64,000 bases of DNA from Methanoculleus sediminis (lineage in GTDB: Archaea; Halobacteriota; Methanomicrobia; Methanomicrobiales; Methanoculleaceae), in assembly GCF_001017125.1 (NCBI RefSeq), contig NZ_JXOJ01000001.1:328133-392132 (forward strand), in the 5' to 3' direction. The notes under the pieces are model-generated. The model was not told where the DNA came from and did not search any database. It saw only the letters and a program-made list of their open reading frames with translations. This document shows, one piece after another, positions 1 through 64,000 of this stretch. A program made the translations under genes and the position numbers. The number at the start of each line of letters is the position of its first letter. Position 1 is the first letter of the stretch.

Positions 1-1020
1 GCCGAGGTACCCGCGGGCCACCCGGGCGTTTCCCGTGATGTTCAGGGCCGCGGACGCGGTAACGACGGCATCGAAGAGCTCGGCACCCGCCGGCTCGAAC
101 CCGGCCAGGGGGAAGAGAACCTCCTCGAAGAACCGCGCCCGCTCGGGAGCGGGGAAGATCATCTCCTCCCCGAGCACGGCGGCCCCTTCGGCGACCGTCG
201 CGAGCGGCGAGGCGAGGGTGACGACCGCGTGCTCGATCCAGCCCCGGGCACGGACAAGCGCCGCCTCCCGGATCGCCCGCATCGTGTGGCGGCCGGGGTA
301 GCCCTCGTGGCAGGCGTAAGCGAGTGTCCGGTCGACGGTGACCGGCAGATCGGCGTTCACCCGGATGAGGCTCGTCCCGTCCCCGAGGTAGCGGATATAG
401 GCTTCCCACGGCTCCCCGGCGGCGTAGCCGATCTCGAGCCGCTCCCCTGCCGGGAGCAGCAGACGTTCAGCCGTCCTGCGGCGGCTTTCGGCAAATGCTG
501 CCGCAAAGACCGGTTCCAGCCCCCCTGGCGGGATGACGAACGAGTTCATGTACGTCCGGTAACGAGCGGAAAGATCGCCGTTTCCGGGGAGACTGGCATC
601 GAGCACTGCATGGAGGCCACCGTACCAGTCGGGGTCGTCACCCGTCGCTGCGATTCCGTAGAGCGCCTCAACCTCGGCATCGAAGGTGGTGCTCTCCCCC
701 GCGAGAATTGCCGCACGGGCTTCGAGCGCCCGGATCATCTCCCGGAGATGGCTGCGACGCATGCGCCCGGCACCGTCCAGACGGTCGGGGTCGATCCTGT
801 CCAGGGTGGCAAGGAGGTCTGCGGCGTACCCGGCGATGCGGTCCGGCGGGACCGTAACCATGAGCGCCTCGTCCCGCACCGCCGCCGGGCCGAAATAAGC
901 ATCCACGAACGCCGGATCGTGTGCCCCGAGCCAGAGCGCGCATTTGACGTAAAATCGCGCCACGGCGTCCATATCCCTGGCCTCGGCGGCGTTCTTCCCG
1001 GTGTAAGTTGAAGGCTCCAT
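1..1020 (-). CDS. DUF885-like putative zinc metallopeptidase, C-terminus cut by window edge
   Basis: The frame is open from an ATG at 1020 to the window edge without a stop (340 codons), so the C-terminus is missing. The start is set by a strong ribosome site, GGAGGTGA at 1025-1032. Around 295-309 the protein reads HEGYPGRH, which resembles the HE-x-x-PG-H-H signature of DUF885-type gluzincin-fold proteins, where His and Glu would bind zinc and activate water; one His of the usual pair is Arg here. The rest is alpha-helical and Ala/Arg/Glu rich with no signal peptide, suggesting a cytoplasmic protein. Substrate unknown. Peptidase activity is an inference from the motif only. It is divergent from the membrane protein at 1123. 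Confidence 0.72.
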   Translation of the reverse strand, partial: MEPSTYTGKNAAEARDMDAVARFYVKCALWLGAHDPAFVDAYFGPAAVRDEALMVTVPPDRIAGYAADLLATLDRIDPDRLDGAGRMRRSHLREMIRALEARAAILAGESTTFDAEVEALYGIAATGDDPDWYGGLHAVLDASLPGNGDLSARYRTYMNSFVIPPGGLEPVFAAAFAESRRRTAERLLLPAGERLEIGYAAGEPWEAYIRYLGDGTSLIRVNADLPVTVDRTLAYACHEGYPGRHTMRAIREAALVRARGWIEHAVVTLASPLATVAEGAAVLGEEMIFPAPERARFFEEVLFPLAGFEPAGAELFDAVVTASAALNITGNARVARGYLG

Positions 1021-1048
1021 CCATCACCTCCTGCTAGATTATGCGCCC

Positions 1049-1069
1049 CACGGCTACTTAACCGCCGTG
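1049..1069. promoter_or_regulatory. Dyad enclosing a TATA-like box between divergent genes
   Basis: CACGGC at 1049-1054 and GCCGTG at 1064-1069 form a perfect inverted repeat whose 9-nt spacer (minus strand GGTTAAGTA) is TATA-like and lies about 25 nt upstream of the ribosome site of the minus-strand metallopeptidase gene. It could be an operator. The call is positional only. Confidence 0.35.
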
Positions 1070-1122
1070 ATCCGCATCCGCCGACAGAGGGTTTAACCGG
1101 TTCCGCGCCAACCTCTGGAGTG

Positions 1123-1671
1123 ATGCACGAGTCGCTCCGGCAGGTCGTCCACCTCATCTTCGGTCTCGGGATCGCGGGTTTCGTCCTCCTCTTCGACCGC
1201 GATCTCGTCCTCTCCGTCCTCGTGCTCGCTCTCTTCGCGGGGTTCATCCTCTCCGACGCCATCTCCCGGGGCTACACCATTCCGGTCGTCTCGCCGATCA
1301 TCGCGGGCCTCGAGCGGCGCGACGCCGCCCCCGGGAAAGGAGCGCTCTTCTTCGCTCTCGGAGCCCTCTTCTGTATTGCTTTCTTTGCAAAAGAGGTCGC
1401 CTTCATGGGGCTCGTCGTGCTCTCGCTCCTCGACAGCGTCACCACCCTTGCCGGCGTCCGGTTCGGCAGAACCCGGATTTATAATCACAAATCGCTCGAA
1501 GGCACGCTCGCCGGGTTCGCGGCGACGGCGATCGTGCTCTCTCTCCTCGTCCCGCCCACAATAACTCTCGCGACCGCGGCGGCTGCGGCCGTCGCCGAAC
1601 TGGCGAGCCCTGTTGACGACAATCTCGTCGTTCCGGTCGTTGCCTGCATCGCCCTCACGCTGCTGCTCTGA
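1123..1671 (+). CDS. Diacylglycerol/polyprenol kinase (SEC59/CdsA-like) family membrane protein
   Basis: A 182-aa polytopic membrane protein with hydrophobic segments at about residues 10-45, 70-105 and 130-182. The segment after residue 110 (DS-x-TTLAG...FGRTRIYNHKSLEGTLAG) matches the cytidylyltransferase/dolichol-kinase superfamily, in which the Asp and the K-S-x-EG motif handle nucleotide and metal. The family phosphorylates dolichol-like or diacylglycerol lipids or makes CDP-lipids, so a role in archaeal polyprenol or archaetidic acid metabolism is likely; the precise substrate cannot be read. A TATA-like GGTTTAACC near 1089 would start transcription close to the ATG. A GTG one codon upstream (1120) is possible, but the ATG is preferred. 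Confidence 0.75.
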   Translation: MHESLRQVVHLIFGLGIAGFVLLFDRDLVLSVLVLALFAGFILSDAISRGYTIPVVSPIIAGLERRDAAPGKGALFFALGALFCIAFFAKEVAFMGLVVLSLLDSVTTLAGVRFGRTRIYNHKSLEGTLAGFAATAIVLSLLVPPTITLATAAAAAVAELASPVDDNLVVPVVACIALTLLL

Positions 1672-1746
1672 AAGCGTTGAACCGCCCGGTTCAATCATTG
1701 TATATACGTCTGTTCCCGATCTCTCTTCCACCAGAGGTGAGGATCG

Positions 1747-2400
1747 ATGAAACGCATCGTTTCAGCAGCCATGATCGTCTTCCTCCTTCTTCCTGGGTTC
1801 GCGGCCGCCGCTTCCGGCGCCCACGACGACCCGGGGGGAGCACAGGCCGGGTATGGCGCGGTAAACGCGACGCCCGCGGGGGAGCAGCAGGTGAGGATCG
1901 AGGAGAACAGAACCGTCCGTGCGGAAGAAGGCAGTGAAACCGCCGGGGAGAGAGTGCAGCAGCGGGCTGCGGAGCATACGCCCCTCCACCCGGGAGATGG
2001 CGCTTCCGATCGGGACCGTGTCAGGCTCGCCGTCCATGCCCTGCTCGCCGCCGGGAACCGGACCGGCGGCATAGGAGAGAACGTCTCCGCCATCGCCCGG
2101 GAGATCAACAACTCGGTCGAGAAGACTGTCCGGGCCGAGGAGCAGATCCGGGCCCGGCATGGGTTCATGCGGTTCCTCTTCGGTGGCGATGCGGAAGCCG
2201 CCCGGTTGATTGAGGAGGAGGCGCAGCGGAACCGGGAGCGGGCCGCGGAACTCGGATACCTGATCGGGAACTGCACCTGCGACGACGCAACCCGGACGAT
2301 GCTCCAGGACCAGGTCCGGACGATCGAACAGGAGCAGGACCGGCTGAGCGTTCTTGCGAGCGAGGAGATGCAGGTTCGCGGCCTCTTCTCCTGGCGGTAA
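1747..2400 (+). CDS. Secreted helical protein of unknown function
   Basis: 217 aa with a clear signal peptide (residues 1-22, MKRIVSAA then a hydrophobic stretch ending AAAASG). The mature part is charged and helical, rich in Glu, Arg and Gln, with likely coiled coil at about 95-205 and a Cys-x-Cys pair (NCTCDDA) near residue 177. Ribosome site GAGGTGAGG at 1735-1743 and TATA (TTGTATATACG, about 1696-1706) support the start. I do not recognise a family. It is likely an extracytoplasmic or cell-wall-associated protein. Confidence 0.7.
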   Translation: MKRIVSAAMIVFLLLPGFAAAASGAHDDPGGAQAGYGAVNATPAGEQQVRIEENRTVRAEEGSETAGERVQQRAAEHTPLHPGDGASDRDRVRLAVHALLAAGNRTGGIGENVSAIAREINNSVEKTVRAEEQIRARHGFMRFLFGGDAEAARLIEEEAQRNRERAAELGYLIGNCTCDDATRTMLQDQVRTIEQEQDRLSVLASEEMQVRGLFSWR

Positions 2401-2414
2401 GGTCCCCCGGTCTT

Positions 2415-3398
2415 TTACTCCCGCTCTTTTTCCCGCCCGCAAAGCCCGAGCCGGTTGCACTCCGGGCAGGTGGTGAAGATCCCGCAATCGGAGCAGTCCT
2501 CACCGGTGCAGGGCTGAACCCGGATCGTGACGTTCGTCCGGGGGAACTCCTGCTTGACGTCGGCCTCCACGCGCTTCACGACTCCGTACGCCTCTTCGAG
2601 GGTTGCGGTTCGCGGGACGACCAGGTGAAAGTCCACGAACCTGTTCGGTCCCGACCGGCGGGTCCGGAGCCGGTGGAAACCGATGACGTCCGTGCAGTGC
2701 TCGCTGATGATCTCCCGTATCCGGTTCTCCTCGTCGGCGGGGAGGCTTCTGTCGACGAGATCTTCGAACGAGCGCCGGATGAGATCGAAGGCCGCCCGCA
2801 GGATGATGGCGGCGACCGCGAGCGCAACGAGCGCATCGAGCACCACAAGACCGGTCAGCCGGATCAGGACGAGCCCGATGACGACCCCGGCGGAGGTATA
2901 GACGTCCGTCCGGAGGTGCCAGGCGTCGCTCTCGAGCGCGATCGATTCGGTCTCCTTCGCCACCGTCATCAGCCGGGAAGAGACGTAGTAATTTACTCCG
3001 GCCGAGAGCAGCATGACGGCGATACCGAGCCCGAGCCCCTCGACGTTCAGTGTCTCCTCGCCACCGAGGAGGTTTCTCGCCGCTTCGTTGATGATCAGGA
3101 GAGCCGCCGCGAGGATCAGGACCGCCTCGAGAAGCCCCGATATGCTCTCGTACTTCCCGTGCCCGAAGGTATGGCACTCGTCGGGGGGCCGGGCCGACTG
3201 GCGAACCGAGAAATAGGCGATGCCCGCGGCAACGAGGTCGATGGCGGAGTGGATCGCTTCGGAGATGATACCGACCGATCCGATGGAGACGCCGACGGCG
3301 AGTTTCGCCGCGACGAGAAACGTGTTCGATACGACCGAGAGGCGTGCGGTCTTCTCTTTGAGCATACCCTCCTGTTCTCCCGGAACGACCGCCGACAT
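2415..3398 (-). CDS. Cation diffusion facilitator (CDF) metal efflux protein with Cys-rich tail
   Basis: 327 aa; the CDF family exports Zn2+, Fe2+, Mn2+ or Co2+/Ni2+ in exchange for protons. About six membrane helices cover residues 20-215. The two H-x-x-x-D metal sites are present: H50/D54 in helix 2 and H161/D165 in helix 5, the latter placing it nearer the Zn/Fe/Mn-type members than to DD-D variants. A cytoplasmic ferredoxin-like domain follows (about 220-295). Unusually the C-terminus (about 298-322) carries seven Cys in the pattern C-x4-C-x2-C-x5-C-x2-C-x5-C, a probable extra metal site. An alternative start is Met12 (3365), where GGAGG sits only 2 nt from the ATG; 3398 has GGAGGGTGA further upstream. 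Confidence 0.88.
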   Translation of the reverse strand: MSAVVPGEQEGMLKEKTARLSVVSNTFLVAAKLAVGVSIGSVGIISEAIHSAIDLVAAGIAYFSVRQSARPPDECHTFGHGKYESISGLLEAVLILAAALLIINEAARNLLGGEETLNVEGLGLGIAVMLLSAGVNYYVSSRLMTVAKETESIALESDAWHLRTDVYTSAGVVIGLVLIRLTGLVVLDALVALAVAAIILRAAFDLIRRSFEDLVDRSLPADEENRIREIISEHCTDVIGFHRLRTRRSGPNRFVDFHLVVPRTATLEEAYGVVKRVEADVKQEFPRTNVTIRVQPCTGEDCSDCGIFTTCPECNRLGLCGREKERE

Positions 3399-3477
3399 AC
3401 CTGATGAGTGTTCACCCTCCCCCGGGATAGGGTTTACGTGCCGGAGGATTCCCGGACGGTGCAGCCCGACCGTCCCC

Positions 3478-4977
3478 TCAATCGACCGTGAGGATAATGA
3501 GCGAGTCGGTTCCCTCGCGCCCGGGAGAGACCCCCTCGGTCAGCACCACGCGCTCACCGGGCGAGATCAGCCCCGAGTCCCGGATCGAGTCGAGGATCGC
3601 CCCGTGCCAGTATTCCTTTTCGCTCCGGATCAGGAACGGGCTTACCCCGTAGGAGAACGCCAGGAACTTGAAGGTGCTCGGGTTCCGGGTGAACGCGAGG
3701 ATCCAGGCCCCGGGCTTGAACCGGGAGATGTTCCTCGGGGTGCTCCCGGAGCGGGTGGGGGTCAGCACGTAGCGGATGCCGAGCGCGTCCAGCGCCTCGA
3801 TGACGTTTAATGAGACGACATCGTTGACGGTGATCTCCTCGCGCCCTTTTCCGCGCCGGAAGTAATCGAGCGGGGTGCACCCGGCCCCGACGAGGAAGCG
3901 CTTCTCTTCGGTCGACCGGGCGATCTTCGCCATCATCGCGACCGTCTCGACCGGATACTTCCCGATCGACGTCTCCTCGGAGAGCATGACGGCATCGGTG
4001 CCGTCGAGGATGGCGTTCGCGACGTCGGTCACCTCCGCCCGGGTGGGCCGGATGTTGTCGGTCATCGACATCAGCATCTGGGTGGCGGTGATCGCCGGCC
4101 GGCCGAGGACGTTGGCTTTCTGGATGATCCGCTTCTGCACCGTGGGAACGTCCTCGATGGGCGTCTGGACGCCGAGATCCCCTCTGGCGATCATGACTCC
4201 GTCGGCCTCCCGGAGGATCTCGTCGACGTTTGCAAGCGCCTCCTGCCGCTCGATCTTTGCGATCACCCGGATGGACTTTCCGGACCGGGCGGCATACTCC
4301 CGGGCCTTCCGGATATCCTCCGCCCGCTGGATGAAGGATATGCTGAAGATGTCGAGCCCCTCGGCAAGCCCGAACTCGATGCACTCGAGGTCGCGTTCGG
4401 TCAGGGCGCTGACCGCGAGGATCCCCTCGCCGCCCACGAGGCTCATCCCCTTGCGCGAGAGGAGGGGGCCGCCGACGATCACCGTCGCCCGGACGTCCCT
4501 TTCGCCGACCTCGTCGACCCGGATCTGGAGGAACCCGTCGCTGAGATAGATGGTGCTCCCCGCCGAGACCAGCTGCGGGAACTGGTCGAAGTCGACGGGG
4601 ATCAGGGAGGGATCGGTCGATGCCGGGCCGGAGACAAGGGTGACGGTCTCGCCCTTCTGGAGCATCATGGGCTCTTCTGCGAGGGTGCCGACCCGGATCT
4701 TCGGTCCCGGCAGGTCGAGCAGGATCGTGACCGGGAGCCCCGTATCCTCCGCGGCGGTCCGGATATTTCGGATGTTCTCGCGGTGCTCGTCGAACGATCC
4801 GTGGGAGAGATTGAGCCGGGCGACGTTCATGCCGGCGAGGATCATCCGGGCGAGCGTCTCCCGGGAGCGCGATGCGGGCCCGATGGTACAGACGATCTTT
4901 GTTTTATGGTCGGGCAGGCTCATCCGCTTCCGTTTCGCCTGCTCGGATATCCGGTGCAGCACCTCTTCGAGCATCAT
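3478..4977 (-). CDS. pyk: Pyruvate kinase
   Basis: 499 aa, within the usual 470-500 range. It transfers phosphate from phosphoenolpyruvate to ADP. The N-terminus after residue 19 (DHKTKIVCTIGPAS) is the family signature; the TIM barrel holds the metal/substrate segment MIARGDLGV and the following TATQMLMSM; a C-terminal allosteric-type domain is present. The ATG at 4977 has GAGGGT 6 nt upstream; the internal Met19 (4923) would give the textbook N-terminus but has no ribosome site. It stands alone between a CDF gene and cbiO. Confidence 0.95.
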   Translation of the reverse strand: MMLEEVLHRISEQAKRKRMSLPDHKTKIVCTIGPASRSRETLARMILAGMNVARLNLSHGSFDEHRENIRNIRTAAEDTGLPVTILLDLPGPKIRVGTLAEEPMMLQKGETVTLVSGPASTDPSLIPVDFDQFPQLVSAGSTIYLSDGFLQIRVDEVGERDVRATVIVGGPLLSRKGMSLVGGEGILAVSALTERDLECIEFGLAEGLDIFSISFIQRAEDIRKAREYAARSGKSIRVIAKIERQEALANVDEILREADGVMIARGDLGVQTPIEDVPTVQKRIIQKANVLGRPAITATQMLMSMTDNIRPTRAEVTDVANAILDGTDAVMLSEETSIGKYPVETVAMMAKIARSTEEKRFLVGAGCTPLDYFRRGKGREEITVNDVVSLNVIEALDALGIRYVLTPTRSGSTPRNISRFKPGAWILAFTRNPSTFKFLAFSYGVSPFLIRSEKEYWHGAILDSIRDSGLISPGERVVLTEGVSPGREGTDSLIILTVD

Positions 4978-5089
4978 GAAGTACCCTCGGGCATCGGCAC
5001 CGGATTAACCTTCTCCCCCGGGGCGGACGGTTGCCGGAAAAACGGGTCTAACGAGGTTACGGAGTTCCCGGAAGACGTTACGATTCCTG

Positions 5090-6295
5090 TTATTCCGGAA
5101 CGCTCTCACGGCCGGGTCGAGGGCTCACGGCTTCTCCTACCGGGGTCACCGCGAGCGTCCTCCCGCTCTCGGCGCTGTACTCCCCGATACGGCGGTGGAC
5201 GTGCTCGACCATGCCCCCGGTGGTGATGATGAGCGAGTTCTCCCCGATGAGGGCTTTTAAGATGCACTTGTCGATGACGCCGTAGGTGTAGTCGAGGAGG
5301 ATCCGTTCCCGGTTGGCGAACTCCTTCGCGCGGGTGCCCATCGCCCCGACGTGCTCGACCGTCCCGTGCTCCACGAGTGCCCGCACCTCGTCGCCGGTGA
5401 TCAGGTCGGCGTTGCAGAGGTATATCCTCCCGGTTCCGTTCCTGGCCGGAGTGTTGCCGTGCATCGCCCGCTCGATCCGGTCGGTGAACTCGAGCACGCT
5501 TTTCGGGGGGACACCCCGGTCGATGACGCGGCGCAGATCGAGTTCGTTGTAGAGGTCGAGGAGAGCGGGGGGTTTCAGCCTGGCGGCTGCGAGGAGGTTG
5601 TGGTCGGAGAAGACCTCCTCCGGCGCCCCCCGGGCGAGGACGCCCCCCCGCTCCATGAGGATGACCGAGTCGGCCCAGCGATAGGCGAGTTCGACATCGT
5701 GGGTGGATACGAGCACCGTCCGGCCGCCGGAGGCGAGTTCGTCGAGGAGTTCCATCACCTCCTCCGAACTTGCGGGGTCGAGCGCGGAGGTCGGTTCATC
5801 GAAGACGAGAACCTCGGGCTGCATCGCGAGGATGCCGGCGATGGCGACCCGTTTCTTTTCGCCGCCGGAGAGGTGGTGGGGCGGCCGCTTCTCGTAGCCC
5901 CGGAGCCCGACGTAGCCGAGCGCGTCCCGCACCGCCTGCCGGACGGCGTCGGGGGGGAGGCCGAGGTTCACCGGCCCGAAGGCCACGTCTTGCTCGACGG
6001 TCGGGGCGACTATCTGGACGTCGGGGTTCTGGAAGACGAACCCGACCCGGCGGCGGAGGTCGCGAAGGCTCCGGTTGTCGTAGGCGAGCGGCCGGCCCTC
6101 GAACCTGATCACGCCGGAGGCCGGACGGAGCATCCCGTTGAGCATCAACAGAAGCGTCGATTTCCCGGCTCCGTTCGGACCGACGAGGGCAGTCTTCGAG
6201 CCCGCCTCGATCCGGACGCTCACCCCGGCGAGCGCGGGGGGGCTGTTTTGGTAGGCGTAGGCAACGTTCTCGGCCTCAAGCAGCGGTGTCGTCAT
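5090..6295 (-). CDS. cbiO: Cobalt ECF transporter ATPase CbiO with C-terminal extension
   Basis: 401 aa. Residues 1-245 form a complete ABC ATPase: Walker A GPNGAGKST (39-47), Q-loop Q89, signature LSGGEKKR (142-149), Walker B VLVFDEP (162-168), switch H199. It powers the CbiMNQ cobalt uptake complex. CbiO proteins are normally about 270-280 aa; here about 120 residues follow, including a compact alpha/beta-looking block (290-370, with IYLCNADLITGDEV and ENSLIITTGGMVEH). The function of the extension is unknown. The true start is the ATG at 6295, overlapping the cbiQ stop by 4 nt (ATGA); a much longer open frame upstream is just the cbiQ region read out of frame. Confidence 0.93.
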   Translation of the reverse strand: MTTPLLEAENVAYAYQNSPPALAGVSVRIEAGSKTALVGPNGAGKSTLLLMLNGMLRPASGVIRFEGRPLAYDNRSLRDLRRRVGFVFQNPDVQIVAPTVEQDVAFGPVNLGLPPDAVRQAVRDALGYVGLRGYEKRPPHHLSGGEKKRVAIAGILAMQPEVLVFDEPTSALDPASSEEVMELLDELASGGRTVLVSTHDVELAYRWADSVILMERGGVLARGAPEEVFSDHNLLAAARLKPPALLDLYNELDLRRVIDRGVPPKSVLEFTDRIERAMHGNTPARNGTGRIYLCNADLITGDEVRALVEHGTVEHVGAMGTRAKEFANRERILLDYTYGVIDKCILKALIGENSLIITTGGMVEHVHRRIGEYSAESGRTLAVTPVGEAVSPRPGRESVPE

Positions 6296-7068
6296 ATGAT
6301 TACCAGGCCCCCGGTGGATAGCGAGACCGCGAGGACTGCCGAGAGGTAGAAGAGGCCGCACGCGAGCGCGGGAACCGATATCGGCCGGGTCTCGCCGGGC
6401 ATGCCGAACCTGCCGTCGTAGCAGCGTGCATCCATTGCGAGCATAAGCGCCTCGCCGCTCTCCCACGTCCTGATGAAGAGTGCTCCGGCAAGCATCCCGA
6501 ACGAGCGCACCGATTCCCGGAACCTGCCGTAACCGAGCCGCATCACCTGCGAACGATAAATCTGGCCCGCCTCCTCGATCAGGATGAAGATGAACCGGTA
6601 GGTGAGCATGGCAAGATCGATGAGGACGGCCGGAACCCTGAGTCTTTGGAGGATGTCGAAGATCTCGGTCATCGGCGTCGTGAGCGCGATGAAGTAGAGC
6701 GAGCACATCCCCCCGAAGACCCGCGCGAGGAGGAGGAGGGCGAGGTTCGCGCCGTCCGCCGTGATTGCGAGGGGCAGATCGGGGACTTCGAGGAGCACCG
6801 TTCCGCCTGCGGTGATGAAGAGGATCGCGGCGATGCTCATCAGTGAAAACGAGACCGGGACGAGGAGGAGCTTCGCGTAGAATCGTGCCGGGATCTTTGC
6901 AAGAGCGAGGACGGCGGCGGTCATCGAGGCCGCGACGAGCAGGGGCGCGACGGGACCCGGCGAAGAGACGCAGAGGAGGATGCTCGCAGTCCCGATGAAA
7001 AGTTTGAGCCCCGGGCTTGTCTCCCGGAGGTTATTGGTCTGGGCAAAGTCTTCGAGCACCTCGTACAT
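6292..7068 (-). CDS. cbiQ: Cobalt ECF transporter transmembrane subunit CbiQ
   Basis: 258 aa, the T-component of the cobalt transporter. It has about five hydrophobic segments (30-70, 95-125, 130-150, 190-215 and the C-terminus) and the coupling-helix region with the family pattern of Arg-rich loop (M-x-A-M-x-A-R at about 215-222: ALMLAMDARCYDG) that contacts CbiO. Starts 40 nt after cbiN and overlaps cbiO by 4 nt, so it is translationally coupled. Confidence 0.93.
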   Translation of the reverse strand: MYEVLEDFAQTNNLRETSPGLKLFIGTASILLCVSSPGPVAPLLVAASMTAAVLALAKIPARFYAKLLLVPVSFSLMSIAAILFITAGGTVLLEVPDLPLAITADGANLALLLLARVFGGMCSLYFIALTTPMTEIFDILQRLRVPAVLIDLAMLTYRFIFILIEEAGQIYRSQVMRLGYGRFRESVRSFGMLAGALFIRTWESGEALMLAMDARCYDGRFGMPGETRPISVPALACGLFYLSAVLAVSLSTGGLVII

Positions 7069-7107
7069 TGCGTCTCCCCCTATCTGTTTGCGGGACTGCC
7101 GGAAAAA

Positions 7108-7407
7108 TCAGGCGGCCTTCCTGTTGCCCCGCCAGTAACCGAAGATGTAACCGATGATCACGGCGCCGATGGCGGCCTGCAGGGCAAAGAGGAGCGACTC
7201 GATCTCACCGCTCGGGGGCTCCCAGAAGGGCTCGATCCAGGGCTCGTAGCCGGAGGCTTCGATGAGCCCGGCGGCCTCGCCGTCGGCCCCGCCCCAGGCT
7301 TCCTCCCCGTCGCCGAGGGTGGCCTGTATCGCGGCGTCCTGAAAGAGAAAGACGGCGGCGAAGATGACGATGAGCGCGGCGACCGCGATCTCCATGCCGT
7401 ACTTCAT
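7108..7407 (-). CDS. cbiN: Cobalt transport accessory subunit CbiN
   Basis: 99 aa with two membrane helices (about 5-25 and 74-94) joined by an extracytoplasmic acidic loop, including EEAWGGADGEA and GYEPWIEPFW, which is the CbiN hallmark. CbiN assists metal loading of CbiM. The ATG overlaps the cbiM stop by 4 nt (7404-7407). Confidence 0.93.
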   Translation of the reverse strand: MKYGMEIAVAALIVIFAAVFLFQDAAIQATLGDGEEAWGGADGEAAGLIEASGYEPWIEPFWEPPSGEIESLLFALQAAIGAVIIGYIFGYWRGNRKAA

Positions 7408-8096
7408 ACCGCGGCCTCCCGGAGTTTCTGGACGGTGCTCTCGGAGAGGAGGTTTAACCGCGTGAGGATCTCGGGTTTGAGCTGGACGATGTACTTGAAG
7501 ACGAGCATGATGATCGCGCCCTCGATGATGGCGAGCGGGACCTGGGTTACGGCGAAGATCGCGGCGAAGGCCGTGAATGCGCCGAGGAATCCGACGGTCC
7601 CCGGGAAGGCGAGCGCGAGCTGGACCGCGGTGACGACGTAGGTGACGAGGTCCGCAAGGGCAGCGGCGATAAAGACCGTGGCGTAGGTGTTCGCACCCGC
7701 CCGGGTTCCGGCCTTATAGACGAGATAGGCGACGGCCGGGCCTGCGATCCCCATCGAGAAGACGTTTGCCCCGAGGGTGGTGATCCCGCCGTGCGCAAGG
7801 AAGATCGCCTGGAAGACCAGAACGATCAGCCCGAGGACGGCGGCGATGCAGGGGCCGAAGAGGATGCCCCCGAGCCCCGTCCCCGTGGGATGGGAGCAGC
7901 TCCCGTTGAACGATGGGATCTTGAGGGAGGAGAGGACGAAGACGAAGGCGCCTGCGACCGCGAGGAGCGGCAGGGTTTCCCGCCTCTCCCGCACGAGTTT
8001 GTTCAGCTGGTACAGTCCGATGGCCACGAAGGGCAGGGAGATGAGAATCCAGATCTCCCACCAGGGGCTTGGTAAGAATCCTTCCATGATGTGCAT
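7404..8096 (-). CDS. cbiM: Cobalt ECF transporter substrate-binding subunit CbiM
   Basis: 230 aa. The N-terminus MHIMEGFLP is the conserved CbiM start: the amino group, His2 and a later His coordinate Co2+ in this family. The later segment SSLKIPSFNGSCSHPTGTGLG carries the conserved SxxHPTGTGLG motif. About six membrane helices. First gene of cbiMNQO, divergent from cfbB/cbiA across 132 bp. GGTGAT precedes the ATG. Nickel instead of cobalt is possible, as CbiM and NikM are homologous; the CbiN partner favours cobalt. Confidence 0.95.
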   Translation of the reverse strand: MHIMEGFLPSPWWEIWILISLPFVAIGLYQLNKLVRERRETLPLLAVAGAFVFVLSSLKIPSFNGSCSHPTGTGLGGILFGPCIAAVLGLIVLVFQAIFLAHGGITTLGANVFSMGIAGPAVAYLVYKAGTRAGANTYATVFIAAALADLVTYVVTAVQLALAFPGTVGFLGAFTAFAAIFAVTQVPLAIIEGAIIMLVFKYIVQLKPEILTRLNLLSESTVQKLREAAV

Positions 8097-8154
8097 GATA
8101 TCACCGGTGGCTGCCGCCGCGAAGGCAAGCAGAACAACTTTGTTTTATGTAAGG

Positions 8155-8166
8155 CAAATTAATTTG
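8155..8166. promoter_or_regulatory. 12-bp perfect palindrome between divergent cbiM and cfbB promoters
   Basis: CAAATTAATTTG is a perfect palindrome placed between the TATA-like box for cbiM (minus strand ACATAAAACAAAG, 8137-8149) and that for cfbB (catatttatc, about 8189-8198). A metal- or corrinoid-responsive operator would suit this position. No cobalamin riboswitch is visible. Confidence 0.4.
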
Positions 8167-8228
8167 ATGTACCCTGGTTATCCCCGGTCATATTTATCTT
8201 CTGCGGTATTCAACACTAGAGGAACGTT

Positions 8229-9560
8229 ATGCGCCATATTCCAGTGATTGTCATCGCGGGAACCCACAGCGGCTGCGGCAAGACCACGCTTGCAAGCGGC
8301 CTGATGGCGGCGCTCGCCGCCCGGGGGCTTGCCGTCCAGCCATTCAAGGTGGGCCCGGACTTCATCGATCCCACGCACCATTCAGCCATCTGCGGCCGAA
8401 CGTCGCGCAACCTCGACCCGTTCATGATGGGGGAGGCAGGGGTGCGGGAGACGTTCGTCCGGGCCTCTGCCGGGGCCGACATCGCCGTCGTCGAGGGCGC
8501 GATGGGACTCTTCGACGGGCTCGAAGGAACCGATACCGCGAGCACGGCGCATGTCGCGAAGATTCTCGACGCCCCGGTTCTTCTGGTGGTTGACGCAGGG
8601 GGCGCGTCGCGGAGCGTCCATGCCATGATCCGGGGCTACGCGGGGTTCGATCCGGCCGTCCGGATCGCCGGAACCATCCTCAACCGGATCGGGAGTCCCC
8701 GCCACCTCGCCATGATCGAGGAGACGAAAAGCCTCCCGGTCTACGGGGGAATCCCGCGGCGAAAGGATCTTGTTGTCGAAAGCCGGCATCTCGGGCTCGC
8801 GATGGCGGCGGAGACGGGACTGATGGCGCGGTTCGGCGCGGTGGTGGAGGAGACGTGCGATCTCTCCGGGGTCATCGACCTCGCCCGGTCGGCCCCGGCC
8901 CTCCCGGCACCGGCGGAGAGCCCCGCCCGGCCGGAGGCGGAAGTCCGGATCGGTGTCGCCCGTGATGCTGCGTTCTGCTTCTACTATGCCGATAACCTCG
9001 ATCGGCTCGTGCGGGCCGGGGCAGAACCGGTCTTCTTCTCGCCGATGACCGACCGGCTCCCGGACGTGGACGCCCTCTATCTCGGGGGCGGTTACCCGGA
9101 GCTCCACGCGGAAGCGCTCTCCTCATCCCGGTGCCGGGAAGATGTCCGCCGGGCGGCCGATGACGGCATGCCCGTCTACGCCGAGTGCGGCGGTCTCGTC
9201 TACCTCACCGACCGGCTCACGACCGGTGAGGGCGACTACCCGATGGCCGGCGTTCTCCCGGCGGCGGCGGAGATGACGGACCGCATCCAGGCCCTCGGAT
9301 ACGTCGAGGCCCGGGTCGCCGGGGCCGCACCGGTCCTTGCCCCGGGCTCGGCCTTCCGGGGCCACGAGTTCCACTATTCACGCCTTGACTGTGATCCCGA
9401 CGCCCGGTTTGCCCTGGAACTCCTCCGGGGACGGGGAATCGACGGCGGCCGCGACGCGCTTACCGCGCAGAACGCGATCGGACAATATACCCATGCTTAC
9501 TTCCCGGAGGGGTTCGCCGAACGACTGGTCGAGGCGGCCGGAGCATACCGGCGGACGTAA
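8229..9560 (+). CDS. cfbB: Cobyrinate / Ni-sirohydrochlorin a,c-diamide synthase (CbiA/CfbB)
   Basis: 443 aa. ATP-dependent amidation of the a and c acetate side chains of cobyrinate (cobalamin) or Ni-sirohydrochlorin (coenzyme F430) using glutamine. N-terminal dethiobiotin-synthetase-like domain with P-loop GTHSGCGKTT (11-20) and KVGPDFIDPTHH; C-terminal class-I-like amidotransferase domain with nucleophile C320 in YAECGGLVYL and a GHEFHYS segment near 377. In methanogens one homologue may serve both pathways; the neighbouring cobalt transporter fits corrinoid synthesis but does not exclude F430. TATA about 8190 and GGAACGTT before the ATG. Confidence 0.92.
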   Translation: MRHIPVIVIAGTHSGCGKTTLASGLMAALAARGLAVQPFKVGPDFIDPTHHSAICGRTSRNLDPFMMGEAGVRETFVRASAGADIAVVEGAMGLFDGLEGTDTASTAHVAKILDAPVLLVVDAGGASRSVHAMIRGYAGFDPAVRIAGTILNRIGSPRHLAMIEETKSLPVYGGIPRRKDLVVESRHLGLAMAAETGLMARFGAVVEETCDLSGVIDLARSAPALPAPAESPARPEAEVRIGVARDAAFCFYYADNLDRLVRAGAEPVFFSPMTDRLPDVDALYLGGGYPELHAEALSSSRCREDVRRAADDGMPVYAECGGLVYLTDRLTTGEGDYPMAGVLPAAAEMTDRIQALGYVEARVAGAAPVLAPGSAFRGHEFHYSRLDCDPDARFALELLRGRGIDGGRDALTAQNAIGQYTHAYFPEGFAERLVEAAGAYRRT

Positions 9561-9595
9561 GGGGATGTTGCGGTCTCCCCCACGGCCGCCGGCGC

Positions 9596-9603
9596 AAAAA
9601 AAA
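9596..9603 (-). terminator. Poly-T terminator after the lipoprotein gene
   Basis: Eight consecutive T on the minus strand begin 4 nt after the stop of the cupredoxin-like gene, as in intrinsic archaeal termination. Confidence 0.55.
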
Positions 9604-9607
9604 GGTG

Positions 9608-10219
9608 TCAGGCGGTGACGATGATCGTCCCGGTAATCCCGGTTGTCAGTGACTGGTAGGTGTAGTTGTCGACGCCGTTGAAGGTGTAACTATAGGAGTC
9701 GCCCGGCGCAAGCAGACCGGATTCGAAGAATCCCGTTGGCCCGGTCGGCGATACGGTCTGGTTGGTGGAGGCGTCGTTGGTCCATCCCACCGTGGTGCCG
9801 ACAGGGACCGTGAGCGTGTTCGGCACGAATCCGCTGTCGGTGATGGAGATGGTCTCGTCAGCGACGACGGCCGCCGCCGCCGGCGTTCCCGGTGGGGTCT
9901 CCGTCACACCTGCGGCAACGGTCGTTGCGGTTGCTGCCGGTGTCTCTGTCCCCATCGGTGTCTCCGTCTCCATTGTCATCGTGGTCGCGGTTGCCGCCGG
10001 CGTCTCTGTCTCCATCGGTGTCTCCGTCTCCATCGGGGTTTCGGTCTCCATCGGTGTCTCTGTCATTGCCGGCGTCTCTTCTTCTGTCTCCATCGGGGTC
10101 TCGGTGAGTCCCGGTGTCGTACCGGGTGTCACCGTCTCGTTGCCCGCTGGCTGCACACACCCTGCGATCATGATGCTCGCGATCACCATGAGGGCAAGGA
10201 TACCAAACATCCTCTTCAT
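9608..10219 (-). CDS. Lipoprotein with cupredoxin fold lacking copper ligands
   Basis: 203 aa. A lipoprotein signal ends in the lipobox IAGC with Cys21. Residues about 25-115 are a Thr/Pro/Glu-rich linker with repeated METETP units, probably an extended, possibly glycosylated stalk. Residues 119-203 align with small plastocyanin/amicyanin-like domains (DSGFVPNTLTVPVGTTVGWTN..., ending in TGTIIV). However the expected copper ligands are replaced: the first His by Gln154, and the C-terminal Cys, His and Met by Ser190, Thr193 and Ile195. It is therefore unlikely to be an electron carrier. TATA (GTTTATTTAC, about 10242-10251) sits about 27 nt from the ATG, giving a nearly leaderless mRNA. Confidence 0.88.
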   Translation of the reverse strand: MKRMFGILALMVIASIMIAGCVQPAGNETVTPGTTPGLTETPMETEEETPAMTETPMETETPMETETPMETETPAATATTMTMETETPMGTETPAATATTVAAGVTETPPGTPAAAAVVADETISITDSGFVPNTLTVPVGTTVGWTNDASTNQTVSPTGPTGFFESGLLAPGDSYSYTFNGVDNYTYQSLTTGITGTIIVTA

Positions 10220-10560
10220 GTGATGGACGATGCTTCTTGGCGTAAATAAACTTTACCCCTCGCAGGAAAACCGGAATACGTGGTTTAAATCCGTCGCAGC
10301 AGCACCATGCCCGGCCGCCCCGGTATCGGGGTTGTCCCATAGGGCCCCTGACCCGGTACGTCCTTCACGGCTCCCCTGAGACGAAACAAACGGCATTATA
10401 CCCTGGCTGCAGTACGCCGCCGGGACGCCCGATCCCGGCCGGCCGGCACCGGAGCGGGATGGAGTTCCCGCCTCTGGACACCTCAGGGGTTCGGGGGAGA
10501 GGGGGCCGCACCGACGGGACGTCGCACCGCGTGCTCGCCGGCGTTCGATCCTTCCTCCCG
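10220..10560. other. Intergenic GC-rich stretch without a recognised gene
   Basis: Part of the 384 bp between the divergent lipoprotein and aldo/keto reductase genes. It holds the lipoprotein TATA box at its left edge. Short open frames here lack ribosome sites and family resemblance. I see no tRNA-like fold. Confidence 0.5.
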
Positions 10561-10586
10561 CCCGGCTGAAGGTATTTATAGCCGGG
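10561..10586 (+). promoter_or_regulatory. Promoter of the aldo/keto reductase gene with flanking dyad
   Basis: TATTTATA at 10573-10580 is 24-31 nt before the ATG, predicting a leaderless transcript. It is enclosed by the inverted repeat CCCGGCT (10561-10567) / AGCCGGG (10580-10586), so a factor bound there would block TBP, or the dyad is fortuitous. Confidence 0.5.
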
Positions 10587-10603
10587 CACGGATAGGGGGC
10601 TCT

Positions 10604-11452
10604 ATGGAGGCACCGGGCAGGCGCAGATTCGGGAAGACCGGGCGGGAGGTCACCGCCGTGGGGCTCGGGGGAGAAGGTGTCCTCAGGACCTATGGACGGC
10701 ACGCGGAAGCGGAGGCCGTCATCATGGAAGCGCTCGGTCAGGGGATCACCTATTTCGACTCGGCGAAGGCCTACGCGGGGAGCGAGGACTATTACGGCGA
10801 GGTCTGGCGGAACCGCCCCGACCTCCGGGCACCGGTATTCCAGGCAAGCAAATCAGCGAGCCGGGCGCACGCGGACGCCGAGACGGATCTAGAGGAAACT
10901 CTCCAGAGGATGGGCATCGAGACCCTCGACCTCTGGCAGATCCACGATATCCGGTCTTTCCCCGATATCCGGGAGATCGAGGGGCCGTCCGGTGCCCTCG
11001 AAGCGTTCGTCGAGGCGCGGGAGTCCGGCGTCGTCCGGCATATCGGGGTGACGGGGCACCACGACCCGGACGTCCTCGCGCACGCGGTCGAGAACTGGCC
11101 GGTCGACGCCGTGATGATGCCAGTAAATCCCGTTGAGGGGGCGCTCGGTGGGTTTCTCGATGGAGTGCTTACGACCGCGAGGGAGCAGGGGGTCGCGGTC
11201 ATCGGGATGAAGGTGCTCGGCGGGTCGAATTACCTCGTCCCCGATGCCGGGGTGACGCCTGACGTCCTTGTCCGGTATGCCCTTTCCCGGGAGATCACCG
11301 TCGCGATCGTCGGCTGTTCGACGCCCGCGGAGGTGCAGGCGCTCGCCGCCGCCGGCCGGAGCGGCCCTCTGCCCGACGACGAAGCGGCGGCGCTCGTCGA
11401 AGCGTTCCGGCCTCATGCCCGCGAGCTTGCCTACTACCGCGGATTCCGGTGA
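10604..11452 (+). CDS. Aldo/keto reductase
   Basis: 282 aa TIM-barrel NAD(P)H-dependent oxidoreductase. The catalytic tetrad is complete: D52 and Y57 in FDSAKAY, K83 in QASKS, H114 in WQIHD. C-terminal GCSTPAEV is the usual cofactor phosphate-binding segment. Slightly short (typical 280-330), lacking a ferredoxin-like C-terminal domain seen in some archaeal relatives. Substrate unknown. Monocistronic, with its own TATA box. Confidence 0.9.
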   Translation: MEAPGRRRFGKTGREVTAVGLGGEGVLRTYGRHAEAEAVIMEALGQGITYFDSAKAYAGSEDYYGEVWRNRPDLRAPVFQASKSASRAHADAETDLEETLQRMGIETLDLWQIHDIRSFPDIREIEGPSGALEAFVEARESGVVRHIGVTGHHDPDVLAHAVENWPVDAVMMPVNPVEGALGGFLDGVLTTAREQGVAVIGMKVLGGSNYLVPDAGVTPDVLVRYALSREITVAIVGCSTPAEVQALAAAGRSGPLPDDEAAALVEAFRPHARELAYYRGFR

Positions 11453-11546
11453 GGCGGTTCCGGCAAAATCTTCTTCTGCAACCGATATAACCCGGCGGCG
11501 CGAACCTACGGGGGGAGAGCAGTTCTCGATATGGAGATGAGACTAT

Positions 11547-12758
11547 ATGACGACCGAAAAACCGCACCGGCTCCGCACCTTCCGGAACCGCATCGCCGCA
11601 TCGCCGGACGCGATCCTCGTGCTGGTCGTGCTCGTCATCTTCATGGACATGCTGATCTATGGTCTTCTCATCCCGGTCTTCCCTCAGTATGCCCCCCGGC
11701 TCGGTGTGGGCGAATCGGTCATCGGGATCATCTTCGGGGTCTACGCCGCCATGCTCCTCCTCTTCTCCATCCCGATGGGCCTCCTCTCCGACCGGGTGGG
11801 CCGCCGCCCTCTCATCGTCGCCGGGATGCTCCTCCTCGCTCTCGCGACTGCTCTCTTCGGCTTCTCGACCACGATCACCCACCTGGTTGCCGCCCGGACT
11901 GTTCAGGGGGTCTCGGCCGCGGCCACCTGGTCGGCGGGGCTTGCCCTCCTCGCCGATACCTGCGACCCCGCCCGGCTCGGGGAGAAGATGGGCGTCGCGC
12001 TCTCGGCGGTCGGGGTCGGGACAATCCTCGGGCCGGTCGCCGGCGGGCTGCTCTTTGAGTATGCGGGCTACACCGCCACCTTCCTCATCCCGGCGGCGCT
12101 GGCGGCCTCCGTCGGCCTCGCGGTCCTCGCCGTACCGGTGCGCACCTGCAGGCGGGAGAGCGGCGCACGCCGCTCCGCGATGATGCCCGGGGGGGCCCTT
12201 CTGCCGCTCGCCGCCTGTGCGGTCGTGATCGTCGCGGTCTCCGGGACGTACGGCGTCTTCGACCCCTACCTCCCGGTCTACCTGCATACGGTCTTCTCTG
12301 CGTCCCCGGCGACGATCGGGTTCGTCTTCGCGGTGCTGGCGGTTGCGGCCATCCTCGCCCAGCCGGTTGCAGGAAGGATCTACGACCGGTACGGCGGCAG
12401 CCGCTACCTCATCGGCGGCGGCCTTCTCCTCTCGGGGGGTGCGATCGTCGCCGCAATGCAGGCGGGTGCCCTCCCGCTCACCGCCGTCGCCGTCTTCGTG
12501 CTGGGGATCGCGCTGAGCTGCGCCCTGGTGCCGACAATGCCGCTCCTCGCCGATATCTACCGCGACCACGGCTCGCAGGGCGCTGCATACGGCATGTACA
12601 ACACCTTCTTCGCCGTAGGGCTCTCGGCAGGGCCGTTCGCGGGAGCCATCCTCGCCGGCCGGTGGCCGCTGCCGGCGATATTCCTCCTGCTGGCGGGGTT
12701 CCTCGGGGTTACGGGAATCCTGAGCTGGCTTGCCGTCGGGAAGCTGGCGTGGCGGTGA
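11547..12758 (+). CDS. Major facilitator superfamily transporter
   Basis: 403 aa with 12 predicted membrane helices in two bundles. The loop after helix 2 carries the MFS motif G-x-L-S-D-R-x-G-R-R (about residues 82-91, GLLSDRVGRRPL), and the second half has a degenerate copy (AGRIYDRYGGSR). Resembles the TetA/multidrug branch (DHA1), so drug or metabolite efflux is likely but not specific. GGAGATGA lies 7 nt before the ATG. Confidence 0.9.
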   Translation: MTTEKPHRLRTFRNRIAASPDAILVLVVLVIFMDMLIYGLLIPVFPQYAPRLGVGESVIGIIFGVYAAMLLLFSIPMGLLSDRVGRRPLIVAGMLLLALATALFGFSTTITHLVAARTVQGVSAAATWSAGLALLADTCDPARLGEKMGVALSAVGVGTILGPVAGGLLFEYAGYTATFLIPAALAASVGLAVLAVPVRTCRRESGARRSAMMPGGALLPLAACAVVIVAVSGTYGVFDPYLPVYLHTVFSASPATIGFVFAVLAVAAILAQPVAGRIYDRYGGSRYLIGGGLLLSGGAIVAAMQAGALPLTAVAVFVLGIALSCALVPTMPLLADIYRDHGSQGAAYGMYNTFFAVGLSAGPFAGAILAGRWPLPAIFLLLAGFLGVTGILSWLAVGKLAWR

Positions 12759-12795
12759 GTTACGTTCTTCATGCCGCCGGTCGACAGGTATTGCG

Positions 12796-13944
12796 ATGTT
12801 CCCGGAATTCTTCCGTCGGTACGCACCCGAACTGTTGATCGCCTTCTTCGGTCTCATCTTCCTGGTTGCGGCCTTCGGGGAGGTCGGCGGGGAAGCGGGA
12901 GCGTTCCTCACCTCCGCGCTCGACGTGGCGCTCTTCGTCATCCTTGCCATGCTCGTCTATCTCGCCGGAACCCGGCACCCTGCGTTCCGGTGGGCCGCCG
13001 TCCTCTGGCTCCTGATCGTGGTGGCCGGGCTTGCGGCCATTGCGGCGGGGTTCGGAGTCATAGCAATCCTGCCGGCCGAGATGCTCGAGGCCGAGGAGAT
13101 CGATCCGGAGACGGTCGACCTTGCCATGGCCGCGGAGGTTGCGCTTCTCCTCCTCGGCGTCTTTGTTGCGGGGCTTGCAAGCCTCATCGGGCTCTCCCGC
13201 CGGTTCAGGGGGTGGCTTGCAGGGTATCTCCCGTTCGATCCGGACTCGCTCCTCCATACGGTCGCGCTCGTGGTCATCCTCGCCATGATCCTCATCCCTC
13301 CCGTGCCGCTCCTTGTCACAGGGGTTCCGCCCTTCCTCTCGGAGCCGTTCCTCGACCTCCTGCTCGAGTCCGGAGATCTCTTCGCGGAGTCGGTCACGCT
13401 GAACGCCTACACCCTCTTCTGGACGCTCATCGGCTCGTTCTTCATCGCCGGAGCGTTCGTCCGCCGGTCGCCCCGCGAGACCCTGGAGCGGCTCGGGCTC
13501 GTCCGCCCGACGGCGAAAGAGGTTGCTTTTGCCGTCGGTGCGGGTCTCGTGCTCGTCGCCGTATTCCACTTCATCGATCTGGCGCTCGCCGTGCTCGTGG
13601 GCTGGCTCGGCCTTCCGGTCACCGACATGGAGGCCGTCAACCTGCTCTTTGCCGGAGCGCTCACGCTCCCCGGGATCATCGTGGCATCCGTCGCGGCGGG
13701 GTTCGGCGAGGAGGTGAGCATCCGCGGTCTGCTCCAGCCCCGGTTCGGCATCCTTCTTCCGGCGCTCCTCTTCGCGTCGCTCCATGCGTTCCAGTACAGC
13801 TGGGACGGTCTCATATCGGTCTTCCTTGCGGGGATTCTATTCGCCTACATCCGGCAGTATACGAACACGACGACGTCGGCGATCACGCACACCGTCTACG
13901 ATCTCGTGCTCTTCTCGATGCTGATGGTCGGGATGTCGATCTGA
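12796..13944 (+). CDS. CPBP-family intramembrane glutamic protease (Rce1/Abi-like)
   Basis: 382 aa integral membrane protein. The C-terminal CPBP/Abi domain has all three family motifs: E305-E306-x3-R310 (GEEVSIRG), F326-x3-H330 (FASLH) and H365-x3-D369 (HTVYD). These build the glutamate-protease active site within the membrane. Several helices in the first 200 residues are extra. In eukaryotes Rce1 trims prenylated CaaX proteins; in prokaryotes members process peptides or give immunity. Target unknown. The start is Met at 12796; the frame extends upstream into the MFS gene end without a ribosome site. Confidence 0.85.
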   Translation: MFPEFFRRYAPELLIAFFGLIFLVAAFGEVGGEAGAFLTSALDVALFVILAMLVYLAGTRHPAFRWAAVLWLLIVVAGLAAIAAGFGVIAILPAEMLEAEEIDPETVDLAMAAEVALLLLGVFVAGLASLIGLSRRFRGWLAGYLPFDPDSLLHTVALVVILAMILIPPVPLLVTGVPPFLSEPFLDLLLESGDLFAESVTLNAYTLFWTLIGSFFIAGAFVRRSPRETLERLGLVRPTAKEVAFAVGAGLVLVAVFHFIDLALAVLVGWLGLPVTDMEAVNLLFAGALTLPGIIVASVAAGFGEEVSIRGLLQPRFGILLPALLFASLHAFQYSWDGLISVFLAGILFAYIRQYTNTTTSAITHTVYDLVLFSMLMVGMSI

Positions 13945-14020
13945 CGCGGGGGATTCCCGGGATACCCTTTTCAGGACGAACTCGTCGTAAAATGCCTCTG
14001 CCGGGGGGAGAACCCCCCTC

Positions 14021-14677
14021 TCAATGCCCGATATGGTCCCCGGCGCAGAATGGCTTATTCCGCGATCTCCCGCACCCGCACAGGGTAACCCGGTTTCTGA
14101 TCGTGTAGGTCCTTCCGTCGGCGGACTCGATCGGGATCCCGCCGCGAACCCAGAGCGGCCCGTATTCACCCCTGGCCGGATTCTCGATCACGACGACGGA
14201 TCTCTCAAGAGCGGGTTCGATCGTCTCACCGGTCTGCCGGTCACGGAGAACGAGCCGGCCGGAGGGACAGTTGCACGCTTCGTCTATCGCCGTGTCCCGG
14301 GCGTCCGGGATATCGGACCGCTCCGTGAGGTTCCAGATCCCCCCTGCCCGCAGGCAGAACCGTGCGTGCGCACAGAGCCCTTCATAATCGGCCAGCTCCA
14401 GTTTCGGCCCTCTGATGATGGTGGGATTCTCAAGATACGGTTCATCCCCGGCAGTTTCAGTACCGTTAAAGTGAACCTTCGCATGCGTCCCGTCGCAAAA
14501 GGGTTTGTTCTTCGAATGCCCGCAGCGGCACAGGGCATATTCTTCCTGCAGGGGATACTCCCGTACCTTTTGCCATGAACGGCAGTCGCCCCTTTCATCG
14601 CTGGCGATCTCCATCACCATGAGCGGGACACTCCCGGTCACGATGTACGGGCCATTCCTGCTCACCCGGATCTTCAT
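14021..14677 (-). CDS. Double CDGSH iron-sulfur protein with middle Fe4S4-type domain
   Basis: 218 aa, cytoplasmic. Two CDGSH (mitoNEET-like) motifs: C50-x-C52-x8-C61-x3-H65 (CRCGHSKNKPFCDGTH) and C200-x-C202-x8-C211-x3-H215 (CGCGRSRNKPFCAGDH). Each would hold a 2Fe-2S cluster with three Cys and one His. Between them lie C102, C108, C135 and C137 (LCAHARFC ... CNCPSG), matching the divergent mono-cluster Fer4-like domain. So up to three clusters on one chain; redox sensing or electron transfer is inferred. The function of this architecture is not established. Confidence 0.88.
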   Translation of the reverse strand: MKIRVSRNGPYIVTGSVPLMVMEIASDERGDCRSWQKVREYPLQEEYALCRCGHSKNKPFCDGTHAKVHFNGTETAGDEPYLENPTIIRGPKLELADYEGLCAHARFCLRAGGIWNLTERSDIPDARDTAIDEACNCPSGRLVLRDRQTGETIEPALERSVVVIENPARGEYGPLWVRGGIPIESADGRTYTIRNRVTLCGCGRSRNKPFCAGDHIGH

Positions 14678-14849
14678 GGTATCATCCCCGGTAGCTCTTC
14701 TGTATGTTAACCTGTGGGTGAAGGGGACCTGACCGGCGAGTCCTCATGCGAAACGGGCAGATAATCCGGCACAATCCAGAGAATTGCGATCGGAATCTGC
14801 AGGGAGTCTGCGTGAAAAATCTGATAAAAGAATCAACCTTGTGTTAAAA

Positions 14850-14936
14850 CGCTGAGGGGGAGATTTGAACTCCCGAGGGGCTCAACGCCCCACGGGCTTT
14901 CCAGGCCCGCGCCCTACCGGTCTAGACTACCTCAGC
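14850..14936 (-). tRNA. tRNA-Ser (GGA)
   Basis: Acceptor stem GCTGAGG/CCTCAGC, anticodon stem GCGGGC/GCCCGT around loop CTGGAAA giving anticodon GGA (reads UCC/UCU), long class II variable arm GGGGCGTTGAGCCCC, and T arm GGGAGTTCAAATCTCCC. Discriminator G, no encoded CCA. Confidence 0.97.
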
Positions 14937-14976
14937 CCAGATGTGCATCATTAGTTGGCGGTGTATTCTATTAATA

Positions 14977-15894
14977 TTAGCTCCCGGCGTGCGTCTTCCA
15001 GCCGCGGGGGTAGGTTCCGGGCTGCATCAGGACGGTGGTGGGCGCGACGACGAACCCCGGCTCTCCGGGCTTCAGCGCCGACGAAGCGACGAGGGCTCTC
15101 CCGAGCCCCACGAGTTCGCCGCGCTCTGTCACTATCGCGACCGTCTCGCCTTTTGCAAACCCGCCCTCCTTCCCGACGACCCCCACCCCGGCAAGCACCG
15201 CACCGTGGCAGACGGCGTCGACGGCGGTGTCGCGGACGACGACCTTCGCGAGATCGGCGACGGCGGCCGCCGCGGGGAAGATCATCTTTTGCAGGTGTTC
15301 GGGGTCGCCCTCCCGGGCTGCTCTCGCGGCATCGGCGAGTTCGTGGAGGGTGACGGCGGCGGTCTCGTCGAACGATCCCGAGCGTAGCCTCCGGAGTTCC
15401 TCCATGTGGGCGCAGACCCCGAGCGCGTAGCCGAGGTGAACGCAGAGCGTCCGGATGTAGGTTCCGGCATCGCACCTGACCCGGAAGAGGACGAGCCTGC
15501 CGTCCATGTCCAGGATCTCGATCTCCTGGATCTTCCTGATCCGGAGGTTCCTCTTCACGGCGCTCTTTCTCGGCGGCCGCTGGTATATCCGGCCGGTGAA
15601 CTCCTCCGCCGCCCGTTCAACGGCCTCCCGGGAGGCGTCGCCGTGAAGGCGCATCAGGCAGACGTACTCCTTGTTGTGCGAGAGGAGGACGGGGGCGAGC
15701 CGGACGGCCCCGCCGAACATGACGATGAGCACCCCGGAGACCTGCGGGTCGAGCGTCCCGGCGTGGCCCACCCGGCGCCCGAGGATATCCCCGACCCAGG
15801 CGGTCACCTGGTGGCTGCTCGGCCCCCGCGGCTTGTCGACGACGACGATCCCGGATTCGGGAACGGAACCATTCTGGCCGGTCAACGAGCTCAC
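14977..15894 (-). CDS. truB: tRNA pseudouridine-55 / rRNA pseudouridine synthase Cbf5 (TruB family)
   Basis: 305 aa, the catalytic subunit of archaeal H/ACA snoRNPs and a stand-alone tRNA U55 synthase. Catalytic Asp49 lies in GHAGTLDP; a PUA RNA-binding domain occupies about residues 225-300. The start is GTG at 15894, sharing GTGA with the hemD stop, so the two are translationally coupled. In many archaea cbf5 sits at the end of the secY-adk-cmk cluster; here it is some 45 kb away from that cluster. Confidence 0.95.
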   Translation of the reverse strand: MSSLTGQNGSVPESGIVVVDKPRGPSSHQVTAWVGDILGRRVGHAGTLDPQVSGVLIVMFGGAVRLAPVLLSHNKEYVCLMRLHGDASREAVERAAEEFTGRIYQRPPRKSAVKRNLRIRKIQEIEILDMDGRLVLFRVRCDAGTYIRTLCVHLGYALGVCAHMEELRRLRSGSFDETAAVTLHELADAARAAREGDPEHLQKMIFPAAAAVADLAKVVVRDTAVDAVCHGAVLAGVGVVGKEGGFAKGETVAIVTERGELVGLGRALVASSALKPGEPGFVVAPTTVLMQPGTYPRGWKTHAGS

Positions 15895-16571
15895 CTGCCT
15901 CCCGTGTGGCGGTTCAGCGTTTCAAGCGTTCCTGCGAGCGACCCGTCCCCGACGACCGCCGGAGGATGCCCGCCGGCCCGCATGGCATCCGCGGTGATCT
16001 CGCCGATGGCGACGAGGAGCAGGTCGTCGCGGGACCGCCAGCGGGCCTCCCGGTAGGACATGGCGCTCGTGAAGAGGACGGCGTCGGCGCCGTCAAGCGT
16101 GAGTTCGGCGCCCGTGGGAGCGAGGGCGTACACCCGCTCCTCCCGGACCGTTCCCCCGGCCGCGGCGATCGCGTCGAGGAGGCCCGGGTTCGGGACGTCG
16201 GCCCGCGGAATCCCGACCGTCCGGCCCCGGAGCCAGTCCCCGAGGTAGGGGGCGAAGTCACGGGAGTAGAACGTGGGGAGGACTTCCGCCTCGATCCCGA
16301 ATCCCCTGAGGACTTCGGCGGTCCTGGGCCCGATCGCGATCACCCGCGGCCACCGCTCGAGTTTCGGTCCGACGACCGCGGCGGGGAGGGCGCTTGAGAA
16401 GAAGAGGCAGTCGAACTCCCCGCGGTGGACGGCCTCGACGAACGTATCGATCCGGTCGGGCCGTAGCTCCGCCCGGAGCGGCGAGACCGTGTAGCAGTCG
16501 TGACCATACGTCGCGCAGAGGGCGCGGTCTCCCGCCGCCTTGTTCTCGAGCCGGGTGATGGCGATCTTCAT
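15891..16571 (-). CDS. hemD: Uroporphyrinogen-III synthase
   Basis: 226 aa with the two-lobe HemD fold: N-terminal AITRLENKAAGDR, middle ALPAAVVGPKLERWPRVIAIGPRTAEVLRGFG-type segment and C-terminal DAVLFTSAMSYREA plus LLVAIGEITADAMR. It cyclises hydroxymethylbilane to uroporphyrinogen III, the precursor of F430, cobamides and siroheme. Sequence of this family is poorly conserved, so the call rests on these segments and overall length. Followed by cbf5 with a 4-nt overlap. Confidence 0.88.
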   Translation of the reverse strand: MKIAITRLENKAAGDRALCATYGHDCYTVSPLRAELRPDRIDTFVEAVHRGEFDCLFFSSALPAAVVGPKLERWPRVIAIGPRTAEVLRGFGIEAEVLPTFYSRDFAPYLGDWLRGRTVGIPRADVPNPGLLDAIAAAGGTVREERVYALAPTGAELTLDGADAVLFTSAMSYREARWRSRDDLLLVAIGEITADAMRAGGHPPAVVGDGSLAGTLETLNRHTGGR

Positions 16572-16597
16572 CGCTACAACCTTCGTCCCGGTGGAAT

Positions 16598-17872
16598 ATG
16601 ACTGTATCGTGGGAGACGATTCGGTTGGTTTATCCCCGGCTGTTCCAACCGATAATTATCGTGCTCTCCGGTATCGTGCTCGGGGCCGCCGTCGGTATCG
16701 GCTGCGGCGCCGTGAGCGGCCTCGTTCCCGGCATCCATGCGAACACCATGGCAGGCGTCCTCCTCTCGCTCCAGGTGCTCCTGCTCGCCTGGTTCGACCC
16801 GGTAGTCGTCGCTTCAGCGATGTTCTCCACCCTCGTTACGCACACGTTTCTCGATAACGTCCCGGGCACGTTCCTCGGCATCCCCGACGCCGACACCTCG
16901 CTTGCGGTTCTGCCCGCGCACGCCCTCTGTCTCGAAGGGCGGGGAGAGGAGGCCGTCCGGATATCCGCCCTCGGGAGCGCCGTCGGCGTCGCCCTCTCGC
17001 TCCCGCTCGCGCTGGCTTTCGTCCTGGTGCTCCCCGCCCTCCAGCCGGCGATCGACTGGGGGATCGGCCTTGTCATCCTCGCCGTCGCCGGCTACCTCAT
17101 CGTCGTCTCCGAGTCGCCGGGATGGGCGCTCGCGGTCTTCTCCGTCTCGGGGATCCTCGGGCTCTTCTCCCTCGGCTACGCGTTCCTCGCCTGGCCGGCG
17201 GGCGGCGAGTCCGGGGTGCTGATGCCCCTCCTCTCCGGGCTCTTCGGGGTCGCGGTCCTCCTCAAGGCGTCGCACGGGGCCATGCCTGCACAGCGCTTCA
17301 CAGGCATCGAACTCCCCCGGGGTGCAGTCCGGCGAGGCTCCCTGCTCGGTTCGGCTGCCGGCGCTCTCGTCGGCTGGCTCCCCGGCCTCTCGAGCGCCAC
17401 GGCGAACGCACTTCTCACCTCGGTCGTCGGTTACGACTCCAACCCCCGGGAGTATATCCTTGCGACCAGCGCCGCGAACACCGTGAACGCCTTCCTCGGG
17501 CTTGCGGCGTTCTACGCCGTATCCCGGACGCGGAGCGGGGTGATGGCGGCGATCGGAGCGCTCGAGGAGATCCCGCCGGCCACTGCCGTCCTCCTTGCGG
17601 GCACAATGGCCGCGGCCGGCGCCTATCTCCTGACCGTTCTCCTATCGTCGATGGCCGGCTGGTTCGGAGGGGTGAACGTCACGAACCTCAACTACGGCGT
17701 CATCGCTTTCGTCGTCCTCCTCTCCCTCTTCCTCTGCGGTCCGTTCGGGGGACTCGTTCTTCTCCTCGCAACGGCGGTCGGTTATGTGCCGACTCTCGTC
17801 AACGTCCGCCGGGTCTACTGCATGGGTGCGATCATGGTGCCCGTGATGGCCTACTCCTTCGGTCTCGCCTGA
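16598..17872 (+). CDS. TctA-like (tripartite tricarboxylate transporter) permease
   Basis: 424 aa with about 11 membrane helices. Two inverted-repeat halves each have a Gly/Pro-rich signature (AVSGLVPGIHANTMAG near 35-50 and VGWLPGLSSATANALL near 252-267), as in the TctA/DUF112 family. Bacterial TctA works with TctB and a periplasmic TctC; no such partners are near, as usual for the archaeal homologues. Substrate unknown. It is divergent from hemD. Confidence 0.85.
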   Translation: MTVSWETIRLVYPRLFQPIIIVLSGIVLGAAVGIGCGAVSGLVPGIHANTMAGVLLSLQVLLLAWFDPVVVASAMFSTLVTHTFLDNVPGTFLGIPDADTSLAVLPAHALCLEGRGEEAVRISALGSAVGVALSLPLALAFVLVLPALQPAIDWGIGLVILAVAGYLIVVSESPGWALAVFSVSGILGLFSLGYAFLAWPAGGESGVLMPLLSGLFGVAVLLKASHGAMPAQRFTGIELPRGAVRRGSLLGSAAGALVGWLPGLSSATANALLTSVVGYDSNPREYILATSAANTVNAFLGLAAFYAVSRTRSGVMAAIGALEEIPPATAVLLAGTMAAAGAYLLTVLLSSMAGWFGGVNVTNLNYGVIAFVVLLSLFLCGPFGGLVLLLATAVGYVPTLVNVRRVYCMGAIMVPVMAYSFGLA

Positions 17873-17906
17873 CGCTCTTATATCGACTGCCTCCCAATAC
17901 GGTACC

Positions 17907-18767
17907 ATGCTACAGCGCTACTGGTTCGGGGACGTCGATGAGGAGGGGTGCCGGGCCGCCGGCACCGATCCGGCCGCGCTCGCGGAGCGTGCGGCCGCGC
18001 TCCGCACCGGTATGGATTCATTTGTCCCCATCAAATGGGAGATTGCCCGGGACTGCGGAGTCGTCCGGACCCGGGAGGAGTACGTCGACCTGCTCCGTTC
18101 CGTCTGCATCGCCCTTGCCCGAAAAAAGATCGTCCAATCATACCAGGGCCGGGACGTCGAGCTCCTCCAGATGGTCAGGATGCTCGACGAGCTCGACAAC
18201 GTCATCAATCTTCTTCAGGAGCGTGCCGCGGAGTGGTACCAGGTCACGAACCCCTCGTTCTCCCGGAAATACCGCAGTCTCCCGGCGAAGAAGATGCTCG
18301 GGATCATCCGGAAGGGAGCGAGAGGAGGTCTCTCGGACGTCGCCGACGAGATCGACCGGCTCGCCGGGACGAGGAGCCGCCTGATGCGGGAGGTCTCGGC
18401 CCGTGCCGATGAGGTGATGCCGAATACGAGCGCTCTCATCGGCGGTCTGGTCGCGGCCCGGCTCCTCTCCAAAGCAGGGGGGCTTGAGACGCTCGCGAGG
18501 ATGCCGGGGAGCACCATCCAGGTCCTCGGCTCGGAGCGGGCTCTCTTCTCACACCTCCGGGGCGGGACGCCGCCGCCCAAGCACGGGATCATCTTCCAGC
18601 ACCGGCGGGTCCACAACGCGCCCAAAGACGTCCGGGGGCGGGTGGCCCGGGTGCTCGCGGCGAAACTCGCCATCGCCGCCCGGCTCGACTACTACCGGGG
18701 TGAGGCGGTGCCGGAGTTCCTCAAAGACGCCCAGGCGCGGATCGACGATGCGGGGGTCGAGGCATGA
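17907..18767 (+). CDS. nop5: Nop5 (NOP56/58-type) C/D box RNP core protein
   Basis: 286 aa. Coiled-coil region (about 75-135) then the Nop domain with the conserved VMPNTSALIGGLVAARLLSKAGGL-type block (about 170-192) and LGSERALF, which binds L7Ae-kink-turn RNA. With fibrillarin it forms the box C/D sRNP that methylates ribose in rRNA and tRNA. Shorter than many archaeal Nop5 (about 330-400) with a reduced N-terminal domain and no Lys-rich tail. TATA (CTTATATCG, about 17876) predicts a leaderless start. Confidence 0.95.
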   Translation: MLQRYWFGDVDEEGCRAAGTDPAALAERAAALRTGMDSFVPIKWEIARDCGVVRTREEYVDLLRSVCIALARKKIVQSYQGRDVELLQMVRMLDELDNVINLLQERAAEWYQVTNPSFSRKYRSLPAKKMLGIIRKGARGGLSDVADEIDRLAGTRSRLMREVSARADEVMPNTSALIGGLVAARLLSKAGGLETLARMPGSTIQVLGSERALFSHLRGGTPPPKHGIIFQHRRVHNAPKDVRGRVARVLAAKLAIAARLDYYRGEAVPEFLKDAQARIDDAGVEA

Positions 18768-19366
18768 TCCGGCTTGGGAACGTGCTGGTCTCGCCCGGCG
18801 AGGGCGGGGTCTACGGGGAGCGGACGCTCGACGGTTACCGGGTCTGGGACCCCTACCGGAGCAAGCTTGCGGCGCTCTACACCCTCGGCGGCGGGATCGA
18901 ACTCACCCCCGACATGAGGGCGCTCTATCTCGGTGCGGCGAACGGGACTACGGTCTCCCATGTCGCCGACTACGTCGAGACCGTCTACGCGGTGGAGTTT
19001 GCGCCCCGGCCGATGCAGGATCTTCTCGAGGTGGCCCGCCGTAGGCGAAATATCGTCCCGATCATGGCCGACGCGAACCGCCCGGAGGAGTATGCGCCGT
19101 TCATGGAGGCGGTGGACCTCCTCTACCAGGACGTGGCGCAGCCCAACCAGGTCGAGATCGCGGAGCGAAACCTGGTCTTCCTCAAACCGGGAGGCCACCT
19201 CATCCTGATGCTCAAGACCCGGAGCGTGGACGTCCGGCGCGACCCGGCGGAGGTGCTCGCCGAAGCGCGGACCGGGCTTGAGAAGCGCCTCGATATCGCG
19301 GACGTCCGGTGGCTCGACCCCTACCACCACGATCATGCCGCGATCGTCTGCTCCCGCCGGGAGTAG
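18764..19366 (+). CDS. flpA: Fibrillarin-like rRNA/tRNA 2'-O-methyltransferase
   Basis: 200 aa Rossmann methyltransferase using S-adenosylmethionine. Visible segments: VWDPYRSKLAAL, YLGAANGTTVSHVAD (SAM-binding motif I), VYAVEFAPR, and LLYQDVAQPNQ. The ATG overlaps the nop5 stop by 4 nt, the standard coupling for these partners. Confidence 0.97.
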   Translation: MIRLGNVLVSPGEGGVYGERTLDGYRVWDPYRSKLAALYTLGGGIELTPDMRALYLGAANGTTVSHVADYVETVYAVEFAPRPMQDLLEVARRRRNIVPIMADANRPEEYAPFMEAVDLLYQDVAQPNQVEIAERNLVFLKPGGHLILMLKTRSVDVRRDPAEVLAEARTGLEKRLDIADVRWLDPYHHDHAAIVCSRRE

Positions 19367-19397
19367 TATATATTAGAAGGGAGGGCGACTCCTTCAC

Positions 19398-20132
19398 ATG
19401 GACCGGGTCGTCTTCAACCCCTTCTCCCCGCTGATGCTTCTTTTCTTCTTCGGACTGCTCGTTCTCTTTCTCCTCGCAGTCATCGTCTTTCCGATCCTTT
19501 TTTTGACGGCGATCGGTGCGACCTTCACGCGGCTCGGGTTCTCCTGGTGGCAGGCGCTCCTCATTCTCTTCCTGACGCTTGTCGGGAGTTTCATCAACAT
19601 CCCGGTGAGCACGCTTGAGGGCCGGCCGGGAGTGCCGGTCTACGACCGCTACGCCGTGATGTACGGGCGGCTCTACCGCATCCCGCAGCAGACGCAGCGG
19701 ACGGTGCTTGCGGTCAACGTCGGCGGCGCCCTCATCCCGGTGGCGATATCGCTCTACCTGCTCTACGAGTCGGTCGTGATCAGCGAAGGCTACCACCTCT
19801 TCGCCCTTGCGCTTGCCGGGGTCGCGGTCGTGACCGTCGTAACGAAACTCGTCGCCCGCCCGGTGCCGGGGCTCGGAATTGCGACGCCGTTCTTCATCCC
19901 GCCGCTCGCGGCGCTCTTTGCGGCGTTGATCCTCTCGCTCTTTGTGGGCGGCGTCCCGGCCGCGGCGGTGATCATCGCCTACGTGAGCGGGACGCTCGGC
20001 ACCCTGATCGGGGCGGACCTCTTAAACCTCCACCATATCGCGGAACTGGGGGCGCCGACGGCAAGCATCGGAGGAGCGGGAACGTTCGACGGGATCTTCC
20101 TGACCGGGATCATCGCGGCGCTGCTGGCATGA
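19398..20132 (+). CDS. DUF1614 family membrane protein
   Basis: 244 aa with about seven membrane helices. The conserved DUF1614 features are visible: SFINIPVSTLEGRPGVPVYD after helix 2, the VNVGGALIPV helix, a VARPVPGLGIATPFFIPP segment, and the C-terminal GTLIGADLLNL...SIGGAGTFDGIFLTGI. No function is established for the family. TATA (agtatatatta, 19366-19376) gives a near leaderless mRNA. Confidence 0.85.
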   Translation: MDRVVFNPFSPLMLLFFFGLLVLFLLAVIVFPILFLTAIGATFTRLGFSWWQALLILFLTLVGSFINIPVSTLEGRPGVPVYDRYAVMYGRLYRIPQQTQRTVLAVNVGGALIPVAISLYLLYESVVISEGYHLFALALAGVAVVTVVTKLVARPVPGLGIATPFFIPPLAALFAALILSLFVGGVPAAAVIIAYVSGTLGTLIGADLLNLHHIAELGAPTASIGGAGTFDGIFLTGIIAALLA

Positions 20133-20325
20133 GAGGTTATTGGCGGTTCAAATATCAGACCCAGAGTTTTAGTCAGTGGATGAACTGCAGCTCCGGGTCA
20201 TACTTTCACCCCGCCCGGCGCCTCTTAATGCGCTCGGAGCATCAATGGGTCGTTCGTAAAGGTGAGGAGACCAAATCCACGCAATAAACGTTGGGACGGC
20301 CTCATGCGAAGGGAAGGTAATAGTT

Positions 20326-20745
20326 ATGAATGTGGAGCAAGTCTCATCGGTTGTTGTTGATACGGCTTATCACCTGCATCGAGATCTGGGGCCCGGACTG
20401 CTCGAATCGGTCTATGAAACAGTCCTTGCGCGGATGCTGGAAAGGCGGGGATTGCAAGTAGAACGGCAGAAATCTGTGACTTTCGACTTTGAAGGGATGC
20501 ATTTCGACGATGGTCTACGGGTGGATTTGCTGGTGGATGGTTGTCTGGTAGTTGAGTTGAAGTCTGTGGAAAAAACTGCCCCGGTTCATGCCAAGCAGGT
20601 GTTGACCTACCTGCGGGTGGTGCAACTTCCGCTGGGGCTGCTGATCAACTTTGGCGCGGGGACATTCAAAGAAGGCGTGAAGCGGATCGCCAACAATCAT
20701 ACTGAATTGGCCTCTTCGCGGCTTCGCGTGAACCGTGATGTATGA
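20326..20745 (+). CDS. GxxExxY family protein (PD-(D/E)XK nuclease-like)
   Basis: 139 aa. The family motif GPGLLESVYE (22-31) is present, followed by VDLLVDG and VVELKSVEK, which match a PD-(D/E)XK-like nuclease core (Asp, then E-x-K). Typical members are about 125 residues. The last roughly 11 codons and the stop fall inside the 65-bp repeat copy at 20714-20778, so the present C-terminus (ASSRLRVNRDV) is repeat-derived. No partner gene is adjacent. Biological role unknown. Confidence 0.8.
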   Translation: MNVEQVSSVVVDTAYHLHRDLGPGLLESVYETVLARMLERRGLQVERQKSVTFDFEGMHFDDGLRVDLLVDGCLVVELKSVEKTAPVHAKQVLTYLRVVQLPLGLLINFGAGTFKEGVKRIANNHTELASSRLRVNRDV

Positions 20746-20885
20746 ATGGTGATAACACCTCACGCGAAGGACGCGAAGCCGCGAAAGGGAAGTTGCCAGC
20801 AATCACATTGACTTCGCGTTCTTCGCGGCTTCGCGTGAACCGTGGTGCATGAATGGTGATAAAGCCTCACGCGAAGGACGCGAAG
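20714..20885. repeat. Two copies of a 65-bp GCGAAG-rich element, also inverted against each other
   Basis: 20714-20778 and 20821-20885 are near-identical direct copies (a handful of substitutions). Each begins CTTCGCGGCTTCGCGTGAAC and ends CACGCGAAGGACGCGAAG, so the ends of one unit can pair with each other and with the neighbour. The first copy overlaps the GxxExxY gene end. A related sequence recurs at 43390-43475. Confidence 0.85.
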
Positions 20886-20934
20886 GTGGGGATGGCGATC
20901 ACTAGGTGTCCCGTGTTGCCGGCGCCCCGGAGTG

Positions 20935-21753
20935 TCACTCTGCCCAGAGCCCGGCAAAGACCTCCACCTGCCGGGCGTAGACGTTCGCCGAGTCCTCCTT
21001 GTACTCGAGCGTCGCCGGGACGGCGGCGTGCCGGCGGAGCCGGGCAAAGACCGCCGCGAGATCGAGGCCGCCGTCGGGGTGATCGAGTTCGAGGTGCTCG
21101 TCGGTGATCGAGCCGCATCGTATATTCGAGAGGTGGTGGAGGGCCACGTTGAGGCCTTCAAATTGTTCCAGTTCATCCACGAACGAGAGGCGGCGGTAGT
21201 TTGCGGTGCAGGCGAGGTGGGGGAAATCGAGGCAGAACCGGGTGATCCTGGTGCCTGCTAGCGCCGCGAGTTCTTTGGCGGTGTTTCCGAGGAGGGGGTA
21301 GCCGGCGTAGACGGCGGGGAGGTTCTCGAGGGTGAGGCGGGGATCGTTGTGGTGGTCGAGGAAGTCGGCGAATGCTTCCACGGCGGTAAAACGGCCTCCC
21401 GGCTCGTACCGGCCTGCGTGGAGGACGATCGTCTCCGCGCCGAGGGTGTCGGCGGCCTCAAGCGTCCGGCTCATCGCCTCCTCGATATACGCCTTGATCA
21501 CCGCGAGCGGGCGGTCGTCGTAGGCGGCGGGAGCGCAGGGGTTGACGCCGTGGCCGTGGTGGGGTGCGTGGACGACGACCGGGATGCCGGACGCGGCGAT
21601 CCGGCCGAGGCGTTCGCGGAAGAGCCGCCGGGGCAGGGGGACGGCCTGCACCTGGATGTGCCGGATCGCGCCGTCTTCGTAGAGCCTTGCGAGCAGGGCA
21701 AGCGTCTCTTCGTCGTCGAGGCGCACGGTGCAGCCGAGGTTATAATCAACCAT
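20935..21753 (-). CDS. Xylose isomerase-like TIM-barrel (sugar phosphate isomerase/epimerase) protein
   Basis: 272 aa. Features of the AP-endonuclease-2/xylose-isomerase-like family: VVVHAPHHGHGVNP, ETIVLHAGRYEPGG, RLTLENLPAV, RFCLDFPHLAC and HHLSNIRCGS in strand-order, supplying His/Glu/Asp metal ligands. The reaction cannot be told. Ends close to the repeat element at 20821-20885. Confidence 0.8.
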   Translation of the reverse strand: MVDYNLGCTVRLDDEETLALLARLYEDGAIRHIQVQAVPLPRRLFRERLGRIAASGIPVVVHAPHHGHGVNPCAPAAYDDRPLAVIKAYIEEAMSRTLEAADTLGAETIVLHAGRYEPGGRFTAVEAFADFLDHHNDPRLTLENLPAVYAGYPLLGNTAKELAALAGTRITRFCLDFPHLACTANYRRLSFVDELEQFEGLNVALHHLSNIRCGSITDEHLELDHPDGGLDLAAVFARLRRHAAVPATLEYKEDSANVYARQVEVFAGLWAE

Positions 21754-21803
21754 ATACCACCCTCCGGTGTATGCTGGTTTGAAGGCGGAGAAAAAGATTC
21801 GAG

Positions 21804-21876
21804 TAGCCCGGAGCAGATTCGAACTGCTGTCGCGAGATCCAGAGTCTCACATGATTGACCGCTACACTACCGGGCT
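21804..21876 (-). tRNA. tRNA-Gln (CTG)
   Basis: Acceptor AGCCCGG/CCGGGCT, anticodon stem TGAGA/TCTCG with loop CTCTGGA giving CTG, T arm GCAGTTCGAATCTGC, discriminator A. CCA is not encoded. Confidence 0.97.
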
Positions 21877-21928
21877 ATTGGGCTCTAAAATGTTGTTTGT
21901 GAATCTTAATTAAAGTGACGGCCGGGGT

Positions 21929-22708
21929 TTATGCCCCGGACGAGCGCGGGCACTTCCCGCAGGCCCGGCAGACTTCGGCAACGGGCCGGATCTCGGTGCC
22001 TGATCTACAGAACGGCTCGATATCGTTGAGATCTCGGCGGTAGTAGATGTGGGGGACGAGCGCGATATGCGTGTAGCGCCCGCAGGGCACGCCGAGCCGG
22101 TCCGCGATCATCTTCTGGAGGCGGACGAGCGCGTACATGTTGGAGCCGGCGGCGGAGAGGATGTCGTTGCTCCTGAAGACGACCTTCATCTGGAGTTTCC
22201 CGTCCCGCAGCAGGCACTGGACAAGCTGGAGGCAGGGGCAGTCGTCGAGGTTCTCGTCGACGACGGGGTTCCAGGTGATCGCGACCGCCCGCCGGGAGTT
22301 CGGGGCGGCAGCGAGTTTCCGGGCGATGTAGTCGATCTGGTCGACGTGGACGTCTTCGCCCTCCGGCGCGACCCGGAGTTGTTCCTGAACGGAGCAATCC
22401 GGTCGCTCCAGAGGTGCGACCCGGAGTTTTTCACCCCAGTCGAAGAGCCGCCGGTGGTAGTCGTACTCGAACTTTGCGTCGGAGCCATGCAGGAGGTTGT
22501 CGGCGTAGACGTCCAGGAACCGCTGCTGGAACCGGGAGGCGGGGCTTGCCATGGGAACGCTCTCCGGCGACTCTACCTCGAGCGCGAGTTCCTCGCACTC
22601 GATCGTCGCCTCGTCGTTCTCGGTATCCAGCACCCATCCCTTCTCGAGGACGGTCCTGACCGCCAGTTCGTGTGCCCGTGCGAGCGTGGGGGCCCGAATG
22701 ATCCGCAT
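21929..22708 (-). CDS. thyA: Archaeal-type thymidylate synthase
   Basis: 259 aa. The core resembles ThyA: catalytic Cys159 in DDCPCLQLVQ, then FRSNDILSAAGSN (R179, S180, D182, N190) that corresponds to the dUMP-binding RSxD...N pattern. It would methylate dUMP to dTMP with a reduced pterin, in methanogens probably a tetrahydromethanopterin-type carrier. A C-terminal Cys cluster (CRACGKCP) is an archaeal extra. Hydroxymethylase activity on dUMP or dCMP is an alternative in this superfamily. Confidence 0.88.
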   Translation of the reverse strand: MRIIRAPTLARAHELAVRTVLEKGWVLDTENDEATIECEELALEVESPESVPMASPASRFQQRFLDVYADNLLHGSDAKFEYDYHRRLFDWGEKLRVAPLERPDCSVQEQLRVAPEGEDVHVDQIDYIARKLAAAPNSRRAVAITWNPVVDENLDDCPCLQLVQCLLRDGKLQMKVVFRSNDILSAAGSNMYALVRLQKMIADRLGVPCGRYTHIALVPHIYYRRDLNDIEPFCRSGTEIRPVAEVCRACGKCPRSSGA

Positions 22709-23073
22709 AGAGAGTAGTTTGCAGGCCGGGGTAGAAAAGGCTCCCCACTGGAGACCGTCTCATATATACATGCTCCGGTGGTGCCGCCGTCGGGGGCGGC
22801 CGGCCGGGGAGCGGGCGAGGCGGGCGCTCGAGACATTGCCCGCCGGTCGATGCCGGGCAGGCGCGGCGCTGTCGGGGCGGCGCGCGGCCGGCGGGAGGAG
22901 GGAGCGCCGCCGGGGCCGGGAGTTCCCGTCTTTTTCCGGAGTAAGTTTTTTATCCTCGTATATCTATGAACCCCGGTGATCCGGGAATGAAGCGTGATCC
23001 TGGCGCATTCGGGGCGTTTTCCAGTATTGTGGTGCCTTTCAGGGACGCCAGATCCCCGGTCGACCACAAAGGA
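22709..23073. other. Very GC-rich intergenic stretch upstream of the S-layer promoter
   Basis: 22780-22920 is extremely G+C rich and the remainder AT-richer, with TATA-like GTTTTTTATCC near 22945. An open frame from 22966 runs into the S-layer gene, but its first 80 codons lack a signal peptide, so I treat it as leader. No RNA gene recognised. Confidence 0.5.
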
Positions 23074-23100
23074 TATATTAAGTGTTCCACAAATATTGTG
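23074..23100 (+). promoter_or_regulatory. S-layer gene promoter with dyad at the predicted transcription start
   Basis: TATATTA at 23074-23080 predicts a start near 23100, leaving a leader of about 105 nt before the ATG at 23206. The inverted repeat CACAA-ATA-TTGTG (23088-23100) lies right between them. A long structured leader is common for highly expressed archaeal surface-layer genes. Confidence 0.5.
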
Positions 23101-23205
23101 ACATATTCCGTGATTCGGAGTATAGAGCGTGGTGAACCCGTATTCGACGTCTGTCGAGTACCTCGCGTTCACATTCCCTCATGTCATCACAAATGGAGGT
23201 ATAGT

Positions 23206-25527
23206 ATGAAGAGTATGACAAAACTGATGGTTGTTGCCATGGTCCTCGCGGCTGCGCTGGTCGTTGCACCGGCTGCGGCACGTGTGGTCACCCAGACCGG
23301 CACTACCGTCTATGTAGGCGAAGAACAGCTGAATTTCGCCGGCTTTGGTACACTTTCTGGTCAGGCCGACCAGTTGGTCCATTTCACCAACTTTGGAGAC
23401 CGGGCCATCGATAAGACCATCCAGGCGGATTCCGTTGGTAACATCACTGAGCTGACTCGCGCCGCCGTTGGCACGACGACCGGCCCGTACTATGTGTTTG
23501 CTGTTGGGGATGACCCCAGTTCGGACACTCCCGCGGGATACGTTAACGTCCAGTACCCCGACGCAACGCTCGGTGTTGTTCTTAGCTCCAACCAGCAGGA
23601 GTCCGTGGACGGCAAGTCCGTCACCCGCGAGACCCCGGTGGCCTTCAAGCTGACGAACAACCTGAACGGCCTTGCAAACGAAGGCGCCACGATGCGCATC
23701 GAAGTCACCCTGCCCGGTGGCGGTGTGACGACCGACTTCGGCGGCCAGCTCCTGAACTCCATCGCAGTTAACGGCACGACCGCTCTGGTGAACCCCGTCG
23801 ACCTGGCGAACGCCGAGGCCGGCACCTACACCGCCATTGCGAAGTGGCCCAGCGGCAGCGACTTCTACGGCAAGGGCTTCGACTCCAACACCGTGACCTT
23901 CGAGGTCCTCACCAAGTCGCTTGCCATCACGTCCAACAAGGACAGCGTCGTTCGCGGCAACAGTTTCACCGTGACGATCACCGGCGAATCCGCCAAGATG
24001 TACAACCTGTACATCAAGGACGTGGCTGGTCTTGACGTGAGCGAGTACCCCTCCCTCGTAGCAGGCCAGAATGGGGTTACTGCTAACAATGTCACATACA
24101 GGCCCGGGGTCAGCGATATCAACGCGACCGTCGTGACCAACGCCGGCGGCACCCGGACCGTCCAGTTCGACACGAACACGAACACCGACGACCGGCAGTT
24201 CACCCTCCGCGTTGAGGACCCGGGTGACGTCAGCGGCACCTACGACGAGGTCAAGGTGAGGATCGAGCAGGGCGACGTAACCATCACGGCGTCCGGCACC
24301 GGTGTCTACTACATCGGCGAGGAAGTCACGCTCTCCGGTACCTGCACCGACAACGCGACGACGGTCCACCTCTTCATGACCGGCCCGAACCTCAACAGCA
24401 ACGGTGTCAAGCTCGACACCATTGAAGAGGTTGAGAACAACGTCACCTCCTCGTTCACCACGGCGGACGTTAAGGCTGACGACACCTGGTCGCTCAAGTG
24501 GAACACCGGCGACATCCAGAGATCCCTCGATGCAGGCGGCTACACGATCTACGCTGTCTCGAAGCCTCTGAACAAGGCCAGGCTCTCTGACGCCAAGTAC
24601 GCCACGACTTCCATCCAGCTCCGGTCCGGCTTCATCACCGCGACCTCGAGCGGTGCAGTCGTCGCGAAGGGCGACGACCTGACGCTCACCGGAACTGCAC
24701 AGGGCGACCCCGACAGCGTCCGTGTCTGGATCTTCGGGAAGAACCTGCAGTTGACCGATGAGTCCGCCACCGTTGAGGATGACGGCAGCTTCGAGTACGA
24801 ACTCACGAACACCCAGGACCTCACTGCAGGCCAGTACTTCGTGGTCATCCAGCACCCGATGATGAACAAGGAGTTCGACATCTACTCCGGTATCACTGGC
24901 TGGATCAACGGCACGGCTGACTCCGGCTTTGCCCCGGTGCGGATCGGCGGGCTCCAGGCCTCCGATGCGGCGACCGCGGTGATCACCGCCCTCGACTCGC
25001 CGAACATCGACGACACCTACGTGAAGCTCACGTTCGTCGTCGAAGAGGCGAACATCTGGATCGACGCGATCGGCGACAAGGCCGCGGGCAGCACGTTCAC
25101 GATCACCGGCACGACCAACCTCGCTGTCGGCGACACGCTGAACATTGAGGTCACCTCCGCTGCGTTCCAGCCGACCACCAAGAGCGAGGCCTCCGGCTTC
25201 GGCTCGGTTGCCGGCGTAACCGAAGTCCAGCAGGGTGACGGCGCGAACACCTGGTCGTTCGAGGTTGACGGAAGCAGCTTCAAGCCCGACCAGTACATTG
25301 TCACCGTCGAGTCCATCGAGACCGACACGACCGCGACCGCGACCTTCAACGTAGTCGAGGCAGTCCCGACGACTCAGACCACCCCGGTCGAGACCACCCC
25401 GACCGAGACCACCCCGACCGAGACCGCGACCACCGAAGCTACCCCGACCACGACCCCCGGATTCGGAGCACTCCTTGCTCTGGCCGGCCTTGGTGCGGTT
25501 GCCTTCCTGGTCCTGCGGCGGGACTAA
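23206..25527 (+). CDS. Major S-layer protein (DUF3821) with PGF-CTERM sorting signal
   Basis: 773 aa. Signal peptide 1-26 (MKSMTKLMVV... ending PAAARV). Residues about 30-260 fit the DUF3821 N-terminal module found in Methanomicrobiales surface proteins (TVYVGEEQLNFAGF). Three or more beta-sandwich repeats follow, each opening with a G-x-x-Y-I-G-E/K-G-D-D-LTLTGT-like strand. A Thr/Pro/Glu-rich stalk (about 720-745) leads to PGF, a hydrophobic helix and a terminal RRD: the PGF-CTERM tail recognised by archaeosortase A, which swaps it for a lipid anchor. Several N-x-S/T sites allow N-glycosylation. Start chosen by GGAGGT 6 nt upstream and the signal peptide. Confidence 0.93.
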   Translation: MKSMTKLMVVAMVLAAALVVAPAAARVVTQTGTTVYVGEEQLNFAGFGTLSGQADQLVHFTNFGDRAIDKTIQADSVGNITELTRAAVGTTTGPYYVFAVGDDPSSDTPAGYVNVQYPDATLGVVLSSNQQESVDGKSVTRETPVAFKLTNNLNGLANEGATMRIEVTLPGGGVTTDFGGQLLNSIAVNGTTALVNPVDLANAEAGTYTAIAKWPSGSDFYGKGFDSNTVTFEVLTKSLAITSNKDSVVRGNSFTVTITGESAKMYNLYIKDVAGLDVSEYPSLVAGQNGVTANNVTYRPGVSDINATVVTNAGGTRTVQFDTNTNTDDRQFTLRVEDPGDVSGTYDEVKVRIEQGDVTITASGTGVYYIGEEVTLSGTCTDNATTVHLFMTGPNLNSNGVKLDTIEEVENNVTSSFTTADVKADDTWSLKWNTGDIQRSLDAGGYTIYAVSKPLNKARLSDAKYATTSIQLRSGFITATSSGAVVAKGDDLTLTGTAQGDPDSVRVWIFGKNLQLTDESATVEDDGSFEYELTNTQDLTAGQYFVVIQHPMMNKEFDIYSGITGWINGTADSGFAPVRIGGLQASDAATAVITALDSPNIDDTYVKLTFVVEEANIWIDAIGDKAAGSTFTITGTTNLAVGDTLNIEVTSAAFQPTTKSEASGFGSVAGVTEVQQGDGANTWSFEVDGSSFKPDQYIVTVESIETDTTATATFNVVEAVPTTQTTPVETTPTETTPTETATTEATPTTTPGFGALLALAGLGAVAFLVLRRD

Positions 25528-25543
25528 ACCCTAACTAAATCTA

Positions 25544-25549
25544 TTTTTT
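25544..25549 (+). terminator. Poly-T terminator after the S-layer gene
   Basis: T6 followed by CTTTC, 17 nt after the stop codon. Confidence 0.5.
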
Positions 25550-25800
25550 CTTTCAGCCGGTTTCAATGAGCGTTTTTGGATACGGGACGGAAAGCCGTAT
25601 TCACATCCCGACCCGTGGAGATGAGTAGCACCGCTGGCCTGTCTCTGCCGCTAACCGGCGGGAAGGGTGTTACTTCGTATAGGGTGCGCCAGATCCGTGG
25701 AGAGTAGCAGGCTTAAGGTGGACACTACCTGCAGGCTCCCCCGATCAGCCGCCCTTAAGTAGTACAAAACCTCAATTTCAATCAGGATGGGGTTACGCGT

Positions 25801-27324
25801 ATGAAACTGACTGTGAAACTGCTCGATATCGAAAACCGGGGGGTTCTCCTCCACAGCACCGACGCACGGAGCATGCGGGTCCGCGACGGCGACCGCGTCC
25901 AGATCGTCGACGAAGCGACCGGAAAGACCGCCCAGGCTCACGTCGACACCACCGGGTCGCTCATCGAGCCGGGCGTCATAGGCATCTACCGGCCGGTGAA
26001 CACCACGCTCGCCGTCGACGAGGGAACCCCCGTCGAGGTCCGCGGCGCCGAGCGGCCGGCATCCCTTGAGCACATCAAGAAGAAGATGGACGGCGGCCGG
26101 TTCACCAAAGACGAGACCATGGATATCGTCAGGGATATCGTCGACGACGTCCTCTCGCCCGGCGAGATCACCGCTTACGTCACCGCTTCCTATATCAACG
26201 GCCTCGACATGGACGAGGTGGAATACCTGACGAGGGCCACGGTCGAGACCGGAGAACACCTCCGTTTCACCCGGCACCCCATCGTCGACAAACACTCCAT
26301 CGGGGGTGTCCCCGGGAACAAGATCACGCTCCTGATCGCCCCGATCATCGCCGCGAGCGGTCTTTTGATCCCCAAGACCAGCTCCCGCGCCATCACCGGC
26401 GCAGGGGGAACCGCCGACCTCATGGAAGTCCTCGCGCCCGTCTCGTTCCCGGCGCTCGAGGTGCAGCAGATGACCGAGAAGGTCGGCGGCGCCATCGTCT
26501 GGGGCGGTGCCACGAACATCGCCCCCGCCGACGACAAGATCATCACCTACGAGTATCCGCTCCGCATCGACGCCCGGGGCCAGATGATCGCGAGCGTCAT
26601 GGCGAAGAAGTTCGCCGTCGGCGCCGACCTCGTGGTCATCGATATCCCGGTCGGCCGGAACACCAAGATAGCAACGACCCAGGAAGGGCGCAAACTTGCC
26701 CGGGAGTTCATCGAACTCGGAGACCGGCTCGGCATGCGGGTCGAGTGCGCGTTAAGCTACGGGGAGTCGCTCGTCGGCCACACCATCGGCCCGAACCTCG
26801 AGGTGCGCGAGGCGCTCGCCGTCCTCGAGGGGGCGACCGAGCCGAACTCCCTGATCCAGAAGAGCCTCTCCCTCGCCGGGATCGCGCTCGAGATGGCCGG
26901 GAAGGCCGGGCCGGGGCAGGGTGCGCAGGCAGCCGCCGAGATCCTCCGGAGCGGCAAGGCACTCGAGAAGATGCGGCAGATCATCGAGATCCAGGGCGGC
27001 GATCCGACCGTGAAGGCCGAAGATATCGTTCCCGGGGAGTACTGTTTCGACGTCAGGGCGCCGCAGGACGGTTACGTCATCGAGCTGAACAACAGCGCTC
27101 TCGTCACGCTCGCCCGGCTCGCCGGTTCGCCCTATGACCACGGCGCGGGCCTGCTTGTCCACGCAAAGAAAGGAACCCGGGTCCGGAAAGGCGATCCCAT
27201 CTTCACCATCTACGCCGACCGCGAATGGCGGCTCGAGCGTGCGATCGAGGTCGGCCGGACGCTGATGCCGGTGCTTGTGGAAGGTATGGTACTTGAACGT
27301 ATCCCTCATGAACGGTGGGTGTAA
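25801..27324 (+). CDS. deoA: AMP phosphorylase (DeoA-family, archaeal type)
   Basis: 507 aa, the archaeal AMPpase length rather than the 430-440 aa of bacterial thymidine phosphorylase. N-terminal 80-residue beta domain ([17 protein letters not shown]) is specific to the archaeal type; the catalytic block contains [30 protein letters not shown] and the C-terminal [12 protein letters not shown]. It phosphorolyses AMP to adenine and ribose-1,5-bisphosphate, the first step of the AMP-to-3-phosphoglycerate route with e2b2 isomerase and form III RuBisCO, neither of which is in the window. Confidence 0.92.
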
Positions 27325-27364
27325 ACCGATGCACTCAAATTTTCGACCGCAGTAATACTCTTCC

Positions 27365-28759
27365 ATGAAGAAAAGTCGTCTTGCTATAGCCATCCTTATC
27401 TCCTGCGTCCTCCTCTGCTGCTCGGCGCAGGCGGTCACCCTGCGCATCAGCGTGGCCGACGATAAGACCGATGACGCGCTTGCCGATGCCTCGATATACA
27501 TCGACGGGGACTACGTGGGAAGCACCAACTCGGCTGGAATCTACTCCTACGTCCATTCCGGGAAGAAAGACCTCTACCTGAAGGTCGTCCGGAAAGGCTA
27601 CCGGAACTGGGTGGAATACGTCGATTACGACGCGACCCGTGTCGGGGTCGATATGATACGGGAGGACGCGACCCTCACGTTCGAACTCTACGACGCGGGA
27701 ACCCTGAAACCGATCGTAGGCGGCGTGGTGCGCGTTACGGGTACCGATTACTCCGATTCGGAGGTCACCGGCAGCACCGGAACCGTGAATTTCCCGGTGA
27801 AGGCGGGTGATTTGTACAATGCCGAGATCCGCGCATCGGGATACCACGACCTCTCAAAGACCGTGCAGATGGAGAGCAGCGGCAGAACGGTCCAGTGCCT
27901 GCTCTTCTCCAACGACATCCTGGGTGTCCAGGTGCTGGATGCCGAGACTTCCGCCCCGCTCAAGGATGCGGAGGTGTATGTCGATAACGCGCGCGCCGGG
28001 GTGACCGACGCCGACGGCAGGCTGCAGTTCCACCTGGAACGGGCGAAGAGGTACTCCTTCAGGGTAACGGCGCCCGATTACCAGCCCTACCAGGAGAGCC
28101 GCTACCTCGAGGTGGACGACGTCTTCCTCCCGGTACGTCTCTCGAAGTCGGAATATCCCGTCTCGATAACGGTCTTCAATGAGGCGACGAAGCCGGTCGA
28201 AGGGGCTGAAATCTATCTTAACGGGACGTTGCAGGGCAAGACCAGCCAGTACGGCAGGTTCATGCTCTCCAATATCCATGCAGGAATCTACGAGATCGTG
28301 GTGCGAGCGTCCGGTTACGAGGACTGGAGCGAGACGCGCCAGATCTCCGGGCAGGGCGAGGATATCGTCGCCGAACTCGGTTACGACCGGGCGAGCGTGA
28401 CCATCCGCGCACAAGACCCTGACCAGAACCCGGTTGCCGGAGCGGTCGTTGTCATCGATGGTCAGGTCGTCGGGGTGACCGATAGCCTGGGATGTCTCAA
28501 GACGGTGCTCGTCACGAACAAGGTGCATGCCGTCACCGCTGCCTGTGACGGTTACCGGAACATCTCAATCGATGCCGATATCCCGCTCGGCATAACCGAG
28601 ACCACCGTTCCGCTCGTCATGGAACAGGATTTCAATGTCTGGGTGCTCGTGGCCGGTGTCGGGGTTGCTGCTGCAGCCCTCATCGGTGCGGTCATGGTCT
28701 TCCGGCACAGGCGGGCGGGACGAAATAGGGGCAGGTCACGCGGTCGGGATAGCCTGTAG
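27365..28759 (+). CDS. Surface protein with PEGA/carboxypeptidase-regulatory-like repeats and C-terminal anchor helix
   Basis: 464 aa. Signal peptide 1-23, then about five beta-sandwich repeats of 75-80 residues, each with a motif like G-A-x-V-Y-I/V-D-G-x-x-x-G-x-T-D-x-x-G (SIYIDGDYVGSTN, EVYVDNARAGVTD, EIYLNGTLQGKTS, VVVIDGQVVGVTD). One membrane helix near 423-446 and a basic tail (RHRRAGRNRGRSRGRD) on the cytoplasmic side. Such proteins bind other surface components or glycans. It sits between AMP phosphorylase and two giant secreted proteins, in what appears to be a surface-protein island. Confidence 0.85.
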   Translation: MKKSRLAIAILISCVLLCCSAQAVTLRISVADDKTDDALADASIYIDGDYVGSTNSAGIYSYVHSGKKDLYLKVVRKGYRNWVEYVDYDATRVGVDMIREDATLTFELYDAGTLKPIVGGVVRVTGTDYSDSEVTGSTGTVNFPVKAGDLYNAEIRASGYHDLSKTVQMESSGRTVQCLLFSNDILGVQVLDAETSAPLKDAEVYVDNARAGVTDADGRLQFHLERAKRYSFRVTAPDYQPYQESRYLEVDDVFLPVRLSKSEYPVSITVFNEATKPVEGAEIYLNGTLQGKTSQYGRFMLSNIHAGIYEIVVRASGYEDWSETRQISGQGEDIVAELGYDRASVTIRAQDPDQNPVAGAVVVIDGQVVGVTDSLGCLKTVLVTNKVHAVTAACDGYRNISIDADIPLGITETTVPLVMEQDFNVWVLVAGVGVAAAALIGAVMVFRHRRAGRNRGRSRGRDSL

Positions 28760-28770
28760 TTCCCCAACCC

Positions 28771-28777
28771 TTTTTTT
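28771..28777 (+). terminator. Poly-T terminator after the PEGA-like gene
   Basis: T7 eleven nt after the stop codon, followed by a C-run. Confidence 0.5.
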
Positions 28778-28982
28778 CCCGGTTCGGGCTCCGGCAGTGC
28801 ATTTCTCCCTCGGCCCGGCGACCGGATTCGTCCATGGAGAAAAGATATTTGTGCGTGAAGACGGGTCGGTATTTTTTCTTTCATCAATGAGATGCTCTGC
28901 AGAAATATATGTTCAATTTGGGCAGATATTATTGGTTGATTAGGGAAAGGGGCTTTTTGAGCCGTCCCTCTAACTGGCAACA

Positions 28983-28990
28983 TTTATATG
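28983..28990 (+). promoter_or_regulatory. TATA box of the first Ig/VWA gene
   Basis: TTTATATG predicts a start near 29011, 12 nt before the ATG; GGTGA of the ribosome site lies between. Confidence 0.55.
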
Positions 28991-29022
28991 GTATGGTGTG
29001 TCAGGAAGACATACGGTGACGT

Positions 29023-32000
29023 ATGAACGGATGGACGTATGCATGCCTGACGGTAGGGCTGCTCTTTCTCGCGGCCCCTGCCGGGGCGCTGATACCTGAC
29101 GATATTATCCTTAGCACTGATAAGCCGTGGCTGGTAGCGGGAAGTGGGGAGACCGCGACCGTCACGATACTGGTCACAAACGGCACTCCTGCCAATCCGA
29201 TCTCCGGTGTTGCCGTCGATCTCGCGGTGGACGGCACCTACGGGAGCATCTCGCCCGTGTACGTGACCACGGACGGTAACGGAAAGGCCACGGCGACCTT
29301 CAGGCATGGGACGCGCAGCGGGACTGCGACGATCACGGCGACGGTGTCGGAGGGGGTGGATGGACCCCTGACCCGGTTCGGCGAGCAGCAGATCGACCAC
29401 GCGGCGCCGCATACGGTTGCCAATACCTGGTACGAGCCGAAAGTGACCGCCGGGAAGACGACGGAGATCGTCGTCCGGATGGAGGACCGGTACGGAAACG
29501 TGATTGATAACCGACGTGAGGTCGAGACCGTGCTCTTCACGGTGGGTCAGATCGAGGGTGGTACGGGCGCGACGTTCGTCAACGGCACGGACGAGATCTC
29601 GGTGCCGGTGGATGCAAACGGGAACGCCACCGCGACGCTCCGGGTCGATACGGTGGCCGGGGAGAACCTTGTCTCTATCTACCCTCCGGCGCCGCTGGTG
29701 ATCCCGGGCTTCTCCATCACCGGCGAGGGGGGGCTGCCGGCCAGCATCACGCAGGAGGTCACTCCGTCCAGCGGTTCGGTTCCGGCCGACGGGACGACGA
29801 AGGTTTCGTTCACCTACACACTGCTCGACGAGTATGGGAATCCCTCCGGCGAGCAGGGCCTCTGGGTGAACGCCACACTGAAACGGTTGAGTCAGCCGGA
29901 TGAGTACGAGAGCCGTCTCCTCAACACCAACTCATATGGACAGGTGATGATCACCTACGGGCCCGAGGACTCCGTCGGCATGGCCATCATCACCGCGACG
30001 GCGGCTGTGAACGAGAGCGTGAGCATATCGCAGAACGTCGAGTTCACCAGCACCGATCCGACGAACATGCTCCTCACAGCAAACCCGCAGTCGATGCCGA
30101 GCCGGGATGTCAACGGAAACTCGGTCGCGCAACTCCGGGCCAAGGTGATGGATATCAGGGGGAACCCTGTCGGGGGGGAGACGGTTACGTTCGAGATCGT
30201 ATCGAAGAACTGCACGCCTTATGTCCAGACCACGGAACCGGAACTGGTAGCGCTCTCGAGTGTTACCAACGACAACGGGTATGCAATCGTGGAGTTCCGG
30301 CCGGGTGAGTTCACGATCGACCCGGACGTCGTGGGCTGGAGCGACACCGCGACCGGGACGGCGACCGTCCGGGCGACGTGGGAGAATGTCAGCCGGGATA
30401 TCGTCCTGACCTGGAAAAACTACCCCTACCTCTCGGTGGAGACGGAGGTCTCCCCCGAGACGGTGGCGGTGAACGATACGGTCGACGTCACGATCCGGCT
30501 GCGGGGCGACGGCTGGGCGCTCCAGCCGGATCCGATCGACGTGGTGCTGGTGATCGACCGGTCGGGGAGTATGGGTTATACTGATGTGAGCCCGACGAGG
30601 ATGGCGGCAGCAAAAACAGCGGCATCCACGTTCATCGATCAGATGAGTTCCGATCGAGATCGGATTGGCCTGGTCTCGTTCTCCTCCTCTACGACGGTGG
30701 ATAACGAACTGGGCGATTCTTTCGAAGCGGTAACCGCAAACCTGAATGATCTCAACGCGAACGGTGCCACGCAGTTGCGGCGGGGGATCTACGAGGCGAT
30801 TCTCATGCAGAAGGAGAACGCGGATCGGCCCGAGGCCGTCAAAGCTGTTGTCGTCATGACCGACGGGGATTGGAACTACGACGGAAGCCCGATTGGGCAC
30901 GGGACGGGGTATCCCGCGGATTCGGCATGGGCCTACACGTTCAGCGGCAGCAACCTCGAGCCGGACAATTACCGGTATTACAATGGCCTCGGCGGAACGC
31001 TGCAGAGCGACACGAAATGGTATAGCCCATGGCATTCTTATCGTAGTTATAATTTCTGCGACGACGGTGAGTCCACCAACCAGAATATGTCCCGGTTTGC
31101 AAGCGACAACAACGTGAAACTCTACATGATCACGTTTGCCTACAACCCCAGCACAACAGTCCGCGATACGATGGACATACTCTCGACCTCGACCGGCGGA
31201 TTCTATGAGCATGCTCAGAACGGTGATGATCTCACTGACATATACGAGCGTATTGCCGGCGAACTCAAGACCGAGGCCGGCGTCGATACCGAACTGGACG
31301 TCGTCTTCGAGAACGTCGAGGTGAACGGGAATTTCACCTCCGGAACCGGTGTGTTCGACTATGTCCACGAAGACGGGGTATCGACCACCATCGAGAGCTG
31401 GGTCGACAACGAAACAGGGCACCATGAGATCATCCCCCGCTATACCCGCGACGACACGCCGAACTGGACCGCGTCGAACCCGCACCTCCCCTTCAACATC
31501 GGCACCGTGCGCCTCGGCCAGACCTGGGAGACGACCTTCAGGCTTGCGGTGAAGACGGAAGGCAACATCAACATCTTCGGCCCGGGTTCGACGATCTCGT
31601 TCAACAACGGCACCGATTCGCTTGAACTCCCCGACACCTTCATCACGGCCGTACCCCTGAACAACACCGGGATGAACTTTGCGGCGCTGGAGATCGACAA
31701 CCTCGTGTTCACAGGCACGATGCCGATCGACGAGCTCCTCCCGGTCGCCTGGGACCTCAATTACACCGGTCTCTACGACGTGACGGAGGATGTCTTCTAT
31801 TCAAACGACAATGAGTACACCTGGGTGAGGTTCGACTCGCTTTCCGCCACGAATACGACGACAGGCGGCACATCCACGCTGAATGTGAGGGGCCTCGGCC
31901 TCCCGCCCGGCGAATACATCATCTGGGTCCGTGGTTATGCACCGGATACCGATGACGCCTCGGAAAAGATTACTCTGAATGTAACTGCCGGGGCGACCGG

Positions 32001-32025
32001 AGGCTCGTATATACGCATCCAGTGA
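29023..32025 (+). CDS. Giant secreted protein with Ig-like (invasin-type) domains and a VWA domain, copy 1
   Basis: 1000 aa. Signal peptide 1-24. Ig-like/Big_1-type domains at about 28-120, 125-235, 238-345 and 350-465, seen from repeated GNP(V/S)-G and G-x-A-T-A-T-F-R/L blocks. A von Willebrand A domain starts after NYPYLSVETEVSPETV and has a complete MIDAS: D512-x-S514-x-S516 (DRSGSM), Thr in GATQLRRGI, and Asp in VVMTDGDW. The last 250 residues are beta-rich and end in GSYIRIQ with no membrane helix or PGF-CTERM. Likely metal-dependent adhesion or wall assembly; the ligand is unknown. Confidence 0.88.
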   Translation: MNGWTYACLTVGLLFLAAPAGALIPDDIILSTDKPWLVAGSGETATVTILVTNGTPANPISGVAVDLAVDGTYGSISPVYVTTDGNGKATATFRHGTRSGTATITATVSEGVDGPLTRFGEQQIDHAAPHTVANTWYEPKVTAGKTTEIVVRMEDRYGNVIDNRREVETVLFTVGQIEGGTGATFVNGTDEISVPVDANGNATATLRVDTVAGENLVSIYPPAPLVIPGFSITGEGGLPASITQEVTPSSGSVPADGTTKVSFTYTLLDEYGNPSGEQGLWVNATLKRLSQPDEYESRLLNTNSYGQVMITYGPEDSVGMAIITATAAVNESVSISQNVEFTSTDPTNMLLTANPQSMPSRDVNGNSVAQLRAKVMDIRGNPVGGETVTFEIVSKNCTPYVQTTEPELVALSSVTNDNGYAIVEFRPGEFTIDPDVVGWSDTATGTATVRATWENVSRDIVLTWKNYPYLSVETEVSPETVAVNDTVDVTIRLRGDGWALQPDPIDVVLVIDRSGSMGYTDVSPTRMAAAKTAASTFIDQMSSDRDRIGLVSFSSSTTVDNELGDSFEAVTANLNDLNANGATQLRRGIYEAILMQKENADRPEAVKAVVVMTDGDWNYDGSPIGHGTGYPADSAWAYTFSGSNLEPDNYRYYNGLGGTLQSDTKWYSPWHSYRSYNFCDDGESTNQNMSRFASDNNVKLYMITFAYNPSTTVRDTMDILSTSTGGFYEHAQNGDDLTDIYERIAGELKTEAGVDTELDVVFENVEVNGNFTSGTGVFDYVHEDGVSTTIESWVDNETGHHEIIPRYTRDDTPNWTASNPHLPFNIGTVRLGQTWETTFRLAVKTEGNINIFGPGSTISFNNGTDSLELPDTFITAVPLNNTGMNFAALEIDNLVFTGTMPIDELLPVAWDLNYTGLYDVTEDVFYSNDNEYTWVRFDSLSATNTTTGGTSTLNVRGLGLPPGEYIIWVRGYAPDTDDASEKITLNVTAGATGGSYIRIQ

Positions 32026-32040
32026 GAGGCACCGGAACTC

Positions 32041-32046
32041 TTTTTT
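32041..32046 (+). terminator. Poly-T terminator after Ig/VWA copy 1
   Basis: T6 beginning 16 nt after the stop codon. Confidence 0.45.
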
Positions 32047-32525
32047 GCGGGTGGGGTGCGGCCCCGGGCCCCCGCGGCCCGTACTCCTGTCCTGCGCCTT
32101 GCAGGGCTCAATCCTTATTTTTATCGGCCCCTGCGCCTGACGGCCATGGAACTCTTCTTCCGAGACCTGCATCCTCCGGAGGCACAGGATAACCTGCAGG
32201 GTTCGCTGCCCGGGCACCTTCCGGTTACCTGCACGCACCTGTATTTATCCATCGCGGAACGTTCGCCGCCCTCCCCGGGGCGCCTCATATCTTGGTCTGT
32301 GCATTTACGTTTTAACTGGTTAATTGAGCCTATTTTGATTGTTTTACGAATTTTTTATGTGTAAAAATTACCGGGGAGTATCACTATATGATTGTTGTGG
32401 GGCGGGGATGATCTTTTGTCCGCTTCAGGACTGAAAAATACGTTATAATATCTGTTTTTTAGACATTTTGGTGGATTAAGTGGGCTTTCAACGTCCCCCT
32501 CCGGATCGGGATCAAATGAAAACTC
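32047..32525 (+). other. Intergenic tract between the two Ig/VWA genes
   Basis: A GC-rich first part (to about 32290) and an unusually AT-rich second part (32300-32525). Nothing coding is convincing. The short plus frame at 32056-32364 lacks a signal or family resemblance. Confidence 0.5.
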
Positions 32526-32534
32526 TTATATATA
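32526..32534 (+). promoter_or_regulatory. TATA box of the second Ig/VWA gene
   Basis: TTATATATA predicts transcription from about 32555. An upstream in-frame ATG at 32539 would then be outside the mRNA, so the ATG at 32566 is the start. Confidence 0.6.
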
Positions 32535-32565
32535 TTGTATGGGATCACGGCTCCCTGATCTCAGT

Positions 32566-35523
32566 ATGAATTTTAAAAAAGTATCACTCCTCGCGATCCT
32601 GCTCTGCCTGATCGTTCCTGCGGTGGGTGCGACCGGTCCCGACCGGATCATCATATCGAGCGATGCCGGTTGTCTGGCGGCAGGCGGAGCCGATCCCGCT
32701 GAAATAGTCGTGCAGGTCTTCGACGAGAACGGGATGCCGCTCGACAACTGCACCGTGGCGTTCGAGGCCGACCCGGTCTTCGGCCGCATCTCGCCCGCAA
32801 CCGTCACCACCGGTGCATCCGGAACCGCGACCGCAACGTTCATCCCCGGCAAGACGAGCGGCGTCGCCGTGATAATCGCACGGTCCGGTGCTGTAGAGGG
32901 GACATTTCTCCTCCCGATCGACCACGGTCCACCCTGCCGCATCACGCACCTCGACTACGAATATGAGGTGGCCGCGGGCAACGTCACCGTCATCACCGTG
33001 GGGCTGGCCGACCGGTACGGCAACCCGGTGGACGATACCCGGGGCACCGAGGCCGTCCGCTTCAGCGTCGGTTCGATCGGCGACGATGCCGTCTTCATCG
33101 ACGACGGGGGGGCGACGGTGCCCGAGATCGAGCGGACGGTCAATGCCACGGGATTCGTCCAAGTGCCCTTCAGAACCGGCCGAACCGTGGGTGAGAACAT
33201 TGTCCGGATAACCGCTCTTTCAGGCGGGGTAAACCGCTACATCTCCATCCATGGGCTGCCCACCGGACTTCCGGGCGCAATTGCCGCCTCGATCAGTCCC
33301 GATGCCGATCCGGACCCCTACCAGCCCGCCGATGGCGAGAGCACGTTTACCCTGACGTACCGGCTCTTCGACTCCTGGGGCAACCCCGCATCCGGCCGGG
33401 ACATCCGGGTCGCCACATCGCTTGCAGGGGAAGGCACCGTCCTGACGACGAACGGTTCGGGCGTCGCCCGCCTCACCTACGGCCCGAAGGATACCACCGG
33501 CAGGATCACCGTCACCGCAACAGCCGTGGACAACGCAAGCGTGACGGTATCGCAGATTGTTGAGTTCGTTCACACCGCCCCTGCGGATATGCTCCTCTCG
33601 GCAAACCCGCAGTCCATGCCGAGCCTCGATGTGCCGGGCTCAAGACCGGCAACTCTCCGTGCGAAGGTTATCGACGCCAAAGGAAATCCGGTCGGCGGAG
33701 AAGACGTGACCTTCGCCATCCGAAACGTCGATGCCGGCGAATTCGTGCAGGTCGCCGCCCCCTATCTCTCCGCATCCTCTGCCGAGACCGATGACGACGG
33801 TTACGCTGTCGTCCGGTTCTACCCGGGCACGTTCACGACCGACCGGAACGATCCGCGCTGGAGCGCCGCGGCGAAAGGTGGGTGCGACGTCGCCGCTACA
33901 TGGAACGGCACCACCCGGACGATACCCCTGGCCTGGGAGAACTACCCCTATCTCTCGGTGGAGGCGGAGGTCTCTCCCGAAACGGTGGCGGTGAACGACA
34001 CGGTCGATGTCACGATCCGGCTAAAGGGCGATGGCTGGGCGCTCCAGCCGGACCCGATCGATGTAGTGCTCTGCACGGACCGGTCGGGAAGCATGCTCTA
34101 CGACGATCCCGATCGGATGCACTCGGTCCGCGAGGCGGCGAAGATGTTCGTGGATCAGTTCTCGGAGAACCATGATCGCGCGGCCACTGTCTCATTCGGG
34201 CGAGCGGGGTATATCTCGCGCCCCGGCGCCAGTTCCGGTATCGGCACGCGTGAAATCGACAACGACTATACGTATCCGAAGACTTACGGCGACCACGCAA
34301 CGCTTGATCTCGGGCTGACCTATGATCTCCAGGTGGTCAAGGATGCGCTCGACGGCATCGTCCCCGACCACGGCACCCCGCTCCGGCACGGGGTGAAGAT
34401 CTCGATCGACCACCTGGTCGCCCGTTCAAACAACGGTTCGGTAAGGGCCGTGGTGCTCCTCTCCGACGGGGACTACAACTGGTACGGCGACCCGCTTGCC
34501 CGGGGTTCGGGTTCGACCTATTACTCGCCGGAGCAATACGGAACACTGACCCGGAGTTACTACCGGTACGGGGATCTCCCCTCGAACTGGCAGAACCTGG
34601 CGGCTTACGCTGCGGATAACAACATCCGCATCTTCACGATCTCGTACTCGGAGAGCCTCTCCGGTGACGCGAGATCGACGTTGCAGAGCATTGCCGAATC
34701 GACTGGGGGGAGATATTACCACGCACCGGGTCCGGATGCCCTGGAGCCGATTTACACCGAGATCGCCGGTGTCCTCAAGACGGAAGCCGGTATCAACACC
34801 ACGATGGGCCTCGACTTCAGCACGATCCGGGTCAACGGCGAAGACCGGGAAGGGAGGAACGTATTCTCCTACGTTTACGAAGACGGGGTATCGACCGTCA
34901 TCGAGAGCGTGGTCGAGAACGAGACGGGTCATTGTGTGATTATTCCGAAACGATCCGTCAACCAGATCGATGACTGGAGCGACGACCGGAACCTGGAGTT
35001 CGAGATCGGGACGGTTCACCTCGGCCAGACCTGGGAGGCGACGTTCCGCCTGAGGGTGCTTGCCGACGGCAACATCAACGTCTTCGGACCCGGGTCCCGG
35101 ATACGGTTCAACGACGCGGCGGAACTCGCCCTCCCCGACACCTTCGTCACGGCCGTTCCGGATCTCACCAACACAGGTTTCGGCTCCGCGGCGCTCACGC
35201 TCTCAAACCCGCGCTACACCTGTGCAGAACCGGTCGAGGAGCTCCTCACCGCTGCCTGGGACCTCGCCTACACCGGAGCGGCGACCGTGACCGAGTCCGT
35301 GGAATACTCGAACGACGGCGGCCTCTCCTGGGTGCGGTGCGGCACCCTGACCGCAGACGGTACCGTGACCGGTGAAACCGCCTCTCTCCATGTCCGGGAA
35401 CTCCCGCCGGGTGAATACCGGATCCGGGTACGCGCTTTTGCAGACGACGTACCCGATGCCGGCTTGCTCTTTCCACCCATTCAGGTCGGAGAGCCGCACA
35501 GGGCATACATCCGGCTCATGTAA
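32566..35523 (+). CDS. Giant secreted protein with Ig-like domains and a VWA domain, copy 2
   Basis: 985 aa, collinear with the preceding gene: signal peptide 1-22, Ig-like domains to about 455, then the linker NYPYLSVEAEVSPETV that differs from copy 1 by single residues, a VWA domain with MIDAS D505-x-S507-x-S509, Thr in DHGTPLRHG and Asp in VVLLSDGDYN, and a beta-rich C-terminus ending RAYIRLM without anchor. The pair arose by tandem duplication. The VWA loops differ most in length and residues, which suggests different ligands. The start is set by the TATA position and signal peptide. Confidence 0.88.
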   Translation: MNFKKVSLLAILLCLIVPAVGATGPDRIIISSDAGCLAAGGADPAEIVVQVFDENGMPLDNCTVAFEADPVFGRISPATVTTGASGTATATFIPGKTSGVAVIIARSGAVEGTFLLPIDHGPPCRITHLDYEYEVAAGNVTVITVGLADRYGNPVDDTRGTEAVRFSVGSIGDDAVFIDDGGATVPEIERTVNATGFVQVPFRTGRTVGENIVRITALSGGVNRYISIHGLPTGLPGAIAASISPDADPDPYQPADGESTFTLTYRLFDSWGNPASGRDIRVATSLAGEGTVLTTNGSGVARLTYGPKDTTGRITVTATAVDNASVTVSQIVEFVHTAPADMLLSANPQSMPSLDVPGSRPATLRAKVIDAKGNPVGGEDVTFAIRNVDAGEFVQVAAPYLSASSAETDDDGYAVVRFYPGTFTTDRNDPRWSAAAKGGCDVAATWNGTTRTIPLAWENYPYLSVEAEVSPETVAVNDTVDVTIRLKGDGWALQPDPIDVVLCTDRSGSMLYDDPDRMHSVREAAKMFVDQFSENHDRAATVSFGRAGYISRPGASSGIGTREIDNDYTYPKTYGDHATLDLGLTYDLQVVKDALDGIVPDHGTPLRHGVKISIDHLVARSNNGSVRAVVLLSDGDYNWYGDPLARGSGSTYYSPEQYGTLTRSYYRYGDLPSNWQNLAAYAADNNIRIFTISYSESLSGDARSTLQSIAESTGGRYYHAPGPDALEPIYTEIAGVLKTEAGINTTMGLDFSTIRVNGEDREGRNVFSYVYEDGVSTVIESVVENETGHCVIIPKRSVNQIDDWSDDRNLEFEIGTVHLGQTWEATFRLRVLADGNINVFGPGSRIRFNDAAELALPDTFVTAVPDLTNTGFGSAALTLSNPRYTCAEPVEELLTAAWDLAYTGAATVTESVEYSNDGGLSWVRCGTLTADGTVTGETASLHVRELPPGEYRIRVRAFADDVPDAGLLFPPIQVGEPHRAYIRLM

Positions 35524-35562
35524 CGATATTCGGGTGCGTGGACCACGCACCCCAAAAACCAA

Positions 35563-35634
35563 CGGACCCAGCGGGAATTGAACCCGCGTCCTTGGGTTCG
35601 AAGCCCAAAAGGATGTCCACTACCCCATGGGTCC
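35563..35634 (-). tRNA. tRNA-Arg (TCG)
   Basis: Acceptor GGACCCA/TGGGTCC, anticodon stem TTGGG/CCCAA with loop CTTCGAA giving TCG, T arm GCGGGTTCAATTCCCGC, discriminator G. CCA is not encoded. Confidence 0.97.
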
Positions 35635-35689
35635 CCTCTTCGGTTTCTATCATAAGTTATTAAGCGTTTTTGTGCCAGTACTCTATACA

Positions 35690-36115
35690 ATGATCATCTC
35701 GTCCAGCGAAATCGTTCGCCGGCTCCAGGACGGCGATCTCGTCATCGAGCCATACCACGGTGCATCCCAGCAGCCCGCATCCTACGATCTCCGCGCGGCC
35801 GAAGAGATCGTGCTCCCGCGCGGCGCATGCACCCTCGTCCCCTCGATCGAGCGGGTGGAACTCCCGCGGGACCTCGCGGCAACCCTCAGGTGCCGCTCCT
35901 CGCTCGCGCGTCGCGGCGTCCTCCTCGGCGGCGGGTTCGTCGACCCCGGATTCCGCGGCCAGCTGACGCTCTGCCTGACGAACGCCGGCGCAGAGGAGAT
36001 CCGCCTTTCCAAAGGCGACCGGATCGTGCAGATGATCCTGCAGGAAGTGTTGAACGGCGACCGGCTCTATCAGGGCCGGTACCAGGACAGTGTTGGCACG
36101 GTGCATACACGATGA
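35690..36115 (+). CDS. dCTP deaminase/dUTPase family protein, deaminase Glu replaced
   Basis: 141 aa, shorter than the usual 160-205. Fold signature is clear: SYDLRAAEEI, RCRSSLARRGVLL and GGFVDPGFRGQLTL. In dCTP deaminases a Glu follows this block (L-E-[IF]); here the residue is Cys95 (TLCLTN). dUTPases do not need that Glu but use an Asp in the preceding I/V-D-x-x-[YF]-R-G motif, which is kept (D85). So I infer dUTP hydrolysis, or a nucleotide-sensing role, rather than dCTP deamination. The start Met (35690) is preferred over the open frame upstream, which overlaps the tRNA gene. Stop overlaps the next ATG by 4 nt. Confidence 0.82.
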   Translation: MIISSSEIVRRLQDGDLVIEPYHGASQQPASYDLRAAEEIVLPRGACTLVPSIERVELPRDLAATLRCRSSLARRGVLLGGGFVDPGFRGQLTLCLTNAGAEEIRLSKGDRIVQMILQEVLNGDRLYQGRYQDSVGTVHTR

Positions 36116-37080
36116 CTCCGTCGATACGTTCGGAACGGAAGTATCTTGAGATCCTGCGGATTCTTGCGGAATCGCACGAACCCCTGGGAGCGAAACGGTT
36201 GAGTGAGAAGATGGCCGAACGGGGATTCGTCTTAAGCGACCGCGCCGTTCAGTACTACCTCCAGTACCTCGACGAGATGGGGTTTACGGAGAAGGTCGGG
36301 AACCGGGGCCGCCTCCTCACCGAGGCCGGGATCGCCGAGAGCGAGAGCGCGCTCGTCGATCAAAGGCTCGGCTTCATCATATCGAGGCTCGAGCAGCTCG
36401 CCTTCCGGAGCACGTTCGACCCGTCGACCGCCACGGGCAGCGTCGCCTATAACCTTTCTTTCGTGCGGGAAGAGGATCTCCAGGCCGTCACGGCAGCCTT
36501 CGACGAGGTGGCGGCGGCGGGTTACGGGTTCCTGAACGCCTACCGGATCGTCGATGCCGACCCCCGCATACCCGACGGCCACGCCGGGATCATGACGGCC
36601 TGCAGTGTCACTCTGGACGGGGTTCTCCAGAAGATGGGCATCCCGACGAGGCTCGAGTATGCCGGCAGGATTGCCGTCGATGAGCACGGCGCCGCCGGAT
36701 TCCTGGATCTCATCGGTTACCGCGGGACGTCGGTCGACCCGCTCCACCTCTTCATATCCGCCGGGCTCACCTCGATCAACCGGCTGGTGACGACCCGGGC
36801 CGGCGTCGCGCTTGCAAACGTCCGTGCAGTGCCCGCGGCCGCACGCTATCGGGTGGAGGTGACCGTCGGCCTGATGGAGGAGTGCGGCTTCACCTTCCCT
36901 GCCGGGGGGGGCATCGGCGAGTTCAATCTCCCGAAACACCCCTACCGTCTCTCCGTCGTTGCGCTCAGCGGTATGAATATGGTAGGGAACGCCATTGAGA
37001 AAGGCTACACCATCAAAACCGAGATTGGTGCAGGAACCGTACCATTCGAGAAAATAGCGGACGCTACCGGATCCAGGTGA
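36112..37080 (+). CDS. nrpR: NrpR-type transcriptional repressor, single effector domain
   Basis: 322 aa. A winged-helix DNA-binding domain (about 5-75: EILRILAESHEPLGAKRLSEKM...DRAVQYYLQYLDEMGF) followed by one NrpR effector domain (about 85-320). NrpR represses nitrogen-fixation and ammonium-assimilation genes and is released by 2-oxoglutarate; some methanogens have one protein with two effector domains, others split NrpRI/NrpRII. This single-domain form resembles NrpRI, so a second subunit should exist elsewhere. ATGA overlap with the dUTPase-family gene. Regulation of other targets is possible. Confidence 0.85.
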   Translation: MTPSIRSERKYLEILRILAESHEPLGAKRLSEKMAERGFVLSDRAVQYYLQYLDEMGFTEKVGNRGRLLTEAGIAESESALVDQRLGFIISRLEQLAFRSTFDPSTATGSVAYNLSFVREEDLQAVTAAFDEVAAAGYGFLNAYRIVDADPRIPDGHAGIMTACSVTLDGVLQKMGIPTRLEYAGRIAVDEHGAAGFLDLIGYRGTSVDPLHLFISAGLTSINRLVTTRAGVALANVRAVPAAARYRVEVTVGLMEECGFTFPAGGGIGEFNLPKHPYRLSVVALSGMNMVGNAIEKGYTIKTEIGAGTVPFEKIADATGSR

Positions 37081-39013
37081 TCCCGTCGTCCGTGTCGTCG
37101 TCCGGTTTCTTCTCTTCGTTTTGGTTCTTCTGCCGGGCGGCCGCGTCGATCACCTCGAGCTTTCCGCGCGAGGGATCGACCTCCTTCGGGCGAGGGCCGG
37201 ATCTGGCAAATCCCTTCCGGCCCAGCGAACCGTCCTTCGGCAAGGGCATCCCCTCGCGCACGTGCAGGCCGGCTTCCTCGAAGAGGCCGTCCTTCGGCCG
37301 CTGCATCCCGTGGCCGAGCGTAACGTGATCGCCGGTGAACACCCCTTCTTTCGGCCGCTGTATCCCGCGGTCCAGAGTGCCCGCATCTGCGGAAAGCGCC
37401 CCCTCTTTCGGCCGCTGCACGGGTTTTAAGGATGTGGAATATGCTATCGCATCGTCTTTCGGACCTGTCTTCTCGATACTGATCCCTTTGAGGCCGAAGG
37501 TGGAGTTCTTCGGGGCGGGCACCGAAGAGGTGACCGAGGCCGACCCGGTGAGATCGATCTCCCTCCCGCCCTGCTTCGGCGGAAGGACGACGGGGCCTTC
37601 ATCCTGCCCCGTCTCGGCTTTCGGGAGCATATCGATGGTATCGTCCCTGCGCTTCCGGCCGCTCCCGCCGCTGCCGGGGAGCGTGATCATCTCATCCTTC
37701 TCCGGTGTGGTTGGTTCTGCCATGTACCCGATCTCCTCAAGATATGCCGACTCAAGAGGTGAGGCAAAGCCCCGGGCACCCTCGTCGTCCGGCATCTCGG
37801 GGACGGCGCCGGTTGCCCGTGCCGCCTCCTCTTCACGCAGCCGCGCCTCCTCGTCCGCCCTCAATCGTTCTTCCTCGCACTCAAGCCGGTATTCCGTCCG
37901 GATGTCCCGGATCTCCTCTACCCGGGGGATGTTGGTGAGACCCGAGAGCACGATGATGATCCCCACAAACGATGTGTTCTTCACCGGGTAGTCCCCCGAC
38001 CGCATCTCGAGCCCGGCGATGCTCCGATCGATCCACTTCCGGACGGTCTGGAACCCCTTCATCGAGAGTTCGGCCGAAGGCCCGGCGATCAGCACCAGTG
38101 CCTTGTCGGCGCTCGTGAGGTCGCAGGGAACCGATACGTCTTCGTAGACCGCTTTTTTGGCGAGGGAGATGATTCGGGCAGCCTTTTCCTGCGAACCCTG
38201 AATGAAGTCTTTCAGCGACTGTCGCCGGTGGAGAACGTTCAGCCATCCGGTCGGCAGTCGCTCCGTGGCGTAGCCGACCGCAACGAAACCGTTTCCCTTC
38301 AGGGTGTTCAAGACCTCCCCGGCATCCAGAACGATCTCGGCGACGTCGAGTCCGGATTCGTTGAATTCTCCGGCGCGAAGAAGAAGGCCAATCTGGCGCG
38401 CAATCCTCTCGTTGAGCATGTTGTAGTGTGTTCTCGGGTCCGATCCTATGGGGAGCTGGCGCAGCTGGCCCATGACGCCGGTGTTCTCGGACTCGGCTGC
38501 AGCGGCGGCTGCCTTGATCTTCTGCGACCAGGTCTCGTTGTCGAAGAGGATGACGGCATCGACGATCTCCTGGAGCACGTCGAGGTCATCGGCGGCCTTG
38601 GCCGAGACCCGCTTTCCCTCCTCCAGGCACGGCAGTATGGCAAGAGCGAAGATCGGTTCCACGTAGGACTTCCGGATCTCGGCGATGATGAGCGGTGCGA
38701 TGTCGATGACGCTGCCCCCGAGCCCGCAGCAGAAGAGGATGGCATCGATCTCCATCGTATCCATACTCTGGAGGCGGGTCATCACCTCCTCGATGTCGAT
38801 CACGTCCGTGACTTGAGCGCGGTCCGACATATCGACCCACGGGAAGAAGATCCTTGCAGGGTCCGGGAGGTGGCGGAGTTGCAGCAGGGAGTTCGGGTCG
38901 ATGTCGATCGCTACCGCACTCATGCAGTAGACTCTGCTGCGCCGGTCGTGGTCGTAGAGTTGATCCACAACCCTTGAGCCGGCGCCGCCCAGCCCTATCG
39001 TCAGCACTCGCAT
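37064..39013 (-). CDS. Tubulin/FtsZ/CetZ-like protein with charged helix and 19-residue repeat tail
   Basis: 649 aa. Residues 1-360 look like a tubulin-superfamily GTPase: GLGGAG (7-12), a modified T4 loop CCGLGGSVID (95-104) in place of GGGTGSG, FALAILPCLEEGKR and VDAVILFDNETW (151-162), which is most like CetZ. A Glu/Arg-rich helix (about 372-400) precedes an acidic, disordered tail. There, five copies of a (Q)RPK(E/D)G motif recur every 17-19 residues (533, 552, 571, 590, 607). The tail is probably a binding platform. Single gene, convergent with nrpR (17 nt overlap). The atypical T4 loop makes GTP hydrolysis uncertain. Confidence 0.8.
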   Translation of the reverse strand: MRVLTIGLGGAGSRVVDQLYDHDRRSRVYCMSAVAIDIDPNSLLQLRHLPDPARIFFPWVDMSDRAQVTDVIDIEEVMTRLQSMDTMEIDAILFCCGLGGSVIDIAPLIIAEIRKSYVEPIFALAILPCLEEGKRVSAKAADDLDVLQEIVDAVILFDNETWSQKIKAAAAAAESENTGVMGQLRQLPIGSDPRTHYNMLNERIARQIGLLLRAGEFNESGLDVAEIVLDAGEVLNTLKGNGFVAVGYATERLPTGWLNVLHRRQSLKDFIQGSQEKAARIISLAKKAVYEDVSVPCDLTSADKALVLIAGPSAELSMKGFQTVRKWIDRSIAGLEMRSGDYPVKNTSFVGIIIVLSGLTNIPRVEEIRDIRTEYRLECEEERLRADEEARLREEEAARATGAVPEMPDDEGARGFASPLESAYLEEIGYMAEPTTPEKDEMITLPGSGGSGRKRRDDTIDMLPKAETGQDEGPVVLPPKQGGREIDLTGSASVTSSVPAPKNSTFGLKGISIEKTGPKDDAIAYSTSLKPVQRPKEGALSADAGTLDRGIQRPKEGVFTGDHVTLGHGMQRPKDGLFEEAGLHVREGMPLPKDGSLGRKGFARSGPRPKEVDPSRGKLEVIDAAARQKNQNEEKKPDDDTDDGITWIR

Positions 39014-39323
39014 GAGATTATACTCCCCGTCTGATACCTTCGCATGCCCTGAGTGACCTTTGCCGCGAAAGAAGCATGAATATCATCCAAAACTATTGAT
39101 GAATATGTGGGCGGACGAACATATACATTTCTGTACGTTCCGGGAAGGGGGACCCCGCCCATTCACGAAACTCTATTATTTAAGTATTCCGGTTTAACTT
39201 CCCCCTGCTGAAGCCCCCTGGAGGGTAAGGAAGAAGAATCCCCAGATGTCCTGGAGAACCCTTTACACCTCTCCGTTTTGCACTACCTGTGCAGTACGTG
39301 TCGTTTGGAGAGCACAAAATGAT
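39014..39323. other. Intergenic tract upstream of mer
   Basis: About 310 bp with no gene. It contains a small dyad GCAC-TACCT-GTGC at 39283-39295, about 30 nt upstream of the mer TATA box, and polypurine stretches. A regulatory function is possible only. Confidence 0.4.
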
Positions 39324-39334
39324 AATATATATAA
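39324..39334 (+). promoter_or_regulatory. TATA box of mer
   Basis: AATATATATAA predicts a start at about 39354, leaving a leader of about 17 nt that holds GAGGTG (39358-39363) before the TTG start. Confidence 0.65.
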
Positions 39335-39370
39335 CTCCCGGCACGTAACTACTCAATGAGGTGTATAGCC

Positions 39371-40363
39371 TTGACTACATATGGAATTGAATTTGTGCCC
39401 GGAGCAATCAACGTCAAGCAGGTGGTGAATTACACCAAGCTTGCAGAGTCGAAGGATATCGACTACGCTTGGATCACGAACCACTACAACAACCGTCATG
39501 CATACCCGACCCTCGCGATGATCGCGGCAAACACTGACACGATCAAGATGGGCCCGGGCATCATGAACACGTTCACCGACACCCCGGCAGCCATTGCCTC
39601 CTTCATGGCTACCTTAAACGAGATCTCCGACGGACGTGCCGTCCTCGGTATCGGACCCGGCGACCTCTCGACCCTCCCGAAGCTCGCGATCGACCCCGTC
39701 AAGCCCGTCGGTCACCTGAAGGAAGGTGTCGAGCAGATCCGGAAACTCCTCGCCGGCGAAGAGGTCAAGAAGACCGGAAACCTGGAGTTCTTCGACTACG
39801 ACGGCGCCAAGCTGACCGGCGTCACCCTGCCCGGCAAGAAGGGCATCCCGGTCTACATCGGTGCCCAGGGCCCCAAGGTGCTCGAGCTCGCCGGAACGAT
39901 CGGTGACGGCGCCCTGATCAACGCATCGAACCCCAAGGACTTCCAGGTCGCCATCCCGATCATCAAGAAGGCCATGGAAGCGGTCGACAAGAAGAAGTTC
40001 GACGTCGGCGCCTACACCGCCATGTCCATCGACATGGACGAGAAGAAGGCCCGGAACGCCGCGAAGATCGTCGCCGCGTTCATCGCCGCAGGCTCTCCGC
40101 CCGACCTCCTCAAGCGCCACAACCTCAACCTCGACAACGTCGCGAAGATCAAGGAAGCGCTCGGCCGCTTCGACTTCAAGACGGTCGGCGGACTCGTCGG
40201 CGACGCGGAGATCGACGCCTTCACCATCGCCGGAACCCCCGACATGGTCAAGCAGAAGTGCGAAGACCTTGCAAAGTCCGGAGTTACCCAGATCATCTTC
40301 GGCTCGCCGCTCGGCCCCGACATGACCAACTCCATCCGCCTCCTCGGCAAGTACATTGTCTGA
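39371..40363 (+). CDS. mer: F420-dependent 5,10-methylene-H4MPT reductase
   Basis: 330 aa from TTG. Mer reduces methylene-tetrahydromethanopterin to methyl-H4MPT with F420H2, the fifth step of CO2-dependent methanogenesis. Luciferase-like TIM barrel; family segments: TYGIEFVPG, AWITNHYNNRHAYPTLAMIA, MGPGIMNTFTDTPAA, GIGPGDLSTLPKLAIDP. The TTG at 39371 yields the family N-terminus MTTYGIEFVP and sits 7 nt after GAGGTG; the ATG at 39356 would add MRCIA and consume the ribosome site. Codons are strongly biased, as expected for an abundant enzyme. Confidence 0.97.
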   Translation: MTTYGIEFVPGAINVKQVVNYTKLAESKDIDYAWITNHYNNRHAYPTLAMIAANTDTIKMGPGIMNTFTDTPAAIASFMATLNEISDGRAVLGIGPGDLSTLPKLAIDPVKPVGHLKEGVEQIRKLLAGEEVKKTGNLEFFDYDGAKLTGVTLPGKKGIPVYIGAQGPKVLELAGTIGDGALINASNPKDFQVAIPIIKKAMEAVDKKKFDVGAYTAMSIDMDEKKARNAAKIVAAFIAAGSPPDLLKRHNLNLDNVAKIKEALGRFDFKTVGGLVGDAEIDAFTIAGTPDMVKQKCEDLAKSGVTQIIFGSPLGPDMTNSIRLLGKYIV

Positions 40364-40382
40364 GACGGAAAAACACGATCGC

Positions 40383-40390
40383 TTTTTTTT
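40383..40390 (+). terminator. Poly-T terminator after mer
   Basis: T8 starting 20 nt after the stop codon. Confidence 0.6.
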
Positions 40391-40511
40391 ACGGCATTGC
40401 CGGATGGTTCAGACCGGGTACTCCCGGGTCTCATCGTGGTCTCCGGCGTCACCATCCGCAGTCCGGACAGGGTTTTATACGCTCGGCGCGCCAACCGGAG
40501 TATGAAAGGCA

Positions 40512-41441
40512 ATGTTCACCACCCGCGAGATCCTGACGGAACGGGGGATTCTCCAGTACCGTCGGGAGTCTCTCACCGGCATCCGGTGCCGGATCAGTCC
40601 CGTCCGGGTCGAGCGGCAGATCGACACCGCTCCTGCCATGCCTTCATCCCGCGACGGGTGCCCTTTCTGCCCCGATGCTCTAGATTCCTCCACTCCGACG
40701 TTCGAGGACGGCAGCCGACTCCGGTGCGGGGAGAGCGTGACGTTCCCGAACCTCTACCCGTTCGCCGGACGCCATGTGGTTACGGTGATCACGCCCGATC
40801 ACGGGCCCGGCCGGTTCGATGCGAGGTGCCTCGCCGATGCCATCTCCGGCACGGCAGAGGCCCTCGCTCGAACTCCCGGATATGCGAGCATCAACTGGAA
40901 TCACCTCCCGTCGGCGGGTGCGAGCATCGTCCACCCGCACCTGCAGGGCATCGCCGATGCGGAACCCACCCGCCTTGCGGACCTCTACCTCTCCGGCGGC
41001 CGCCGCTATCTCGCCGATCACGGCCGTCTCTACTGGGACGACCTTGTAGAGCACGAACGCTGCTCGGAGCGGTTTCTCTTCGAGAACGAGATCTTCTGGT
41101 CGGCAAACCCCGTCCCCCTGGGCGAGCGTGAGGTGCGGGGAATCCTTCCGATATCGACGCTTGAGGAACTCGAACCGTACATCGTGCCGCTGGCCGACGG
41201 AATCCTCCGTATCGTCGACTTTTACCGGAGCCTCGGCACGCACGCCTTCAACGTCTCGATCTTCTTTGATGCCCCCGGAAAAGCCGGGCAGGGCCATCGT
41301 GCCTTCTGCTCCATCATCGCACGGTTGAACCCGAACACCTTCTCCATGTGCGACTCGGCGTTCATGGAGCGGCTGCACCTGGAACCGGTCATCCTGACGC
41401 TCCCCGAAGACCTGAATGCGCTCTTCCGGGAGAAAAGTTGA
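40512..41441 (+). CDS. Galactose-1-phosphate uridylyltransferase-like protein (HIT superfamily)
   Basis: 309 aa. Zinc-type pair C50-P-F-C53 (DGCPFCPD), a second-half NWNH131LPSAGAS and the active-site motif H141-P-H143-L-Q (VHPHLQG), where the middle histidine takes the UMP in GalT. Sequence is divergent from bacterial GalT and ends without the second His cluster seen there, so the nucleotide and sugar are uncertain; UTP-hexose or ADP-sugar transfer are options. A TATA-like GGTTTTATAC lies near 40470. Confidence 0.8.
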   Translation: MFTTREILTERGILQYRRESLTGIRCRISPVRVERQIDTAPAMPSSRDGCPFCPDALDSSTPTFEDGSRLRCGESVTFPNLYPFAGRHVVTVITPDHGPGRFDARCLADAISGTAEALARTPGYASINWNHLPSAGASIVHPHLQGIADAEPTRLADLYLSGGRRYLADHGRLYWDDLVEHERCSERFLFENEIFWSANPVPLGEREVRGILPISTLEELEPYIVPLADGILRIVDFYRSLGTHAFNVSIFFDAPGKAGQGHRAFCSIIARLNPNTFSMCDSAFMERLHLEPVILTLPEDLNALFREKS

Positions 41442-41467
41442 TTATGCGCCGGCGTTAACTCCTTCTC

Positions 41468-42889
41468 ATGACGGAGCCGCGCGGATTCCTGGTCGGCGGA
41501 GAATGGCGAACGAGCACCGAGATCCTGGACGTGCGGTTTCCCTACACGGGGGAGGTCTTCGGCCGGGTCTGCCTTGCCGGGAGCGACGACGTCGAGGACG
41601 CCCTCCGCTGTGCAGAACGCGGGTTCTCCTCAATGCGGCGCCTTCCGGCCCACCGCCGTTCGGAGATCCTCTACAGCCTCGCCGAACTCATCCGGGAACG
41701 GTCCGCGAAGCTTACCGGGACGATCATGCTCGAAGCGGGAAAGACCCGTGCCCTCGCCGAGAGCGAGGTCGTGCGTGCGCGGGAGACGATCGAGGTCTCC
41801 GCCGAGGAAGCGCGCCGAATCGACGGCACGATCCTCCCCCTCGACTGGAACGCGGCCGGGGAAGGGCGGATCGGCTGCCTCCGCCGGTTCCCGCTCGGTC
41901 CGGTGCTCGCGATCACGCCATTCAACTTCCCGCTCAACCTCGCCTGCCATAAGCTGGGGCCGGCCGTCGCTGCCGGGGACTCCGTCATCCTCAAACCTGC
42001 GTCGGCCACCCCGATCTCTTCGCTGATGCTCGGTGAGATGGCGCTTGACGCCGGGATCCCGCCCGAAGCGATCAGCGTCGTCCCCTGCCGTACCGATCTT
42101 GCGGAGCGGATGGTGCGGGACGACCGGGTTGTCTGCGTGAGTTTCACCGGGAGCCCGGCCGTCGGGTGGCACCTCCGGGAGATCGCCGGCAGGAAGCGTG
42201 TCGGACTGGAACTTGGCGGCAACGCGGCCGTGATCGTTCACGAAGATGCCGATATCCTCTTTGCGGTCGCCCGGATCGTTGCCGGCGCCTTCTCGAACGC
42301 CGGCCAGACCTGCATCTCGGTGCAGCGGGTCTACCTCCATCGGCCGATCTATGAGGAGACGCTCGCGCTGCTCGTCGAGCGGGTTCGTGCCCTTACCGCC
42401 GGCGACCCGCGCGAACCCGGCATCGAGGTGGGCCCGATGATCTCGGAGTCTGCCGCGGAGACGGCGTTAGCAAAGGTCGAGGACGCTGTCGCGGCGGGCG
42501 CGAAGGTGCTTGCCGGCGGAATCCGCGACGGCCCGCTCGTTACGCCGACGGTTCTCGTCGAGACGACACCGGATATGGCAGTGAACCGGACGGAGGCCTT
42601 CGCCCCGGTGATGACGGTCACCCCCTACGAGACCTTCGAAGAAGCGATAGCGCTCGCGAACGACTCCGAGTACGGGCTGCAGGCGGGCATCTTCACCCAC
42701 GATTCCCGGAGGATCGCGCAGGCGTTCGCGGAACTCCGGGTCGGCGGCCTGGTGGTCAACGACATCTCGACGTTCCGGATGGACCACGCCCCCTACGGCG
42801 GGGTCAGGGGTTCGGGCATCGGGCGCGAGGGGCCGAAGTACGCAATCGAGGAGATGACCGAAGAGCGGATGATGATCTTTTCGCCGTAG
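41468..42889 (+). CDS. NAD(P)-dependent aldehyde dehydrogenase
   Basis: 473 aa with the ALDH catalytic residues N153 (PFNFPLN), E248 (LELGGNA) and C282 (GQTCIS). It oxidises an aldehyde to the acid. Related methanogen enzymes include lactaldehyde dehydrogenase (CofA, for F420 synthesis) and non-phosphorylating glyceraldehyde-3-phosphate dehydrogenase; the sequence alone does not decide between them. It begins 26 nt after the GalT-like gene, so they may form an operon. Confidence 0.9.
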   Translation: MTEPRGFLVGGEWRTSTEILDVRFPYTGEVFGRVCLAGSDDVEDALRCAERGFSSMRRLPAHRRSEILYSLAELIRERSAKLTGTIMLEAGKTRALAESEVVRARETIEVSAEEARRIDGTILPLDWNAAGEGRIGCLRRFPLGPVLAITPFNFPLNLACHKLGPAVAAGDSVILKPASATPISSLMLGEMALDAGIPPEAISVVPCRTDLAERMVRDDRVVCVSFTGSPAVGWHLREIAGRKRVGLELGGNAAVIVHEDADILFAVARIVAGAFSNAGQTCISVQRVYLHRPIYEETLALLVERVRALTAGDPREPGIEVGPMISESAAETALAKVEDAVAAGAKVLAGGIRDGPLVTPTVLVETTPDMAVNRTEAFAPVMTVTPYETFEEAIALANDSEYGLQAGIFTHDSRRIAQAFAELRVGGLVVNDISTFRMDHAPYGGVRGSGIGREGPKYAIEEMTEERMMIFSP

Positions 42890-43686
42890 ATGATGCTATC
42901 CGTCAATGAGGCGGCAGGTGCCGGGCGAATAGTTTCTTACACGAATAGTGGCTTTTCGAAGGTGAAGGTGTTTGAGAAGGCCGATGCTCGCGAATCGCCT
43001 CTCGTTTTCCGCATCTGCCACTTTTCTGCGACCACACTGACACGGTTTTCGAGGTGATATCGCCACGCACCGCCCGCCCCCTGGGGAGGGGAACGACTGC
43101 TGGAACAGCAGGAGTTTGAGCACCGCAGGTGCGATTGAGGAGCGCGAAGCGCGGGCGGTGGGGGGCTTTTGAGGAGAGCCATTCGGTGTGAGGAGACGGG
43201 GGGGCGTGCCCCCCTCCCCACCTGACGGTGGTCGAGCTCCGTTCCTATCGGAACGTCGCACTCCCCGTCAGCCCCTCCCCCCCCCAGGGGCGATAGTCCC
43301 ACGGCCCACTGCACGGGGTTCTTTCTTTATTTTGGCTTTGTTGAACCCCTCTCCCGGAGGATGAATTATCTCCGGATAATCCACGTCTCACCGACGCACG
43401 CGAAGGCGCGAAGAACGCGAAGTCTGGATGGGTATTGACTGTCTCCCTTCGCGACTTCGCGGCTCGAAGCCTACGGCTTCTCACGCTCCCGTCCTGTAGA
43501 CGGTCGCGGCTCGCACCTACGGTGCTCAAGCTCGCTGCGCTCGCACTTCGCGTGAGACCCACATCACCCGCCTCTATCGGCAACCGGGTGTTATCCAGGG
43601 GTTGTGGAAAGCATCTCAACAGGGCCTTTATTTTAACTGCGTTGTTGCCAGCACTCGAAATCCTTCGGTTTTCTCACGCCCCGGGT
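42890..43686. repeat. Non-coding mosaic of inverted repeats and GCGAAG elements
   Basis: No credible gene in about 800 bp. It has an inverted repeat CACCGCCCGC (43068-43077)/GCGGGCGGTG (43151-43160), small hairpins such as CTGCTGGAACAGCAG and GAGCGCGAAGCGC, and around 43390-43475 the sequence CACGCGAAGGCGCGAAGAACGCGAAG with an opposing CTTCGCGACTTCGCGGC, related to the element at 20.7 kb. Open frames here on the minus strand are Pro/Ser/Gly-rich and look accidental. Confidence 0.65.
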
Positions 43687-43748
43687 CTTCGCACCTGACG
43701 GCGCTCACGCTCCGGTTCTTCGCACCTGAAGGTGCTCACGCTCCGGTT
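43687..43748. repeat. Two tandem 31-bp repeats
   Basis: 43687-43717 and 43718-43748 are the same 31-bp unit with only a few changes. Each contains a small stem GCACCT...GGTGC followed by TCACGCTCCGGTT. A looser relative occurs at 43509-43560. Confidence 0.85.
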
Positions 43749-43750
43749 CT

Positions 43751-43825
43751 TACGAACCATCGCGTTACGAACCATCGCGTTACGAACCATCGCGTTACGA
43801 ACCATCGCGCTCCGAACCGTCGTGA
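43751..43825. repeat. Tandem 15-bp repeat, four units plus a degenerate fifth
   Basis: The unit tacgaaccatcgcgt is repeated head-to-tail at 43751, 43766, 43781 and 43796 (the last with one change), then a diverged copy at 43811. There are no spacers, so it is a minisatellite and not a CRISPR. Confidence 0.95.
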
Positions 43826-43879
43826 CTCGCACATAGCGGTGCTCATGCTCCAGCCTTTTGACCCGTCGCACTTTATGTG

Positions 43880-43985
43880 AGGCACCTATATCGAGATAAT
43901 CCCTGAAGACCACGATCTCGCCCCGCTTCCCGGCGAAGACAAACGACGCACCCTCTACCGGGTAACGCACTCTACAAACTCGAAA
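43880..43985 (-). pseudogene. Possible remnant of a protein-coding gene
   Basis: On the minus strand about 35 codons read VRYPVEGASFVFAGKRGEIVVFRDYLDIG, which has natural protein composition and a SnoaL-like K-R-G-E-I-V-x-F-R-D-Y-L-D pattern. It is preceded by mtd downstream sequence and runs into the repeat tract, with no start, ribosome site or remaining domain. I read it as the end of a decayed gene; chance cannot be excluded. Confidence 0.3.
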
Positions 43986-43990
43986 AAAAA
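43983..43990 (-). terminator. Poly-T terminator after mtd
   Basis: T8 on the minus strand, 12 nt after the mtd stop codon. Confidence 0.6.
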
Positions 43991-44002
43991 GTGGTGCCGA
44001 GG

Positions 44003-44845
44003 TTACTCGGGCTTGCTGATGAGGGCGGTCTTCGAGACGATCTCGCCGGTCTTCTTGTGGGGCTTGCGGATGACCGCGTCCATACCCTTCTCGAGGTCGC
44101 GTGCTTCCTCGCAGAGGATCATGGCCTGGCGCATCATCTCGTGGGCGCTCGAGACGATCGGGATGTATTTCTCCCACTCCTTCGTCATGAAGCAGCCCTT
44201 GACGTTGACGCCTGCAACCGACTGTGCGATCTCGTAGGCCGCACGGGCCTTCGCGAGCGCGTAGGGGTTGCTGAACTCGCCGTCGACCGCCTTGTCGGAG
44301 GTCATGACGACCTTCGGGAGCGCGAGGTCCGCGCCCTTCTTGCCTGCCTTCACCTGGTCGATGACCTTGTCGAGCTCCATCTGCATCTTGCGGAACGCAC
44401 CGGTGATGGCGAGCACCTTCACGAGGTTTCCGTTGTAGTCCGCCATCTCGATGGGGTCGAGGAACTCACGGCGGGCGCCGATCATGGCGTCGGCCTTCAT
44501 GATGATGTAGCCGAAGTTGCTCGCCTTGAGCGCTTCGAACTGCTCCTTCTTGGTGGTGACATCGTCGGTGATGACGATGCAGGGGATTCCGGCCGCTGCA
44601 AGGTCTTCACGGGCCTGGGTGGGTCCGGGGAGGACGCCGTTCGGGGAAACGACGATACAGAAGTCCGGGCCCCATGCCTTCATATTGCTGACCACACGGT
44701 CGATATCCTCGGGCTGCAGCTTCGTGCCGGAGGTCGCCATGAAGGTGATCATGTCCTCACGGTCAGCGCGCTCATCGAGAAGAAGTTCACCCATTACACC
44801 ACTGGCGATATTTCCCAGTTTTGCAATTCCAACTTTTACAACCAC
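44003..44845 (-). CDS. mtd: F420-dependent methylene-H4MPT dehydrogenase
   Basis: 280 aa from GTG. Mtd reduces methenyl-H4MPT to methylene-H4MPT with F420H2, the step before Mer. Family N-terminus [30 protein letters not shown] is visible, as are [11 protein letters not shown] and [16 protein letters not shown]. The GTG at 44845 is preceded by GAGGTG (44851-44856) at 5 nt and gives the family N-terminus; an in-frame start at 44887 would add 14 unconserved residues and lies upstream of the predicted transcription start. Heavily biased codons. Confidence 0.97.
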
Positions 44846-44865
44846 TTTAACACCTCTCAAAATTT

Positions 44866-44893
44866 GAGAACACGATAGTATCACCAAGTTCTC
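44866..44893. promoter_or_regulatory. 28-bp dyad at the mtd transcription start
   Basis: GAGAAC (44866-44871) and GTTCTC (44888-44893) form an inverted repeat with a 16-bp spacer. It begins right after the mtd TATA box (TTTATAT on the minus strand, 44894-44900) and covers the predicted start near 44872. A repressor bound here would block mtd. Confidence 0.5.
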
Positions 44894-44900
44894 ATATAAA
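44894..44900 (-). promoter_or_regulatory. TATA box of mtd
   Basis: TTTATAT on the minus strand predicts transcription from about 44872 and a leader of about 27 nt with GAGGTG. Confidence 0.6.
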
Positions 44901-44956
44901 CGTTTTGAAATGCCACGAAAATTCCGTCCAATAACGGGAGGGGTTAAGGAAAAGTG

Positions 44957-44964
44957 TTTAAATT
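44957..44964 (+). promoter_or_regulatory. TATA box of the Tfx-family gene
   Basis: TTTAAATT lies 22-29 nt before the ATG at 44986, predicting a leaderless mRNA. Confidence 0.5.
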
Positions 44965-44985
44965 TGCACCGTCCATATATATCTG

Positions 44986-45390
44986 ATGAAACAAGGTCTG
45001 CTCACCGATCGCCAGAAGGAAGTGTTGCGCTACCGGAAGAAAGGGCTGACGCAACAGCAGATTGCGGAGATCATCCACACCTCAAAAGCCAACGTCTGCA
45101 CCATCGAGAAAGCTGCACTTGAGAATATAGCGCGTGCACGCGAGACGCTCGAATTCCTCTACACCCTCGACGCCGTGCATCTCTGTACGCTTGAAAGCGG
45201 CCTCGACCTGCTCAAGGCACCGGAGTTCATCTATGCCGAAGCCGAGAAGCAGGGGTTGAAGGTCAAATACGACACGATCTCGCTCATAAACAGGCTTCGG
45301 GACGCAAACCCCGAGCGGTTCAGGGGGAGGCAGGTTCGCGAGGACGTTGAGATTTATATCAACAAAGACGGCGATCTCTACTTCGGGTGA
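44986..45390 (+). CDS. tfx: Tfx-family DNA-binding transcriptional regulator
   Basis: 134 aa. N-terminal helix-turn-helix (about 5-50: [25 protein letters not shown]-like with [14 protein letters not shown]), then the Tfx C-terminal region ending [13 protein letters not shown]. In Methanothermobacter, Tfx binds DNA near the molybdenum formylmethanofuran dehydrogenase operon. Here it is divergent from mtd, so control of mtd or of itself is plausible, although not shown. Confidence 0.9.
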
Positions 45391-46171
45391 TGCGGTTCAT
45401 CGGGCGCGCACACGGGCTCCGTGCGGGAGCGGGAGCCCTGCAGGAGCATGCCTCGCGGTCACGCAGCATGAACACAACCGTTGCAGCCCTTCGTTCATCC
45501 GCCGGACCGCTCGCCAGGCGAACCGGTGCCGCGCATGCAGCAACGAGGCGGTTTGCGCAAAATCCCAAAAGATCCGATAACAAGGTTTATATCTCATTTT
45601 AAGTAATGTTTAAGAAACCGCTCTGCATGATTCCGCCCGGATCCGGGGAGCAGCCGGCACCGTATGTGCCTCTGATTCCCGACATGGGTTCTCATATCGC
45701 ATATGTGCGGATTGAGGACTCGCGGCGGGGCGTGCAGGAGGTACAGAGACACAAGGTCGAACCCTCCTCACGGAGGGCCGATGTCGATATGGAGTTGTGC
45801 TCGTCACAACGGGATGACAGGAGCTGGATCTGATCGAGACGCTGGGCCAACGCCAGTGCAGCGCGCCCGGTTCCGGGAAGAGTGTTCCCGGGAGCGTCGA
45901 AGAGTCAGGATCTATTGGCGACGACTGGAATGCACCCGGTGCACACCGGGACGGCAGCAGAGAGAGCGGTCGAGGCGCACGGAGACGAATGTCTTTGTGA
46001 CTTCACGTTCCGCTGCCTCCATCAACTGTTTCCCTTACGCTACGGCAAAACGGCGTGGCGTTCGATATCCCGCCCCATCCGGGTTCGCCAGAGGGCTTAC
46101 CATGCCGGTGCGTCCGGCACGGGGCCCGGCGCACGCATCGCACTGCAGCGAGCCTGCAGTCGATGCCTCAC
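45391..46171. other. Unassigned 780-bp tract before the ribosomal operon
   Basis: Between tfx and rpl3. A good TATA-like GGTTTATATC (45584-45593) predicts transcription from about 45615. A 75-codon frame (45606-45833) has fair third-position GC but no recognised family, and its ATG is slightly upstream of the predicted start; a second ATG at 45627 would fit. I found no tRNA, and no confident RNase P or SRP RNA. It may be a small RNA, a small protein, or a long ribosomal leader. Confidence 0.4.
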
Positions 46172-46179
46172 GCTATAAC
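46172..46179 (+). promoter_or_regulatory. Candidate TATA box of the ribosomal superoperon
   Basis: CTATAACG is 22-29 nt upstream of the rpl3 ATG and would give a leaderless mRNA. It is a weak match to the archaeal consensus. Confidence 0.35.
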
Positions 46180-46200
46180 GCACGAAGGGTTGATTGAAAA

Positions 46201-47214
46201 ATGCCGAAGATAAACAGACCACGCAGAGGATCCCTCGCGTACAGCCCGAGAAAGCGGGCAAAAAGCCCGGTTCCGCGCTACGGCTCATGGCCGGAGTATA
46301 CGGGAGCCCCGGCCGTGCAGGGATTTGCAGGCTACAAAGTGGGAATGACCCACGTCATCATGGTCGATGACCACAAGAGCAGTCCCACCGAAGGCAAGGA
46401 CGTGATGGTGCCGGTGACCGTGGTTGAGGTTCCGCCCATGCGGGTGGCCGGCGTGCGCGCATACGGTGAAGACACCTACGGTAAGCACGCGCTGACCGAA
46501 GCATGGACAACCGATCTCGACGAGGAACTGTCCCGCCGGATCAACGTCCCGAAGAACCATGACACCGCCGCCGCCCTCGAAGCCGTCAAGGCCGCCGTCG
46601 GCGAAGGCAAGGTCGTGGAACTCTACGCTCTGGCCTACACCCGCCCGACGGAACTCACCGGCGTCCCGAAGAAGGTCCCCGACCTGATGGAGATGCGGAT
46701 CGCCGGCGGAAGCCTCGAAGACCAGATCGCCTACGCCGCCGAGATCCTCGGAAAGGAGATCACGATCTCCGGGAACCTTGAGGTCGGCGAGTACGTCGAC
46801 GTCACCGCCGTCACCACCGGTAAGGGTACGGAAGGCCCCGTCAAGCGGTGGGGCGTCCAGGTCCGGAAGCGGAAACACTCCCGCGGCGGCAAGAAGCGCC
46901 ACATCGGCAACCTCGGTCCCTGGAACCCGCACCACGTCAGGTGGCAGGTGCCCCAGATGGGTCAGATGGGTTACCAGCAGCGTACCGAGTTCAACAAGCG
47001 GATCTTGAAGATCGGCACCGACGGCGACGACATAACGCCGGCAGGCGGGTTCCTGCACTACGGTCTCGTGCGCGGCCCCTACGTGCTGATCAAGGGTTCC
47101 GTCCCGGGGCCGAACAAGCGGCTGGTCCGGATACGGTCCGCGATACGGCAGGGTGAACACACGGTCCGCACGCCGACGATCAATTTCGTCAGCGTGCAGA
47201 GCCAGCAGGGGTGA
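46201..47214 (+). CDS. rpl3: Ribosomal protein L3 (uL3)
   Basis: 337 aa, full archaeal length. N-terminus [21 protein letters not shown] is the conserved archaeal/eukaryal tail entering the large subunit; [23 protein letters not shown] is the family core block. First gene of the superoperon; next gene follows after 6 nt. Confidence 0.98.
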
Positions 47215-47220
47215 GCAGCG

Positions 47221-47970
47221 ATGAAGGCACAGGTTCGAACACTGACGGGCGAGATCGCCCACGAGATCGATCTCCCGGAGATCTTTACAGAAGAATACAG
47301 GCCCGACCTGATTAAGCGGGCTGTCCTCGCGCTCCAGAGCACCCGGTTCCAGCCGCACGGAACGAACCCCTATGCAGGCATGCGGACCTCCGCAGAGTCC
47401 TGGGGCAGCGGCCGTGGAGCCGCCCAGGTCCCCCGCCTGAAGAACGGCAGCAGGGTAGCCAGGGTTCCGCAGGCAACCGGCGGACGTGCAGCGCATCCGC
47501 CGAAGGTCGAGAAGATCCTCGTCAAAGAGATCAACCGGAAAGAGAAGCGCAAAGCTTTCAGGTCCGCCGTCGCCGCCAGCACCTACCCCGACCTTGTCAG
47601 GGAACGCGGGCACCTCTTCGAGGGCGACCTCCCGCTGGTCTTCGAGGACCGGTTCGAGGAGATCACCCGCACGGGCGACGTCATCGCGGCGCTCACCGCA
47701 CTCGGTGTCTACGTTGATGTCGAGCGGGCGAAAGGCAGCCGGAAGGTCCGTGCAGGGCGGGGCACCATGCGTGGCCGCCGCTACAAGCAGCGCAAGAGCG
47801 TTCTCATCGTCACCGGCGGCGAACCGCTCCGGGCGGCCCGGAACCTTGCGGGCGTCGATGCCGTGGCGGTCGACCAGCTCAACGCCGAACTGCTGGCCCC
47901 CGGCACGCAGGCAGGACGGCTGACGGTCTGGACGGAATCTGCAGTCCGGAGACTGGAGGAGTTCTCATGA
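47221..47970 (+). CDS. rpl4: Ribosomal protein L4 (uL4)
   Basis: 249 aa. The extended internal loop (RTSAESWGSGRGAAQVPRLKNG) that lines the exit tunnel is present, with HPPKVEKILVKEINRKEKRKAFRSA next. Overlaps rpl23 by 4 nt (ATGA). Confidence 0.98.
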   Translation: MKAQVRTLTGEIAHEIDLPEIFTEEYRPDLIKRAVLALQSTRFQPHGTNPYAGMRTSAESWGSGRGAAQVPRLKNGSRVARVPQATGGRAAHPPKVEKILVKEINRKEKRKAFRSAVAASTYPDLVRERGHLFEGDLPLVFEDRFEEITRTGDVIAALTALGVYVDVERAKGSRKVRAGRGTMRGRRYKQRKSVLIVTGGEPLRAARNLAGVDAVAVDQLNAELLAPGTQAGRLTVWTESAVRRLEEFS

Positions 47971-48215
47971 TACTGAAACACCCGTTCGTTACTGAAAAAG
48001 CAACGATGATGCTCGAAGGCGAGAGCAAACTCCAGTTTATCGTGACGAGGGATGCCACCAAACAGGACATCAAGCGCGAGCTGGAATCGGCCTTCGAGCA
48101 GGAAGTGGCCAACGTCCGCACGATGATGACCATGAAAGGCGAAAAGAAGGCCATTGTAACGTTTACGGACGCGAAGGCGGCTGAAGAGATTCTCAGCCGG
48201 CTGGGAATCATGTAA
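47967..48215 (+). CDS. rpl23: Ribosomal protein L23 (uL23)
   Basis: 82 aa, typical archaeal length. N-terminus LKHPFVTEKATMMLE and C-terminal TDAKAAEEILSRLGIM are diagnostic. It forms the docking site at the tunnel exit for SRP and the translocon. Confidence 0.98.
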   Translation: MILKHPFVTEKATMMLEGESKLQFIVTRDATKQDIKRELESAFEQEVANVRTMMTMKGEKKAIVTFTDAKAAEEILSRLGIM

Positions 48216-48226
48216 GGTGAGTGACG

Positions 48227-48946
48227 ATGGCACACAGAATCATAGCACAGAGCCGCGGAAAAGGCGGCCCCTCCTACCGTGCACCGTCGCACCGGTATAA
48301 GGCGGCACTGCGGCACGCAGGAAAGAACGACGTCCTGGTCTCCGGGAGCGTCATCGACATCGAGCACGATCCGGCCCGCCACGCACCGATCGCTCTCGCC
48401 AGACTTGAGAGCGGCGAGAAGATCTACGTCCTCGCCACCGAAGGACTCGGTGTCGGGGATGCGGTCTCCTGGGGCACGGGCGGCGCGGTGAAGAACGGCA
48501 ACACCCTGCCGCTCCGGGAGATCCCGGTCGGCGCATACGTCTGCAACATCGAGGCCAGGCCCAACGACGGCGGCAAGTTCGTCCGTTCGAGCGGTGTCCA
48601 GGCTCTCGTCATCGGCAAGGCCGACGACGGCAGGGTCGGTGTCAGGATGCCGAGCGGCAAGAACAAGTGGTTCAACGGTGCCTGCATGGCAACCGTCGGT
48701 ATCGTTGCCGGCGGCGGACGGGGCGAAAAACCGTTCGTCAAGGCAGGAAAGAAGCATTTCCACGTCAGGTCCTCTTCCGAGAGATGGCCCCGCGTCAAGG
48801 GTGTCTGCATGAACGTCATCGACCACCCGTTCGGTGGCGGTGGGCACCAGCACTGCGGACGGCCGAAGACCGTCGCCCGCGGCACGTCCCCGGGGAGAAA
48901 GGTAGGGCATGTTGCCGCCCGGAGAACCGGCAAGTGGAAGAAGTGA
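48227..48946 (+). CDS. rpl2: Ribosomal protein L2 (uL2)
   Basis: 239 aa. The peptidyl-transferase-centre block VIDHPFGGGGHQHCGRPKTVARG is complete, including the conserved His. Start ATG at 48227 (MAHRIIAQSRGKGG) is preceded by GGTGA; the GTG two codons earlier is part of that site. Confidence 0.98.
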   Translation: MAHRIIAQSRGKGGPSYRAPSHRYKAALRHAGKNDVLVSGSVIDIEHDPARHAPIALARLESGEKIYVLATEGLGVGDAVSWGTGGAVKNGNTLPLREIPVGAYVCNIEARPNDGGKFVRSSGVQALVIGKADDGRVGVRMPSGKNKWFNGACMATVGIVAGGGRGEKPFVKAGKKHFHVRSSSERWPRVKGVCMNVIDHPFGGGGHQHCGRPKTVARGTSPGRKVGHVAARRTGKWKK

Positions 48947-48956
48947 GGGGTGAAGC

Positions 48957-49370
48957 ATGGCAAAGAAGACACAGAAGAGGATGCCGCGGCGCCGCGAGGA
49001 GTTCACCTATCGCGGTTACTCCGTTGCGGACCTGCAGCAGATGGCTCTCTCCGAGCTGCTGCCGCTTATGCCGGCCAGGGCACGCAGGAAGTTCGACCGG
49101 GGCCTCTCCAGGGAGCACGAGAAACTCCTCGCCGATCTCCGGTCCGGGGATGAGAACATCCGCACCCACCTGCGCGACATGATCATCATGCCCGAGATGG
49201 TGGGGAGATCCATCGAGATCCACAACGGCAAGGAGTTCCAGAAGGTGGAGATTCAGCCCGAGGCGGTCTTCCACTACCTTGGAGAGTTTGCACTGACCCG
49301 CAGGAGGGTCGCTCACGGCAGCGCCGGTATCGGTGCGACCCGGTCGAGTAAATACGTACCGCTGAAGTGA
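48957..49370 (+). CDS. rps19: Ribosomal protein S19 (uS19)
   Basis: 137 aa. Archaeal N-terminal extension ([15 protein letters not shown]), core [24 protein letters not shown] and C-terminal [25 protein letters not shown] are all visible. Small-subunit head, contacts the decoding site. Stop is fused to the next gene region (TGATG). Confidence 0.98.
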
Positions 49371-49375
49371 TGGAT

Positions 49376-49837
49376 ATGGCAAGAACAGGTTATTCAGCAA
49401 AAATTGAGGGCGAGAACGTCGCTCGCGCAAAAGCGAACGAACTTCCCGTCTCTCCCAAGCACTCGATCGAGATTGCCAGGTTCATCAAGAACATGAGCAC
49501 CACCGAAGCAAAGGCATACCTCGCCGATGTGGTGGCGCTGAAGAAGGCCATCCCCTTCAAGCGGTTCAACCGGAACGTCGCGCACAAGCGGGGTCTCTCG
49601 AAGTGGCCCGCCGGCCGGTATCCGGTCAAGGCGGCAGAGGCCTACATCAAACTGCTCGAATCCGTCGAGAAGAATGCCGAGTACATCGGCCTTGATGTCG
49701 AAAACCTCCGGATCGACCACGCCGCCGCCAACACCGGCCGTGGCCTCCGGGCATTCTTCCCGCGTGCGATGGGTCGCGCTACTCCGAAGCGCAGGGAGAC
49801 CGTGAACATCGAGATCGTCGTGACCGAGGTGGCGTAA
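49376..49837 (+). CDS. rpl22: Ribosomal protein L22 (uL22)
   Basis: 153 aa. N-terminus [23 protein letters not shown]; central [22 protein letters not shown]-terminal [20 protein letters not shown] tunnel hairpin. Two ATGs are possible: 49370 (overlapping the rps19 stop) and 49376; the latter has GTGAT 4 nt upstream and the family N-terminus. Confidence 0.96.
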
Positions 49838-50541
49838 TGGCAATCGAGAAGAAATTTATCACTGACGGCGTGCGCAACGTCCGCGTCGAGAAGTTCCTCA
49901 CGACGGAACTCAAGCGCGCAGGATACGGCGGCATGGATATCACCCGGACGCCGCTCGGCACCCAGGTGACGATCTTTGCGGAGAAGCCCGGTATCGTGAT
50001 CGGGAAAGGCGGCAAGCAGGTTCGCCAGCTGACGCAGGACCTTGCTACCGTCTACGAGATCGAGTCTCCCCAGGTGGAGGTCCAGCAGGTCCAGAACCCC
50101 AACTTCAACGCCCAGATCATGGCGGAGAGGCTGGCAAACGCTCTCGAGCGCGGCTGGTACTTCAGAAAGGCCGGACAGAGCACGATCCGCCGGATCATGG
50201 AGTCCGGTGCGCTCGGCTGCGAGGTCATCGTCGCCGGGAAACTGACCGGCGCACGGTCGCGGACGCAGAAGTTCACCGAGGGCTACATCAAGCACTGCGG
50301 CGAACCGAGCGAGACGATCGTCGAGAAGGGCTACGCGATTGCGATCAAGAAACTCGGAACCATCGGGGTTCAGGTCAAGATCGTCCCGCCGGATGCACGG
50401 CTGCCCGACACCTTCGACGTCCTCGAGCCCGAGCCGAAGCAGGCTCCGGCCGAACCCATCGAGCCCGAAGAGGTCGGTGAGGAGGTCTTCGAGGAAGAGT
50501 TCGAGGAGACCTCCGGAGAGGAGTTCGAGGAGGAAGTATAG
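49837..50541 (+). CDS. rps3: Ribosomal protein S3 (uS3)
   Basis: 234 aa. N-terminal KH domain with GxxG-type loop (KPGIVIGKGGKQVRQL), then the S3 C-terminal domain (GALGCEVIVAGKLTGARSRTQKFTEGYIKHCGEP), and an acidic tail of about 30 residues with repeated EE/FEEE after residue 203. ATG overlaps the rpl22 TAA by one base. Confidence 0.98.
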   Translation: MAIEKKFITDGVRNVRVEKFLTTELKRAGYGGMDITRTPLGTQVTIFAEKPGIVIGKGGKQVRQLTQDLATVYEIESPQVEVQQVQNPNFNAQIMAERLANALERGWYFRKAGQSTIRRIMESGALGCEVIVAGKLTGARSRTQKFTEGYIKHCGEPSETIVEKGYAIAIKKLGTIGVQVKIVPPDARLPDTFDVLEPEPKQAPAEPIEPEEVGEEVFEEEFEETSGEEFEEEV

Positions 50542-50745
50542 ATGGCAATCTTTCGGGCGCGTGAAGTGAAACAGCTCTCCGACACCGAACTCCTCGAGCA
50601 GGAGCAGAAACTCTCCCTCGAACTGATCCAGGAGCGCGGCAAGGTCAGCGCCGGCGGTGCCACCGAGAACCCCGGAAGGATCCGCGAGGTAAGGAGAACG
50701 ATTGCGCGCATCCGCACCGAGCAGAACGCACGGAGGAACGCATGA
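50542..50745 (+). CDS. rpl29: Ribosomal protein L29 (uL29)
   Basis: 67 aa helical hairpin: MAIFRAREVKQLSDTEL then an Arg-rich second helix (REVRRTIARIRTEQNARRNA). Directly abuts the rps3 stop and overlaps the RNase P gene by 4 nt. The SUI1/aIF1 gene often found here in archaea is absent. Confidence 0.96.
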   Translation: MAIFRAREVKQLSDTELLEQEQKLSLELIQERGKVSAGGATENPGRIREVRRTIARIRTEQNARRNA

Positions 50746-51014
50746 TCTCTCCCCAGAACGTCCTTCGGCACGAGTTGATCGGGCTGGACGTTCTGGTCGT
50801 TCGTGCGAGCAACCCGGATCATGCCGGGGTATCCGGTCGCGTCACCGACGAGACCAGAAATACCCTGGTTATCCTGACCGGGCGGGGAGAAAAGCAGATA
50901 CCGAAACGGTTCAGCGTGTTCCGCTTCCGGCTCCCCGACGGCACGGCCGTCGACGTCGACGGTTCGAGCCTGGAGACGCAGCCGGAACGGCGGATCGGCA
51001 TGCGCATCAGATAA
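50742..51014 (+). CDS. rnp1: Ribonuclease P protein component 1 (Rpp29/Pop4)
   Basis: 90 aa Sm-like barrel: ELIGLDVLVVRASNPDHAGVSGRVTDETRNTLVI and KRFSVFRFRLPDGTAVDVDG. It binds the specificity side of archaeal RNase P RNA with Rpp21 and assists tRNA 5' maturation. Its site between L29 and S17 is the usual archaeal one. Confidence 0.95.
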   Translation: MISPQNVLRHELIGLDVLVVRASNPDHAGVSGRVTDETRNTLVILTGRGEKQIPKRFSVFRFRLPDGTAVDVDGSSLETQPERRIGMRIR

Positions 51015-51027
51015 ACGAGGATGAATA

Positions 51028-51354
51028 ATGGCACGAAACATTGGGTTGGACGTCCCCATTCCTGAAGCGGAATGTGAGGACGCAAATTGTCCGTTTCACG
51101 GCACTTTGCCGGTACGCGGCCAGGTGATTACCGGCAAAGTCGTGAGCGACCGTATGAACGGTACCGTCGTGGTGGAGCGTGAGTTCCTCCACTACGTCAA
51201 GAAATACAAGCGGTACGAGAAACGCAGATCCCGATACCATGCCCACAGCACGCCCTGCATCAACGCCGGCGTGGGCGACGTGGTCAGGATCGCGGAGTGT
51301 CGTCCGCTTTCAAAGACAACGAACTTCGTTGTGGTCGAGGTGATGAAGGAATGA
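51028..51354 (+). CDS. rps17: Ribosomal protein S17 (uS17)
   Basis: 108 aa. [25 protein letters not shown] is the archaeal N-terminus with Cys-x4-Cys; OB-fold core [71 protein letters not shown] is the ribosome site. Confidence 0.98.
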
Positions 51355-51749
51355 AGGCCATGCAGGCAAAGATTCCGCGCGCCCTCGCCACCGGCTCCAG
51401 GATGGTCTGCTCCGACAACACGGGCGCACGGCTTGTGGAGGTCGTCTCGGTCGACGGCTACCACGGCGTCCGGCGGCGGCAGCCCTGCCTGGGCATCGGC
51501 GACATCGCGACCGTGAGCGTCAAGAAAGGCACCCCCGACATGCGGCGGAAACTCGAGAAGGCAGTGGTCATCCGGCAGAAGAAGGAGATCCGCCGCCCGA
51601 ACGGCATCCGTCTCTCGTTCGAGGACAACGCAATGGTGCTCATCAACGAGCGCGGCGAGCCGAAGGGAACCGAGATCAAGGGGGCTGTCCCCCGCGAGAT
51701 CGCGGAGCGTTTCCCGAAGATCGCCTCAATGGCGACGACAATCGTGTAA
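51351..51749 (+). CDS. rpl14: Ribosomal protein L14 (uL14)
   Basis: 132 aa. [34 protein letters not shown] is the family N-terminus; [44 protein letters not shown] the core. ATG at 51351 overlaps the S17 stop by 4 nt; Met4 (51360) is an alternative. The open frame continuing upstream is not used. Confidence 0.97.
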
Positions 51750-51761
51750 GGTGTGGTAAGA

Positions 51762-52127
51762 ATGGTACGCATAGTTAGCAAACAGCCGAGAAAACAGCGC
51801 AAGGCGCGTTACAACGCACCGAACCACACCCGGGGCCGGTTCCTCTCCGCATCGCTCTCCCCCGAACTCCGCGGGAAATACAGCACCCGGAGAACCCGTG
51901 TGGTCAAGGGTGACACCGTGAAAGTGCTCCGTGGAGACTTTGCCGGCGACGAAGGCGTCGTCGATGCGGTGGACATGAAGGCGTGCCGGCTGGTCGTGCA
52001 CGGCGTGATGGTGACGAAGGCGGACGGGACCGAGGTTCCCCGGCCGGTCGATCCCTCGAACGTGCAGATCACGAAACTGAATTTGAAAGACAAACTACGT
52101 GAGGAGAGGCTCGGAGGCGGAGCATAA
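51762..52127 (+). CDS. rpl24: Ribosomal protein L24 (uL24)
   Basis: 121 aa with the archaeal lead MVRIVSKQPRKQRKARYNAP and KOW motif GDTVKVLRGDFAGDEGVVDAVDMKACRLVV. Start at 51762 is preferred over the GTG three codons upstream, since GGTG of that region acts as ribosome site 8 nt before the ATG. Confidence 0.97.
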   Translation: MVRIVSKQPRKQRKARYNAPNHTRGRFLSASLSPELRGKYSTRRTRVVKGDTVKVLRGDFAGDEGVVDAVDMKACRLVVHGVMVTKADGTEVPRPVDPSNVQITKLNLKDKLREERLGGGA

Positions 52128-52855
52128 TGTCCAAATATCTCAAGCGGCTGGTAGCCCCTGGCTCCTGGCACATCCCGAAGAAAGTACAGAAATTCGTCAT
52201 GAAGACCGCCCCCGGGCCCCACAACGCCGGCGCTCTGCCGGTCGGGGTCTGGCTCCGCGAGCACATCGGTCTTGCACAGAACGCGAGCGAGGTCAAAAAG
52301 ATCCTGCACCAGCGGGACATACTCATCAACGGACGGGCCTGCAAAGACCCGCGGATGGGTCTTGGAGTCTTCGATATCGTCTCGATCCCGAAGATCGGGA
52401 AGCACTACCGCATCCAGCTCGACGTGAAGGGCAATCTGGTCGCCGTCGAGATTCCGGCGGAGTCTGCAAAGACCCGGCTCTGCAAGATCCGGAACAAGAC
52501 CACCATCAAGGGCGGCAAGGTGCAGCTGAACCTCGCGTTCGGTGCAAACATCCTCGCCGACAACACCTACAGGGCAAAGGACTCCGTCGTCGTGACCCTC
52601 GGGACGGACGGCGAAGACCGGTTCAGGATCGTCGACCACTTCCCCTTCGCGGAAGGCAACGTGGCCATGGTCGTCGGTGGTAAACACTCCGGCAAGGTCG
52701 CGAGGATCGTCGAGATCATCAGGACGGCAAGTTCCGTCCCGAACCGCGTCATCCTTGCGGACGACTCGGCCGGCGAGCGGTTCGAGACCATCGAGGATTA
52801 CGTCTTCATGGTCGGCCGGTCCGCGATAGCACCCGAACTGGAGGCCTCGGCATGA
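52127..52855 (+). CDS. rps4e: Ribosomal protein S4e (eS4)
   Basis: 242 aa. N-terminal [19 protein letters not shown], an S4 RNA-binding domain (about 42-105), and a KOW-like C-terminal domain ([22 protein letters not shown]). An archaeal/eukaryal protein without bacterial counterpart. ATG shares one base with the rpl24 stop. Confidence 0.98.
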
Positions 52856-53355
52856 CCGCGATGAAGGATATCTACATCGATAAGGTCGTCGTGCACATGG
52901 GCGTCGGAGAGAGCGGCGAGCGGCTGGTCAAGGCGGAGGATCTCGTAAAACAGATCACCGGCCAGAAGCCCGTCCGCACCATGGCGAAGCGGACCCAGCC
53001 GGCGTTCGGTATCCGGAAGGGCGCACCCATCGGGTGCAAGGTCACCCTGCGCCGGGAGAACGCCGAGAAGTTCATCACGACCGCTCTCAACATCATCGAG
53101 CGGCGGCTCGCACCCACGCAGTTCGACCGGACCGGGAACGTCTCCTTCGGTATCGAAGAGCACACCGACTTCCCGGGCATGTCCTACGATCCGACAATCG
53201 GTATCTACGGCATGGACGTCAACGTGGTGCTCGAGTACAAGGGCGCACGGATCGCACGGAGAAGTGTCGAGCGCAGGAAACTGCCGGCCGACCAGAAGGT
53301 GAACAAAGAGGACGCTATCGCGTTCATGCGCGAGCACTACCAGGTGGAGGTGTAA
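52852..53355 (+). CDS. rpl5: Ribosomal protein L5 (uL5)
   Basis: 167 aa. [43 protein letters not shown] and [33 protein letters not shown] are diagnostic; it binds 5S rRNA. MTAMKD start overlaps the S4e stop by 4 nt. Confidence 0.98.
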
Positions 53356-53358
53356 GGA

Positions 53359-53538
53359 ATGGCGGAAGAGTCAGGAGCGCCTGCAACGGGTGAGAACGTA
53401 CGGAAGTTCGGCCGCGGCGCGAACGAGTGCCGCATCTGCGGCCGGAAGCAGGGCCTTGTACGGAAGTACGGCATTTACTTCTGCCGCCAGTGCTTCCGCG
53501 AGTGGGCGAGCAAAATGGGCTTCAAGAAGATGAACTAG
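53359..53538 (+). CDS. rps14: Ribosomal protein S14 (uS14), zinc-binding type
   Basis: 59 aa, shorter than most open-frame cut-offs but unmistakable: after an 18-residue acidic lead, the protein has the zinc ribbon C-R-I-C-G-R-K and later C-R-Q-C-F-R-E-W-A, followed by MGFKKMN. Four Cys bind Zn2+. TAAGGAATG arrangement: the L5 stop is 3 nt before the ATG. Confidence 0.95.
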
Positions 53539-53550
53539 GGGTAGAGAACA

Positions 53551-53943
53551 ATGGCACGACTGAATCCAATCGCTGACGCGATGAGCACGATCAAGAATGC
53601 CGGAGATGCTGGAAAGAGCGAGGTTATTGTAGAACCCGCCAGCAAGCTTCTCGGCGCAATGCTCCGCGTCATGCAGGAAAACGGCTTTATCAGCGGCTTC
53701 GAGTTCATCGACGACGGCCGCGGCGGCCAGTTCCGGGTCCAGCTCTCCGGAACGATCAATAAGTGTGGCGCCATCAGCCCCCGGTTCCCGGTGGCGATGG
53801 CTGATATGGAATACTGGGAGTCGCAGTATCTTCCCGCGAAGAACTTCGGCATCCTGATCGTCTCCACCTCGAAGGGAGTCATCTCCCATGCAGAGGCACG
53901 AAACGAAGGGATCGGCGGGCAGCTGCTGGGATACGTCTACTAA
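53551..53943 (+). CDS. rps8: Ribosomal protein S8 (uS8)
   Basis: 130 aa. N-terminus [22 protein letters not shown] and C-terminus [32 protein letters not shown]. Core 16S rRNA binder of the small-subunit platform. Confidence 0.98.
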
Positions 53944-53958
53944 AAGGAGGGAATGAGT

Positions 53959-54483
53959 ATGGCAATAACACGACAGGTCGAGATCCCTCCCGGCGTTGAC
54001 GTCACGCTCGACGGCGGCATGCTCACGGTCTCCGGGCCGAAGGGCACGCTGGCCCGCGACATGCGCTTCCCGCAGATCGATCTCAAGGTCGACGGCGGCG
54101 AAGTCGTCGTCTCCACGGCATCCGACAAGAAGCGGATCCTCGCCATGACCGGCACGCTCGAGGCCCATGCGAAGAACATGATCCGGGGCGTCGTCGACGG
54201 CTACGAGTACCGGATGAAGGTGGTCTACAGCCACTTCCCGATCCAGATCAAGCAGCAGGGCAACCGCCTCGAGATCACCAACTTCCTCGGCGAGAAGCAG
54301 CCCCGGGTCGCAAAGATCCTCGAGGGCGTCGCCGTCAAGATCGGAAACGACGAGGTTACTCTCACCGGTATCGACAAGGAGAAGGTGGGCAACACGGCCG
54401 CAAACATCGAGCACGCGACCAGGATCACGAAGCGCGATCCCCGGGTGTTCCAGGACGGCATCTACATCACCGAGAGGGCGTGA
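53959..54483 (+). CDS. rpl6: Ribosomal protein L6 (uL6)
   Basis: 174 aa with two L6 repeats; IPPGVDVTLDGGMLTVSGPKGTLARD in the first, VTLTGIDKEKVGNTAANIEHATRITKRDPRVFQDGIYI in the second. GGAGGG is 7 nt before the ATG at 53959, but only 1 nt before the ATG at 53953, so 53959 is chosen. Confidence 0.97.
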   Translation: MAITRQVEIPPGVDVTLDGGMLTVSGPKGTLARDMRFPQIDLKVDGGEVVVSTASDKKRILAMTGTLEAHAKNMIRGVVDGYEYRMKVVYSHFPIQIKQQGNRLEITNFLGEKQPRVAKILEGVAVKIGNDEVTLTGIDKEKVGNTAANIEHATRITKRDPRVFQDGIYITERA

Positions 54484-54488
54484 AAACA

Positions 54489-54923
54489 ATGGACGATACA
54501 AGAAGACTGATCCGCGTCCGCACCCGGCACAACAAGCCTGCCTTCAAGAGGCGGGGCCTTCACCGCAAAGCGAAACTGGCAGATGTCTGGCGGCGTCCGC
54601 GTGGTCTGCACAACAAGCAGAGGCGGCAGTTCAGGGCGAAGGGTGCCCTCCCCCGACCGGGATACGGGAGCCCCGCCGCAGTTCGCGGCATGCACCCGAG
54701 CGGCTATACGGAGGTACGGGTCTTTACACCGGCGGATCTTATGGATCTGAACCCGGAGACCCAGGCCGTCCGGATCGCCGGATCCGTCGGCAACAGGAAG
54801 CGTGGAGCGATTCAGGAGCGGGCTCTGGAACTCGGGCTCAAGGTCCTGAACGCAAAGGACCTCACCCCTGCGGCAGGCATCCCGGCCGCAGCCGAAGAAG
54901 AAGAGGTGAACGAGGATGAGTGA
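54489..54923 (+). CDS. rpl32e: Ribosomal protein L32e (eL32)
   Basis: 144 aa. Core WRRPRGLHNKQRRQFRAKGALPRPGYGSPAAVRGMHPSG and VRIAGSVGNRKR. An Ala/Glu-rich tail (about 128-144). Start set at the ATG 54489; an in-frame GTG at 54480 overlaps the L6 stop. The last 8 nt overlap rpl19e. Confidence 0.95.
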   Translation: MDDTRRLIRVRTRHNKPAFKRRGLHRKAKLADVWRRPRGLHNKQRRQFRAKGALPRPGYGSPAAVRGMHPSGYTEVRVFTPADLMDLNPETQAVRIAGSVGNRKRGAIQERALELGLKVLNAKDLTPAAGIPAAAEEEEVNEDE

Positions 54924-55368
54924 TCTCGCCAGCCAGAAGCGAATGGCGGCCGCCATTCTCAAGTGCGGGGTCAACCGTGTCTGGTTCGATCCCGAGCGTC
55001 AGGCCGATATCGAGGCAGCGATCTCCAGAAACGACCTGCGCGAGCTCATCGGGGAAGGCGCGATCAGGGCGCACCCCGTAAAAGGGAACAGCCGCGGCCG
55101 GGCCCGCGTGCGGATGGCAAAGCGTTCCTACGGCCACCGGAAAGGTCCGGGGCGGAGGAAGGGTGCTGCAGGAGCCCGGAACGCCAGCAAGCGGACGTGG
55201 ATCCGCAAGATCCGGGCGCAGCGCCGCACTCTGCGCGAGATGCGCGAAGATGGTACGATCGACCGGAGTCTCTACCGCCTGATGTACCGGCGGGCTTCCG
55301 GAGGTCAGTTCCGGAGTGTGTCGCATCTTGAGGCTCAGATTGAGATAACGGCAGGGAGGATGAAATAA
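54916..55368 (+). CDS. rpl19e: Ribosomal protein L19e (eL19)
   Basis: 150 aa. SDLASQKRMAAAILKCGVNRVWFDPE is the family N-terminus; the central Arg/Lys/Gly-rich segment (GNSRGRARVRMAKRSYGHRKGPGRRKG) enters rRNA. Overlaps rpl32e by 8 nt and rpl18 by 1 nt. Confidence 0.98.
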   Translation: MSDLASQKRMAAAILKCGVNRVWFDPERQADIEAAISRNDLRELIGEGAIRAHPVKGNSRGRARVRMAKRSYGHRKGPGRRKGAAGARNASKRTWIRKIRAQRRTLREMREDGTIDRSLYRLMYRRASGGQFRSVSHLEAQIEITAGRMK

Positions 55369-55895
55369 TGGCAACCGGCCCAAGATACTTCGTGCCCTTC
55401 CGGAGAAGGCACGAGGGCAAGACCGACTACTACAAGCGGATGTCGCTCCTGTCGTCGGGAACACCGAGAATGGTCGTCCGGAAGACGAACCGGCAGATCA
55501 TCGTACAGCTGGTCGTTCCCGAGGTCGAAGGGGATCGCACCCTGGTGGCTGCGTACTCGGCCGAACTCGCCGACTACGGCTACGAGGGATCGACTGCGAG
55601 CACCCCGGCCGCCTACCTGACCGGGATGCTCTTCGCGGTCAAGGCGCTGAACGCGGGGTATGACGAGGGAATCCTCGACATCGGGCTTGCCCGGGCAAAA
55701 CCCGGAGCACGTGTCTTTGCCGCTCTCAAGGGAGCGGTGGATGCGGGTCTCGACGTCCCCTACGGCGAATCGATCCTCCCCGATGAAGAGCGGCTCAAAG
55801 GTGCCCACATCGCGGAGTATGCTCCCGAGCGGGCGGGCAACCTGGTAACGAATGTAGAGGCTGTGGCTCTGGCCATCAAGAAGGAGCTGGTGTGA
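55368..55895 (+). CDS. rpl18: Ribosomal protein L18 (uL18)
   Basis: 175 aa archaeal form. [41 protein letters not shown] is diagnostic for 5S rRNA binding; C-terminal domain includes [24 protein letters not shown]. One-base overlap with rpl19e. Confidence 0.98.
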
Positions 55896-55896
55896 C

Positions 55897-56514
55897 ATGG
55901 CATACGTACAGGAAGAATGGATTCCGCTCACCGGTCTCGGGCGCATGGTCGCCGCAGGCGAGATCACCAGTATCGATGAGGTGCTCGCGAGCGGCAGGCC
56001 GATCAAGGAGCCGCAGATCGTCGATCTCCTCCTGCCCGACCTGGAGGACGAGGTGCTGGACATCAACATGGTCCAGCGGATGACGGACTCGGGTCGCCGT
56101 GTGAAGTTCCGCACCGTCGTGGTGGTCGGCAACCGGAACGGCTACGTCGGGTTCGGCCAGGGGAAGGACGTCCAGGTCGGTAACGCGATCCAGAAGGCAA
56201 TCGTAAACGCAAAACTGAATCTGATCAAGGTTTCCCGCGGCTGCGGGAGCTGGGAGTGCGGTTGCGAGACCGCTCACTCGATCCCGATCGAGGTGACCGG
56301 CAAGGCAGGCAGTGTCAAGGTGACGCTGAAGCCCGCCCCGCAGGGTATCGGTCTCGTGACCGGGGATATCCCGAAGAAGGTCCTGACGCTTGCAGGCATC
56401 AAGGATGTCTGGGCGTTCAACCGGGGACAGACCCGGACGACCATCAACTATGCAAAGGCGACGTTTGAGGCGCTGAAGCAGACGAACATGGTTCGGATCG
56501 GAGGGACGGAGTGA
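55897..56514 (+). CDS. rps5: Ribosomal protein S5 (uS5)
   Basis: 205 aa. Double-stranded RNA-binding-like N-terminal domain ([36 protein letters not shown]) and S5 C-terminal domain ([33 protein letters not shown]). The Cys pair in CGSWECGC is archaeal. Contributes to decoding fidelity. Confidence 0.98.
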
Positions 56515-56975
56515 TGTACGCGGTAGTACAGGTGCGCGGCGTGGTCAAGACCAACCACGAGATCAAGGACACCTTGAAGATGCTCCGCCTGCACCACGTG
56601 AACCACTGCGTCCTCGTGCCCGATACGCCCGCGTATCTGGGCATGATCCGCAAGGTGAAGGACTTCGTGGCGTACGGTGAGGTTGACGCCGGGACTCTGG
56701 CCACCCTCCTGCGCACCCGGGGCAGACTGACCGGGGACGAGAAGCTGACCGACGAATACGTCCGCGCGCATACCCCGTATGCCGATATCGATGAGTTCGC
56801 GGCAGCACTCTGCAACGGCGAGACGAGTTTCCGTGACCTGGTGGAGATCAAACCGGTGCTGAGACTGCATCCACCTCGAAAGGGCTATAAAACCATCAAG
56901 CGAACCTTTCAGCAGGGTGGAGCTCTCGGCTACTATGGCCCACAGATCAACGATCTCCTCTACAAGATGAGGTGA
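56514..56975 (+). CDS. rpl30: Ribosomal protein L30 (uL30)
   Basis: 153 aa, the long archaeal/eukaryal L7-like form. [45 protein letters not shown] then LHPPRKGYKTIKRTFQQGGALGYYG. ATG at 56514 shares the last base of the S5 stop. Confidence 0.98.
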   Translation: MYAVVQVRGVVKTNHEIKDTLKMLRLHHVNHCVLVPDTPAYLGMIRKVKDFVAYGEVDAGTLATLLRTRGRLTGDEKLTDEYVRAHTPYADIDEFAAALCNGETSFRDLVEIKPVLRLHPPRKGYKTIKRTFQQGGALGYYGPQINDLLYKMR

Positions 56976-56980
56976 GACAG

Positions 56981-57406
56981 ATGCCCGTAAACAAGAGATC
57001 CAAATACAGGGGTTCACGAACCTGCGGCGGCGGTACGCACAAGAACCGGCGTGGCGCCGGCAACAGGGGTGGACGGGGTAGAGCCGGGCAGCGCGATCAC
57101 CGCTTCTCTCACTTCTACCTGAAGGGCGAGATATCCAACGGTAAGCACGGTTTTATCAGCAAGACTTCCGTGCCGGTATCTGCTCTCGATGTCGGTGAGA
57201 TCGACCAGATGGCCGAAGCGCTGCTTCGTGAAGGGCTTGCCACCCGGGAGGGCGATCTCATCGCCCTCGACGCCGCCGAACTCGGCATCGAGAAGGTGCT
57301 CGGCGGTGGAAGAGTCACCCACAAAATGAGTATCTCCGCCCGGGAGTTCTCCGAACGTGCCCGGACGAAAATCGAGGAGATGGGCGGTCAGGCAACGACC
57401 GTCTGA
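56981..57406 (+). CDS. rpl15: Ribosomal protein L15 (uL15)
   Basis: 141 aa. Gly/Arg-rich N-terminus MPVNKRSKYRGSRTCGGGTHKNRRGAGNRGGRGRAGQRDHRFSHF typical of archaeal L15, then KLG-less C-terminal domain (ALDVGEIDQMAEALLREGL). GAGGTGA is 5 nt before the ATG. Confidence 0.97.
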   Translation: MPVNKRSKYRGSRTCGGGTHKNRRGAGNRGGRGRAGQRDHRFSHFYLKGEISNGKHGFISKTSVPVSALDVGEIDQMAEALLREGLATREGDLIALDAAELGIEKVLGGGRVTHKMSISAREFSERARTKIEEMGGQATTV

Positions 57407-57427
57407 TCTTCTTTTTCAGGTGAAACC

Positions 57428-58861
57428 ATGGGAGATCTGCTGGATAGATTTGAACCCATCCTTGCAGCGATGCCTGCAGTCAGGGGGCCGGAAGGGCACG
57501 TCCACTTCAAGAATAAACTTATGTGGACGCTTGCTATCCTGCTTCTCTACTTCTCATTGACCAACATCGATATCTTTGGACTCTCTGCGCAGTCACAGGA
57601 TATTTTCGGAATGTACCGTGCCCTGCTTGCCGGTGCGAGCGGTTCGCTCCTGCATCTCGGTATCGGGCCGATCGTCACCGCGTCGATCGTGCTGCAGCTG
57701 CTCAAGGGTGCCGGACTCCTGCAGATCGATACCAGCGAAGCACGTGGGCAGGTCATGTACATGGGCCTGCAGAAGATGCTCATCTTCGTGATGATCATCG
57801 TCGAAGCGTTCCCCATGGTTGCGAGCGGGATGATGATGCCCGACCCGACGGTGGCTGCGCAGTTCTTCGGCGGAAATATGCTCACGGTCTCGCTCCTGAT
57901 CTTCCTCCAGGTCTGCCTCGGCGGGCTTCTGGTGGTGCTGATGGACGAGGTCGTCACGAAGTGGGGCGTCGGTTCGGGCGTGGGACTCTTCATCGTTGCG
58001 GGAGTCTCGCAGGGTCTCGTGAACGGGTTCCTGAACTGGCAGACGGGCACCGATCCCTTCCCGATCGGGTTCTTCCCGAGGCTGTTCGCCATAGGTACCT
58101 CGGGAGCGAACTTCCTCGAGTACTTCGGAACGGATCTGCTCGCCCTCGTCACGACGATAGTCATCTTCATGATCATCGTCTACGTGGAGTCGACCCGTAT
58201 CGAGATACCGCTTGCGCACACGGCCGTCCGCGGCGCCCGTGCGCGGTTCCCGGTGAAGCTCATCTACGCGAGCGTTCTGCCGATGATTCTCGTCCGGGTG
58301 CTGCAGGCGAACATCCAGATGATCGGGATGTTCCTCTCGAACGCCGGGATAACGATCTTCGGCGAGTTCCAGGGACAGACACCGGTAAACGGCCTGATGT
58401 GGTATATCGCCCCCATCAACCAGCCCCAGGACTGGATGTGGTGGCTCTCCGATCTCGGGCACGCTCCCTGGGAGATCATGCTGCGTATGGGCATCGATAT
58501 CACCGTCATGGTGGTCGGGGGCGCGATCTTCGCGCTTTTCTGGGTCAAGACCGCCGGCCTCGACTCGAAGGACGTGGCCCGGCAGATCCAGAGAAGCGGG
58601 ATGCAGATCCCCGGCTACCGGCGGAGTGAGCAGGTGCTCGTGAAGTACCTCGACCGATACATCCCGCGGATCACCGTCATCGGCGGTGTGTTCATCGGCC
58701 TTCTCTCGGTCGTCGCGAACCTCTTCGGTGTCATCGGCGCGGTCGGGGGAACGGGTCTGCTGCTTGCGGTGAGTATCACCTACCGCCTCTACGAGGAGGT
58801 CGCAAGCCAGCAGATCATGGAGATGTACCCGTTCATGCGCGGGTTCTTTGGGAAAGAGTAA
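57428..58861 (+). CDS. secY: Protein translocase subunit SecY
   Basis: 477 aa with ten membrane helices; channel of the Sec61/SecYEG complex. Plug and helix 2a region: GIGPIVTASIVLQLLKGAGLLQ. Cytoplasmic loops: VYVESTRIEIPLAHTAVRGARARFPVKLIYASVLPMILVRVLQANIQM (C4) and the C5 loop LDSKDVARQIQRSGMQIPGYR, which contact the ribosome. Last gene of the ribosomal transcription unit, followed by hairpins. Confidence 0.98.
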   Translation: MGDLLDRFEPILAAMPAVRGPEGHVHFKNKLMWTLAILLLYFSLTNIDIFGLSAQSQDIFGMYRALLAGASGSLLHLGIGPIVTASIVLQLLKGAGLLQIDTSEARGQVMYMGLQKMLIFVMIIVEAFPMVASGMMMPDPTVAAQFFGGNMLTVSLLIFLQVCLGGLLVVLMDEVVTKWGVGSGVGLFIVAGVSQGLVNGFLNWQTGTDPFPIGFFPRLFAIGTSGANFLEYFGTDLLALVTTIVIFMIIVYVESTRIEIPLAHTAVRGARARFPVKLIYASVLPMILVRVLQANIQMIGMFLSNAGITIFGEFQGQTPVNGLMWYIAPINQPQDWMWWLSDLGHAPWEIMLRMGIDITVMVVGGAIFALFWVKTAGLDSKDVARQIQRSGMQIPGYRRSEQVLVKYLDRYIPRITVIGGVFIGLLSVVANLFGVIGAVGGTGLLLAVSITYRLYEEVASQQIMEMYPFMRGFFGKE

Positions 58862-58868
58862 GTCCGTA

Positions 58869-59005
58869 GGCCCGACCCGCAGGTCGGGCCGAAGGAGTTA
58901 CTCCTGGAGAAAAAGGTGCCTCAGCACCTTTTTCGACCGGGAGTGAGCCCGGAGGAGTCATTCTTGAAGAAGCGGCGCGAAGCGCTCGCTTCGACTGAGA
59001 ATGAC
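58869..59005 (+). terminator. Cluster of perfect hairpins after secY
   Basis: Three inverted repeats in 140 bp: GGCCCGACC/GGTCGGGCC with loop CGCA (58869-58890); AAAAAGGTGC/GCACCTTTTT with loop CTCA (58910-58933), ending in T5; and GTCATTCT/AGAATGAC (58957-58964 and 58998-59005). The second has the form of a terminator in both directions. Confidence 0.7.
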
Positions 59006-59153
59006 CTCTTCTGATTCTCACTCTCCCCCAAAACCGCACAGAACCCATTTTCTACCCGGGATCACCCGGGCATGGAGCAATTCCGAAAGGCATTACTCTT
59101 TCAGGCACGGATTTATCTTAACAGCGAATGATACCCTAACGGGAGTGATAAAG

Positions 59154-59729
59154 TTGGGAAAGAAAGTTGTCGTGACGGGGGTTCCCGGTGTTGGAAAGAC
59201 CACCGTCATCAATGGCGCGATGGAGAGGCTGGCGGCCGAAGGCGTTGCGTATAAGGCCGTCAACTTCGGCACGTTCATGTTTGAGGTGGCTAAAAAGGAG
59301 AACCTGGTCTCGGATCGCGATGAGATGCGCAAGCTCGAGAAAGACGTCCAGAAACGCCTTCAGCAGGCGGCCGCCTCGGGAATCGCCGCCATGAGCGGAG
59401 ATGCAAACATCATCATCGACACCCACAGCAGCGTCAAGACCCCGACGGGGTTCCTTGCGGGGCTGCCCGAATGGGTGCTCCGCGAGTTGATGCCCGACAT
59501 CGTCGTGCTGGTGGAGACCGACCCCGACCAGATCCTGATGCGCCGGCTCGGCGACGCCTCAAGGGCCCGCGACATGGAAGGATACCGCGCGATCGCCGAA
59601 CACCAGGAGTTCAACCGCGCAGTCAGCGCGGCATATGCGATGTATACCGGCTGCACCATCAAGATCGTCCGGAACGAGAACTTCCTGCTCGAACAGGGCA
59701 TCGACGACCTGGTGAGTGTGCTGAGGTAA
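59154..59729 (+). CDS. adkA: Archaeal adenylate kinase
   Basis: 191 aa. Converts AMP + ATP to two ADP. P-loop GVPGVGKTT (9-17), then KAVNFGTFM and NIIIDTHSSVKTPTGFLAGLP, the archaeal-type signature. No ATG fits: TTG at 59154 follows GGAGTGAT by 4 nt and gives MGKKVVVTGVPG, as in relatives; GTG at 59145 would fall inside that ribosome site. TATA (ATTTATCTTAA, about 59110) fits a leader of about 17 nt, so adkA has its own promoter after the secY hairpins. Confidence 0.92.
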   Translation: MGKKVVVTGVPGVGKTTVINGAMERLAAEGVAYKAVNFGTFMFEVAKKENLVSDRDEMRKLEKDVQKRLQQAAASGIAAMSGDANIIIDTHSSVKTPTGFLAGLPEWVLRELMPDIVVLVETDPDQILMRRLGDASRARDMEGYRAIAEHQEFNRAVSAAYAMYTGCTIKIVRNENFLLEQGIDDLVSVLR

Positions 59730-59735
59730 CCTGAT

Positions 59736-60356
59736 ATGGTGGACCTGAAGAAGCACGGCCCGACGATCGCCCTCCTCTTTACCATGCTGGTCTTCATCTC
59801 GTACAGCATCGAGTGGATACGGGTGACGGTCGGTCACGCGATGGATGTAGTGCTGGGCCCCTTCATCGACACCCTCGGGGTGCCGTTCTTCGTCATGATC
59901 CTGATCCTCTCAAGCATCACGGGCCTCTACTCCTCGCTCGTCCAGAAGTACACCATCGACTACGAGAAGATGCAGGAGACGCAGGCGAAGATGAAGGTCT
60001 TCCAGAAGGAATTCCGGGAGGCCCAGCTCTCCGGGGACGAAAAGAGGATCAAGAAGCTTCAGGGAAGACAGGAGCGGATGATGCAGGACCAGCTCGAGTT
60101 CTCCCGGCAGCAGTTTACGCCGATGGCGATCATCCTCGTGCTCTCCGTGCCGATCTTCTTCTGGCTTCTCCTGCGGCTTCCCGAAGTCGGCACACCGGCT
60201 GCCATTGGGACCGGCATCGTGCTGCCGTTCCTCGGAGCGGTCAGCCTCTCGGGCTTTGCGTTCTGGATCGTCCCGGCCTGGATCCTGTGGTATATGATCT
60301 GCTCGCTGACGATCAGCCAGGTGATAAGGAAGGCCCTCAACATCGGAGGGCTCTGA
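59736..60356 (+). CDS. DUF106/EMC3-type Oxa1-superfamily membrane insertase
   Basis: 206 aa. Three membrane helices with a charged cytoplasmic coiled coil between the first and second (about 80-125, KYTIDYEKMQETQAKMKVFQKE), the layout of archaeal Ylp1/EMC3/TMCO1 proteins. It probably assists insertion of membrane proteins next to SecY, which fits the location. Begins 6 nt after adkA; 1-nt overlap with cmk. Confidence 0.92.
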   Translation: MVDLKKHGPTIALLFTMLVFISYSIEWIRVTVGHAMDVVLGPFIDTLGVPFFVMILILSSITGLYSSLVQKYTIDYEKMQETQAKMKVFQKEFREAQLSGDEKRIKKLQGRQERMMQDQLEFSRQQFTPMAIILVLSVPIFFWLLLRLPEVGTPAAIGTGIVLPFLGAVSLSGFAFWIVPAWILWYMICSLTISQVIRKALNIGGL

Positions 60357-60901
60357 TGCGGATCACCATCAGCGGTCCGCCGGGGAGCGGCACCACGTCG
60401 CTCGCCCGCTACCTCGCGGGGAAGCACGGGCTCGACCTCATCTCCGCGGGAGAGGTCTTCCGTCAGCTCGCGAAGGAGCACGGCATGGATCTCGCCGGGT
60501 TCGGGAAGTTCGCGGAGAGCGATCCCTCGGTCGACCGGATGATCGACGCCCGGCAGAAAGAGATCGGTGAAGCCGCCGAAAACATCATCATCGAGGGCAG
60601 GCTCTCGGGCAGGATGGTCGAGAACGCCGATCTCCGTATCTGGCTTTCGGCGTCGCTTTCCTGCCGGGCAAGACGCATTGCGGGACGTGACGGGATGGAC
60701 GAAGAGGGAGCCCGGGTCTATACCGAGAACCGGCAGCGTTCGGAATCGACCCGCTACCGGAACTACTACGGTATCGAGATCGACGACCTCTCGCCGTACG
60801 ACATCGTCCTCTCGTCCGAGACCTTCGGCGTGGACGCCCTCGGCACCATCGTGGACGCCGCGATCGCGTGCCTTGCACGGCAGCAGGCCGGCGACCTCTA
60901 G
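60356..60901 (+). CDS. cmk: Cytidylate kinase (archaeal type)
   Basis: 181 aa. P-loop GPPGSGTTS (7-15), LISAGEVFRQLAKEHGMDLAGF and NIIIEGRLSGRM, C-terminal RYRNYYGIEIDDLSPYDIVL. Phosphorylates CMP/dCMP with ATP. Start ATG 60356 is preceded by GGAGGG. Converges on atpD with a 4-nt overlap of stops. Confidence 0.95.
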   Translation: MRITISGPPGSGTTSLARYLAGKHGLDLISAGEVFRQLAKEHGMDLAGFGKFAESDPSVDRMIDARQKEIGEAAENIIIEGRLSGRMVENADLRIWLSASLSCRARRIAGRDGMDEEGARVYTENRQRSESTRYRNYYGIEIDDLSPYDIVLSSETFGVDALGTIVDAAIACLARQQAGDL

Positions 60902-61542
60902 CGGTCCCCTACCCTCTTTGCTTTTATCTTTTTGATGCGCCGGAGCCGGGTCCATTCCTGCCGCTCCATCTCGTCGCGCTGGTCTTCGATGAACCGGCGG
61001 ATCTCCGTGAGTTCCGGGATGATCTTGAGTTCCAGTGCGTTCACCCGTCGCCGCGTCTTCTCGATGTCGTCGAGCAGGTGCTTGACCCCTCCTTCGAGTT
61101 CGGCGGTTGCGATGATCGCTTCGAGAAGTTCCTCGTAGGCGTCGGCCGCGTCGTCGATGACCGACGATGTTCCGAGGATACCGTAACCCCTCTGGTCGAG
61201 TGTCTTTCTCACCATCACCGGTTCGAGGTCCGGGAGCCGCACCCCGAATGTGTTCCTGTTTCCGGTTGCATAGGAAGGATAGGCCTCTACCGAGAGCGCC
61301 GCGAGGAGCACTCCCGTCGCCCCCTCCATCATGGCGGCGACCGCTACCATCTCCCGTGCGCCGGCGAACTTCTCTTCGAGTTCCCTGCGGTTCAGGGCTG
61401 CCTGCTCGGTGAGTTTGACCAGTTCCAGCATCATGCCGTCGAGTTTCATCGACAAAAGCCGGTGTACCCGCTCTGCGAGCGCCTGCCTCCGCCTGACGAT
61501 CAGGAGGCCGGCCCTGGTGGGTTTGATGTCGTCGACCGGCAT
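60898..61542 (-). CDS. atpD: A-type ATP synthase subunit D (central stalk)
   Basis: 214 aa. Long antiparallel coiled coil: N-terminal DDIKPTRAGLLIVRRRQALAERVHRLLSMKLD and C-terminal TRRRVNALELKIIPELTEIRRFIEDQRDEMERQEWTRLRRIK, the family signature. It rotates inside the A3B3 head. Only atpC precedes it; the other subunits are not in this window. Confidence 0.95.
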   Translation of the reverse strand: MPVDDIKPTRAGLLIVRRRQALAERVHRLLSMKLDGMMLELVKLTEQAALNRRELEEKFAGAREMVAVAAMMEGATGVLLAALSVEAYPSYATGNRNTFGVRLPDLEPVMVRKTLDQRGYGILGTSSVIDDAADAYEELLEAIIATAELEGGVKHLLDDIEKTRRRVNALELKIIPELTEIRRFIEDQRDEMERQEWTRLRRIKKIKAKRVGDR

Positions 61543-61551
61543 GGTGCTCTC

Positions 61552-62679
61552 CTACAGGACGATATACTGCCATATCCGTTCGGGCAAGAGGCCGAATGCT
61601 TTCCCCCGTGCGATTGCCCGCAGGTTCGCGACCTCGTACTTCTTCCGCTCGAGGTATGCAAGCACCGGCAGAACCGAGAACGGGTGCCGCCGGGAGAGGG
61701 CTTCCAGCTGGTGGAGCCTGACGCGGGTGACCGCCATTTCGACCTCGTGGACGGGCCGCCTGCGCCGGTGCCATCGCTGCCAGACCAGTTCTGCGGCATC
61801 TGTGCTTGAGAAATCCGGATCCTGCCGGAGTTCGCGCACCGCCTGGGCGAGAACCGGGACGATGTCGGTCGAAAGAAAGGCGCTGACGAACTCTCCTTCC
61901 GTCTCGATGCCGTAGAGCCTTCGGAAGAGGTCGACGGGGATACGGCCGCCGGGGATCATCGTCCGGTCGATGGTCGCGATATCGCACGCCTCTTCTGCGC
62001 AGTGGAGCCGGAGGAGGTTTCTCATGTTGGTGATGTCGATCTCGAACCGGAGGTAGCCGATCAGCTCCTGGCATCCGCTGCACCCGGTTGCGGCAAGACC
62101 GAGAAGGTCGGTGTAGTATTGCCGGTAAAGCTCGTTCTCGATCCGGGCAAAGACGCCCGTCTCACCGCAGATCCGGTAGTACTCCGCGAGAACCGGGTAG
62201 AGCCGCCAGCCCTGGAGCGCCTCGATAGCCTCGCCGCAGTTCGTGAAGTTAAGAAGGCGGTCGAGGAGCGTGCCGTCGAGTTCCCCCGCCGGGACGAGAA
62301 GATCGCGGATCTGGCGCCGGGGTATGTCGTGAACCGTGCCCCGCAGGATCGCCATGACGTTTGCGATGTCCCACCGGTTGAGGTATTCCCCGGTCAGGGT
62401 GTGCAGGTCGCCGGGAGCGGTCGCCATGGCGTGCCGGAACGACTGCGCCAGGTTGCGGTTTACCGCCTCTTCGATGAGCTGGGCACCGGAAAAGTCGTGC
62501 GCGAGATCCAGGATGTCCTCTCTGTACTCTTCCTGTCGGCTGAGATATCCGATCACCCCCGGTATGCTCATCCGCATGATCCGCAGGTATTCTTCACGAG
62601 GAAGGAGCGTCGTCCTCCTTACCCGGAACCGGGTGCAGGCGTAGATGCACGAGGGGGAGGTCACGCCCAGCGGGGGCAT
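61552..62679 (-). CDS. atpC: A-type ATP synthase subunit C (rotor-stalk connector)
   Basis: 375 aa, family length about 350-380. N-terminal YACTRFRVRRTTLLPREEYLRI, central LTGEYLNRWDIANVMAILRG and YLRFEIDITNMRNLLRLH, C-terminal LERKKYEVANLRAIARGKAFGL are conserved. It couples the c-ring to the DF stalk. TATA (CATTTATAG on the minus strand, about 62703-62711) predicts a leaderless transcript, so atpC-atpD form their own unit, with a 9-nt gap. Confidence 0.95.
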   Translation of the reverse strand: MPPLGVTSPSCIYACTRFRVRRTTLLPREEYLRIMRMSIPGVIGYLSRQEEYREDILDLAHDFSGAQLIEEAVNRNLAQSFRHAMATAPGDLHTLTGEYLNRWDIANVMAILRGTVHDIPRRQIRDLLVPAGELDGTLLDRLLNFTNCGEAIEALQGWRLYPVLAEYYRICGETGVFARIENELYRQYYTDLLGLAATGCSGCQELIGYLRFEIDITNMRNLLRLHCAEEACDIATIDRTMIPGGRIPVDLFRRLYGIETEGEFVSAFLSTDIVPVLAQAVRELRQDPDFSSTDAAELVWQRWHRRRRPVHEVEMAVTRVRLHQLEALSRRHPFSVLPVLAYLERKKYEVANLRAIARGKAFGLLPERIWQYIVL

Positions 62680-62867
62680 ACGTCCCTATTATCGTTCCCT
62701 TCTATAAATGCGCACCCGGTTGAGATCAGGGGTGGGGAGGCGGCCGGGAGGATGGCGCAGGCAGGCCCGGCGCCGGTGCGGGGGGCCTTGAAGAGTACCG
62801 GCAACAGCCCGGGGCGACAGGATGAGGTGTTTCCCCCGGAGAACCGGATGGGAGGCGTGTTTGGGGC

Positions 62868-63329
62868 TTACAGCAGCGGCATGACGATCATCGTCAACAG
62901 TTCGCTCTCCGGGAACTCGGGCCCGTTGTAATAGTATTCGTAGACGGTGCCGGCAGGTTTAAGCCCGTTCTTCTCTATCCAGTTTGCCATTTCGTCGTAT
63001 GTCGGTGCCATATCCCGATATGCGCCGCGATATATGCAGAAGACGACGTTACCTCCCGGGATAGAGCCCGATCGAATGTCTCCCCTCTCCGGCAGGACCT
63101 TCGATACGGGAAAGCCTATCTCTACATCGAGATCCTGCATGTCCATGTTGTGATATGCCACATACGGGACGTCCGAGAGGAGCTCTCCGAGTTCCTTCAG
63201 ATAGTCAGCCATTCTGCAGTAACTTTCACCAATCAGCATGGGTAGATCTTCGACCTTTGCTCTGGTTCGGATCGATAAGGTGGGCTGCTCTCTTCTCCGT
63301 AACATCTCGATGTTCGATACTCTCGGCAT
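62868..63329 (-). CDS. GyrI-like / AraC-effector-type small-molecule-binding protein
   Basis: 153 aa. Resembles the GyrI-like (SOUL/BRE5-like) family: an N-terminal IRTRAKVEDLPMLIGESYCRMADYL, a central GGNVVFCIYRGAYRDMAPTYDEMANWIEKNGL, and terminal EYYYNGPEFPESELLTMIVMPL; all three are typical of this double-beta-alpha-beta fold. A free-standing effector domain that may bind hydrophobic or antibiotic-like ligands. Start: Met at 63329 with AGGAGGA 6 nt upstream; the open frame beyond it is non-conserved. Confidence 0.82.
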   Translation of the reverse strand: MPRVSNIEMLRRREQPTLSIRTRAKVEDLPMLIGESYCRMADYLKELGELLSDVPYVAYHNMDMQDLDVEIGFPVSKVLPERGDIRSGSIPGGNVVFCIYRGAYRDMAPTYDEMANWIEKNGLKPAGTVYEYYYNGPEFPESELLTMIVMPLL

Positions 63330-63519
63330 CCTGTTCCTCCTGTTCGGTATGTGATAGCGTTCGCGACAGCGCCTTTCGTTCCCTATAGGCGGTCCGGGCT
63401 CTGTCTTATCAGTCGATGATTCCATCCCGCTCTTCAAATACTTTCTGCCGGCGGGCCGCTTCCCGCCCCCCCCGCAGATAAGATTCATATCATGCACCGC
63501 CAACCCACCATCGATCACC

Positions 63520-64000
63520 ATGCCTTACTCGGTCGTGACGGGGGATCTCTTCTCGGCCCACGACGCGCCCGGCCACCCCGAGTCGCAGGCACGCCTGGAT
63601 GCCGCCCTCGCGGGGGTGCCGGCCGATGCCCGCTACATCGGCCCGGAGCAGGCGACGGTCGACGACCTGGCGCTGGTGCACACAGAGCGGCATATTGATC
63701 GAATCCGTTCGTTCTGCCGTGAGTGTCCGCCCGGCCGCGCCCGCTACCTCGATCCTGACACCTACGTCACGGCCGGTTCGTTCGACGCCGCCCTGTACGC
63801 CGCGGGGGCCGCATGGCAGGCGGTGGAGCGGGCTCTCGACGGCGAGCACTGTTTCGCTCTCGTCCGCCCGCCGGGGCACCATGCCGAACCCGATTGCGCG
63901 ATGGGGTTCTGCCTCTTCAACAACGTCGCCGTGGCAACGGCGAAGGCGCTCCGCAAAGTCGACCGGGTGGCGATCGTGGACTGGGACCTGCACCACGGGA
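63520..64000 (+). CDS. Histone deacetylase / acetylpolyamine amidohydrolase family protein, C-terminus cut by window edge
   Basis: The first 160 residues of an arginase/deacetylase-fold zinc enzyme. HPESQARLDA at 18-28, YLDPDTYVTAGS, PPGHHAE (the catalytic His-His), GFCLFNNVAVA and IVDWDLHHG (Asp/His metal ligands) are in family order; the rest lies outside the window. It may deacetylate polyamines or proteins such as Alba or histones; substrate cannot be read. The frame stays open to the last base. Confidence 0.9.
   Translation, partial: MPYSVVTGDLFSAHDAPGHPESQARLDAALAGVPADARYIGPEQATVDDLALVHTERHIDRIRSFCRECPPGRARYLDPDTYVTAGSFDAALYAAGAAWQAVERALDGEHCFALVRPPGHHAEPDCAMGFCLFNNVAVATAKALRKVDRVAIVDWDLHHG

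Follow-up and report, generated by a model that had tools for sequence, protein, structure and literature searches.

What is a Tfx-family regulator doing beside a methanogenesis gene? Elsewhere tfx lies next to molybdenum/tungsten (Mo/W) genes, yet in Methanoculleus sediminis it lies next to mtd, whose product catalyzes a step using neither metal. The known targets of Tfx-family regulators are few, and an earlier note on this DNA had proposed a local Tfx-mtd circuit with a dyad over the mtd start as the Tfx site. We followed up both proposals in the whole stretch of 64,000 nucleotides that was analyzed (the window) and in related genomes.

The divergent tfx-mtd pair

44003-44845, minus strand: mtd, F420-dependent methylene-H4MPT dehydrogenase (PF01993 363.7 bits, NF002162 428.6 bits, above cut-off)
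44986-45390, plus strand: tfx, Tfx-family DNA-binding protein of 134 aa (TIGR00721, PF14601)

The mtd start codon is the GTG at 44845-44843, placed by relatives that have ATG at the same site. That the divergent neighbor encodes a Tfx-type protein, as the earlier note had read it, was borne out by scores above the curated cut-offs for both families (TIGR00721, 120.2 against 60.25 bits; PF14601, 108.2 against 27 bits). The protein is related in sequence to PDB entries 8hno, listed as an archaeal transcription regulator, and 1nr3; we take 8hno to be EnfR. Downstream of mtd, at about 43750-43820 of the window, a short tandem repeat is seen as recurring peptide words in spurious open reading frames.

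Eighty mtd loci were fetched, and tfx was searched in 199 genomes of the order Methanomicrobiales, of which 187 had a match and the best 30 of these 187 were fetched. Both genes are present in 104 of the 111 loci with either gene, and all 104 pairs are divergent; since the two fetches overlap, the 104 loci amount to 87 distinct intergenic regions. Seven loci were dropped, five with a flank too short at a contig edge together with L050 and L065 (Candidatus Methanofilum arcanum and bin Lab288P4bin101). The latter two carry mtd without tfx within 3.0 and 2.0 kb upstream, respectively, and are real exceptions. Among 148 genomes drawn from the whole phylum, the divergent pair was present in 25/25 Methanomicrobiales genomes with both genes and in 0/19 outside the order, where tfx and mtd lie on different contigs in 13 of the 19. 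The evidence for a conserved divergent regulator-target arrangement across Methanomicrobiales is strong. Because the pair is fixed in the order and absent elsewhere, a local Tfx-mtd circuit stays plausible, but the dyad as its site is not supported by the results below. The pairing itself is genuine and suggestive; that Tfx controls mtd is unproven, and among the papers listed in a literature search none reported a Tfx-mtd link or a Tfx-family target in Methanomicrobiales.

Of the 19 genomes outside the order, eight supplied the nine tfx loci that were read, and eight of these nine loci (L241 and L243-L249) adjoin Mo/W-type genes. In four of these the neighbors score above curated cut-offs: two loci have FdhD, one has FwdB and FmdE together with a MOT1-type molybdate transporter, and one a MobB/MoaE protein. 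In the other four they match tungstate or related ABC-transporter families (WtpA/WtpC-like) below the NCBIfam cut-offs. No Mo/W gene was seen by eye among the tfx neighbors read at L242. Taken with the position of tfx at fmdECB in Methanothermobacter, described below, these neighbors make Tfx look like a Mo/W-linked family to which the mtd pairing would be an exception.

The two genes may then be mere neighbors, with Tfx serving Mo/W genes elsewhere in the genome and not acting on mtd. It is established biochemistry that Mtd is not a Mo/W enzyme, and the distance between the mtd BRE and the conserved element at the tfx promoter (see below) varies between 29 and 779 bp, a range that also argues against a fixed joint operator. 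A divergent pairing in all 25 order genomes with both genes would, however, be unusual for chance, and we regard simple adjacency as possible but rather doubtful.

The mtd leader

44894-44911, minus strand: mtd TATA box (44894-44900) with upstream BRE-like block ATTTCAAAACG (44901-44911), from the alignment of 86 promoters
44869-44873, minus strand: predicted mtd transcription start, about 44871 +/- 2, placed by TATA spacing
44865-44894, no strand: dyad TGAGAAC-N16-GTTCTCA, an exact match, with both arms in 24 of 86 distinct promoters
44854-44870, minus strand: 5'-leader hairpin/palindrome TTCTCAA-ATT-TTGAGAG (fold -4.9 kcal/mol, z -1.9; both stem arms co-occur in 39/39)
44851-44858, minus strand: mtd Shine-Dalgarno GAGAGGTG, partly within the hairpin, with GAGGTG conserved order-wide

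Read along the mtd strand, the elements follow one another as ATTTCAAAACG-TTTATAT-GAGAAC-N16-GTTCTC-AAATTTTGAGAGGTG-TTAAA-GTG(start), and TTCAaAA.gTTTATA is near-invariant in the alignment of 86 promoters. The dyad GAGAAC-N16-GTTCTC, said to span the predicted start with one end at the mtd TATA box, was found exactly there (GAGAAC at 44866-44871 and GTTCTC at 44888-44893 of the forward strand, 16 bases apart), and its arms are actually 7 bp long (TGAGAAC, 44865-44871; GTTCTCA, 44888-44894). On the mtd strand, GAGAAC (44888-44893, here the spacer arm) directly follows the TATA box TTTATAT (44900-44894), and GTTCTC (44866-44871, the leader arm) starts ~26 nt past the TATA center. The mtd transcript would thus begin at, or at most 2 nt from, the G of GTTCTC.

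The arms were counted in 86 distinct tfx-mtd promoters of Methanomicrobiales, whose rows are related, so that the counts are not independent events. The leader arm is present in 39/86, the spacer arm in 27/86, both in 24/86 (all Methanoculleus-like) and neither in 44/86. Fifteen promoters have the leader arm alone and three the spacer arm alone (L015, L020, and L106), so that 18 of the 42 promoters carrying either arm lack the other. Among the loci of the spacer-arm clade, six (L011, L018, L019, L022, L023, and L113) alter the spacer arm and keep the leader arm, and three do the reverse. A coordinated change of both arms was found in none of the 86 distinct promoters. The expectation that relatives with the same gene order keep the half-sites therefore fails for the order as a whole, although inside the genus Methanoculleus both arms are highly conserved.

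The leader arm keeps a different partner. Each of the 39 leader arms is accompanied by TCTCA-N3..9-TGAGAG at the Shine-Dalgarno, and the pair occurs in 0 of the other 47 promoters. It is found in Methanoculleus-like, Methanocalculus, Methanocorpusculum and Methanomicrobium-like loci, whereas the spacer arm is limited to Methanoculleus-like ones. The pattern TCTCAN{3,9}TGAGAGGTG is strictly single-copy in 30 of 35 Methanoculleus genomes; the other 5 lack it. Of 20 pattern loci fetched, 19 gave an mtd match (L192 gave none), and in 19/19 a gap of 3-4 nt separates the end of the pattern from the start of the mtd match. With a single copy per genome and mtd directly downstream, the pattern is specific to mtd in this genus.

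As a hairpin the leader folds weakly, also in three relatives (z -0.8 to -1.4), with no fold in L077, which is without the pair; Rfam gave no match for the leader at E up to 1. Among 15 distinct hairpins, pairs 1, 2, 3, and 5 are invariant, three hairpins break pair 4 and three break pair 6. Pair 7 reads A-T in nine hairpins and T-A in three, and does not form in the remaining three (permutation p 0.02, rows non-independent). As four outer pairs do not vary, the covariation comes from one pair.

The same stretch is a palindrome in DNA, TCTCAAA-A-TTTGAGA (44856-44870), with perfect 7-bp arms and a 1-bp center; 4.4% of shuffles contain such a palindrome with spacing up to 3. Read as a double-stranded operator just 3' of the start, to which Tfx or some other protein would bind, it accounts for the same leader data, and Methanothermobacter Tfx is reported, in the available part of the source, to bind DNA 3' of the fmdECB promoter (PMC3087415). 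But the TCTCA-to-TGAGAG spacing ranges from 3 to 9 nt among lineages, which fits an RNA loop better than a protein dyad, usually of fixed spacing, and the palindrome is missing from 47/86 promoters despite a nearly identical Tfx helix. We consider a DNA operator in the leader unlikely.

The dyad and the tfx promoter element

The statistical significance of the dyad in the 141-bp intergenic region is weak. An exact inverted repeat with arms of at least 6 and spacing 0-24 is present in 60.5% of 1000 dinucleotide shuffles, one with arms of at least 7 and spacing up to 24 in 22% of 2000 shuffles, and one with arms of 6 and a spacing of exactly 16 in 3.4%. A window-wide scan at up to 2 mismatches gave 9 dyad matches against 3.67 expected, only the copy at the mtd start being exact. 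In the whole genome, 13 places match at up to 1 mismatch (2 for a reversed control), and two of them are exact, the mtd-start copy and one other. The earlier note had suggested looking for the same half-sites at fmd/fwd promoters; four FwdB-bearing stretches of the M. sediminis genome (55 kb) contain no dyad with a spacing of 8-24.

Pairwise identity among the 24 loci of the Methanoculleus clade is 94.5% between the mtd TATA and the start, against 52% in the mid-intergenic part. This conservation was rejected as evidence for Tfx, since the promoter of the rpl3 operon (TATA 45586-45592) is about as conserved by eye from TATA to start (ten loci; L017 not found) and the leader of one fwd operon is near-invariant in seven Methanoculleus genomes; spacer conservation does not single out mtd. 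The 17-mer GATANTATCGTGTTCTC was likewise set aside as a regulon motif: at 0-2 mismatches it finds only mtd in its own genome, and at 3 mismatches there are 19 further matches, in excess of the 2 per strand of a reversed control. The mtd BRE/TATA word ATTTCAAAANGTTTATATNNNNAC has 3 matches in the genome at up to 3 mismatches, one of them upstream of a fwd operon, and these are BRE/TATA-like.

Two further features were seen along the way. The rpl3-led ribosomal operon (46201) has a seemingly conserved promoter at 45586 followed by a ~600-nt leader with GC-rich inverted repeats (window 45586-46200). The fwd operon with the near-invariant leader is divergent from ftr, both named by eye (L169:10340-10530; about 423.3-423.5 kb of contig C1 in the M. 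sediminis genome), and its leader in L169 contains a palindrome, ATCGATTTTTAATCGAT, and an upstream ATTTCAGAAAGTTTATG block resembling that of mtd.

The recognition helix of Tfx, ending in [AS]A, is near-invariant across Methanomicrobiales, so that its operator would be expected order-wide, which the dyad is not. The reading of the dyad as an operator is therefore weak: exact 7-bp arms over the start, their near-invariance in the genus, the fixed gene pair and the position of the known EnfR site near the start codon of its target (PMC10570040, in the part available) speak for a local circuit through this site, at least in Methanoculleus, but the independent loss of arms, the clade-limited distribution, the frequency in shuffles, the fwd stretches and the rpl3 spacer make it the most improbable of the explanations considered here.

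The tfx promoter offers a better candidate.

44943-44963, plus strand: tfx promoter element GTTAAGGAAAAGTGTTTAAAT (GTTAA box, BRE, TATA), candidate Tfx site, conserved order-wide

GTTAAnGAAAAGTGTTTAAAT (44943-44963) occurs with up to 4 mismatches in 82/86 promoters, where the minimum in shuffled sequence is 7, and lies 20-26 bp 5' of the tfx start codon, with GTTAA near-invariant in 22 thinned lineages. At up to 3 mismatches it is found in 31 of 41 genomes of the order, mostly as a single copy, and in the M. sediminis genome only at tfx. Judged by the TATA of the element, tfx transcription would start about at the ATG and give a probably leaderless mRNA. That Tfx binds GTTAAnGAAAAGTGTTTAAAT, the best candidate, is our guess drawn from its conservation, and the conserved BRE and TATA could come from the basal machinery. 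In ten tfx loci outside the order, inspection by eye of the 100 bases 5' of the extrapolated start of the match showed no GTTAA-type element; these bases are mostly coding-looking and the loci presumably mostly haloarchaeal.

On balance we lean towards two arms under different constraints in place of one operator, with a leader hairpin and an element on the tfx side. mtd would be transcribed from the TATA at 44894-44900 with a start near 44871, and the leader arm would form the first bases of the transcript, kept through pairing with TGAGAG at the Shine-Dalgarno. The resulting small 5' hairpin would partly cover the ribosome-binding site of this gene alone, with a probably modest effect on translation or on 5'-end stability. 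The other arm would belong to the spacer between TATA and start, and its conservation is confined to Methanoculleus-like lineages. On the opposite strand tfx would be transcribed divergently, Tfx may regulate itself via the GTTAA-BRE-TATA element, and any effect on mtd would be indirect or via another site. The weak fold, the one covarying pair and the three lineages that break the stem count against this explanation.

A bolder scenario, which we would entertain only tentatively and think unlikely, is that in ancestral Methanomicrobiales a Mo/W-linked Tfx came to lie beside mtd and now links metal status to this F420-dependent step, acting via the order-wide GTTAA-BRE-TATA in the tfx promoter and on the mtd promoter next to it; the gene-specific leader hairpin would add a second layer at mtd. 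The tfx promoter element is the most useful lead, with the mtd leader hairpin second: a fixed tfx-mtd pair and a sharp, near single-copy element provide a specific stretch of 21 bp on which binding could be tested.

Comparison with known systems

Leader hairpins at ribosome-binding sites are a general known kind. The mtd leader resembles them in its short stem beside the Shine-Dalgarno at the 5' end of the mRNA, but the predicted stem is weak and without an Rfam match.

The Tfx of M. sediminis shares its family with EnfR (TON_1525) of Thermococcus onnurineus, a repressor of the codh cluster, and both have a sigma-70 region-4-like HTH and a TFX_C domain. According to the available part of the source, the EnfR site is a 36-bp pseudo-palindrome with half-sites one helical turn apart and HTHs about 36 A apart (PMC10570040). 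The dyad arms at mtd lie 22 bp apart center to center, which does not fit that HTH separation, and by eye the half-sites are unlike the CnTCnTAnAATnT given there. The EnfR contacts R35, R43, and R44 correspond to K34, K42, and A/S43 in Tfx, with K34 in 105 of 106 loci (one not covered), K42 in 104/106 and A or S43 in 103/106. As far as that part of the source goes, the target of EnfR is codh, whereas the neighbor of Tfx here is mtd.

The Methanothermobacter protein (MTH0916) is of the same family, and in the part of the source available tfx lies directly 5' of fmdECB (PMC3087415, citing Hochheimer 1999), transcription of tfx is repressed by tungstate and Mtd synthesis is listed as nickel-regulated (PMC3087415). 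There, tfx precedes fmdECB, whereas in M. sediminis it is divergent from mtd. In both organisms, to the extent covered by that source, tfx adjoins a gene of the CO2-to-methane pathway, and PDB 1nr3 is matched by the protein described here.
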